A stretch of 35,412 nt of DNA from a virus, in the IMG/VR virus record IMGVR_UViG_3300036846_000667, positions 1-35,412 of that record. One strand, 5' to 3'. The notes under the pieces were generated by a model, which was given only the letters and a program-made list of their open reading frames with translations, had not been told where the DNA came from and ran no database searches. This document shows positions 1 through 35,412 of the stretch, one piece after another. Position numbers and translations under genes: made by a program. Position 1 is the stretch's first letter. The number at the start of each line of letters is the position of its first letter.

Positions 1-229
1 GGCCGCTACGCCGAGCGGGTCGAGCAGATCATCCCGCAGCGGATCTCGATCCCGGAAGATCCGCCCGACCGATGGAGCAGACCGATGGTCGAGACACGCG
101 ACCCGACCGCAGCCGGGAAGATGACGGAGCAGAGCTACGTCATGGTCGGCCTCGAAGAGCTGAAGACGCATCCGCGCAACCCGCGTCGCGGCGACGCGGA
201 GAGGATCGCTCGCAGCATCATGGCGAACG
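1..229. repeat. terminal overlap, left copy (circular genome closure)
   Basis: Bases 1-229 reappear at 35184-35412 with one difference, C at 102 against T at 35285. Both copies lie in the same reading frame of one long ORF and the difference is synonymous (GAC/GAT, Asp). The simplest reading is that the window is a circular or circularly permuted genome whose ends overlap, giving 35,183 unique bases. A true 229-bp direct terminal repeat is the alternative. The single variant suggests either two template molecules or population variation. Confidence 0.95.
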
Positions 230-1542
230 ACTTCTACGGCGCGCTGATCGTGCAACGCTCCACCGGGTTCATCCTCGCCGGGAACCACCGCTACGAGGCT
301 GCGAAGATCGCAGGGATGGCGGAGCTGCCCGTCATCTACGTCGATGTGGACGACGATCGAGCGCTCCGCATCATGCTCGTCGATAACCGCGAGGCGGACC
401 TCGCCGGATACGACGACGCCGAGCTGGCCTCGCTGCTGCAAGAGCTGGCGATCTCGGATGCGGAGCTGATCGGTACCGGCTACACGACCGAAGATCTCGC
501 GCTGCTCGTCGCATCCGACCGGATGCTCGAACTTGAAGAGGAGCAAGCGCCGCCCATCCCGGAGAGCTACTCGATCGTCGATCGGCCCACCATCGAAGCG
601 GAAGCGTTCCGCTACTGGCGGGAGCATGGGTTCCCGTATCCGGATCAGCCGCTCCATCTCCACATGATCGAGCTAAACGCGCTCGCCGCGTGCTCACGCG
701 ACAAGCTCATCCACTCCCATCTCGGCTACCGGATCGCGGACAGCTACCACCCGGAACGGTGGCACGCGCAAGTGGAGAACAAGCCGACCCCGTTCGACGC
801 GTGGGCCGACGATGGCAGGCTTGCCGTCTCGATCCGGATCATCCTCGACGCCCACCAAGCGATGACGCCCTCCCAGCTCGCGCACATCCTCGCCCACGCG
901 CACGGATCGCAGGCATGTTGGAACTTCCGCCCTGCGTTCGCGCTTGCGATCTACCGGATGCTCGCCCCACCCGGCGCGACGATCCTCGACACCAGCACCG
1001 GATACGGCGGGCGCCTCGTCGGGTTCCTCGCCTCCGAAGCCTCGACATACATCGGCGTCGATCCTGCTGCCGATACCTGCGCCGCGAACGCCCGCCTCGT
1101 CGCTGATCTCTGCCCCGCCAACAAGACCGTCGAGCTACACCAACAGCCCGCAGAGGATCTCGATCCGCAGAGCTTCGAGCAGCGCTGCGATCTTGCGTTC
1201 ACATCACCGCCCTACTTCGCGAAGGAGCACTACACCGACGAGGAGACACAAGCATGGAAGCGCTACCCGACCATCGCCGACTGGACCGATGGGTTCCTCG
1301 TCCCGATGCTGCGCCTCCAGCACGCATCGCTGAAGCCCGGAGCAGCCAACGCGATCAACATCGCTGATATCACCATTGGGAAGAGCGAGCATCGCCTCGT
1401 TGACCTGACGATCGAGCACGCGCTCCACATCGGCTTCGTCCTCGATCATGTCGAACGCTTCCCGCTCCCTCGTCGCTTCGGAGCGAACCACGAAGATGAG
1501 CCGGTATCCGAGCCCGTCGTAATCCTGCGCCGGAGCGCATGA
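1..1542 (+). CDS. ParB-like / DNA methyltransferase part (C-terminal 513 residues) of a junction-spanning fusion protein
   Basis: This is the 3' part of the gene that starts at 34071; position 1 is the first base of codon 372, and no stop lies in frame across the junction. In whole-protein numbering (884 residues), a ParB-like domain spans about 417-520 and contains the nucleotide-binding-type motif GNHR at 465-468. A linker region follows (about 525-690, with WNFRPA near its end). A class I SAM methyltransferase completes the protein, with the motif I-like stretch ILDTSTGYGGR around D701 and catalytic TSPPYF at 772-777. TSPPY-type methylases usually modify exocyclic amino groups of adenine or cytosine, and ParB-like domains are common partners of phage methylases. 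An internal start at 85 could give a separate ParB-methylase, but the unbroken frame upstream argues for the fusion. The stop overlaps the HNH gene start (ATGA). Specificity is unknown. Confidence 0.85.
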   Translation, partial: GRYAERVEQIIPQRISIPEDPPDRWSRPMVETRDPTAAGKMTEQSYVMVGLEELKTHPRNPRRGDAERIARSIMANDFYGALIVQRSTGFILAGNHRYEAAKIAGMAELPVIYVDVDDDRALRIMLVDNREADLAGYDDAELASLLQELAISDAELIGTGYTTEDLALLVASDRMLELEEEQAPPIPESYSIVDRPTIEAEAFRYWREHGFPYPDQPLHLHMIELNALAACSRDKLIHSHLGYRIADSYHPERWHAQVENKPTPFDAWADDGRLAVSIRIILDAHQAMTPSQLAHILAHAHGSQACWNFRPAFALAIYRMLAPPGATILDTSTGYGGRLVGFLASEASTYIGVDPAADTCAANARLVADLCPANKTVELHQQPAEDLDPQSFEQRCDLAFTSPPYFAKEHYTDEETQAWKRYPTIADWTDGFLVPMLRLQHASLKPGAANAINIADITIGKSEHRLVDLTIEHALHIGFVLDHVERFPLPRRFGANHEDEPVSEPVVILRRSA

Positions 1543-2075
1543 TGCCCACCGCAGCAGCGCGACGCTGCGGCACACCCGGATGCCCCGGCAAGATCCATGA
1601 GCGGAGCGAGCGCTACTGCTCCGCCTGCCTGCGCACCAAGGATCGCAAGCGAGATCGAGAAGCAAGAGCGAGCGGAGCACGATGGCGGATCCGACGCGCG
1701 CAACTCCTCGCCCGCTCGCCGCGCTGCATCGACTGCGGAGCACCAGCCACCATCGCGGACCATGCTCCTCGCTCCCGGAGAGAGCTGCTCGCTGCTCGCG
1801 TCCGCGATCCTGACGACGTGCGCTGGCTCGAAGCAAGATGCAAGCCCTGCCACGATCGCCGAACATCATTGGTCGACGGTGGACTCGGACTCCCTCGACT
1901 GCTGGAGCGGGCGCATCCGGAGCGGGATGCTCCCCCTGCCCGATCGGAAGTGAACCCATTCGGTACGCCAAGCGCCGCACGCGGCGGAGCAGATCGGGAA
2001 ACCGCGGGATCCTCTAGCAGCTCAGGAGACGCCCTCAGGCGGCGCAGGAGCGCTCGCGGCCCTCTGGGCGGATGA
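1539..2075 (+). CDS. HNH endonuclease
   Basis: A 178-residue protein starting in the ATGA overlap with the methyltransferase stop. A Cys-rich N-terminus (CGTPGCPG ... CSAC) precedes a second zinc-type block: CIDCG, then a DHAPRSRREL segment carrying the first catalytic His, and CKPCHDRRT carrying the second zinc pair and the final His. This is the beta-beta-alpha-metal HNH layout. The C-terminal 60 residues are low-complexity and probably unstructured. HNH proteins immediately upstream of a P27-type small terminase are standard in HK97-like phages, where the nuclease cooperates with terminase in cos cleavage and packaging. That role fits the position and is inferred. Confidence 0.85.
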   Translation: MMPTAAARRCGTPGCPGKIHERSERYCSACLRTKDRKRDREARASGARWRIRRAQLLARSPRCIDCGAPATIADHAPRSRRELLAARVRDPDDVRWLEARCKPCHDRRTSLVDGGLGLPRLLERAHPERDAPPARSEVNPFGTPSAARGGADRETAGSSSSSGDALRRRRSARGPLGG

Positions 2076-2091
2076 GCGGAAGGGAGCAGGG

Positions 2092-2562
2092 ATGCGGAAG
2101 GGCAGACGCCCGCGGCCGACTGCGCTGAAGCTCCTCCAGGGAGAGCGGCAGAGCAGGATCGTCGAGGATCCTCCGGAGGCGCAGCAGGGCGCTCCTGCTG
2201 CTCCGGACGCGCTGGACGAGCAGGCGCGCGCCGCGTACCGGATGCTCGTCGGTCTGCTGGAGCCTTCCGGGATCTTGACGCAGCTCGACGGGCTTGCGCT
2301 CGCCGCTTTCGCGCAGGTGGTCGTGGAGCATGAGCGCGCGTCCGCGCTGGTGAATCAGGTCGGCCCGCTGATCCGGGATGAGCATGGGCTTCCGCGCACG
2401 AATCCTGCCTACCGGATCCGACGCGATACGGGGCGGGACATTCTCCGCTGGGCGATGGAGTTCGGGATGACGCCTGCTGCTCGCTCGCAGATCTCGCGGC
2501 GGCTGTCGGGAGGAGCTGCGCCTGCGCGTGATCCGATCGCGCAGCGCTATCTCTCGTCGTGA
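2092..2562 (+). CDS. terS: terminase small subunit, P27 family
   Basis: A 156-residue protein opening with the basic motif GRRPRPTALKLLQGE, typical of the P27 small-terminase family. Helical DNA-recognition and oligomerisation segments follow (residues ~45-130). The family binds the packaging site and hands DNA to the large subunit. A purine-rich ribosome site (GGGAGCAGG) lies directly before the ATG. The stop overlaps the large-subunit start (GTGA at 2559-2562), which couples translation of the two subunits. Length and position between HNH and large terminase are as expected. Confidence 0.88.
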   Translation: MRKGRRPRPTALKLLQGERQSRIVEDPPEAQQGAPAAPDALDEQARAAYRMLVGLLEPSGILTQLDGLALAAFAQVVVEHERASALVNQVGPLIRDEHGLPRTNPAYRIRRDTGRDILRWAMEFGMTPAARSQISRRLSGGAAPARDPIAQRYLSS

Positions 2563-4235
2563 GAGCAGCAGCGCTCGCCGCGTGCGCTCGCTCGAAACCT
2601 CCGCTGCGGATCGGGAACCGCCATGCGTGCGATCTCTGCGATCGGAGGGGTCGCCATTACTGCGCGCCGCGTGCGGAGCACACGATCGGCTTTATCGAGA
2701 GCTGCTGCGTTCATACGAAAAGCGTCTGGGCTGGTCGGCCGTTCATCCTCACCGCGTGGCAGCGGGACGAGATCGTCGCTCCGCTCTTCGGCTGGGTGGA
2801 ATGGTCCGAGGAGTTCGGCCGCTTCGTCCGCGTGTACCGGGTCGCATGGATCACCGCGGCGCGCAAGAACGGGAAGAGCGAGCTGCTCGCGGCGATCATG
2901 CTGTACCTGCTCCTCGCCGATGGCGAGCAAGGCGCGGAGCTGATCGGATGCGCCGGGATCAAACGCCAAGCGGGCGCGGTCTTCCAAGTCGCGGCCCGCA
3001 TGATCGAGCTGTCTCCGATCCTGGCGCGCGAGCTTGCGAGCGGAGCGATCTCGATCACGCAGCATGACGGGAACCGGATCGCGTACTTGCCGACCGCGAG
3101 CTTCTACGAGGTCATCTCTGCGGATGCGGATAACGCGCTCGGCGGGAACATGCACGGATGCGCTTTCGACGAGGCCGCGAATCAGCCTGACGATCGGCTC
3201 TGGAATGCGATCCGGACGAGCATGGGCACCCGCCCGCAGGCGTTGCTGATCGCGGCGACGACTGCGGGAGATCATCCGCTCTCCTTCGCGGCGCTGGAAG
3301 AGGCGCACGGCCGACGCGTCGCGCAAGACCCGCAGCTCGATCGTCGCCGCTTCGTCTGGATTCGCGCCGCGGTGGAGACTGCGGAGATCAACGACGAGGA
3401 TGCGTGGCACGCGGCGAATCCTGCGCTCGGCGACTTCCTCGCGATCGACTCGCTGCGGGATGAAGCATCGGAGGCGCTGCTCTCGCCGACGAAAGCGAAG
3501 GCGTTCCGCCAGTACCGGATGAACACCTGGCAGCGCGCGGAGTCGCGTTGGCTTCCTGCGGGGCGCTGGCGGATGGGCGCGGCGATCGAGCAGGCGGATC
3601 TCTACGGGCGACGCTGCCATGCGGGCATCGACCTCGCGGCTGTCTCGGATCTCACCGCGCTCTGCTGGTACTTCCCTCCGCAGCAAGAGCAGCACGCGGT
3701 CGCGCTCTGGCAGCATTACGTCCCGGAGGCTGCGCTCCCTGCGCTCGATCGGATCACCAGCGGCATGTTCTCGGAATGGGCGCGCCGCGGCTGGTGCAAG
3801 ATCACCGAGGGCGAGGTCGTCGATTACGAGCCGCTCCATGCGGACATTGCCGCGGGATGCGCGGCCTTCGCGGTCACCGACTTGGGCATCGACCGCTGGA
3901 ACAGCACCGCGACGGTGACGTGGGCGCAGCGCTCGCTCCCGAAGCTCTCCGTCTCCCTGGTCCGTCAGGACTTCATCGGGCAATCGCCTGCGCTGAAAGA
4001 GATCGACCGGCAGCTCCGGACGCAGCTCCTCGACGTGGGCGCAGATCCGGTCGCGGCCTGGTGCGCGAGCTGCGTCGAGGTCCGTCAGGATCCCGCCGAG
4101 AATCTGAAGCTCGTCAAGCCGGATCGGGAGCGCAGCATGGCGAGGATCGACTCGATCGCTGCGCTCGCGAATGCGATCGACGGATGGCTGCGCGCTCCTC
4201 CTCCGAAGCGAGTAGGCCGCGCGGCAGGCTTCTAA
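2559..4235 (+). CDS. terL: terminase large subunit
   Basis: A 558-residue packaging motor starting at a GTG that overlaps the terS stop. The ATPase half carries AARKNGKSE (Walker A-like, residues ~100-108) and GCAFDEA (Walker B with catalytic acid, ~205-211). The nuclease half carries acidic positions in AGIDLAAVSDLTA (~355), TDLGIDRW and the C-terminal RIDSIAALANAI, a layout typical of the Terminase_1 family. An N-terminal Cys-rich stretch around residues 20-45 precedes the ATPase domain. The enzyme translocates DNA into the prohead and cuts the concatemer. Confidence 0.95.
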   Translation: MRAAALAACARSKPPLRIGNRHACDLCDRRGRHYCAPRAEHTIGFIESCCVHTKSVWAGRPFILTAWQRDEIVAPLFGWVEWSEEFGRFVRVYRVAWITAARKNGKSELLAAIMLYLLLADGEQGAELIGCAGIKRQAGAVFQVAARMIELSPILARELASGAISITQHDGNRIAYLPTASFYEVISADADNALGGNMHGCAFDEAANQPDDRLWNAIRTSMGTRPQALLIAATTAGDHPLSFAALEEAHGRRVAQDPQLDRRRFVWIRAAVETAEINDEDAWHAANPALGDFLAIDSLRDEASEALLSPTKAKAFRQYRMNTWQRAESRWLPAGRWRMGAAIEQADLYGRRCHAGIDLAAVSDLTALCWYFPPQQEQHAVALWQHYVPEAALPALDRITSGMFSEWARRGWCKITEGEVVDYEPLHADIAAGCAAFAVTDLGIDRWNSTATVTWAQRSLPKLSVSLVRQDFIGQSPALKEIDRQLRTQLLDVGADPVAAWCASCVEVRQDPAENLKLVKPDRERSMARIDSIAALANAIDGWLRAPPPKRVGRAAGF

Positions 4236-4287
4236 CCGGCCTCCCATCCTGGTCGGGCTATGGCTCCTGGGCATACGCTCGCAGAGC

Positions 4288-5733
4288 ATGACAGCGACGA
4301 TCGGGATGACAGATCCGCTCGAAGGTCGCAGCCCGGAGCAATGGCGCACCGCGCTGCTCTATGAGCTGCAATGGCGGCAGCCCTGGATCCGGGAGCGGCT
4401 CCTCTACTACGAGGGCGACCATCCGCTCCCGCGTGCTCCTGCCCAAGCGCTCGCCGCGTACCGCCGCCTGCTGAAGCAATCCCGGACGAACTGGATCCAG
4501 CTCATCGTCGATTCCGTCGCGGAGCGCTTGCAGGTCGTCGGCTTCCGCTTCGGCGACGCGCAAGGCGATGACGATGCGTGGATGATCTGGCAAGCGAACG
4601 GGCTTGACGCGAGCGCAGAGATCGCGCAGACCGACGCGCTCGTCTGCGGTGTCAACTACGTCAGCGTGTGGCCGGATGAGAACTCTCCGGTCGGCGTGCG
4701 GATCGCGGCGGAGCATCCGACGCAGACGATCATCGCCTACGACCCGGATGATCGGCGCACGCCGCTGGTGTCGCTGAAGACTTGGAGGGAGCCGGGGCTG
4801 CTGCGCTGCTGGCTCTGCACCGCGAGCGCGACCTTCCAGTGGGCCGCGCCCTCCGCAGGATCGCAACCTCCGGGATCGACGACCGCGATGATCTGGAGCG
4901 GCGCGTACTGGCAGCTCACCGCGCAGGATCTCAATCCGTTGGGCGAGGTTCCGATCGTCGAGGTCGTTCCCTGGCCGCGCTCGAATCCGCTCATCGTCGG
5001 GATGCTGCCCGGCCGCTCCGAGATGGACGGCGTGCTCGATATCCAAGATCGGATCAACACCACGATCCTGAACCGGATGATCGCGACCGAGTACGCGGCC
5101 TTCCGCCAGAAGTGGGCTACCGGATTGACGCTCCCGGTCGCGCGTGACGCGGACGGGAACGAGATCATCGACCCGCTGACGGGAGAGCCGGTACATACTT
5201 CGCCCTTCGAGATCGCAGTCGATCGCCTCCTCGTCGCGGAAGATTCGACCGTCAAGTTCGGCGAGTTCGGAGAGAGCGAGCTGGCGGGCTATATCCGCTC
5301 CGTCGCCTCCGATGTGAATCATCTCGCCGCGGTGACGAAGACTCCTCCGCACTACCTGCTCGGCGAGATCGTCAACGCTTCGGGAGATGCGCTGAAAGCC
5401 GCGGAGGCGGGGCTCGTCGCGAAGGTACGTCGCCGCGCCGCGCATATCGGCGAAGCATGGGAGGACGTGATGCGCCTCTCCTTCTCCGCGATCGGAGATC
5501 CGCGCGCGACGGACTTCCAAGCGGAAGTGATCTGGGGCGACTTCGAGACACGCTCCGATGCGGAGCTAGCGGATGCGCTCGTCAAGATGGCGAGCATCGG
5601 TGTCCCCCAAGAAGTGCTCTGGCAGAAGTGGGGCGCGTCGCCGCAGGAGATCGAGCGGTGGAAGCAGATGGCGGCGGAGCAAGCCGCGCGCCAAGCGCTC
5701 GCCGCTCCCATCCCGGTCCCTCCGGGAACGTAG
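4288..5733 (+). CDS. portal protein (SPP1 gp6-like)
   Basis: A 481-residue protein of the SPP1 gp6-like portal family. Recognisable stretches are RTNWIQLIVDSVAERL near residue 70 and a central DIQDRINTTILNRMIATEY helix, which is strongly conserved in actinophage portals. It forms the dodecameric ring through which DNA passes and to which connectors bind. The ATG at 4288 follows a 52-base gap after terL that shows no further gene. The stop abuts the MuF gene start (TAG then ATG). Confidence 0.93.
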   Translation: MTATIGMTDPLEGRSPEQWRTALLYELQWRQPWIRERLLYYEGDHPLPRAPAQALAAYRRLLKQSRTNWIQLIVDSVAERLQVVGFRFGDAQGDDDAWMIWQANGLDASAEIAQTDALVCGVNYVSVWPDENSPVGVRIAAEHPTQTIIAYDPDDRRTPLVSLKTWREPGLLRCWLCTASATFQWAAPSAGSQPPGSTTAMIWSGAYWQLTAQDLNPLGEVPIVEVVPWPRSNPLIVGMLPGRSEMDGVLDIQDRINTTILNRMIATEYAAFRQKWATGLTLPVARDADGNEIIDPLTGEPVHTSPFEIAVDRLLVAEDSTVKFGEFGESELAGYIRSVASDVNHLAAVTKTPPHYLLGEIVNASGDALKAAEAGLVAKVRRRAAHIGEAWEDVMRLSFSAIGDPRATDFQAEVIWGDFETRSDAELADALVKMASIGVPQEVLWQKWGASPQEIERWKQMAAEQAARQALAAPIPVPPGT

Positions 5734-6456
5734 ATGCCGGGCGCGGTAGATCTCCGGGTCGCGCACGCCGCGGTCGTGAACATGAAGCGGATCCACTCGC
5801 ACGCGGTACGCGTCGGCGACGTGTTCAACCGGACGTGGATGCATCTCGGAGGACCGACCGACGAGGATGCTGCGAGCTGGCTCCGCTTCGCAGTCCCGAC
5901 GATGCGAGGAGCGAAGACGCAGACCGCGTATTCGCAGCTCGCGTACACGAAGCATGTCGCGCACACGCTCGATCTTCCGCGCAGCGCGCAGCTCGACGTT
6001 CCTGCGATCGTCGGCGACTCGCTCGCCGATCGGTATATCGCCCCGGTAATCAATCTTCGCAGCTCGCTGTCGGAAGGGACGCCGTTCGCGGATGCGCTCG
6101 CGCAAGCGGGCAGGCTCGTCGAAGGATTCGCCCGCACCGACATTGCGGAGGTCGCGCAGGAGAGCGCAGTCGCCGCGATGGCGGACACGCCAGGGATCAC
6201 GCATTACCGGCGCGTGCCTTCCGATCTCGCGTGCGACTTTTGCCTGCTCATCTCCGGGCAGCGCTACACGACGGATGATCTCGCTCCCTCGCACAAGAAC
6301 TGCACTTGTGGGATCGGGCCGATCACGGAGGAGAGCGACCCGACGTTCGAGCGGCAGCGCGCGCTCTCGAAGGATCTCTACGCGGATGAGCAGCGCGTCG
6401 CCGACGCGCAGACGAAGGAAGCGGATCTATCGAGCGAGGAGGGAGCACCAGCATGA
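5734..6456 (+). CDS. MuF-like minor capsid protein
   Basis: A 240-residue protein whose C-terminal part holds the MuF-type cysteine/histidine signature: ACDFCLLISGQRY (about 168-180), then a conserved HKNCTCGI segment. Such proteins sit between portal and scaffold in many actinophages and are thought to be internal head proteins involved in capsid assembly or ejection. The start immediately follows the portal stop. The tail after the Cys-rich motif is acidic and probably flexible. No toxin domain is fused to it, unlike some MuF polymorphic-toxin relatives. Confidence 0.85.
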   Translation: MPGAVDLRVAHAAVVNMKRIHSHAVRVGDVFNRTWMHLGGPTDEDAASWLRFAVPTMRGAKTQTAYSQLAYTKHVAHTLDLPRSAQLDVPAIVGDSLADRYIAPVINLRSSLSEGTPFADALAQAGRLVEGFARTDIAEVAQESAVAAMADTPGITHYRRVPSDLACDFCLLISGQRYTTDDLAPSHKNCTCGIGPITEESDPTFERQRALSKDLYADEQRVADAQTKEADLSSEEGAPA

Positions 6457-7019
6457 CCACCACCGAACCACCGCAGCCGCCCACGCCCCCGGAGGGTGAT
6501 CCTCCTGCTCCTCCTGCTCCCGAAGAGCCGCCCAAGCCTCTCGATCCCGAAGAGGTCGCCCGCTTGCAGGGCGCGCTCGCCGCAGAGCGCAAGGCCCGCA
6601 AGAAGGCCGACGATGAGCTGGAGAAGGTCAAGCGGGAAGGGATGAGCGACGCCGAGCGCAAGATGGCCGAAGCGAAAGCGGAAGGACGCAGCGAAGCGCT
6701 GAAGGAGGCGGGCTTGCGCCTCCTGCGAGCAGAGGTCCGAGCGATCGCGGCGACGAAGCTCTCCGATCCCGGAGACGCGGTGCAGCTCCTCGATCTCGAC
6801 GACTTCGAGCCTGCGGAGGATGGGAGCTACGACCCGAAGGCGATCGGCGCAGCGATCGACAAGCTCGTCGAGGAGAAGCCGTATCTCGCTCGCGGAGCAT
6901 CCTCCGGACCTCCGAAGGTGCCGCAAGGGACACGCGGCACGCCGGGCGCTCCTGCGGGTGAGCCTGCGATGAGCGATGGAGATCAGTTCCTTCGCGGCTT
7001 GTTGCGACCCAACCGTTAG
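6453..7019 (+). CDS. capsid scaffolding protein
   Basis: A 188-residue protein with a proline-rich N-terminus (about 30 residues), a charged predicted coiled coil (residues ~35-90, many K, E and A) and a more ordered C-terminal part. This is the standard build of HK97-type scaffolds, which guide procapsid assembly. It overlaps the MuF gene by four bases (ATGA) and is followed by a 144-base gap before the major capsid gene. Confidence 0.82.
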   Translation: MTTTEPPQPPTPPEGDPPAPPAPEEPPKPLDPEEVARLQGALAAERKARKKADDELEKVKREGMSDAERKMAEAKAEGRSEALKEAGLRLLRAEVRAIAATKLSDPGDAVQLLDLDDFEPAEDGSYDPKAIGAAIDKLVEEKPYLARGASSGPPKVPQGTRGTPGAPAGEPAMSDGDQFLRGLLRPNR

Positions 7020-7163
7020 CGCGATGATCGAGCCGATGCGCGTGGCGTGATGCTGCGGGCAGGCCGGTCGTACCCGGCGAGGATCCCGGAGCGCGTGACG
7101 CAATCCGGCTGGGCGTGACGCCCCCTATCCGTTTCGTTTCCCAACGGAAGGAGGGCGCGCCCG
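7020..7163 (+). other. gap between scaffold and capsid genes
   Basis: No gene is visible in these 144 bases. A small stem (CCGTT/AACGG, 9-base loop) ends just before an excellent ribosome site, GGAAGGAGGG, that drives the capsid gene. The strong site fits the high expression needed for the major capsid protein. Confidence 0.5.
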
Positions 7164-8174
7164 ATGGCTGTCATCGACTCCTCGCTCATCCCGGTATCAA
7201 TCGCCCAGGAGATCATCCAAGTCGCGAGCCAGCAGAGCATCGTGCTCCAGCTCGGCAGGCGACAGCCCATGCCCACCGCGCAGGTGAACGTCCCGTTTCT
7301 CAAGACGTTGCCGGTCAGCGGATGGGTCAACGGCATCGGCGGCGCGAAGCCGCAAGCGACTGTCGAATGGAGCAGCGAGACGCTGACGACCGAAGAGGTC
7401 GCCGCGCTCGTTGCAGTCCCGCAGGCATGGATCGACGACAGCGGGATCCCGATCTGGCCGAACGTGCAGCAAGCGATCACGGATTCCCTCGCCTACTCGG
7501 TGGACAGCGCGGTGCTCTTCGGTACGAACGCACCGCCCTCCTTCCCGGTAGGAGGGATCTTCGGGCAAGGCACGTCGGCGACTGCCGCGTGGAATGCTCG
7601 CACCGTCCACACCGCGACCACCGATCCTCCGGACCTCGCGCAAGCCGCGCGGCGCGCGGAGGGAGACGTGGAAGACGACGGGATCATCTCTACCGGCTAC
7701 GGCGTGGATATCTCTGTCATGTCGCAGCTCGCGCTCTTGCGCGACACGGTGGGGCAACCGATCTTCGTCCCGAACCTTGCGTCGGATAATCCGGATCGGC
7801 TCTACGGCGACCCGGTGGTCTTCTCTTCGAGCGCAGCGTTCGACACAACGAAGTGCGACATAATCGCTGGCGATTGGACGAAGCTCATCGTCGGTGTCCG
7901 CCAGGACATTACGGTCGATACTTCGACCGAGGGCGTCGTCACCGACCCGACCGGCAAGGTCTTGGTCAACGCGTTCCAGGATGACCAAGTGCTCATGCGC
8001 GTCTACATGCGGATCGGCTACGTCATCGGCGCGCCGGTATCGCGTCGCCACAACAAGCCGGTCTTCCCGTTCGGATTCGCGCAGGGCACCCCTGCCGCCG
8101 CTACCGCGGAAGTGGAGCCGCAGCAGCAGCCCGCCGCGTCCGGAGGGAACGGCGGAGCGCGAGGGAGCAAGTAA
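7164..8174 (+). CDS. major capsid protein, HK97 fold
   Basis: A 336-residue protein in the canonical position after the scaffold gene, with the strongest ribosome site in the morphogenesis region. The N-terminal arm is followed by sequence typical of HK97-fold capsids (PQAWIDDSGIPIWPNVQQA, then a DSAVLFGTN spine-helix region near residue 115). The last ~35 residues are Gln/Gly/Ala-rich and probably disordered. No separate decoration gene is seen. Confidence 0.9.
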   Translation: MAVIDSSLIPVSIAQEIIQVASQQSIVLQLGRRQPMPTAQVNVPFLKTLPVSGWVNGIGGAKPQATVEWSSETLTTEEVAALVAVPQAWIDDSGIPIWPNVQQAITDSLAYSVDSAVLFGTNAPPSFPVGGIFGQGTSATAAWNARTVHTATTDPPDLAQAARRAEGDVEDDGIISTGYGVDISVMSQLALLRDTVGQPIFVPNLASDNPDRLYGDPVVFSSSAAFDTTKCDIIAGDWTKLIVGVRQDITVDTSTEGVVTDPTGKVLVNAFQDDQVLMRVYMRIGYVIGAPVSRRHNKPVFPFGFAQGTPAAATAEVEPQQQPAASGGNGGARGSK

Positions 8175-8177
8175 GCG

Positions 8178-8639
8178 ATGCCCGATCTCTGCACGATCGC
8201 CGATGTTGAAGCGCTCGCTGGCTACTCGATTCCGAGCGACCAGCCCACGCAGGATCGGGTCACGCGCCTGATCCAGTTCGCATCGGCGATCGTCGGAGGG
8301 GCGTGCATCTCTCCGCTCCCGGATCCTGCTCCCGATCAGGTCGCGCTCGTCGCCGCGCAGCTCGTCGTCCGCCAGCTCGCGAATCCGACCGCCGCGCACA
8401 ACGAGACGATCGGCGCATATCAGGTCGGCTACGGCACGGCCGGGATGCAGCTCACCGACGAGGATTACGACGCTCTCGGATCCTGGGGCGTGCCCGCGAC
8501 CGGACGCGCCGCGTACTCGGTCTTCACTCCGAGCCCGTACGCGCTCGATCCCTGGTATCCCGACGAGCCCCTGCTGTTCTTCCCGGATGGCGACGAGGAA
8601 GAGATCCAGCCGATCGCTCCCGGAGCAGCAGAGCGGTGA
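8178..8639 (+). CDS. head-tail connector protein (gp6/gp15-like adaptor)
   Basis: A 153-residue, mainly helical protein beginning with CTIADVEALAGY, the usual start of HK97 gp6/SPP1 gp15-type adaptors. These bind beneath the portal ring to extend the DNA channel. It starts three bases after the capsid stop and its TGA overlaps the next gene's GTG. The acidic C-terminal 30 residues are less conserved-looking. Confidence 0.75.
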   Translation: MPDLCTIADVEALAGYSIPSDQPTQDRVTRLIQFASAIVGGACISPLPDPAPDQVALVAAQLVVRQLANPTAAHNETIGAYQVGYGTAGMQLTDEDYDALGSWGVPATGRAAYSVFTPSPYALDPWYPDEPLLFFPDGDEEEIQPIAPGAAER

Positions 8640-8980
8640 GCTTGCGCTCGATCTGCTCCGAGCCGATCACGCTCCTCGCTCGCGCGGACGCGCAGCAGGA
8701 GGACGAGTACGGCTCGCCGACGTACACGGATGCTCCGACGCCGACGCTCGCGTACTTCGAGGCGATGCTCCGCCAGCAGTTCGAGGACTCCGTTGCGACC
8801 GAGCAGGAATCGTCAGAGGTCCGCGTGTACCTCGCCCCCGATGTTGCGCCGACCGGATATGACGCGCTCCAGCGCGCAGACGGCCGCGTGTACGAGATCC
8901 TCGGCCCGCCTGGCGAAGCGATGCGCGGCTGGCCTCCGCAGCTCCAGCATTACGAGATCCGCGCCCGGTGCGTGACCTGA
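8636..8980 (+). CDS. head-tail stopper/joining protein
   Basis: A 114-residue protein starting at a GTG that overlaps the stop of the adaptor gene (GTGA). The sequence is beta-rich, ending in YEIRARCVT. Its size and place between adaptor and gp10-like protein match the phage stopper family (SPP1 gp16-like), which plugs the channel after packaging. The assignment rests mainly on position; the start was chosen from the coupling overlap and the coding frame. Confidence 0.7.
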   Translation: MSLRSICSEPITLLARADAQQEDEYGSPTYTDAPTPTLAYFEAMLRQQFEDSVATEQESSEVRVYLAPDVAPTGYDALQRADGRVYEILGPPGEAMRGWPPQLQHYEIRARCVT

Positions 8981-8981
8981 G

Positions 8982-9326
8982 ATGGCCGAGATCGTCGAAG
9001 CGCGCGCGCAGCTCTTCCCAGGATGGGAAGCGCAGTTCTACGCGCTCCCGAAACTGAATCCTGCGCTGCAAGCGGTCGGCCGCGTGGTCACCGCCCGGAT
9101 GAAAGCGAACGTCAGCGGGCCGCGTGTCGCTCCGTTCAAGAAGCGAGCGTTCGTCAAGCGCAATCCGCACGACGCGCGCGAGGTCGTCGCCGGTACGACC
9201 TGGAAGCTCGCGCATCTCTTCGAGTTCGGATCAGCGAACACGGCTCCGCACGGATGGCTCCGCTCTGCGTGCCTGGGCATCCCGGAGACACGGTTCGAGC
9301 CGGGCAGCGCAGGAGCAGGATCGTGA
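8982..9326 (+). CDS. HK97 gp10-like neck/tail-completion protein
   Basis: A 114-residue basic protein. The segment KLAHLFEFGSANTAPHGWLR near residue 85 matches the HLxEFGT...P..PFLRPA signature of the HK97 gp10 family, which takes part in joining the head to the tail. It begins two bases after the stopper stop and overlaps the next gene by four bases (GTGA). Confidence 0.8.
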   Translation: MAEIVEARAQLFPGWEAQFYALPKLNPALQAVGRVVTARMKANVSGPRVAPFKKRAFVKRNPHDAREVVAGTTWKLAHLFEFGSANTAPHGWLRSACLGIPETRFEPGSAGAGS

Positions 9327-9739
9327 CCGCGATCCCGATCGTCGATATCGAGAGCGCGCTCGTCGCCTGGGTGCGCGCCGATACCGCGTGCTCCTCCCTC
9401 TGCTCCGGGAGGATCTACTCCGCGCTCCCGCGCGAACCGCAGTTCCCAGCCGTGCGGATCTGGCGCGTCGGAGGAGCAGCTCCGTGGGATCGTCCACTCA
9501 CCCACGATGGTCCGCTGATCCAGCTCGACGTTTGGGGCGGGACGAAAGCGCAAGCGAGCACGCTCGTCGAAGCGGTGCGCTCCCGCATCGCGGACGCGTA
9601 CTCGCGCGATCTCGGAGGCGGGATCGTCGTCGGCCGCGTCGGCTGGTCGAACCTTTCCTACGACCCGGACAGCTCGTACTCACCTGCGCGTCCGCGCTTC
9701 CGCGCGGATGCTCTGCTCACACACCACCGACCCACATAA
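9323..9739 (+). CDS. tail terminator protein
   Basis: A 138-residue protein starting at the GTG in the GTGA overlap. It has the compact alpha/beta pattern of tail terminators (IESALVAWVRAD, then strands ending in LIQLDVWGGTKAQA), which cap the tail tube and set its end point. The position directly before the major tail protein supports this. The start at 9323 is preferred because longer versions run through the preceding gene out of frame. Confidence 0.72.
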   Translation: MTAIPIVDIESALVAWVRADTACSSLCSGRIYSALPREPQFPAVRIWRVGGAAPWDRPLTHDGPLIQLDVWGGTKAQASTLVEAVRSRIADAYSRDLGGGIVVGRVGWSNLSYDPDSSYSPARPRFRADALLTHHRPT

Positions 9740-9752
9740 GGAGGTCGCCACC

Positions 9753-10400
9753 ATGACCACCACTGACAGCGGATACCTGCCCGCATCTCCCGAAGCGCAA
9801 GCGACGGGCGGCGGATGGGACGACACCGAAGTTCGACTTGGCACGACCGGGAACCTCTGGCGCGCGCCGGTCGGTACTCCCGCCCCGGTCGATACCGCCG
9901 CGCTCGTTACGCCGTGGGTGAACCTCGGCTACGCGACCGACGATGGCTTCACCGCGATCGACAACTACTCGAAGACCGACATTATGGTCTGGCAGAGCTT
10001 CTATCCGGTGCGCTCGAAGGTGACGAGCACGCTGGAGTTCAAGTTCAAGCTCGTCCAAGACAACCCGGAAACGTGGATGCTCGCTTTCGGCGGCGGCGCA
10101 GTTGACGTCACCGGGATCTACACGCCGCCCGCTCCCGGATCGGTCTACGAGAATGCGTTCGCGCTCGACGTGATCGACGGCGCGGATCTCATCCGGTACA
10201 CGGTCGCCCGCGCGATCGTGAGCAACCTTGCGGACGTGATCCACAAGAGCGATGAAGCGGTCGCTTACGAGTTGACCATCACCGTGCTCGGCACATCGGC
10301 AGGATCTCCGTGGACGCGCATCGTCTCTCCCATCCCGGCGCTGGCAGCAGCATCTACAACCGGGCAGGGCGGCGGAAGCTCTTCCAGCAAAGCGGCATAG
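9753..10400 (+). CDS. major tail tube protein
   Basis: A 215-residue, beta-rich protein with a long strand-forming centre (KVTSTLEFKFKLVQDNPET) and a small Ser/Gly-rich C-terminal tail. The ATG at 9753 follows a consensus Shine-Dalgarno AAGGAGG eight bases upstream, as expected for an abundant tube subunit; an upstream in-frame start at 9708 lacks such a site. It sits between the terminator and the chaperone pair, the usual order. Confidence 0.85.
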   Translation: MTTTDSGYLPASPEAQATGGGWDDTEVRLGTTGNLWRAPVGTPAPVDTAALVTPWVNLGYATDDGFTAIDNYSKTDIMVWQSFYPVRSKVTSTLEFKFKLVQDNPETWMLAFGGGAVDVTGIYTPPAPGSVYENAFALDVIDGADLIRYTVARAIVSNLADVIHKSDEAVAYELTITVLGTSAGSPWTRIVSPIPALAAASTTGQGGGSSSSKAA

Positions 10401-10402
10401 CC

Positions 10403-10807
10403 GTGGGCAGCATCGACTTCGATGCTGCGCGCGCCGAAGCGAAGGAGGAGCCGCACGAAGTCACGGTCGGAGGGCGCGTGTACCACTTGCGCGCGAAGCT
10501 CCCGCCTGCCGTGATCGAGTTCCTCGCTCCCGAAGACTTCGACCCGCAGCATCCCGAAGAGATGAGTTTCGTGCCGCGCTTCTCGGAGGTCGCACGCGCG
10601 CTCCTCGTCGATCCGGATGCGGATCCGCTCACCTTCGCGGTGCAGCTCGACGATCAGGAGTGGGAGCAGCTCCTCTCGCTCTACGGGTTCGCCCTGGGGG
10701 AATCGTCCGCCTCGCCTGGCTCCTCCGAAGCGAATGGCGAGCAGTCGAGGCCGACCTCGCCCAGCACTTCGGAGCTGATCTCTCCGGGATCTTCCGCGGA
10801 GATCTGA
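10403..10807 (+). CDS. tail assembly chaperone G
   Basis: A 134-residue protein starting at GTG 10403, two bases after the major tail stop. An acidic N-terminal half (VGGRVYHLRAKLPPAVIEFL) is followed, beyond residue ~100, by a Ser/Pro-rich tail typical of sequence that also codes in another frame. Position before the tape measure and the overlapping second frame identify it as the short product of the lambda G/GT-type pair, which keeps the tape measure soluble during tail assembly. Confidence 0.82.
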   Translation: MGSIDFDAARAEAKEEPHEVTVGGRVYHLRAKLPPAVIEFLAPEDFDPQHPEEMSFVPRFSEVARALLVDPDADPLTFAVQLDDQEWEQLLSLYGFALGESSASPGSSEANGEQSRPTSPSTSELISPGSSAEI

Positions 10808-11121
10808 CGGTGCGGCGCGCGGCCGTACTCATCTCGGAGCTACCGGAGGACTCGCGCATCGTCGCGCTCGGCGCAGGCTTCCTCGGCCCCTGGTCGGTGG
10901 AGCGGGAAGCGCTCGCGACGATCGCAGATCTCTTGTACGCGCTGCTGCGCGTGAACGTCGCCGCCTACGGGCAGAAGGGCGCAGCGGATCGCCTGCCCCG
11001 CTTCGAGTTCCCGCGTCCGATCGCGAAGCCCAAGAAGAAGCCTGCTGCTCCTGCGGGAGAGCTGCGCGGCTTCGGCCTGCTCGACGAGCTGGAGCGGAGA
11101 GGAGCGATGACCAATGGCTGA
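10403..11121 (+). CDS. tail assembly chaperone GT, -1 frameshift product
   Basis: A second open frame overlaps the end of the G gene and lies at -1. In the G frame the codons are CTG GGG GAA at 10694-10702, so a ribosome on GGG (10697-10699) can slip back one base onto another GGG and continue as GGA ATC GTC. The fusion then reads GFALGGIVRLAWLLRSEW, followed by a helical T domain (WRAVEADLAQHFGADLSG) ending in a basic tail. The T-frame has no good start of its own, which supports frameshifting. The product would be 239 residues. It overlaps the tape measure start by eight bases. Confidence 0.8.
10696..10702 (+). promoter_or_regulatory. programmed -1 slippery site
   Basis: The heptamer G GGG GAA lies where the G and T chaperone frames overlap. 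P-site re-pairing GGG to GGG is perfect; A-site re-pairing GAA to GGA is imperfect, so this site is a weaker variant of the classic heptamer. It is the only run of five identical bases I found in the overlap. Confidence 0.65.
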
Positions 11122-13354
11122 CATTGGTGCGCTCTACGTCCGCATCCTCGCCGACATGAAAACCTTCGGCGTCGATCTCCGCTCGAAGATGGCGGGCGCA
11201 TCCGCGCAAGCGGAAGGGGCGGGGCGCAAGACGGGCGGCGGGTTCGTGAAGGGGCTCGCGGCCGCGACCGCTGCGGTCGGAGCGATCGCCGCGGTCAAGT
11301 TCGTCGAGGAGGCCGGGAAGAGCGCGAGCGAGCTGCAATCCGACATGGAGAAGACGAAGGGCGTCTTCGGATCCGCAGGTGAGTCCGTCGTCGGCTGGAG
11401 CAAGAAGAGCGCAGGCGCGCTCGGCTTGTCGCAGGATGCTGCGCTGACGCTCTCGAACAATCTCGGCAACCTGTATAAGAGCTACGGGCTCTCCGGGAAG
11501 GGCGCGGCGGATCTCTCGGAGAAGAGCATCACGCTCGGCAATGATCTCGCGACCTTCTACAAGAAGGATCCCGCCGCAGGCGTGAACGCGATCCGCATGG
11601 CGAGCGCGGGCGCGTACCGGGGGCTCCGCCAGTTCGGGATCGTCATCACCGCCGCGCAGGTCAACGCGCAAGCGCTGTCGATGGGCTTGGGCAAGACGAC
11701 GGTGGATACCACGAAGCTCGCGGCCGCGCAGCGAGGAGCAGAGAAGGCGCAGCTCACCTACAACGCCGCGGTCGCGAAGCACGGCAAGAACAGCCTCGAA
11801 GCGCGGAAGGCTTCGCTCGCGCTGCAAGGAGCGCAAGCGAATGTCAACAAGGTCATGGCGACCGGGAAGACGACGCTCACCGCGGCGGAGAAAGCGACCG
11901 CGACGTATGCGCTGATCCAGAACAAGGCCGGTGCCGCGTCCGGTGCGTTCCGCAAGGAAGGGAACACGCTGGAAGTCCAGCAGCGCAAGACCGCCGCGCA
12001 GTTCGCGAACACGAAGGCGCAGCTCGGCAACGCGCTCCTGCCGGTGATGACCATGGTGGGCAAGATCATCGCGACGCAGATCGCTCCTGCGTTCGCGAAG
12101 CTCGCAGAGTTCATCTCGAAGAACAGCAAGTGGCTGACGCCGCTGGTCGGGGTGATGGGCGGCTTCGTGCTCGTCCTCCTCGCGGTCGGGAAGGCCGCGA
12201 AGGTCGCGAAGGCCGCGCAGGAGGGTTACCAAACGGTACTGAAGACGGGCAAGGCGATCGTCGATGGCGTCAAGAAAGCGTGGGCGCTCTTCAACATCGT
12301 GCTCGACTCGAACCCGATCATCATCGTCGTGATCGCGATCGTTGCGCTGATCGCGATCCTCGTCATCGCCTACCTGAAGATCGGGTGGTTCCGCAATGCG
12401 GTGAACGCTGCGTTCGGCGCGATCAAAACCGCGGTGATGATCGTGTTCGACTTCGTGAAAACTCACTGGCCGCTGATCGTCGGGATCCTGCTCGGCCCGA
12501 TCGGCATCGTGATCTTGCTGTTCATCCGGTTCCGCTCCGCGATCATCGAACACGTCGCGGGCGCGGCGAGCTGGGTGCTCTCGTTCCTGCGCACCAACTG
12601 GCCGCTGATCGTCGGGATCCTCCTCGGTCCCGTCGCGCTCGCGATCGGGATCTTCATCCGCTGGCGCACGCAGATCATCGGCCTGGTGTGGGGCGCGTTC
12701 TCCGCGGTCTTCAGTCTCGTCAGCTCGATCATGGGCAGCGTCGTCGGCTATCTCTCCGGAGCGGTCGGTCGGATCATCGGGTTTTTCTCCGGGCTACCGG
12801 GACGCCTGTACGGCATCGGCTCGTCCATGATGACCTCGCTCCTGAACGGGATCACCGCCGCGTGGAGCGCAGTCTCCGGATGGCTCTCCGGCGTTCCCGG
12901 ACGCGCAGCAGGAGCGATCACCGGAGCTGCGACCGCGCTCTACAGCATCGGCACGTCGCTGATCTCCGGGATCGTCAACGGGATCAAAGACGCCTGGAGC
13001 ACGGTGACGAGCACGATCTCCTCGCTCGCGTCGCATCTTCCGGGACCGCTGAAGAAGGTGCTCGGCATCGGCTCTCCCTCGAAGGTCATGGCGAACGAGA
13101 TCGGTCAGTGGATCTCGAAGGGCATCGCCTCCGGGATCTCCGATCATGCAGGCAGCGTCCATGCTGCGCTCGCAGGGCTGCCGCTCGACGTGTACGCGCA
13201 TGGAGGAGCAGGCGGAGCAGTACCCGCCGGAGCGGGACGCAAGCGCGGCGCGTATGTGGAGAACATGTACGTCCAAGCGCTCGACGCTCGGCAGCTCGCC
13301 AGCGCCGTCGCGGACAAGCTCGCGTACCAGGAGCTTCGAGGAGCGATCATATGA
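11114..13354 (+). CDS. tape measure protein
   Basis: A 746-residue tail-length determinant. It begins with ALYVRILADMKTF and an Ala/Gly/Lys-rich helical first third. Several strongly hydrophobic segments follow between residues ~340 and 560, including a duplicated unit (WPLIVGILLGP ... FIR.R) at about 455 and 495. The C-terminal third contains GIGSPSKVM and GQWISKGIASGI, hallmarks of phage tape measures. No peptidase or transglycosylase domain is visible. At roughly 0.15 nm per residue the tail would be about 110 nm, an inference from length only. Confidence 0.92.
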   Translation: MADIGALYVRILADMKTFGVDLRSKMAGASAQAEGAGRKTGGGFVKGLAAATAAVGAIAAVKFVEEAGKSASELQSDMEKTKGVFGSAGESVVGWSKKSAGALGLSQDAALTLSNNLGNLYKSYGLSGKGAADLSEKSITLGNDLATFYKKDPAAGVNAIRMASAGAYRGLRQFGIVITAAQVNAQALSMGLGKTTVDTTKLAAAQRGAEKAQLTYNAAVAKHGKNSLEARKASLALQGAQANVNKVMATGKTTLTAAEKATATYALIQNKAGAASGAFRKEGNTLEVQQRKTAAQFANTKAQLGNALLPVMTMVGKIIATQIAPAFAKLAEFISKNSKWLTPLVGVMGGFVLVLLAVGKAAKVAKAAQEGYQTVLKTGKAIVDGVKKAWALFNIVLDSNPIIIVVIAIVALIAILVIAYLKIGWFRNAVNAAFGAIKTAVMIVFDFVKTHWPLIVGILLGPIGIVILLFIRFRSAIIEHVAGAASWVLSFLRTNWPLIVGILLGPVALAIGIFIRWRTQIIGLVWGAFSAVFSLVSSIMGSVVGYLSGAVGRIIGFFSGLPGRLYGIGSSMMTSLLNGITAAWSAVSGWLSGVPGRAAGAITGAATALYSIGTSLISGIVNGIKDAWSTVTSTISSLASHLPGPLKKVLGIGSPSKVMANEIGQWISKGIASGISDHAGSVHAALAGLPLDVYAHGGAGGAVPAGAGRKRGAYVENMYVQALDARQLASAVADKLAYQELRGAII

Positions 13355-14289
13355 CCGCCGTTGGCTTGCCTCCCTTCCCTGCTCCTGCGCTCACGAACGG
13401 CGCGTGGCGCTTCCATCTCCCGGACGGGATCACGCTCGGCGCTGCGCCGTACCTGATCGACGCGGGAGGACCGCAGCTCTTCGGCGCTCCCGATCTGCGC
13501 CGCGTGGTCCGCCCCCGCCCCGGAGATCATGGGCAGCTCTACGTCGGCCCCGATCTCTACGGCGGGAACAAGATCGTGATCCCGGTCGTCATCCTCGGCA
13601 CCAGCGAGAGCGACGCGCTCGATCTGCTCACCGCGCTGTCGGGCGCGTGCGCTCCGCTGGCGAGCGGATACACGAACATGGCGTTCGATGGGCCGCGCGG
13701 GAGCTGGCAGATCACCGGCCGGTTCGATCCCGTCGATGCTCCTTCGCTCGATCTCGTCGACGTGGGTGCGATCCAAGCGCTCGTCTCCTTCGAGGCGAGC
13801 GACCCGCGCTACCGGAGCCTGACGGTGACCTCGCTGGTGCTCCAAGCGGGCGTCGCTGCGGGCGACTCGGGCCACGGATACGCGCACGGCTTTCCGCATG
13901 GGTTCGCTCCCGGTACCGGAGCAGCGCAGCCGTCCGGAGTGGTCGTCAACGCGGGCAACGCGACCGCGAGCGCGACGATCACGATCACCGCGACCGGAGC
14001 GGTGCTCACCAATCCGGCCGTGACGCTCCCGGCGTCGGGCGATGTGCTCGGCTTCATCACGACCGTCGCTCCCGGCCAATATCTCATCACCGATACTGCG
14101 ACCGGGATCGTGCTCCTCTCGAATGATCCGGTCGATCTATCGGGCGCAGCGAACCGGGCGAGCACGCTCGACTTCCCGGCGAATGCGGACATGCTGCACT
14201 TCCCTCCGGGCAGCACCCAGGTCGCGTTCACCGCGGCGGGCGGGCAAGGATCGTGCACGATCGCCTGGCAGGACTCGTACCTCTTCTAG
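13351..14289 (+). CDS. distal tail / minor tail protein
   Basis: A 312-residue protein starting in the ATGA overlap with the tape measure stop. It is beta-rich, with the early DLRRVVRPRPGDHGQ segment and SFEASDPRYRS near residue 150. That pattern (SFRAPDPRY-like) is typical of the phage distal tail (Dit) family, which links tail tube to baseplate. The second half looks like a carbohydrate-binding or Ig-like beta domain. Confidence 0.78.
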   Translation: MTAVGLPPFPAPALTNGAWRFHLPDGITLGAAPYLIDAGGPQLFGAPDLRRVVRPRPGDHGQLYVGPDLYGGNKIVIPVVILGTSESDALDLLTALSGACAPLASGYTNMAFDGPRGSWQITGRFDPVDAPSLDLVDVGAIQALVSFEASDPRYRSLTVTSLVLQAGVAAGDSGHGYAHGFPHGFAPGTGAAQPSGVVVNAGNATASATITITATGAVLTNPAVTLPASGDVLGFITTVAPGQYLITDTATGIVLLSNDPVDLSGAANRASTLDFPANADMLHFPPGSTQVAFTAAGGQGSCTIAWQDSYLF

Positions 14290-14291
14290 CC

Positions 14292-15458
14292 ATGCTGTTC
14301 ATCGCGCGCGATTGGGCATCCGGGAACATCACCGGAGAGATCCCGTTCTCCAAGTTCTCGTATACCGAAACGCTGTGCCGCGCGGGCTCCTTCTCCGGAG
14401 AGATGGATCCTTACGACCCGCGTGCCGCGCTGCTCGTCCCCCACTCGACGTTCGTGTACGCGCTCGACGACAGCAACGTGATCCGCTTCGCAGGGATGCT
14501 CGGCGCGCTCGATTGGACGGGGCAGAGCGAAGGCGTCGATACGTTGACCGCTTCGGGCTACTCGCTGTGGGGCTACTGGAATCGCAGGCTCCAGTCGCAG
14601 GGCTACGTCTGGAACAACGTCGAGCAGATGGCGATGGCGAAGACCATCCTCGACGACATGCAGTCGCTCTATCCCGTACCGTCCGCCTCGATCTACATGA
14701 CGACGGAGCTGCATCCGCCCGCGGGATCCGGAGTGCCGCGCATCCGCTCCTACTACGCGAGCGATGGGAACGTGGTGAACGAGATCGTCGAAGCGCTCGC
14801 CGACTGCCTGAACGGCTTCGAGTTCCGGGTGCTCGCGAAGTGGTCGCAATCGGCGGGAGCGCAAGCGCAGATCTTGCACGTCTGCGAGCTGTGGTATCCG
14901 CGCCTCGGACAAGATCTCCCGTATATCTGGCGCGACGGGACCGCGATCCGCGTCACCGAATACTCCGATGACTTCAGCGCGTACGCGTCGCAAGCGACCG
15001 GGTTCGGTTCGGTCGCAGGCGATGGAGGAACTCCGCCGTACACGACCGTCGCGATCTCGGTGCTCGGCGAGCCGCTCTACGAGGTCGCGGTCAATGCTCC
15101 GGACGTGAGCGACGAGCCCACGCTCGAAGACAAGTGCGCGCAAGCGATCCAGACCTCGGAGCAGTATCTCGTCAAGGTCGATCTCGTCGATCAGATCAAC
15201 TTCCCTTACGGCGTCTGGCAGATCGGTGACACGATCAGGCTTGTTGCGGATCGAGGATCGCTGAAGCTCGACGGGAACATCTTCTGGCGCATTACCGGGA
15301 TGACCGTCGATGTGGATGACATTGGCTCGATCACGACGAGCATCGTCCTCACCGACAGCGGGAGGAGAGGGAAGCCGACGCTCCCGCCCGCGCAGCGGAT
15401 CGCGGCCCGCCGCAAACAGCAGGGCTACGCCATCGCGATGCTCCAGCGCCACGCGTAG
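14292..15458 (+). CDS. tail hub / minor tail protein (Gp37-like)
   Basis: A 388-residue protein starting at ATG 14292, two bases after the Dit stop. The N-terminus (FIARDWASGNITGEIPFSKF, then AGSFSGEMDP) is typical of the actinophage minor tail hub family that follows Dit. A putative cleft region and a C-terminal segment rich in LVDQINFPYGVWQIGDTIRL match the part that closes the tail tip. It probably forms the tip hub through which DNA leaves. No enzymatic domain is seen. Confidence 0.75.
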   Translation: MLFIARDWASGNITGEIPFSKFSYTETLCRAGSFSGEMDPYDPRAALLVPHSTFVYALDDSNVIRFAGMLGALDWTGQSEGVDTLTASGYSLWGYWNRRLQSQGYVWNNVEQMAMAKTILDDMQSLYPVPSASIYMTTELHPPAGSGVPRIRSYYASDGNVVNEIVEALADCLNGFEFRVLAKWSQSAGAQAQILHVCELWYPRLGQDLPYIWRDGTAIRVTEYSDDFSAYASQATGFGSVAGDGGTPPYTTVAISVLGEPLYEVAVNAPDVSDEPTLEDKCAQAIQTSEQYLVKVDLVDQINFPYGVWQIGDTIRLVADRGSLKLDGNIFWRITGMTVDVDDIGSITTSIVLTDSGRRGKPTLPPAQRIAARRKQQGYAIAMLQRHA

Positions 15459-15484
15459 CGCCCGCTCCGATTGACCATCGCCAT

Positions 15485-15727
15485 ATGACGGACGATCATG
15501 TTCTAGCTTCGCTCCGCGTGGCCCAGGTGCAGCTCTCCCTCCTCGACCCTGCGGACGAGTACGTCCTCTGCCCCGAAGGAGCAGCGATGCAAGAGCGAAC
15601 GCCAGAAGAGCAAGAGCAGCACTCCGAGAGCCCCGAAGGTGGCCCGCTCGAAGAGACGACGCGGGAGGAGCTGCCCGAAGAGCACGACGACGACGAGGAC
15701 GACGAGCACGACGATCGGTCTGCGTGA
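15485..15727 (+). CDS. small acidic protein, unknown function
   Basis: An 80-residue protein with a short helical start and a strongly acidic, disordered C-terminal half (runs of E and D, ending DDEHDDRSA). It lies between the tail hub and the endolysin, three bases before the latter. Codon composition resembles the neighbours, so it is probably real. I do not recognise a family. Confidence 0.55.
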   Translation: MTDDHVLASLRVAQVQLSLLDPADEYVLCPEGAAMQERTPEEQEQHSESPEGGPLEETTREELPEEHDDDEDDEHDDRSA

Positions 15728-15730
15728 GCG

Positions 15731-16522
15731 ATGCCGGATCCGGTAGCGCTCACCACCGTCCACCATGAGGGAGCAGGAGCGCCCTCCGATGATCCGCGCG
15801 GCGCGGAAGGCGGTTACACGTACTGGATCGGGGCGACGCGCTGGACGCATCTCCGCAACGTCTGGGATTCCTTCGCCACGCTCAACCTGAATGGTGAGAG
15901 CCTCGACCTCTGCCTGTCGGGCACCCGCATGGAGTATCCGGTCACCGATCAGGATCTCTCGATCATCGCGGGCGCGTGCGCGGACGCTCGCGCTCGCGGC
16001 TACGTCGTGGATGCTCCTTCCGTTCGCGCGCATCGGGACTCGCCGGGCAGCTCGACCGTCTGTCCCGGAGATCTCACGATGGCGGTCTGGCCGCAAGTCG
16101 TTGCCGCCTGCACGGCGGGAGCTTCCGCCGCGCCCACGAAGGGAGGAGCGGTGAATCTCGCACGCACCAAGACCGGAGACGGCTATTGGATCGCGGACAG
16201 CACCGGAGCGGTCATCACGAAGGGCGACGCGCTCTACTTCGGAGGAGCGAACGATCAGCAGCTCGCCGCCCCGATCGTCGGGATCGCAGCTCGCCCGCAG
16301 GGCGACGGCTACTGGCTCGTCGGGGCCGATGGTGGCGTCTTCGCTTTCGGCGGCGCTCGCTTCCATGAAGGAGCAGCAGGAGATCCGAAGGAGGCCGCTG
16401 CGTTCGTCGCGATCGAAGCAGCAGAGGATGGCGACGGCTACTGGCTGCTCGGCGCAGACGGTGGCGTCTTCGCTTACGGGAGCGCGCCCTTCAAGGGATC
16501 CGCGGTCGGAGAGGTGCATTAG
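15731..16522 (+). CDS. endolysin: amidase/PGRP-type domain with GDGYW cell-wall repeats
   Basis: A 263-residue lysin. The N-terminal ~130 residues look like a zinc N-acetylmuramoyl-L-alanine amidase: VHHEG at residues 10-14, a distal AHRD with His at ~101, and a TVCPG motif with Cys at ~111, consistent with an H/H/C zinc site. The C-terminal half has three repeats of the form GDGYW...D.GGVFA.G...F.G, a beta-propeller-like module frequent in secreted actinobacterial proteins and probably used for wall binding. There is no signal peptide, so export needs a holin. The next genes encode tiny membrane proteins, completing a lysis cassette. Confidence 0.82.
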   Translation: MPDPVALTTVHHEGAGAPSDDPRGAEGGYTYWIGATRWTHLRNVWDSFATLNLNGESLDLCLSGTRMEYPVTDQDLSIIAGACADARARGYVVDAPSVRAHRDSPGSSTVCPGDLTMAVWPQVVAACTAGASAAPTKGGAVNLARTKTGDGYWIADSTGAVITKGDALYFGGANDQQLAAPIVGIAARPQGDGYWLVGADGGVFAFGGARFHEGAAGDPKEAAAFVAIEAAEDGDGYWLLGADGGVFAYGSAPFKGSAVGEVH

Positions 16523-16524
16523 CT

Positions 16525-16626
16525 ATGTCGCACTTGCAGGCAGGATTCGTCACGATCGCGGTCTGCGTCATCGCAGGCGTGCAGCTCCTCGCTTTCCTCC
16601 TCGGGCGCTTCATGCGCGGAGGATGA
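16525..16626 (+). CDS. 33-residue membrane protein, holin candidate
   Basis: A very short ORF starting two bases after the endolysin stop. It codes one transmembrane helix (VTIAVCVIAGVQLLAFLLG) and a short Arg-containing C-terminus (RFMRGG). Position and topology suggest a holin or holin partner, but at 33 residues this is an inference. Confidence 0.5.
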   Translation: MSHLQAGFVTIAVCVIAGVQLLAFLLGRFMRGG

Positions 16627-16633
16627 GCTGCGC

Positions 16634-16810
16634 GTGATCTACGCCTACGAGACGGGCGTTCTCCTCGTCGCGCTCGTCCTCTGGCTGGGCCGAGAGATCT
16701 GGCGAGCGCATCTCTGGCGCGAAGTGCTCGAACGCCTCGACGAGATCACCTACAACCTCGCCCGCCCCGATGCAACCGGGACGGGCGAGAGCGAGCAGGG
16801 CGGGCAGTAA
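16634..16810 (+). CDS. 58-residue membrane protein, holin/antiholin candidate
   Basis: Starts at GTG 16634, eight bases after the previous stop. One N-terminal transmembrane helix (GVLLVALVLWLG) is followed by an amphipathic cytoplasmic helix (REIWRAHLWREVLERLDEI) and a hydrophilic tail. Single-helix proteins with such a tail are often holin-like or spanin-like in actinophages. It probably acts with the 33-residue protein upstream. Confidence 0.5.
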   Translation: MIYAYETGVLLVALVLWLGREIWRAHLWREVLERLDEITYNLARPDATGTGESEQGGQ

Positions 16811-16837
16811 TGCGGATCGTTGTCGAGAGGAGCCGCA

Positions 16838-17383
16838 ATGTCCACGAAGTTCGCGAGCGCCATTATGGCGCTCTCCCTCCTCCTCGGAAGCGCATCGTTC
16901 GCGCGCCCTGCTGGAGCTGATCCTTTCCGCCCGCCGAGCGCGAGCCGACCATCGTTCGACGCGACCGCGCTGACGATCGGAGCGCTCGCTCGTCTCGATC
17001 GGATGGTCCGCGCGGAGGAGCGGAACCGCTGGATCGCCGCGCTCTCCCGGAGCAAGATCGGAAGGGAGGCGACGCGTGCCTTCGCATCACCGCGCGCGTC
17101 GTCTCCCTCCTCCTCCGGAGGATCATGCGGAGCGATCCCGGCATGGATCTCGCAGCGGGAGAGCCGCTGCACCTACACCGCCCGCAATCCTTCCGGAGCA
17201 GGCGGCGCATATCAGCTCATGCCCTCGACCGCGGATGCGATGGCGGCCAGGATCGGGCATCCGGAGCTGATCGGCCAGAACGCCGCGAGCTGGCCTCCAG
17301 CGCTCCAGGACGCCGCCGCCGCCGCCCTCTGGAACGGAGGAGCAGGAGCGTGCAACTGGACGCCTCCGACCTACTGCGGATGA
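16838..17383 (+). CDS. secreted lytic transglycosylase-like protein
   Basis: A 181-residue protein with a clear signal peptide (KFASAIMALSLLLGSASFA). After a ~65-residue linker comes a compact lysozyme-like domain: IPAWISQRESRC with likely catalytic Glu at residue 108, NPSGAGGAYQLMPSTA, and a final AAAALWNGGAGACNW. This is the SLT/resuscitation-promoting-factor pattern that cleaves the MurNAc-GlcNAc bond. The ATG at 16838 is chosen for its GAGAGG ribosome site; a TTG at 16820 is less likely. A second, Sec-exported wall enzyme after the amidase is unusual; it could speed lysis or assist entry. Confidence 0.78.
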   Translation: MSTKFASAIMALSLLLGSASFARPAGADPFRPPSASRPSFDATALTIGALARLDRMVRAEERNRWIAALSRSKIGREATRAFASPRASSPSSSGGSCGAIPAWISQRESRCTYTARNPSGAGGAYQLMPSTADAMAARIGHPELIGQNAASWPPALQDAAAAALWNGGAGACNWTPPTYCG

Positions 17384-17580
17384 GCTGCGGAAGGCTTCGA
17401 GGCCGCGTGCTCGATCGGGCGGGCGAGCACATCGACGAGGAAGATCACGCTCGTCTCCGGGAAGGGCCGCGCTCGGATCGTCTGCGCTTCGAGATCCAGC
17501 TCGGCGAGCAGCTCCTCGACGGACTCGATCGCTTCCCGATCCGACGCGTAGCCCGACACCCAGAGCGTGAATGCGGTCAT
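17371..17580 (-). CDS. hypothetical protein, last gene of leftward operon
   Basis: A 69-residue protein (start at 17580, reading leftward) beginning MTAFTLWVSGYASDREA, with an acidic helical middle and LDLEAQTIRARPFPETSVIF. A GGAGGAGG ribosome site lies just upstream. It ends 13 bases inside the oppositely oriented transglycosylase gene, with no room for a terminator between them. Longer in-frame versions run through the preceding gene in the wrong frame. I do not recognise the family. Confidence 0.65.
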   Translation of the reverse strand: MTAFTLWVSGYASDREAIESVEELLAELDLEAQTIRARPFPETSVIFLVDVLARPIEHAASKPSAAHPQ

Positions 17581-17591
17581 GGTCCCTCCTC

Positions 17592-17859
17592 CTAGTTCTC
17601 GCTCATCCACAAGCCCTGCCCGAGCGGCGTGCAGCGGATCCCGCTGTCGCCGTCGAACACGACGATGCAGATCGCTTCGCCTTCGGAGAGCTGCTCCTCG
17701 ATCGCGGCCGCGTCGGCTGCTGCGGTCACCGCCTCGTCGCCGTCCGTCATCTTCCGTTCGAGGGAGGAGCCTCCCATCCGGCCCGTACACATGGACGACG
17801 AGCCCATCCGGTGCGCCATGAGGAGGGATCCTCTTCGGCCCCGGCCGGAACAGCGTCAT
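17592..17859 (-). pseudogene. hypothetical gene with an apparent one-base frameshift
   Basis: Reading leftward, a start at 17859 overlaps the stop of the preceding gene (ATGA), like most genes in this operon. It gives a sensible opening (MTLFRPGPKRIPPHGAPDG, LVVHVYGPDGR). That frame then degenerates into Arg-rich sequence, while the adjacent frame becomes protein-like (ERKMTDGDEAVTAAADAAA, CIVVFDGDSGIRC) and stops at 17592. The total of 268 bases is one more than a multiple of three. The switch lies near GGGAGGAGCCTCCC (17762-17775), a self-complementary stretch prone to indel error. Removing one C would give a single 88-residue protein. A programmed shift is possible but less likely. Confidence 0.55.
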
Positions 17860-18005
17860 CGCTCCGCCCAATACCAGCGGCGAGTGCGCGCACGCGCTCC
17901 GCGATGCGAGCAGGAGGCACGGATCCAGCGGCGGCCCGCTCGCGCAGGCACGCCGATCCGCCCGAGAATCCGGACGCGCGGACTGCCGCGGAAGGGACCG
18001 CTCAT
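17856..18005 (-). CDS. small Arg-rich protein, unknown function
   Basis: A 49-residue leftward ORF whose ATG overlaps the stop of the upstream gene (ATGA at 18005-18002) and whose stop overlaps the next start. It is very basic (about one third Arg) with two Trp near the end (RRWYWAER). The chained overlaps support translation, but the composition could be a by-product of GC-rich sequence, so confidence is moderate. Confidence 0.45.
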   Translation of the reverse strand: MSGPFRGSPRVRILGRIGVPARAGRRWIRASCSHRGARARTRRWYWAER

Positions 18006-18301
18006 CGCTCCGCCTCCTTCAGCGCGACGAACATCTCATGCTCGCGGGCGCTCCCGCGATCGAGCATCTCGAAGAGCCAGCGCCGATCCGGGACCGAGAG
18101 CGGATCATCCGTCAGGAAGTTCTCTCCGTGGACGACGAGCTGCTCCGCAAGCTCGCACAGCTCCATCACCGCGCGGCCCGGATTCGAGCCCATCCCGACG
18201 AGCGCTCCTCCGAGATACCACGGCTCTCCCTCCCGCATGAAGACCGCCGCGTAGCAAGCGTCGGGCGCGTGCCACTGGATCTTTACGTCGAGGTCGCTCA
18301 T
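18002..18301 (-). CDS. hypothetical protein
   Basis: A 99-residue leftward protein starting MSDLDVKIQWHAPDACYAAV. The middle reads GEPWYLGGALVGMGSNPGRA and then a helical stretch VMELCELAEQLVVHG, resembling small actinophage proteins of unknown role that occur in early operons. Start and stop overlap the adjacent genes by four bases each. Confidence 0.75.
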   Translation of the reverse strand: MSDLDVKIQWHAPDACYAAVFMREGEPWYLGGALVGMGSNPGRAVMELCELAEQLVVHGENFLTDDPLSVPDRRWLFEMLDRGSAREHEMFVALKEAER

Positions 18302-18498
18302 GGCTGGAGATCCGTCGAGATCAGCTCGACCGCGAACTCCGACTCCTCTTCGTGCTCGTCATCCTGCGCGTAGATCTCGCCCATCCCTTGCAGCTCATCG
18401 TCGAACGCTTCGCGCACCGCGTCAGGATCGCACGGCGGTCCCTCCTGGCGCTGGATCTCGAACACGGCGACGATCCGGATCGGTTTCCCTGGCATCAT
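18298..18498 (-). CDS. hypothetical acidic protein
   Basis: A 66-residue leftward protein. A strand-forming start (KPIRIVAVFEIQRQEG) is followed by an acidic helical region (DDELQGMGEIYAQDDEHEEE) and a final strand. It overlaps both neighbours by four bases. No family recognised. Confidence 0.68.
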   Translation of the reverse strand: MMPGKPIRIVAVFEIQRQEGPPCDPDAVREAFDDELQGMGEIYAQDDEHEEESEFAVELISTDLQP

Positions 18499-19655
18499 TC
18501 CTCCTCGGCTCGCTGGTCGTCATGCTCCCGGAACACGCGCACATGTTCGATCTTCGAGAGCGGAGCATCCTCCGGTCCTCGCCAATGCGCGGCGATCCAC
18601 GTCGGGCGACGGTACGCAAGCTTCGGCCCATAAGCCTGCCGCCGCCAGTGGCCCGACACCAGGAAGCGGACGTGGAGCTTGCGATGCTCGCTCTGCTCCT
18701 CCGCGCTCTTCGTCGCAGGAGCGTGGGCGCGGGATATGTCGATGATCTGCACGTCCGGTGCGGAGAGGCCCGCACGCTGCGCTCTCCTGCGCTCGCCGCG
18801 CGGCGCGCGCTCCTCCCGCGCTTGCACGATGCCGGGCTGCGAGAGGAGCAGCCAGAGCGCGGCGAGCCTGCGCCGATCTTCCATCACGGAGTCGAAGCCG
18901 TCGCCGTAGCGGAGCGCCAGGTTCTCCGGCTCTCCATCCTGGTCGTCGAAGCCTGCGAGGAGATCGTCGGTGAGCGCTCTCCCGATTACCCAATCGGCGC
19001 GGCCGAGCGGAGCCCAGATATCTCCGTGCAAGCTTGCGGAGATCCCGCGCTCGTCCGGGCTCCAGTCGCTCGGCATCGCCTGCGAGATCGCTCCGCTCGC
19101 GATCGCGAGTTGCAGCTCCTCGCCGTTCATGCCCATGTCAGCGTTGAGCTTCCGGTAGCTGACGATCCCGATCCCTGGGCGGGGGCCGATGCGCGCGTGT
19201 GGCTTGCGCGCGTGCAGCCGCACGATCTGCTCCGCTTTCGGTTCGAGCCCGAGCAGGATCGGAGCCCACGCGATCGCGTCCACTTGGATCTGCTCTCCGC
19301 TCTGCGCGTCGATTCCCGTCAGCGGCTTCTCGAAGACGACGAGGCCGTGCTCGCGCGGCATTAGCTCCCGCTCGCAGATCGTCTCATCCGGGAGCGTCTG
19401 CTCCGCCGAGAGGAGCAGGTCGCACATCTCCGGTGTGATCCACCACAGCGATGCTTCCGTGAGCGCGTACCGCTGCCAGACGGGCTCCTGGACCGCGGCG
19501 AGATGCGACTGCTCCCTCGACATGTGCGCGGCGGTCATGGAGTACGGGCCGTCGTCGCGCCAGCCGCGCAGCAACGCCTCCCGGAGCTTCGGTACGTCAC
19601 GCGGCCCGGAGATCCGCAGCGCCGAGCCCGAGAGGTTGAGATACGAGTCATCCAT
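18495..19655 (-). CDS. 386-residue protein, possible distant AcrVA2-like relative
   Basis: First and largest gene of the leftward operon. A helical N-terminus holds SLWWITPEMCDLLLSAEQ and LPDETICERELMPREHGLVV. The centre (residues ~150-260) has no motif I know. The C-terminus has VQIIDISRAHAP and a block SGHWRRQAYGP ... RRPTWIAAHWRGPEDAPL. The LPD.T...LMP...GLV stretch and the terminal GHW block recall the anti-CRISPR AcrVA2, which has distant relatives in many phages. I cannot run a profile search, so this is a hypothesis. It starts 9 bases from an operator-like dyad; a -10-like TATCCT six bases before the ATG suggests a leaderless transcript. Confidence 0.75.
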   Translation of the reverse strand: MDDSYLNLSGSALRISGPRDVPKLREALLRGWRDDGPYSMTAAHMSREQSHLAAVQEPVWQRYALTEASLWWITPEMCDLLLSAEQTLPDETICERELMPREHGLVVFEKPLTGIDAQSGEQIQVDAIAWAPILLGLEPKAEQIVRLHARKPHARIGPRPGIGIVSYRKLNADMGMNGEELQLAIASGAISQAMPSDWSPDERGISASLHGDIWAPLGRADWVIGRALTDDLLAGFDDQDGEPENLALRYGDGFDSVMEDRRRLAALWLLLSQPGIVQAREERAPRGERRRAQRAGLSAPDVQIIDISRAHAPATKSAEEQSEHRKLHVRFLVSGHWRRQAYGPKLAYRRPTWIAAHWRGPEDAPLSKIEHVRVFREHDDQRAEEE

Positions 19656-19663
19656 GCCTGGAG

Positions 19664-19684
19664 GATATGAGTCCTTCGCATATC
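19664..19684. promoter_or_regulatory. operator-like dyad upstream of the leftward operon
   Basis: GATATG, nine bases, CATATC: a 21-bp dyad ending nine bases from the ATG at 19655. Read leftward it contains ATATGCG-N6-TCATATC, identical in those 14 positions to the site in front of the repressor gene. Confidence 0.7.
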
Positions 19685-19717
19685 GCGAAAGAGCTGGGTC
19701 GCAGGAGCGCTCCCTCC

Positions 19718-19735
19718 CGGTCGGATATCCGACCG
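19718..19735. repeat. perfect 18-bp palindrome
   Basis: CGGTCGGATATCCGACCG is its own reverse complement, without a spacer. It lies 34 bases from the operator-like dyad in the divergent control region and differs from the ATG-N9-CAT sites. A binding site for a second dimeric regulator is plausible. Confidence 0.65.
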
Positions 19736-19961
19736 CGGCGCGGTCCGAGCACGCGCCGAGATCGGGCAGGAGAGCGGCGGGAGGGGCGTCAGAGCGGCGC
19801 TCGGCGCGTGCTCCTCCGCTCCTGCGGGGGCGCAGGACCGGCCTCTGAGGCGGGATCCAGCAGGGAGCAGCTCCGGGAGCGCTCCGAGCTGGCCGAGCTG
19901 CGCTCGATCAGGAGCGGATCCCTGCTCCTCCAGCGCTGGAGCGAGCGGGAGCCTTCGCACC

Positions 19962-19990
19962 TTGCGGGTATCGCTTCCAATAGCTACTCT
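19962..19990 (+). promoter_or_regulatory. rightward early promoter candidate
   Basis: TTGCGG, 17 bases, TACTCT resembles a sigma-70-type promoter in the right place to transcribe the genes from 20071. It lies 23 bases before a TATG-N9-CATA dyad, consistent with repression from downstream. Confidence 0.45.
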
Positions 19991-20013
19991 GTGCGAAGGG
20001 ATGGAGCATCTCC

Positions 20014-20032
20014 ATATGAGCTATCGGCATAC
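20014..20032. promoter_or_regulatory. operator-like dyad before the rightward early operon
   Basis: ATATG, nine bases, CATAC. On the opposite strand it reads GTATGCCGAT...CTCATAT, sharing TATGCCGAT with the site before the Cro-like gene and CTCATAT with the leftward-operon site. The arms are imperfect at the ends. Confidence 0.5.
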
Positions 20033-20070
20033 AGGGCCGGAGCGATCCCTCTGCCGCAAGGAGCAGGAGC

Positions 20071-20508
20071 ATGGAACCGACCACCGCATACACGATCTTC
20101 CGGAACCCGGAGATCCACGATCTTGGCATCCTCTGGCACGGAGGATCCACCTTCTCGATCTGCTCGCTCAACTACGACGGGCTCGTCGAAGCCGCGAGCG
20201 AGATCGACGCCTTCACCTCCTACGGGACTGCGGATGAGGAGGAGCACCCGACCTTCGCGGAAGCGCAAGCGATCGCGCACCGCCACTTCGCGGAGATGCT
20301 CCACGGATCTCCGGAGGAGCAGAAAGCCGCTCCGAACATGGTGACGCGGCGCACGCGCTGCGAGATCCTCCGCGAGCAAGAGCAAGCGGAGGAGCAGCTC
20401 TCCGAGATGCCCGCCGACGCGTATCGCTTCGAGATGCAGGGATGGACGATGAGCTTCGAGCTTGCTCCTCGCTGCGAGGATCCCTCCTGCGATATCTGCA
20501 ACGGATGA
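20071..20508 (+). CDS. hypothetical protein, first gene of rightward early operon
   Basis: A 145-residue protein with a good AAGGAGCAGG ribosome site. It starts MEPTTAYTIFRNPEIHDLG, has a polar helical centre (EEQKAAPNMVTRRTRCEIL) and ends in a small Cys cluster, CEDPSCDICNG, that could bind a metal. No known family recognised. It leads the operon that contains the integrase. Confidence 0.72.
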   Translation: MEPTTAYTIFRNPEIHDLGILWHGGSTFSICSLNYDGLVEAASEIDAFTSYGTADEEEHPTFAEAQAIAHRHFAEMLHGSPEEQKAAPNMVTRRTRCEILREQEQAEEQLSEMPADAYRFEMQGWTMSFELAPRCEDPSCDICNG

Positions 20509-20580
20509 CAGCGGATGCCCCATCGCTTCGAGCGGTGGGGCTTTCCGGTGCAATCCCCGCACCAGCGACAAGGAGCAGCA
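20509..20580 (+). promoter_or_regulatory. structured leader with alternative hairpins
   Basis: This 72-base spacer can form an 11-bp hairpin with a three-base loop (20517-20541; one G-U pair) followed directly by CTTTCC, resembling an intrinsic attenuator. A second hairpin, GGTGC-loop-GCACC (20547-20563), lies before the ribosome site of the next gene. GGTGGGG in hairpin 1 can instead pair with CCCC and ACC of hairpin 2, so the two could be mutually exclusive. It is not a tRNA: there is no acceptor stem or canonical T-loop. Confidence 0.5.
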
Positions 20581-20784
20581 ATGAGCACACCGAAGCATCC
20601 GGAGATCGTGGTCGAGATGATCGGAGAAGACGGGAACGCCTTCGCGATCATCGGACGCGTACACCGAGCGATGAAGCGAGCGGGCCTCGATCGGAGCGAG
20701 ATCGAGCGCTTCGACGAGGAAGCGATGGAGGGCGATTACGACCAGCTCCTCGCGACCGTCATGCAATGGGTGGAGGTCGCATGA
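20581..20784 (+). CDS. small conserved phage protein
   Basis: A 67-residue protein with an AAGGAGCAG ribosome site. The sequence PEIVVEMIGEDGNAFAIIGR followed by VHRAMKRAGLD and GDYDQLLATVMQWV belongs to a small family widespread in phages of many hosts, whose function is not established to my knowledge. An in-frame ATG at 20515 would add residues encoded by the leader hairpin and is rejected. The stop overlaps the next start (ATGA). Confidence 0.8.
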   Translation: MSTPKHPEIVVEMIGEDGNAFAIIGRVHRAMKRAGLDRSEIERFDEEAMEGDYDQLLATVMQWVEVA

Positions 20785-21068
20785 GCCCCGCCACTTGGAT
20801 CAGCGAGCAGACGCACGCGGCGGGCTGCGCTGCGTGCGATGAAGCATCCCGGAAGGCGATCACGATCGCGACCGCTACCGGGAGCAGGAGCGCGAGCTAC
20901 ACGGAAGCCGGGAACTGCGGCGCACGCGTGACGCGCAAGTGCGAGTGGTACGCGCTCTGCGATCAGAGCGCAGCCGGTACGACGCCGCATCCGATCCTGG
21001 GCGCGGTCCCGATCTGCGAGAGCTGCGCTGCGAAGCACGGCCTCACCATCTCGAAGGAGGAGCAATGA
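20781..21068 (+). CDS. Cys-rich, probable zinc-binding protein
   Basis: A 95-residue protein starting in an ATGA overlap. It holds CAAC near residue 16 and a later set, CEWYALC and ICESC, separated by ~20 residues, consistent with a zinc ribbon. It lies directly upstream of the integrase and overlaps it by four bases. Function unknown; DNA or protein binding is likely for such small zinc proteins. Confidence 0.7.
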   Translation: MSPATWISEQTHAAGCAACDEASRKAITIATATGSRSASYTEAGNCGARVTRKCEWYALCDQSAAGTTPHPILGAVPICESCAAKHGLTISKEEQ

Positions 21069-22519
21069 GCACACGCCGCGAACGTGAGCGGAGGCAGCCC
21101 CGAAAGGCTGCCCCTCGCTCTGCTGCCGCAAGGACGGTCAGCGCGTCCGATCCTACGCGCCGCGTCGGGATCTCGATCCGGATCAGCGTCGATCGGCCCG
21201 GAGAGATCTCGACGGAGATGCAAGAAGCCGCAGGCCGCGCCTACTGCAAAGCGAATCCCGGATGGGAGGTCGTGGAGGTCGCGATCGACCGCGGGAAAAG
21301 CGCGTACAAGGAGACGAGCCACCGGCCGGGCCTGGAGCGCCTGCTAGGGATGCTCGAAGCGGGAGCGATCGACACGCTGCTGGTCTACCGGCTCGATCGG
21401 CTCTCCCGCTCGACGATCCACTTCGCGAAGATCTGGCAGCGGATCGAGCAAGCGGGCGGCGAGTTCGTCTCCGTCTCCGAGAAGTTCGATACGACGAGCG
21501 CGATCGGCCGAGCGATGCTCCAGATCTCCATCGTCTTCGCCGAGCTGGAGAGCGGGATCAAAGCGGAGCGGACGACCGACTGGCACAACCACCGCAACCT
21601 GGAGCGGGCGCGCCCCGCAGGCGCGCGCATGTTCGGCTACTCGAAGGAGAAGAAGATCCTCCCGCTCGAAGCGGGCGTGCTCCGCAAGTACGCGCAAGCG
21701 ATCCTCTCCGGAGCATCCACCGCAGGCTTCGAGGAGGAGTGGGAGCAGCAAGAGATCCGCACCCCGCGCGGGTCGCGTCTCACGCGGCGAGCGCTCCGCA
21801 CGACGCTCCTCAACCCGCATGTCGCCGCGCTACGCGATTACGGGAACGGGAAGCTCGAAGCCGCGACCTGGAAGGCGATCATCCCGCCCGCCGATTGGGA
21901 GCAGCTCTGCGAGATCCTCGACGATCCTTCCCGGAGAGCGAACCCGGTCGAAGGTGCGACGCGCGCCAAGTATCTGCTCACCGGCCTGCTCACCTGCGGA
22001 CGCTGCGGAGCGAAGATGTTCAACCTCAACCACAAGACGCAGGGGCGGCGGTACCGCTGCAACAAGAGCAGCGGCAAGGGCGGGAACTGCGGCGCGTGCT
22101 CCATCGACGCAGAGATCGCCGACGAGGTTGTTCTCGGAGCGCTCCTCGATCGGCTGGGCGCGTCGGATCTCGAAGGGATCACCAGCGGGGTGAACCCGGA
22201 GGATGCGGTGCGCTCGATCGAGCGGGAGCTGGAGCAGCTCGCGACGATGAAGGCGAGCGGCGATATCGAGTTCGCCGAGTGGGAGATCATGCGGCGCGGG
22301 ATGAGCGAGCGGCTCGAAGCCGCCCGCGAGTTCGCGGCGCGGCCGCGTGCGCTCGCAGTCGATCTCGCTCGCTTCGAGGAGGAGCCGCTCGCGGCGAAAC
22401 GGATGCTGATCCAGTGGGCGTTCGAGCAGCTCACGGTCACGGCGTTCGTACCGGGAGGCGATCCTGCGCTGCGGATCGCGCCGACGCCGCGCCGGGAGGA
22501 GGAGGCGCTCGCCGCGTAG
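21065..22519 (+). CDS. int: large serine recombinase (phage integrase)
   Basis: A 484-residue large serine integrase that recombines attP with attB and makes the phage temperate. The catalytic domain has VGISIRISVDRPGE with nucleophile Ser41, a VYRLDRLSRS arginine motif (~120) and SIVFAELESGIKAERT (~170). A recombinase domain and a zinc ribbon (CGRCGAKM ... RCN ... CGAC, ~310-345) follow, with a coiled-coil region after that. Length is typical. The start at 21065 overlaps the preceding stop (ATGA) after an AAGGAGG-like site. A strong terminator follows. attP is expected nearby but cannot be identified from sequence alone. Confidence 0.95.
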   Translation: MSTRRERERRQPRKAAPRSAAARTVSASDPTRRVGISIRISVDRPGEISTEMQEAAGRAYCKANPGWEVVEVAIDRGKSAYKETSHRPGLERLLGMLEAGAIDTLLVYRLDRLSRSTIHFAKIWQRIEQAGGEFVSVSEKFDTTSAIGRAMLQISIVFAELESGIKAERTTDWHNHRNLERARPAGARMFGYSKEKKILPLEAGVLRKYAQAILSGASTAGFEEEWEQQEIRTPRGSRLTRRALRTTLLNPHVAALRDYGNGKLEAATWKAIIPPADWEQLCEILDDPSRRANPVEGATRAKYLLTGLLTCGRCGAKMFNLNHKTQGRRYRCNKSSGKGGNCGACSIDAEIADEVVLGALLDRLGASDLEGITSGVNPEDAVRSIERELEQLATMKASGDIEFAEWEIMRRGMSERLEAAREFAARPRALAVDLARFEEEPLAAKRMLIQWAFEQLTVTAFVPGGDPALRIAPTPRREEEALAA

Positions 22520-22551
22520 CACGCGCGCACGCGCAGAGCAAGCAAACAAAC

Positions 22552-22582
22552 GGGAGCGGATCCGAACCTCGGATCCGCTCCC
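22552..22582 (+). terminator. strong hairpin terminator after the integrase
   Basis: A perfect 14-bp stem (GGGAGCGGATCCGA and its complement) with a three-base loop, followed by CTCCTTTAT. It lies 33 bases after the integrase stop and ends the rightward early transcript before a new promoter. Confidence 0.85.
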
Positions 22583-22596
22583 TCCTTTATGACGCC

Positions 22597-22625
22597 TTGA
22601 CATGCCGCTAGCGTCCCGATACACA
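22597..22625 (+). promoter_or_regulatory. promoter with consensus -35
   Basis: TTGACA, 17 bases, TACACA, directly after the terminator and 55 bases before the gene at 22681. The -35 is a perfect consensus and the -10 is partial. Confidence 0.55.
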
Positions 22626-22680
22626 CAACCGCGGCGACGGGCGACGCCACCCCTGGGGTCGGTGGGGAGGGATCTCGACG

Positions 22681-23043
22681 ATGGACGAAGGCAGCGCCCG
22701 CCCTTCAGAGGTACACGCGTACGCGCTGCGCGTGCTCGCGCAGGAGATGAGCCGCCAAGCGTTCTGCCTGCTCGCTGCGCTGGAGCAGGAGCAGCAGGAG
22801 CGCGAGCGGGAGGACGGGCAGGTGCGAGATCCGATCCTCCTCGCGCAGCAAGAAGCGGAGCGGTGGGATGAGCTACGCGCATCCGGACGCGCGGCGCGCG
22901 CGTTCACCAACCGCGGCGAGCCCTCCCGCCTGTGCGACGCGCTGGTCGCATGGATCATCTCCGCAACGGAATGTCACGCCTCCCGCATCGCGCTCGTCGA
23001 GCGCGAGCAGCCGGAGCGCTCGCCCCGCAGGATCAGACCGTAG
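22681..23043 (+). CDS. hypothetical helical protein
   Basis: A 120-residue protein with its own promoter and a GGGAGG site 11 bases before the ATG. It is mainly helical and rich in Gln, Glu and Arg in the middle (LEQEQQEREREDGQV), with a Cys-containing C-terminal half. It is a single-gene transcript between the integrase terminator and the leftward repressor operon, whose last gene it meets with an 11-base overlap. Such an isolated, constitutively promoted gene beside int could be a lysogenic-conversion gene; this is speculation. Confidence 0.6.
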   Translation: MDEGSARPSEVHAYALRVLAQEMSRQAFCLLAALEQEQQEREREDGQVRDPILLAQQEAERWDELRASGRAARAFTNRGEPSRLCDALVAWIISATECHASRIALVEREQPERSPRRIRP

Positions 23044-23599
23044 GGCGACGCGGGATCGCAGCATCCCGCAGCACGTCCGCAGGGACGCCCATCTCCCGGA
23101 ACGCCTCGTAGCTGATCGGAGCCTTCCGGCTCGCAGCCCACGCGGCCGCGTGCGCGATGAAGATCGAGCGGTCCTGCTCATCCGGCCCAGGCGCTCCCTC
23201 CCGCACGCGGGCGACCGCGGCGCGCAGATCCCGGATCCGCTGCCGCAGCTCCAGCTCCGCGACGGCGCTGCCCGTCTCCGAGATCCTCCCGACGAGCTTC
23301 TCGATCGCCCGGTCGATGACCTCCGGATCGGCCGTGCTCTGCGGGAAGCCTGGGAGCGCTCCGAGCGTGACCACGTTCGAGCGGCGCGGCTTGCGCCCGC
23401 TCTCATCCCGGATCCGCACGGAGTCGAGATAGCGGGAGATCGCCCGCGTGACCTTCGAGCCGGTCAGCTCCGCAGGAGGAGCAGCTCCCTCGCCCCCTGC
23501 TCCTGCTGCTGCGGCGGCAGCTCGCTGCGCTTCCTTCCTGCGCTTGTACCCGCGCTGATACTCGCGGTCGCGCGCCTTCGATTCCTCGCTCCTCGTCAC
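23033..23599 (-). CDS. hypothetical protein, possibly DNA-binding
   Basis: A 188-residue leftward protein starting at a GTG that overlaps the previous stop (GTGA). The N-terminal 30 residues are strongly basic (RDREYQRGYKRRKEAQR). An Ala/Gly-rich linker and a helical C-terminal region (VIDRAIEKLVGRISE, ELRQRIRDLRAAVARV) follow. I do not recognise the family. Being co-transcribed with the repressor, it may be expressed in lysogens. Confidence 0.68.
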   Translation of the reverse strand: MTRSEESKARDREYQRGYKRRKEAQRAAAAAAGAGGEGAAPPAELTGSKVTRAISRYLDSVRIRDESGRKPRRSNVVTLGALPGFPQSTADPEVIDRAIEKLVGRISETGSAVAELELRQRIRDLRAAVARVREGAPGPDEQDRSIFIAHAAAWAASRKAPISYEAFREMGVPADVLRDAAIPRRPTV

Positions 23600-23901
23600 C
23601 CTGCTCTCCTCTGTTGCCGCGTGCGCTCCCGCGCATCCGATCGGAGTTGCTTCAAGAGATCGAGGCGGAGCTGTTGACGCGTCGGCGTCTCATCCGCGCT
23701 CATCCGGTAATCGTCGGGATAGACGTACTGGCGGGTCGAGAGTTCCCCCAGCGAGTCGATCACGTCATGGCGTTCGCATCCGCAGCGGGAGCAGCGAAGA
23801 GAGAAGCGCATCCCCCATCCGGGCGGACGCTTGCCATGCGGGATGAACTCCTCCCACGCGTGGCCCCACGTTCGACACTTCTCGTAGTCGAGGCGGAGCA
23901 T
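23596..23901 (-). CDS. zinc-ribbon protein (actinophage CxxxGHxW family)
   Basis: A 101-residue leftward protein. CRTWGHAWEEF (~9-19) and LRCSRCGCERHDVIDSLG (~35-52), with RQYVYPDDYRM after it, form a pattern common in small actinophage zinc-ribbon proteins. The C-terminus is basic and helical. The start is uncertain: ATG at 23901 has a poor ribosome site, while TTG at 23916 has GAGAGG ten bases before it. It follows the repressor gene by 53 bases. Confidence 0.72.
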   Translation of the reverse strand: MLRLDYEKCRTWGHAWEEFIPHGKRPPGWGMRFSLRCSRCGCERHDVIDSLGELSTRQYVYPDDYRMSADETPTRQQLRLDLLKQLRSDARERTRQQRRAG

Positions 23902-23954
23902 GAATCGAGATGCCAAGGTGATCGTTCCTCTCGCCGAGCTTTGGATCGAGCTTG

Positions 23955-24332
23955 CTACGTCTCGGGCATCTCTAGAAGGCCCGCGTAGACGCGCTTGAGA
24001 ACTTCGCGCGCGAGCGGATGCAGCGCAGCATCGTTGTTGATTGCGTCGAGCGTCGAGTGCGGAGCGATCGCATAGCCCGCCTCGAAGAGCGCGCCGCGTC
24101 GCAGATTGAGCGCGTGCTCTAGCCGCGCGACCTGCTCGACAGTTGGGAGGCGGAGCCCGCGCTCGATCACCGAGATGGTCGCCTGGTCGATCCCGGAAGG
24201 TTCCGAGAGCTGCACCTGCGTGATATCGCCGCGGGCCAAGCGGAGCGCCGCGCCGAACTGGAGCGCGATCGCTTCGGGATCGACACCGGGGCCGTTGCCC
24301 TTCCGGGATCGCTTCGTGCTGTTCGATGCCAT
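23955..24332 (-). CDS. XRE-family repressor (CI-like)
   Basis: A 125-residue leftward regulator. A basic N-terminal tail is followed by a lambda-repressor-type helix-turn-helix (about 38-60: TQVQLSEPSGIDQATISVIE, then RGLRLPTVEQVARLEHAL). The C-terminal ~50 residues have no protease-like Ser/Lys motif, so induction is probably not by RecA-stimulated self-cleavage. The start at 24332 is preferred over 24347 because the latter would lie inside the operator-like dyad 24337-24357. No Shine-Dalgarno is visible, so translation may be leaderless. Divergence from a second HTH gene identifies the lysogeny switch. Confidence 0.85.
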   Translation of the reverse strand: MASNSTKRSRKGNGPGVDPEAIALQFGAALRLARGDITQVQLSEPSGIDQATISVIERGLRLPTVEQVARLEHALNLRRGALFEAGYAIAPHSTLDAINNDAALHPLAREVLKRVYAGLLEMPET

Positions 24333-24336
24333 ACGA

Positions 24337-24357
24337 GATATGACCATAACGCATATT
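24337..24357. promoter_or_regulatory. operator-like dyad at the repressor promoter
   Basis: GATATG, nine bases, CATATT. It lies four bases upstream of the repressor ATG and shares ATATGCG-N6-TCATATC with the leftward-operon site. Autoregulation by the repressor is the natural reading. Confidence 0.7.
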
Positions 24358-24399
24358 GCCTGGTCGCGGCGAGGACGGTAGGAAAGGGAGCGGGATGCG

Positions 24400-24413
24400 C
24401 CCCCGATCGGGGG
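24400..24413. repeat. 14-bp GC-rich palindrome in the switch region
   Basis: CCCCCGATCGGGGG lies between the repressor and Cro-like genes, followed by GGGGATCGTCCCC-type symmetry. It could separate the divergent promoters or bind another factor. Confidence 0.5.
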
Positions 24414-24424
24414 ATCGTCCCCTC

Positions 24425-24453
24425 TTGTCGGTCATGGATCATCGGCATATGCT
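24425..24453 (+). promoter_or_regulatory. promoter of the Cro-like gene, probably leaderless
   Basis: TTGTCG, 17 bases, TATGCT. The expected transcription start falls within about two bases of ATG 24462 and there is no Shine-Dalgarno. An ATG-N9-CATAT dyad (24434-24450) overlaps it, so repressor binding would block RNA polymerase. Confidence 0.6.
24434..24450. promoter_or_regulatory. operator-like dyad at the Cro-like promoter
   Basis: ATG, nine bases, CATAT. The opposite strand contains TATGCCGAT, shared with the site at 20014-20032. It is one of the weaker members of the set, supported by position between the -35 and -10. Confidence 0.5.
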
Positions 24454-24461
24454 CCTGCCTC

Positions 24462-24749
24462 ATGCCGCCACGCCACGATCCGCCCCCGCTGTCGGTCGAG
24501 CATGACCTCCTCCGGATCCGGGAGATCTGGGGCGCAAGGATCCGCCGCCGCCGCACGAAGCTCCATCTCACGCAGGCGGAGCTGGCGCTCCATGTCGGTG
24601 TCACGCAGGGCGAGATCTCCCGGATCGAGCGGGGCGAACGCAACGTGTCCGATCTCGACCGCTTGGCGCTCGCCCGCGCGCTCGGCTGCTCCCACCGCTC
24701 GCTCTTCGCGTATGAGGAGCGCAGCGAAGACGCAGAGGGCGCAGCATGA
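24462..24749 (+). CDS. XRE-family regulator (Cro-like)
   Basis: A 95-residue protein divergent from the repressor. A helix-turn-helix spans about 37-75: TQAELALHVGVTQGEISRIE, then RGERNVSDLDRLALARAL. It ends with an acidic tail. As the first gene of the long rightward early operon it is in the position of Cro or an early antirepressor-like regulator. It overlaps the next gene by four bases. Confidence 0.82.
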   Translation: MPPRHDPPPLSVEHDLLRIREIWGARIRRRRTKLHLTQAELALHVGVTQGEISRIERGERNVSDLDRLALARALGCSHRSLFAYEERSEDAEGAA

Positions 24750-24898
24750 AGCCCACGCGGGAGCAGCTCCGCGCCGCAGGAGCGCAGAGCAACCGCGACG
24801 CGTGCCGCCGCGCCGGGATCCCGCGCGGCTTCCGGACGAAAGCGATGCGGCGCAGGATCGCAGCGCTCCTCGCCCGGCCGATCGAGCCGCCGCGATGA
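24746..24898 (+). CDS. small basic protein, HTH-like fragment
   Basis: A 50-residue ORF linked by ATGA overlaps at both ends. SNRDACRRAGIPRGFRTKAMRR resembles the second half of a helix-turn-helix or a recombination accessory peptide. The composition is basic. Chained overlaps suggest it is real; the function is unknown. Confidence 0.58.
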   Translation: MKPTREQLRAAGAQSNRDACRRAGIPRGFRTKAMRRRIAALLARPIEPPR

Positions 24899-25836
24899 CC
24901 ATGACCGACCTTCCCTGGTCGGTCGCGGCGCAGCTCGCAGGCCGCCCTCCCGTCGAGGTAAAGAGCGCAGCTCCGGGAGATCTCGAATGCATCTCCGTCA
25001 CCGCCGCGCTCGCAGTCATCGACAAGCCTGCGCTCGTCGCGTGGAGCGCGAATGCGACCGCCCGCGCTGCGGTCGATCAGTTCGACATTCTCCGCGCTCA
25101 TGTCCTGCGCGGCGATCGGGATGGCGCTTACGACTGGCTCCGCAACGCCCGGTACAAGCGCGGCGATGGGAAGCGATCAGCGAAAGCGCTCGGCACCGCG
25201 GTTCATGCTGCGCTCTGCGAACGGATCCGGGACGGGATCTTCCATCCGCTCGACGATGAGATCGCGCCCTACGTCGAGAGCTTCGAGCGCTGGTGCCTCG
25301 AATGGCATCCGCTCTTCGAGGCGGCGGAGCTGACCGTCTACTCGCCCGAGCTGCTCTACGCGGGAAGCCTTGACGCGATCGTCCGCGTGCGCGTCGAAGG
25401 GAAGGAGCTGCGGCTCCTCATCGACTACAAGTGCGAGACGGGCGAAGAGGATCACGCGCCCTATCCGGAGGGGGCGCTCCAGCTCGGCGCGTACGCGGGG
25501 GCGACTCATGCTCTGCTCGCCCGCCCGGCGCGACGGCTGGAGCGGCGCGGCAGGCGGCGACTCTATCTCCTCTCGGAGCTGGAGCACGCGGAGGCCGAAG
25601 CAATGCCGCCCGTTGACGGCGCGGCGATCCTCCGCCTCTCGCCGCGCCGTGCCGCGCTCTACGTCGCGCGGGATCTGCCGACGCTCCACGCGGCGTTCGT
25701 GCGCTTGCTCTCCTTCTCCCGCTGGTGGTGGGCCGCGCAAGGCCAACTGTTCGACGAACAGATCGGAGACGACCATGCCGGATCTTCTCGGAGTGACGCG
25801 CCGCTTGCGGGAGATCGGGCGGATACGCCTTGGTGA
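24895..25836 (+). CDS. PD-(D/E)XK exonuclease (RecE/Cas4/RecB-like)
   Basis: A 313-residue nuclease. The motif series fits the RecB-type PD-(D/E)XK fold: GTAVHAALCE (His, ~102), YAGSLDAIVRV (Asp, ~158), LLIDYKCETG (Asp and Lys, ~178) and QLGAYAGA (Gln/Tyr, ~195). Such enzymes provide 5'-3' end resection for phage recombination. No annealing protein (RecT/Erf) is visible next to it, so it may work with a host partner or with an unrecognised neighbour. The end overlaps the next gene by 62 bases. Confidence 0.82.
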   Translation: MTMTDLPWSVAAQLAGRPPVEVKSAAPGDLECISVTAALAVIDKPALVAWSANATARAAVDQFDILRAHVLRGDRDGAYDWLRNARYKRGDGKRSAKALGTAVHAALCERIRDGIFHPLDDEIAPYVESFERWCLEWHPLFEAAELTVYSPELLYAGSLDAIVRVRVEGKELRLLIDYKCETGEEDHAPYPEGALQLGAYAGATHALLARPARRLERRGRRRLYLLSELEHAEAEAMPPVDGAAILRLSPRRAALYVARDLPTLHAAFVRLLSFSRWWWAAQGQLFDEQIGDDHAGSSRSDAPLAGDRADTPW

Positions 25837-27166
25837 TTCCACGCCCGGCTCGAAGCCCGGGTCGAAGGTGCCGCGCAAGCTCGATACGTTCCGGCTGACG
25901 ACTCAGGACCGCTACGTCGCGGAGCTGATCCCGCAGCAGTACGGCGGGCAAGCGCGCGAGTGGGAAGGAGCAGCGGGCCGCGAATGGGACGTGCATACCG
26001 AAGCGGCCGAGATCGACGTGCTGCTCCCGCCGAAGGAGATCGCGCTGTCTCAGTGGTTCGAGCTGTGGGACGCGGGCGGATGCATCCGGAGATGCGATGG
26101 GCGCACGGAAGTCCTCGCCGATGGTCCCTGCCTCTGCGAGCAGGAAGGCGAGCGGAGATGCAATCCGACGACGCGGCTGTCGGTCATCCTCGCGAAGCTC
26201 CCGGGCATCGGCGTCTGGCGGCTGGAGTCGCACGGCTACTCCGCGGCGAAGGAGATCCCGGGCACCGTCGCGTTGCTGGAGATGCTCGGCGTCAACAGCC
26301 TGTTCGTCCCGGCTCGCTTGCGGATCGAGCAGCGGGCGCAGCTCATAAACCGGAAGCGGCGCAAGTTCCCGGTCCCGGTCATCGACCTCGACGTAGCTCC
26401 GCTGGATCTCGTCTCCGGAGCGCATGAGCTGCCCGGTACGCCTGAAGGGAACGGAGCGGGAGAGCCGCCGACGCAGCTCCAGGAGCCGCCTGGCGGGAAT
26501 CCGGGAGGAGCAGCCGCCCAGCTCGCAGGAGCGGTCGAGCGCTCCCGCTCTGAGCAGCTCCCGCAGCTCTCGCCTGAAGATCGGGAACCTCCGCCTCCGG
26601 AGCCGCCCGCCTTCCCGGAGGATCAGGAGGATCCCGGAGCGGGGCCGGGCGTCGCCGTGGCAGGGACGCCCGCGCCCGCTCCGGACGCGCAGGAGGAGCA
26701 CGCGCCAGAGGAAGGCGCAGAGGATCATTCCCGGATGCTCCAGCGCGTCGCGATCGCGACGCGCGACGCCGGGCTCGACAACGACGAGCGGCATTCCCTC
26801 TGCGCGGCGATCACGCAGGGCGAGAAGTGGAGCAGCAAGGAACTGACGATCGAGGAGCAGCAGCTCGCGATCCGCACCGCGCAGCGGATCAAGGCGCACG
26901 ATTGGGCGATCCGCCCCGGCGACGAGATGGTCCCTCCCGTCATCGTCGAACGCGTCCCGCGCTGGAGGATCGACCCGCTGACCGGGATGGTCGATCTCGA
27001 CGACGCGCGGATGACGCTCCGGGATCGGATCGAGCAGCTCGACGAGGAAGGGAAGCGCGGGCTCATCACCGCATGGGCGAAGACGACGCTCGGCAAGCTC
27101 GACGTGCTCCCGTTCGAGCGCCTCCTCGACGCTCATCGGACCGTCCTCGACTTCGAGCCGTTCTAG
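25775..27166 (+). CDS. phiC31 gp3-like recombination directionality factor with extra C-terminal domain
   Basis: A 463-residue protein. The first ~230 residues carry GVTRRLREIGRIRLGD, PRKLDTFRLTTQDR, QYGGQAREWEG and a Cys-rich WDAGGCIRRCDG ... CLC ... RRCNPTTRL, which I recognise as the gp3-like directionality-factor family. Its members bind a serine integrase and reverse it for excision. A Pro/Glu-rich linker (~230-320) joins a helical C-terminal domain (SRMLQRVAIATRDAGLDNDE ... DVLPFERLLDAHRTVLD). Presence of a serine integrase in the same genome supports the role. Expression from the early rightward operon fits use during induction. Confidence 0.75.
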   Translation: MPDLLGVTRRLREIGRIRLGDSTPGSKPGSKVPRKLDTFRLTTQDRYVAELIPQQYGGQAREWEGAAGREWDVHTEAAEIDVLLPPKEIALSQWFELWDAGGCIRRCDGRTEVLADGPCLCEQEGERRCNPTTRLSVILAKLPGIGVWRLESHGYSAAKEIPGTVALLEMLGVNSLFVPARLRIEQRAQLINRKRRKFPVPVIDLDVAPLDLVSGAHELPGTPEGNGAGEPPTQLQEPPGGNPGGAAAQLAGAVERSRSEQLPQLSPEDREPPPPEPPAFPEDQEDPGAGPGVAVAGTPAPAPDAQEEHAPEEGAEDHSRMLQRVAIATRDAGLDNDERHSLCAAITQGEKWSSKELTIEEQQLAIRTAQRIKAHDWAIRPGDEMVPPVIVERVPRWRIDPLTGMVDLDDARMTLRDRIEQLDEEGKRGLITAWAKTTLGKLDVLPFERLLDAHRTVLDFEPF

Positions 27167-27348
27167 TGCTCCTCGCTGAAGCCGCCGCGCTCTTCCTGCT
27201 CCTCGTCCTCGTCTTCGCGATGGCGGCGCTCCTCTCGGAGAAGGAAGCGGCGCGGCGCGCACGCGAGGAGCAGGAGGATTCGCAAGCGCATGTGCGACGC
27301 GTCCGCCGCCCGTTCGATTGGGAGCGCGAGGAGCAGACCGATGAGTAG
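27166..27348 (+). CDS. small membrane protein
   Basis: A 60-residue protein starting at a GTG that shares a base with the previous stop. One transmembrane helix (AALFLLLVLVFAMAALL) is followed by a charged cytoplasmic tail (KEAARRAREEQED). It overlaps the methylase gene by eight bases. Small membrane proteins in early operons sometimes act in superinfection immunity; nothing here proves it. Confidence 0.6.
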   Translation: MLLAEAAALFLLLVLVFAMAALLSEKEAARRAREEQEDSQAHVRRVRRPFDWEREEQTDE

Positions 27349-28009
27349 GAAGCTCGCGAAGCCCGATCTCGGTGGCGGGATCTCACACCCCGCGCGGTAC
27401 TCGGACGCGATGCTCGCCCTCTTCGCGGAGCTGCTCCCTCCCGTCGAGTATCCGACCGTGCTCGATCCCTTCGCCGGTACCGGCCGAATCCATGAGCTGC
27501 CGAACGCAACGGCCGGGATCGAGATCGAACCGAAGTGGGCTGCGCTCCATGACGACACGATCGAGGGCGACGCGCTGCTCGTCATGGCAATGATGCGTCG
27601 CTCCTTCGACGCGATCGCGACCTCGCCGACCTTCGGGAACCGCCTCGCGGATCATCACCACGCGAGCGATCCGGAGAGCCGCCGCTCCTACACGCACGAT
27701 CTCGGCGAGGAACTGCAAGAGGGCAACAGCGGAGCGATGCAATGGGGCGAGGAGTACCGGGAGCTGCACGCCCACGCCTGGCAGCTCGCGGTCGCGCTCC
27801 TGCGCGGCGGCGGACGGTTCTTGCTCCACTCGAAGGATCATGTGCGCGGCGGGACGATGCAGCCGGTGACGCTCTGGCATACCGCGACGCTCTGCTCCTG
27901 CGGGATGCGCTTCACCGATGCGATCCCGATCGACGCGCGCGGGCTGCGGATGGGAGCGAACGCAGATCTGCGCGGCCCCGAGTGGGTGCTCGTTCTCGAC
28001 AAGCTCTGA
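27341..28009 (+). CDS. DNA methyltransferase-like protein with SPTF catalytic motif
   Basis: A 222-residue protein. PTVLDPFAGTGRIHELPNA (~40-58) is SAM motif I, IEIEPKWA is motif II, and TSPTFGNRLADHHHA (~98-112) sits at motif IV, where most exocyclic-amino methylases have (D/N/S)PP(Y/F). Here the second Pro is Thr, as in a phage/actinobacterial subfamily with SPTxGNR. The target is unknown. It may protect phage DNA from host restriction and is independent of the ParB-methylase fusion. Confidence 0.8.
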   Translation: MSRKLAKPDLGGGISHPARYSDAMLALFAELLPPVEYPTVLDPFAGTGRIHELPNATAGIEIEPKWAALHDDTIEGDALLVMAMMRRSFDAIATSPTFGNRLADHHHASDPESRRSYTHDLGEELQEGNSGAMQWGEEYRELHAHAWQLAVALLRGGGRFLLHSKDHVRGGTMQPVTLWHTATLCSCGMRFTDAIPIDARGLRMGANADLRGPEWVLVLDKL

Positions 28010-28032
28010 AGGACAAGCGAGGAGGATCAGCA

Positions 28033-28830
28033 ATGACGACAGCGCACGAAAACGCGGTGGAGTTCGGCCGACTCGAACGGCAAGGAGGTTGGGCGCTCGG
28101 CATCCTCGTCGCGTGCTCCGTCGAACCGGAGAGCCACGGCGGTGATCGGCGGAGCAGCGACCGATCAAGTAACGATCGCAAGTTGAACGCGCAAGCGTTC
28201 GCCCGGCAGGCGCAGAGTTCCACGCCGCGCATCCTGCGTTACTTCGAGGCGTGGGAGCGCGCTGCCGATGCAGGTGTCGTCTCGCACGCGGCGACGCTCT
28301 CACCCGGCGATGCTCACGATGAGCGCTGGGCACCGCTCGAAGCCGAGTATGCGTGGTTCAAGACCAGGGACGGGGACGGGTTCTACGAGGCCGTCTCCGG
28401 TGGGCGTCCGCGCGACTCGAAAGCGGAGGATGCGGCGACCATTATCGAGCGGCGAGGCGCAGCCGCCGCAGTCGCGGCGATGCCGCCGATGCTCCGCAAC
28501 GAGTTGAGTCGCGAGCTGCGGAAGGCGGAGGAAGCGGAAGGAGCAGCAGAGGCCGCGCGCACTCCGATCACGCGCGACGGAACCGCGGCGCGAGCAGAGC
28601 ACGCGACCGCGCGTGCGCTCGATCTCGACGTTGCGACAATCCATCTCCGGAGCGCGGCCCGCGAGCTGTATGAGGCGGAGATGGCGCGCCGCGGGTTCGG
28701 TATCGAGGATGCCGCCGCAGAGCGAGAAGCGCTCGCGCGCGTGCGGAGCTTGCTCCACGCCTACGGGCGCGACGAAACCTGGACCGACGAGGACGAGTCG
28801 TTCCTCTCCGAGCTGGGAGTGCGGACATGA
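28033..28830 (+). CDS. hypothetical protein with HTH-like segment
   Basis: A 265-residue protein with a good GGAGGATCAG ribosome site. FARQAQSSTPRILRYFEAWE (~55-75) resembles the DNA-recognition segment of ParB/KorB-type or plasmid partition regulators. The later part is helical with an Ala/Glu-rich region (LRKAEEAEGAAEAARTP). A role in replication or regulation fits the early operon, but I do not recognise the family with confidence. Confidence 0.68.
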   Translation: MTTAHENAVEFGRLERQGGWALGILVACSVEPESHGGDRRSSDRSSNDRKLNAQAFARQAQSSTPRILRYFEAWERAADAGVVSHAATLSPGDAHDERWAPLEAEYAWFKTRDGDGFYEAVSGGRPRDSKAEDAATIIERRGAAAAVAAMPPMLRNELSRELRKAEEAEGAAEAARTPITRDGTAARAEHATARALDLDVATIHLRSAARELYEAEMARRGFGIEDAAAEREALARVRSLLHAYGRDETWTDEDESFLSELGVRT

Positions 28831-29300
28831 CCCGCGCCAGGAATCGGGTCGAGCTGGTCGATGACGCCATCGACGCATACCGGGCTCTCATGCGGAAGCG
28901 GACAGGTGACGAGCCGACCGGGTTCATCGCCCGGACGCTCGCGCAGGTCGCGCAGGTGGACGTGGACTACATGAGCGCAGCGCTCCAGGATCATCGTCGC
29001 GCCCAGCGGTCGCGGTCGCATCCGCCCCGATACGTCGTCGCATCGGAGCGCTACGGCGTCGGGGCTCGCTGGCTGATCGTCGCGATCAGAGGCAGCGATC
29101 CCGCCGAAGTGCAACTCCATCGTCCGGACCACGCGGTGTTCGTCGCGCGCGATTGCGCGGCGAGGCTGACGAGTGATCTCGGGCATGAGATCCGAGCAGC
29201 GCACCGCGGCACCGATCTCGACGAGAAGATCGAGAAGCGGATGCGTTACCTGGAGGAGCGGCTGATCTCCGATATCGAGTTCATCCTGAGCGATCTGTAA
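28827..29300 (+). CDS. hypothetical protein
   Basis: A 157-residue protein starting in an ATGA overlap. A basic helical N-terminus is followed by a beta-rich centre (RYVVASERYGVGARWLIVAI) and an acidic helical C-terminus (EKRMRYLEERLISDIEFILS). No family recognised. Confidence 0.68.
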   Translation: MTRARNRVELVDDAIDAYRALMRKRTGDEPTGFIARTLAQVAQVDVDYMSAALQDHRRAQRSRSHPPRYVVASERYGVGARWLIVAIRGSDPAEVQLHRPDHAVFVARDCAARLTSDLGHEIRAAHRGTDLDEKIEKRMRYLEERLISDIEFILSDL

Positions 29301-29317
29301 CGAGAGAGGAGGAAGTG

Positions 29318-29698
29318 ATGGCAACAACCGTGCTCCACACGCAAGAGCTGGTCGTCGTGGAATGCACCTGCGGCATCGCGTACGCGATCCCGGAGACGCT
29401 CCACGCGCAGCTTCTCTCGCATCGGGGCAGCGATCCCGGAGAGACGCGCTCCGTGTATTGCCCGCTGGGCCACAACTGGCATTACACCGGGATCAGCGAT
29501 GAGACGCGAGCGAAGCGGCGGGCCGACGCGGCGGAAGCGCAAGCGGTCGCGCTCCGAGATCAGCTCGACGCCGAGCAGAAAGCGCACGCCCGGACGCGCA
29601 AGCGGATCAGCAACGGCGTGTGTCCCTGCTGCAAGCGCTCCTTCGTGAAGCTCGCCGCGCACATGAAGACGAAGCATCCCGACTACTCCGCGCCGTAA
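29318..29698 (+). CDS. zinc-finger protein (C2H2-type end)
   Basis: A 126-residue protein with AGAGGAGGAAG just before the ATG; an adjacent GTG at 29315 is an alternative. The N-terminal CTCGIAYAIPETLHAQL and a following CPLGHNWHY form a four-ligand site. A coiled helix of ~60 residues leads to a C-terminal finger, CPCCKRSFVKLAAHMKTKHP. The arrangement is common in actinophage early genes; DNA binding is likely but unproven. Confidence 0.78.
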   Translation: MATTVLHTQELVVVECTCGIAYAIPETLHAQLLSHRGSDPGETRSVYCPLGHNWHYTGISDETRAKRRADAAEAQAVALRDQLDAEQKAHARTRKRISNGVCPCCKRSFVKLAAHMKTKHPDYSAP

Positions 29699-29707
29699 CG
29701 CGATACG

Positions 29708-29744
29708 GCTCCGCTCCTCGCCCTTCCTGGCGATGGAGCGGAGC
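29708..29744. repeat. large hairpin before the displaced tail gene
   Basis: GCTCCGCTCCTCGCC pairs with GGCGA-T-GGAGCGGAGC around a six-base loop (15 pairs, one bulged T). It has no U-run, so it is a weak terminator by rule but a strong RNA barrier. A smaller stem, TCCGCT/AGCGGA, follows within 40 bases. Confidence 0.65.
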
Positions 29745-29795
29745 TGCACCGAGATTGCTCTCCGCTGACGAACGCTAGCGGAAGGACGCAGCTCC

Positions 29796-30743
29796 ATGAC
29801 ACTCAGCGCAACGTGGTTCCAGACGAACGTGTCGCCGCTCGTCAACGCCCGCGATGAGCGCCGCCGCTTCCGGGCGATGGTGCAGTCGGTCCCTGCGGGG
29901 CAGAGCTTCGTCTACAAAGCGCAGGACTTCGCGGTCAGCCCGGTCGGCGCAGGCACGACCCTCCAAGTGCAGGTCGGCGCGTGCCAGGCGGGAGGCGGAG
30001 CGGTCATCTACGGGCAGGACGCCGCGCAGGGCGCGTACTTCGTTTACAACGACGCGCTCCTCACGCTCCCGGTCGCGATCGCGGACGCGTCGAACCCGCG
30101 TATCGACACCGTGATCCTGCGGATCTTCGACGATGAGATCACACCCGGATCAGGCTTCTCCGTCAGCGCGACCGTCATCGCAGGCGCGCCCGCAGCATCT
30201 CCCGCTCCGCCCGCGCTGCCACGCGACTCGATCGCGATCGCGGACGTGCGCGTCAACGCCGCGGTGACCGGGATCGTCGCCGGGAACATCACCGATCGAC
30301 GCGGGCTCGCATCCACGCTCATCCGTCCGTGGGGCGTCGCGTGGGGCAACATCGCGAACGTCGCGCTCCTCGCCAACGTCTCGCTCGCCGCGATCGCCGA
30401 CGTAGCCGTGCTCCAGGTGCCGTTCAACCCGCTCGCGGGACGCAGGTACGTCGCCTCCCTCTCCGGTGGCTGGATCTGGCTCGCGAACGGAACCTCCGCG
30501 ATCGGCTGGATCACGGACGGTACGCCCACGCAGCTCGCCGGATTCCAATACACCGGCGTCGCCGGGCAAGCGAGCGCGTTCTCCTGCCGCACGCCGATGC
30601 TCACCGCGGCCGTGCCGGGCAACATCCTGAAGGTACGCGCGCAAGGGAGCGGCAGCGATGTTCGTCTGGCGGGCAGCGCTGATCGGCCGATCACGTTGTT
30701 CCTCGACGATGTTGGTCCGGTACCGGGAAGCACACCGCCGTGA
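29796..30743 (+). CDS. minor tail / receptor-binding protein in the early region
   Basis: A 315-residue protein of the actinophage tail-tip type: early VNARDERRRFRAMVQSVPAG, then repeated beta strands, NPRIDTVILRIFDDE (~110), the SPAPPALPRDSIAIADVRV linker (~150) and ITDRRGLA. The C-terminal half is a beta-rich, probably host-contacting domain. Such genes normally follow the tail hub; here it is 14 kb away between a zinc-finger gene and the replicative helicase. It overlaps the helicase start (GTGA), so it is part of that operon or was inserted with it. Confidence 0.78.
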   Translation: MTLSATWFQTNVSPLVNARDERRRFRAMVQSVPAGQSFVYKAQDFAVSPVGAGTTLQVQVGACQAGGGAVIYGQDAAQGAYFVYNDALLTLPVAIADASNPRIDTVILRIFDDEITPGSGFSVSATVIAGAPAASPAPPALPRDSIAIADVRVNAAVTGIVAGNITDRRGLASTLIRPWGVAWGNIANVALLANVSLAAIADVAVLQVPFNPLAGRRYVASLSGGWIWLANGTSAIGWITDGTPTQLAGFQYTGVAGQASAFSCRTPMLTAAVPGNILKVRAQGSGSDVRLAGSADRPITLFLDDVGPVPGSTPP

Positions 30744-32101
30744 GCGAAGAGCGAGAGCCGCCGCATGTGCGCCCGCGCAGCAGCGCGGACCATCTCCGCG
30801 CGATCGGCGACTTCCGCTCGCTCGCGAACGCACGCCTGCTGCGAGAGGAGCCGCTCTCCTGGTATCCGAAAGAAGAGGCCGACGCGCTCACCGATGAGGA
30901 GCGAGCGCTCGCCGCGACCTTCCCGGATCCGCTCGCGCAACCGATGCCGATCAACGACCGGCCGAAGCGCTACCACGACACCGAGAGCCCGGAGCTGGCC
31001 GTGGAACGCCTCTCGAATGTGAGCAGCGAACGCACCGAATGGCTCTGGCCGGGAAGGATGCCGCGCGGCGCGCTCGTCATCATGGACGGCGACCCCTCCC
31101 TCGGCAAGAGCACCGTCGCGCTCGACATAGGCGCACGCGTCTCGACCGGATCTCCCTTCCCGGATGGAGAGCAGCCCGCCCGCCCCGCGAACGTCATCGT
31201 CATGTCCGCAGAGGATGATCTCTCCCGCACGATCGCGCCCCGGCTCTTCGCAGCAGAGGCCGCGCGGGAGCGCATCACGTCGATCCTGGGCGTCTGGCGC
31301 GAAGGGATCCCGGAGCTGGTCACGCTGCCCCGCGACCTTGCGCTCCTCGAAGAGCATGTCGAGGAAGAGAAGGCCGCGCTCGTCATCGTCGACGTACTCG
31401 CCGCGTACATTGCCGGGAACATCGACGCGCACCGCGACACCGACATTCGGCGGCTCCTCGCCGCGCTCTCCATGATGGCGCACCGCACCGGAGCGACCGT
31501 GCTCTGCCTCCGCCACCACACGAAAGCGAGCGCCTCGAACCCGCTCTACCGGGGCGGTGGCTCGATCGGGATCGTCGGCGCAGCAAGAGCAGCGATGGCG
31601 GTCGCTCCGCACCCAGCTCGCGACGGGCGGATCTGCATCGCTCCGACGAAGAGCAACCTCGCCACGATGCCCCCGTCGCTCGCGTACCGGATCGTGAGCG
31701 ACGAGTTCTACGACTGCTCCCGGATCGCCTGGGAAGGGATCGTCGATCTCGACGCCGCGCAGCTCCTCTCCCGCGAGCTGGACTCGGAGGAGCAGCGCGC
31801 GGATGCCACCGAGGCGGAGCAGTTCCTCATCGACGCGCTGTGCGATGAGGAGGAGCACGCGTCCGAAGATCTGAAGCGGGAAGCGAAGCGGGAGGGCATC
31901 TCCGCCGACCGATTGCGCCGCGCGGCCCGCGCGCTCCGCGTGGTCGTCCGGAACGAAGGATTCCCGCGCCGCACCCTCTGGAGCTTCCAGTCGCAGCAGT
32001 CGCACAGTCAGTTGCCCCTTCCCCCCAAAGGGACAACCGACTGTGCGACTGCATCGACTGAGGCGCTCGATCGCTTCGAGGAGGATCATGGACCGTTCTG
32101 A
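30740..32101 (+). CDS. RepA-like AAA/RecA-family helicase
   Basis: A 453-residue protein starting at a GTG that overlaps the previous stop. The ATPase core has GDPSLGKST (Walker A, ~117-125), IVMSAEDDLSRT (~155), ALVIVDVLAAY (Walker B, ~215), LRHHTKAS (~255) and GSIGIVGAARA (~275). These are the features of the RepA/RSF1010-type hexameric helicase family used for phage and plasmid replication. The C-terminal 40 residues are low-complexity because the DNA there forms a long inverted repeat, probably part of the origin. No primase domain is seen. Confidence 0.85.
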   Translation: MSEEREPPHVRPRSSADHLRAIGDFRSLANARLLREEPLSWYPKEEADALTDEERALAATFPDPLAQPMPINDRPKRYHDTESPELAVERLSNVSSERTEWLWPGRMPRGALVIMDGDPSLGKSTVALDIGARVSTGSPFPDGEQPARPANVIVMSAEDDLSRTIAPRLFAAEAARERITSILGVWREGIPELVTLPRDLALLEEHVEEEKAALVIVDVLAAYIAGNIDAHRDTDIRRLLAALSMMAHRTGATVLCLRHHTKASASNPLYRGGGSIGIVGAARAAMAVAPHPARDGRICIAPTKSNLATMPPSLAYRIVSDEFYDCSRIAWEGIVDLDAAQLLSRELDSEEQRADATEAEQFLIDALCDEEEHASEDLKREAKREGISADRLRRAARALRVVVRNEGFPRRTLWSFQSQQSHSQLPLPPKGTTDCATASTEALDRFEEDHGPF

Positions 32102-32151
32102 TTCGCGCGCTGTGCAGTCGGCGCAAGGCGTGCGTCAACTGCATCGACTGA
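31996..32151. repeat. iteron-like inverted and direct repeats, candidate replication origin
   Basis: Arms of 25 bases at 31996-32020 and 32028-32052 pair at 23 of 25 positions around a seven-base loop (CCCCCCA). The outer 14 bases (GCAGTCGCACAGTC) are perfect. ACTGCATCGACTGA occurs at 32048-32061 and again at 32138-32151, and TGTGCAGTCG lies between them (32111-32120). The cluster spans the end of the helicase gene and the start of the VRR-NUC gene. Repeats next to a RepA-type helicase suggest initiator binding and replication start. Confidence 0.65.
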
Positions 32152-32438
32152 CGGAGAAGGAGTTCCAAGCGCAGGTGCTCACGCTCGCGCGCTGGTGCGG
32201 CTGGTGGGCGTTCCATCCGTTCGACTCCCGGCGCAGCGCTCCCGGATGGCCGGATCTCGCGCTGCTGCGCCCGCCGCGCGTGCTCTTCGTCGAGCTGAAG
32301 AGCGACCGCGGGCGCGTCACCGCGGAGCAGGAGTGGGTGCTCGAAGCGCTCCGCGCCTGCGGGCTGGAGGTCTGCGTGTGGCGTCCGTCCGATTGGGCCG
32401 AGATCGAGGAGCAGCTCGCCCGGAGCAAGGAGCAGTGA
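32088..32438 (+). CDS. VRR-NUC domain nuclease
   Basis: A 116-residue protein with GAGGAGGATC before its ATG, overlapping the helicase end by 14 bases. TEKEFQAQVLTLARWCGWWAF, GWPDLALLRPPRVLFVELKS (the PD and ELK residues of the PD-(D/E)XK core, ~68-87) and VWRPSDWAEIEEQL match the VRR-NUC family. Such small nucleases act on branched DNA like a Holliday-junction resolvase, fitting recombination-dependent replication. Confidence 0.88.
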   Translation: MDRSDSRAVQSAQGVRQLHRLTEKEFQAQVLTLARWCGWWAFHPFDSRRSAPGWPDLALLRPPRVLFVELKSDRGRVTAEQEWVLEALRACGLEVCVWRPSDWAEIEEQLARSKEQ

Positions 32439-32812
32439 TGAGCCGAGATGGAGAGCGCGCGCCGATCACGCGCCAGCAATCGGAGTGGTTCGAGATCGAC
32501 GGCGACGGCTGGCTTGCACTCCCTCCTGGATCGGGAGAGGTCGCGGCGTTCGGTCGGCGCGTTCACGATGGGTTGCTGCGAGCGATCCGCGCCCGCGAGC
32601 GCGGGCTCCTCCACCTGTCGATCTCTTGGGCTCCGCACTCGGAGATGCAGGCGCGCCGCGGGCGGCTCCGCTATCCGTCGTGGGATGAGATCGCCGACGC
32701 CCGCGATCAGCTCCTCCCGCCCGATGTGGAGTTCGTCATGCTCCTCCCGAAGCGCGGCGAGTACGTCGCGGTCCACGCGACGACCTTCCACCTCCATGAG
32801 CACCGGCCGTGA
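32438..32812 (+). CDS. conserved phage protein (DUF7694-like)
   Basis: A 124-residue protein with an AAGGAGCAG ribosome site; its ATG shares one base with the previous stop. LLHLSISWAPHSEMQARRGR, YPSWDEIADARDQLLPPDVE and VAVHATTFHLHEHR are characteristic of a small family I know only as a domain of unknown function, frequent beside VRR-NUC or replication genes in actinophages. Confidence 0.72.
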   Translation: MSRDGERAPITRQQSEWFEIDGDGWLALPPGSGEVAAFGRRVHDGLLRAIRARERGLLHLSISWAPHSEMQARRGRLRYPSWDEIADARDQLLPPDVEFVMLLPKRGEYVAVHATTFHLHEHRP

Positions 32813-33072
32813 GCGACGAGCAGTTCCTCGCCGCGTGGCGGGCGTGGGATGCTCATCCGGGCCGCGTCGCCGAAGGAGCAGCGTTCGAGGAAGCGTGCCA
32901 AGCGAAGGCATCGGAGCTGCGCCTCTCGACGAGCACGCTGCGAGATCTCCTCGCAGCGTTCCGCCGCGCCGGGTACGCCCGCCCGGTCTGCCTCGCTGCG
33001 CTGCGCGGAGCTATCGGCGAGATCGCGAAGATCGGGAGGAGCCGCCACCCTTCCGCACACCGGGTGAGCTGA
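32809..33072 (+). CDS. hypothetical protein, last gene of early operon
   Basis: An 87-residue helical protein starting at a GTG that overlaps the previous stop. EEACQAKASELRLSTSTLRD followed by LLAAFRRAGYARPV may form a helix-turn-helix-like unit. The 3' end overlaps the oppositely oriented gene at 33011-33334 by 62 bases. Confidence 0.62.
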   Translation: MSDEQFLAAWRAWDAHPGRVAEGAAFEEACQAKASELRLSTSTLRDLLAAFRRAGYARPVCLAALRGAIGEIAKIGRSRHPSAHRVS

Positions 33073-33334
33073 CCGTTCCTTTCGAGCGGCTCACGGTCGG
33101 GATCTTCCCTCCGGTACGCGTGCGCGCCACCTGCGCCATCTTCGAGTACGACCCTCCCGTCTTGCTCGAAGAGGATCGGGCGAGAGCGTTGCGGTGCAGG
33201 TTGAGCCGCTGCGTTTCCGAGATCCCGGCGCGGCGCGCTTGCGCTTGCGTCGGCATCGGATACGCGCGGCGGGATGGGATCGCGAAGGCGCTCGGCGGGA
33301 GCGCGCTCCGTTGCTTCGAGGAGATCGGTGCCAT
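33011..33334 (-). CDS. hypothetical protein (LPxSAFAIP family, DUF6582-like)
   Basis: A 107-residue leftward protein with a strong GAAGGAGG ribosome site. LPPSAFAIPSRRAYPMPT and RNALAR match a motif pair (LPxSAFAIP..R.YP....RNALAR) seen in many phage and actinobacterial proteins, often fused to or near structural genes. The C-terminus is Ser/Arg-rich. It is the only leftward gene between 24.4 kb and the end. It is transcribed away from the PLP gene, sharing a 56-base control region, and converges on the early operon with antisense overlap. Confidence 0.72.
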   Translation of the reverse strand: MAPISSKQRSALPPSAFAIPSRRAYPMPTQAQARRAGISETQRLNLHRNALARSSSSKTGGSYSKMAQVARTRTGGKIPTVSRSKGTVSSPGVRKGGGSSRSSRSRR

Positions 33335-33357
33335 GCGGGCCTCCTTCGGTCATGGTC

Positions 33358-33382
33358 AGCGTATGGCGCTACGACATACGCT
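33358..33382. promoter_or_regulatory. operator-like dyad controlling the PLP/fusion operon
   Basis: AGCGTATG, nine bases, CATACGCT: perfect 8-bp arms and the longest of the ATG-N9-CAT dyads. It overlaps a promoter candidate (TGGTCA 33353-33358, 18 bases, TACGCT 33377-33382) whose start would fall at or just before ATG 33391. It lies between divergent genes. Confidence 0.7.
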
Positions 33383-33390
33383 CATCGCTC

Positions 33391-34074
33391 ATGGCAGCGC
33401 GTCCGGTCGTCGTCGAGCATGAAGGGATCACCGTCGTGCGCGACGATCTCGAACCGGGCGGCTCGAAGCGAGCAGTCCTCGACGAGATCCTCCCGGCGTG
33501 GGACTGCTCCGAACTGGTGTTCCCGGCCGCGTCCGAAGGGTACGGGCAGCTCGCCCTCGCGCTCGCGGGAGCGAAAGCGCACAAGCGGGTGACGCTCTTC
33601 GTCGCGGAGCGCAAGGAGCCGCATCCGCTGACGCGCTTGTCGATCGCCGCGGGCGCACACGTCAAGTGGATCCCGAACGGCCGGTACAGCACCGTGCAGG
33701 CACGCGCCCGCTCCTACGCGCTCGCGCATGAAGCGAAGTACCTGCCTCCGGGATTCTCCGACCCGGACTTCGCGGCCGGGATGGCGGAGCGGGCACGCTC
33801 GCTCGATCTCGATCCGCGCGTCGTGGTCGTCAGCGTCGGATCCGGGACGCTCTGCCGGGCGCTGCAACGAGCATGGCCGTACGCGCGCTTCCTCGCGATC
33901 TCCTACGGCATGAAGCCCGACGCGGGCCGCGCGGAAGTGATCGAGACGCCGGAGGAGCATTGGCAGCCCGCGCAGGATCCGCCGCCGTTCCCGTCTGCGA
34001 TCGGGCAGGATGCGAAAGCATGGAGGTTCGTGCCGCGTGATCCCGGCGTCGTGTTCTGGAATGTCGCAGGATGA
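33391..34074 (+). CDS. PLP-dependent fold-type-II enzyme (ACC deaminase/cysteine synthase-like)
   Basis: A 227-residue enzyme, shorter than the ~300-340 of typical family members. VVRDDLEPGGSKRAV contains the expected cofactor lysine (K26). ASEGYGQLALALAG (47-60) takes the place of the SNxGN.A.A substrate loop, and VVVVSVGSGTLCRAL has the glycine-rich phosphate loop (GSGT at 150-153). Known relatives deaminate or substitute at the alpha or beta carbon of amino acids. It is translationally coupled (ATGA) to the oxygenase-ParB-methyltransferase fusion, implying a joint pathway, most likely amino-acid-derived decoration of DNA. The start at 33391 is chosen to leave the promoter and operator free. 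Substrate unknown. Confidence 0.78.
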   Translation: MAARPVVVEHEGITVVRDDLEPGGSKRAVLDEILPAWDCSELVFPAASEGYGQLALALAGAKAHKRVTLFVAERKEPHPLTRLSIAAGAHVKWIPNGRYSTVQARARSYALAHEAKYLPPGFSDPDFAAGMAERARSLDLDPRVVVVSVGSGTLCRALQRAWPYARFLAISYGMKPDAGRAEVIETPEEHWQPAQDPPPFPSAIGQDAKAWRFVPRDPGVVFWNVAG

Positions 34075-35412
34075 CCGCAGCAGTCGAGGAGGAGCACGCG
34101 TGGCAGCGCGGCTATCCGCGTGAGCTGCTCCGGGAGATCTCGCAGCTCTTCGCCGCGCATGACCGCGGGATGGTCCGCTCCCGCTTCGGCCGCTTCGACG
34201 ATGCGGAAGCGGCCCGGACGCTCGCGGCAGGATCGCTGCGCCTGATCGCAGGGCCAGACGGGCAGCTCGCCGCCGCGGTCGTCATCCGGACTGCTCGCAG
34301 CTCCGGATCCTTCTCCGATTGGCGCGGCTACCGGATGAGCATCCCGGCCGGTGCGTCCCGCGTGCTCCGCATGGCGGGAGATCCGCAGCTCCTCGCCGCG
34401 CAGATCGCCGAGCTGCGAGCGCCGCTCTACGTCGAGCATTGGCGGGAGCATCCCGCCGAGCGAGGGATCCTCGAAGCGCTCGCGCTCGATCTCTGGGCGG
34501 TCAAGATCTCCGCCTACTCGGAGCTGCGAGGGATCGCCGCGCAGGATCCTCCTGACCGCCCTCTCGGCGATCTTGACGCGCAAGCGCTCGCCCAGCTCCA
34601 GGTCGAGGTTCCCGCCGCTCAGATCCTCGCAGAGCTGCGCTCCTGCGCTCCTCCCTTCGCGGACCATTACTCGACGTACAACGAGCGGGAGTCCTGGAGC
34701 GCGTGCTCCCTGCGCGGCTACTCCGACGATCCGGCGATGATCGAGAAGCCTTCCGAGATGCCGAAGCGCTGGAAGGCGGAGCATCTCGACCTCCTCGACG
34801 CCGAGCTGCGCGACACCGCGCTGTTCGAGCGCTTCCCAACCGTCCGCTCCTTCGTCGAGAGCATGGGCGTCGCCCATCGGGTCCGCTTCATGCGCCTCGC
34901 TCCGGAGCGCGGCGAACTCTCCCGCCACGCGGACAGCACCGATCCCGACGCGGGCAGCGATGACGGCAAGCTCATGCGCTGCCACTTCCCGATCGTCACC
35001 AATCCTGCGGTGCGCTTCTCCGGATGGGATCTCGACGGGGCCAGGCAGGAAGCGCACATGGCGGTCGGCGAAGGCTGGTGGCTCGACACCCGCAAGCCGC
35101 ACGCGGCGACGAACAGCGGGAGCACGGAGCGGATCCATCTCGTCGTCGATCTCGAAGCGAGCGCCGAGCTGCGCGCGCGTGCGGGCCGCTACGCCGAGCG
35201 GGTCGAGCAGATCATCCCGCAGCGGATCTCGATCCCGGAAGATCCGCCCGACCGATGGAGCAGACCGATGGTCGAGACACGCGATCCGACCGCAGCCGGG
35301 AAGATGACGGAGCAGAGCTACGTCATGGTCGGCCTCGAAGAGCTGAAGACGCATCCGCGCAACCCGCGTCGCGGCGACGCGGAGAGGATCGCTCGCAGCA
35401 TCATGGCGAACG
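34071..35412 (+). CDS. N-terminal 447 residues of an oxygenase-ParB-methyltransferase fusion (continues at base 230)
   Basis: Starts in the ATGA overlap with the PLP gene and stays open to the window end; through the 229-base overlap it continues to stop at 1542, 884 residues in all. Residues 1-165 may be a GNAT-like fold (LRLIAGPDGQLAAAVVI; RGILEALALDLWAVKISAY), a weak call. Residues ~190-365 are an Asp/Asn-beta-hydroxylase-type double-stranded beta-helix: H286-A-D288 and H344 form an iron triad (SRHADST; KPHAATNSG), RCHFPIVTN lies between them, and R354 ten residues after H344 would hold 2-oxoglutarate. The ParB-like domain begins around 417. The PLP gene upstream suggests a DNA-modification complex. 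Confidence 0.85.
   Translation, partial: MTAAVEEEHAWQRGYPRELLREISQLFAAHDRGMVRSRFGRFDDAEAARTLAAGSLRLIAGPDGQLAAAVVIRTARSSGSFSDWRGYRMSIPAGASRVLRMAGDPQLLAAQIAELRAPLYVEHWREHPAERGILEALALDLWAVKISAYSELRGIAAQDPPDRPLGDLDAQALAQLQVEVPAAQILAELRSCAPPFADHYSTYNERESWSACSLRGYSDDPAMIEKPSEMPKRWKAEHLDLLDAELRDTALFERFPTVRSFVESMGVAHRVRFMRLAPERGELSRHADSTDPDAGSDDGKLMRCHFPIVTNPAVRFSGWDLDGARQEAHMAVGEGWWLDTRKPHAATNSGSTERIHLVVDLEASAELRARAGRYAERVEQIIPQRISIPEDPPDRWSRPMVETRDPTAAGKMTEQSYVMVGLEELKTHPRNPRRGDAERIARSIMAN
35184..35412. repeat. terminal overlap, right copy
   Basis: Second copy of bases 1-229, with T at 35285 where the left copy has C at 102. It should be counted once when the genome is treated as a circle. Confidence 0.95.

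Follow-up and report, generated by a model that had tools for sequence, protein, structure and literature searches.

The window analysed here is an entire virus record from IMG/VR, 35,412 bases long. Its ends carry a terminal overlap, in which bases 1–229 recur as a second copy at 35184–35412 (assigned to neither strand) with one difference (C at 102 versus T at 35285); none of the alternative overlap lengths fits the two ends. When the record is closed on itself, a single open reading frame runs on the + strand from the ATG at 34071 through the junction (35412 being equivalent to 229) to a stop codon at 1540–1542 and encodes 884 amino acids. The first part of the gene (34071–35412) supplies residues 1–447 and the remainder, which continues from base 1 after closure (1–1542), supplies residues 372–884 and the stop. 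The protein sequence is the same with C or T at the mismatched position and the difference is therefore synonymous. Codon-position GC content is coding-like along the whole frame, including the junction (GC3 of 0.78–0.91 and GC2 of 0.39–0.58). We accepted the junction because of the 229-base overlap and because the frame is unbroken through it; on this sequence evidence, the gene that is split by the ends of the assembled genome is a single predicted protein of 884 residues.

The overlap, its lone synonymous difference, the register with the frame ending at 1542 and the continuity of the chain had all been proposed in a first-pass annotation of the window and are borne out by the overlap comparison and by the coding-type GC throughout. 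The interval given there, 34071–35412, holds for the first half of the gene but leaves outside both the remainder (1–1542) and a partner gene directly upstream (33391–34074, + strand), which encodes a PLP enzyme and had been overlooked. Linear annotation of the record hides a four-domain enzyme.

The end of the partner gene overlaps the start of the fused gene by ATGA; a start further upstream, at the ATG at 33274, is a less likely alternative. An Arg/Ser-rich open reading frame at 32448–33422 gave no matches and was rejected as a gene. On the other side, an HNH endonuclease-like gene (1539–2075) overlaps the stop of the fused gene and is followed by genes for the small and large terminase subunits. 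Elsewhere in the window, a serine-type integrase gene (20939–22519; PHROG 95, 2e-87, with a DNA invertase match) suggests that the phage is probably temperate, and ARAGORN places a 94-base tRNA-Ala (ggc) at 19169–19262, which is long for alanine, lies inside other open reading frames and is possibly false.

Domains of the fused protein and its partner

The N-terminal domain (residues 1–185; 34071–34625, + strand) was delimited from an AF2 model and from an alignment, in which it is paired with the oxygenase domain in full-length relatives. The model of residues 1–372, computed with a 46-sequence alignment, has a pLDDT of 95.5, and the succession of helices and strands in residues 17–157 follows the order of GNAT folds (α1-α2-β2-β3-β4-α3-β5-α4-β6-β7). 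By this predicted topology the N-terminal 165 residues appear to be GNAT-like, in line with a query to that effect in the first-pass annotation. The domain of the window protein has no Pfam match, GNAT matches, all weak, occur in a few of 45 relatives, and profile comparisons with two single GNAT/Mom proteins, including an hhalign run against one Mom-like protein, were negative, although a comparison with a single sequence is a weak test. GNAT-like domains are also found, without the oxygenase, fused behind a ParB-TSPPY methyltransferase (L169:481–2532) and behind a TSPPY methyltransferase (L172:1–1236).

Residues 186–372 (34626–35186, + strand) match the AspH family (PF05118; E = 4e-11, 43.4 bits against a cut-off of 22.6). 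The predicted iron ligands His286 (34926–34928), Asp288 (34932–34934) and His344 (35100–35102) and the 2OG-binding Arg354 (35130–35132) are retained in nearly all relatives: His286 in 45 of 46 and each of the others in 46 of 46. Structure prediction, which the first-pass annotation had proposed as a check and which was run on residues 1–372, places the strands of the β-barrel core as expected. The closest solved structure is that of L-proline cis-4-hydroxylase (1e-8 by profile and 5e-11 by fold), which leads the PDB matches together with Cpz10; AspH and EF-Tu prolyl hydroxylase are also among the fold matches. The TET/JBP family (PF12851) gave no match at E ≤ 1 in the fused protein (P0001), and a phage TET model scanned across the window came back empty. 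These results support the assignment of the domain as an AspH-type predicted 2OG-Fe(II) oxygenase, the family already named in the first-pass annotation, and not as a TET/JBP enzyme. Two peptide patterns yielded no confirmed match to the family in bacterial and archaeal genomes, although distant members can escape such patterns.

The ParB domain (121–531, + strand; GNHR motif at 280–291) passes the ParB_N cut-off (PF02195; E = 1.6e-6, 28.5 bits against 26.3) and matches ParB PHROGs (723/620; 5e-35). It is followed by an amino-methyltransferase-type domain (583–1539, + strand) with both the SAM motif I DTSTGYGGR (988–1014) and the catalytic PPY motif TSPPYF (1201–1218). Its match to PF01555 is below the cut-off (17.2 against 26.7 bits), a relative (L169) passes at 29.1 bits, and the ParB-methyltransferase part aligns over almost its full length with phage relatives, with 39–47% identity in the best of them. 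The two assignments made in the first-pass annotation thus hold, that of ParB above the Pfam cut-off and that of the methyltransferase by motifs and alignment, and every motif that it listed (His286, Asp288, His344, Arg354, GNHR and TSPPYF) was found. Methyltransferases with TSPPY motifs usually target exocyclic amines. Scans of the fused protein against NCBIfam and PADLOC gave no match, and close relatives of the first half of the gene were not found among viral contigs.

The partner is assigned to the PALP superfamily of PLP enzymes (fold type II) by PF00291 (5e-10, 39.7 bits against a cut-off of 35), alignment, model and PDB matches. The PLP lysine, Lys26, is invariant (54 of 54), and the model (pLDDT 95.0) matches threonine deaminase, D-cysteine desulfhydrase, cysteine synthase and ACC deaminase homologues in the PDB. 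Relatives in a viral scan number at least 452. In an independent scan that yielded 80 PALP loci, a DNA methyltransferase lies within 4 kb in 67 and the oxygenase is present in two, so that most PALP-methyltransferase loci are without the latter. In Pam4, ZS04, L009 and L023 PALP is inserted inside a methyltransferase and separates its SAM-motif half from its CPPY half. The methyltransferase of the window is of a second kind (GYGGR/TSPPYF), which also has PALP neighbours: one locus (L157) carries the PALP family of the window directly downstream of a window-type ParB-methyltransferase, and three (L154–L156) carry another kind of PALP directly upstream of one.

Related loci in other phages

Scans with alignments of the GNAT-like and oxygenase domains collected 60 loci, some of them from near-identical phages. 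DNA-modification genes adjoin the pair in all 60, which supports the role in DNA base modification suggested in the first-pass annotation. Two operon types account for the loci. In type 1 (24 of 60) the neighbours are ParB, a TET/JBP-like oxidase, an amino acid:DNA transferase (ADDT) and a P-loop kinase, although one or another member of the set went undetected in some loci, several of them short contigs. These assignments rest on Pfam matches above the cut-off in several members (ADDT PF18724 up to 1e-14, Tet_JBP up to 6e-23 and Ploopntkinase3 5e-71), and the HxD...H...R motif is conserved in 21 of the TET-like sequences. In type 2 (36 of 60) the neighbour is a ParB-methyltransferase, with PALP in 28 of the 36. 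Mixed loci and loci away from both gene sets each number zero among the 60. In the tree, the two types fall on opposite sides of one branch as separate clades (support 100/99), and the window forms a group with two other fused proteins, L094 and L097 (89/89 for the three).

Related fusions, of which the first-pass annotation was unaware, are present in L094, L096 and L097, where the modules are joined to a methyltransferase in orders that differ from that of the window; the same order (oxygenase-ParB-methyltransferase) was not found in 80 methyltransferase loci. The order in L094 is ParB-methyltransferase-GNAT-like-oxygenase, followed by PALP. In L097 the GNAT-like and oxygenase pair directly precedes the CPPY half of a methyltransferase, and the contig begins there; the arrangement suggests that the pair may be inserted in the methyltransferase, at the place where PALP sits elsewhere. 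Some ParB-methyltransferase loci have no PALP close to the oxygenase, and it is absent from the 34.6–36.9 kb contigs of L097, L103 and L104, which are possibly fragments; because of these loci, the oxygenase may perhaps be able to work without PALP. A small methylase-like gene follows the oxygenase gene in some loci where PALP is missing (L099:5594–6223, with a PF01555 match of 3e-10; L100:1832–2461; L104:8117–8740) and is a possible functional substitute for it. A further conserved gene lies beside the oxygenase and PALP genes in two operons (L108:6293–6904 and L115:6369–6995), the L115 protein having no Pfam match.

Two labels in type 1 operons deserve comment. Proteins annotated as 'queuine tRNA-ribosyltransferase' (gp2 of phage LilMcDreamy, PHROG 6059; L002:855–1787 and L093:1998–2981) look TET/JBP-like, with HxD...H...R invariant in 21 relatives, and the label is probably a mis-annotation; a DpdA/7-deazaguanine link by way of this label was rejected. 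The 'terminase small subunit' that follows the oxygenase (PHROG 800; L002:3761–4333 and L093:4910–5512) is a P-loop nucleotide kinase (PF18751, 5e-71).

Proposed function and alternatives

Sequence shows a fusion of recognisable domains whose catalytic residues are conserved, and a linkage that recurs across many phages; on these grounds the fused protein and PALP very probably belong to a DNA-hypermodification module. How such a module would work is a more tentative matter, and the reading that we favour, at a little under even confidence, is as follows. ParB would keep the complex on DNA, and the TSPPY methyltransferase domain would flip the base to be modified, with an exocyclic amine, N4 of cytosine or N6 of adenine, as its probable site of action. 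The methyltransferase and the PLP enzyme would place an amino-acid-like side chain on the base, which the AspH-family oxygenase would then hydroxylate as a late step; the GNAT-like domain may help to bind the side chain or acylate it further. Once complete, the modified base would shield the genome of the phage against restriction or other defences that target DNA. The target base, the side chain, the order of the steps and the protective role are all ones that we infer.

Two arguments converge on this scheme as the simplest. By analogy, the oxygenase probably acts on an amino-acid-like side chain carried by the base rather than on a methyl group, because proline and an aminoacyl-nucleoside are the substrates of the nearest oxygenases of solved structure. 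Furthermore, the type 1 product should be an amino acid on thymine, given the family names and the work on phage Tonitrus (PMC11955845); the same oxygenase is thus found in two attachment systems, and its substrate is therefore probably a feature common to both products. Against the scheme, some oxygenase-bearing contigs lack PALP, most PALP loci lack the oxygenase, and the GNAT-like assignment depends on topology. The SAM motif of the methyltransferase, moreover, is of the usual type, and methylation may be all that this domain carries out. A more specific proposal, which we consider somewhat unlikely in its full form, is that PALP and the amino-methyltransferase constitute a new, hydroxymethyl-independent means of attaching an amino acid or a SAM-derived aminobutyryl group to a base, widespread in phages to judge by the number of PALP relatives, with the oxygenase β-hydroxylating the amino acid on the base in the way that Cpz10 acts on a nucleoside.

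Hydroxylation could instead precede attachment, the oxygenase (with PALP) making a free modified amino acid that methyltransferase/PALP or ADDT then loads onto DNA. Some of the best PDB relatives of the oxygenase, L-proline cis-4-hydroxylase among them, do hydroxylate free amino acids, and β-hydroxy amino acids, as classic PALP substrates, would suit this order. The other close relative, Cpz10, acts on a conjugate, and the fusions, which join the oxygenase to ParB and a methyltransferase in the window and to a methyltransferase in L094, L096 and L097, argue for action at the DNA; we regard the free-amino-acid route as unlikely.

Slightly less probable again is the model of the first-pass annotation, in which the oxygenase oxidises a methyl group that the methyltransferase has put on a base, as TET/JBP enzymes do for 5mC and T. 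The presence of both domains in one chain, and of the pair without PALP in the L103 and L104 contigs, would suit it, but the oxygenase belongs to the AspH and not the TET/JBP family, so that the analogy is not supported, and a separate TET/JBP-like oxidase with conserved HxD...H...R adjoins it in most of the 24 type 1 phages, where methyl oxidation is for that reason unlikely to be its job. Oxidation of a methyl group on an exocyclic amine, the usual target of TSPPY enzymes, would moreover lead to its loss, and PALP would be left without a role.

Gene exchange near the terminase genes of phages, and the resemblance of PALP to serine/threonine dehydratases, could mean that an ordinary methyltransferase-ParB protein has acquired an oxygenase unrelated to it, together with a PLP gene from metabolism, and that they share no pathway; the 24/36/0 split of the 60 loci, the repeated fusions and the catalytic conservation are a poor fit to random neighbours and make this improbable. 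Least probable of all is hydroxylation of a phage or host protein, as by human AspH or the bacterial prolyl hydroxylases, which the fold matches to AspH and EF-Tu prolyl hydroxylase recall but which sits badly with the constant DNA-modifying neighbours and the fusion to ParB-methyltransferase.

Comparison with known systems

The favoured reading, side-chain attachment followed by hydroxylation, ties three orphan phage families (GNAT-like-AspH, phage PALP and ParB-SPPY methyltransferase) into one predicted hypermodification chemistry. It also suggests a second way in which amino acids may be joined to DNA. Phage DNA hypermodification, including the joining of amino acids, is already known. No account of a module that combines PALP and a methyltransferase with an AspH-type tailoring enzyme turned up in the literature searched, some key papers being beyond the search, and within that literature the route appears to be undescribed.

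The closest relative in architecture is Mycobacterium phage LilMcDreamy gp4 (YP_009949568, A0A5P8D6G5), which has the same two GNAT-like and AspH domains, is the best viral structure match (TM 0.84/0.86 over 365 residues), shares 39.6% identity with the window oxygenase and likewise sits in a ParB-led DNA-modification operon. Unlike the window domains, it is encoded by a separate gene, with TET/JBP-like, ADDT and kinase neighbours in place of methyltransferase and PALP. A gene set closely similar to type 1 has been named a thymidine-hypermodification system in phage Tonitrus, with a TET/JBP or hmU route, a 5-hmdU kinase and aGPT-Pplase/ADDT (PMC11955845). That pathway shares ParB with the window and, in the 24 loci, also the GNAT-like-oxygenase gene, whereas in the window methyltransferase and PALP replace TET/JBP, ADDT and kinase, homologues of which were found in none of its open reading frames using models built from the 24 loci.

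Phage PALP has the fold and PLP lysine of cysteine synthase, threonine deaminase, D-cysteine desulfhydrase and ACC deaminase, but differs from these enzymes in being only about 230 residues long and in its association with DNA methyltransferases, some of which carry it as an insertion. L-proline cis-4-hydroxylase (PDB 4P7W/4P7X), although the closest solved oxygenase, acts on a free amino acid. Cpz10 of caprazamycin biosynthesis (PDB 7V4F) is AspH-like and hydroxylates an aminoacyl-glycyluridine, the side chain of which is proposed to be SAM-derived (PMC9814697). It shares the AspH-type HxD...H iron site with the window oxygenase and acts on an aminoacyl side chain on a nucleoside, but its substrate is a free precursor of a nucleoside antibiotic rather than DNA and it lacks GNAT-like, ParB and methyltransferase parts. 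In the CmoX/CmoA/CmoY pathway to carboxymethylcytosine, a phage methyltransferase homologue, often found with ParB, makes a handle that is joined to glycine (PMC12783734); the words hydroxylase, oxygenase and pyridoxal are absent from the main text of that paper. CmoX thus resembles the window protein as a phage methyltransferase homologue that often occurs with ParB, and it makes a handle for amino acid joining, but its system differs in using a C5 (SPPC) methyltransferase, carboxy-SAM and an AMP-forming ligase.
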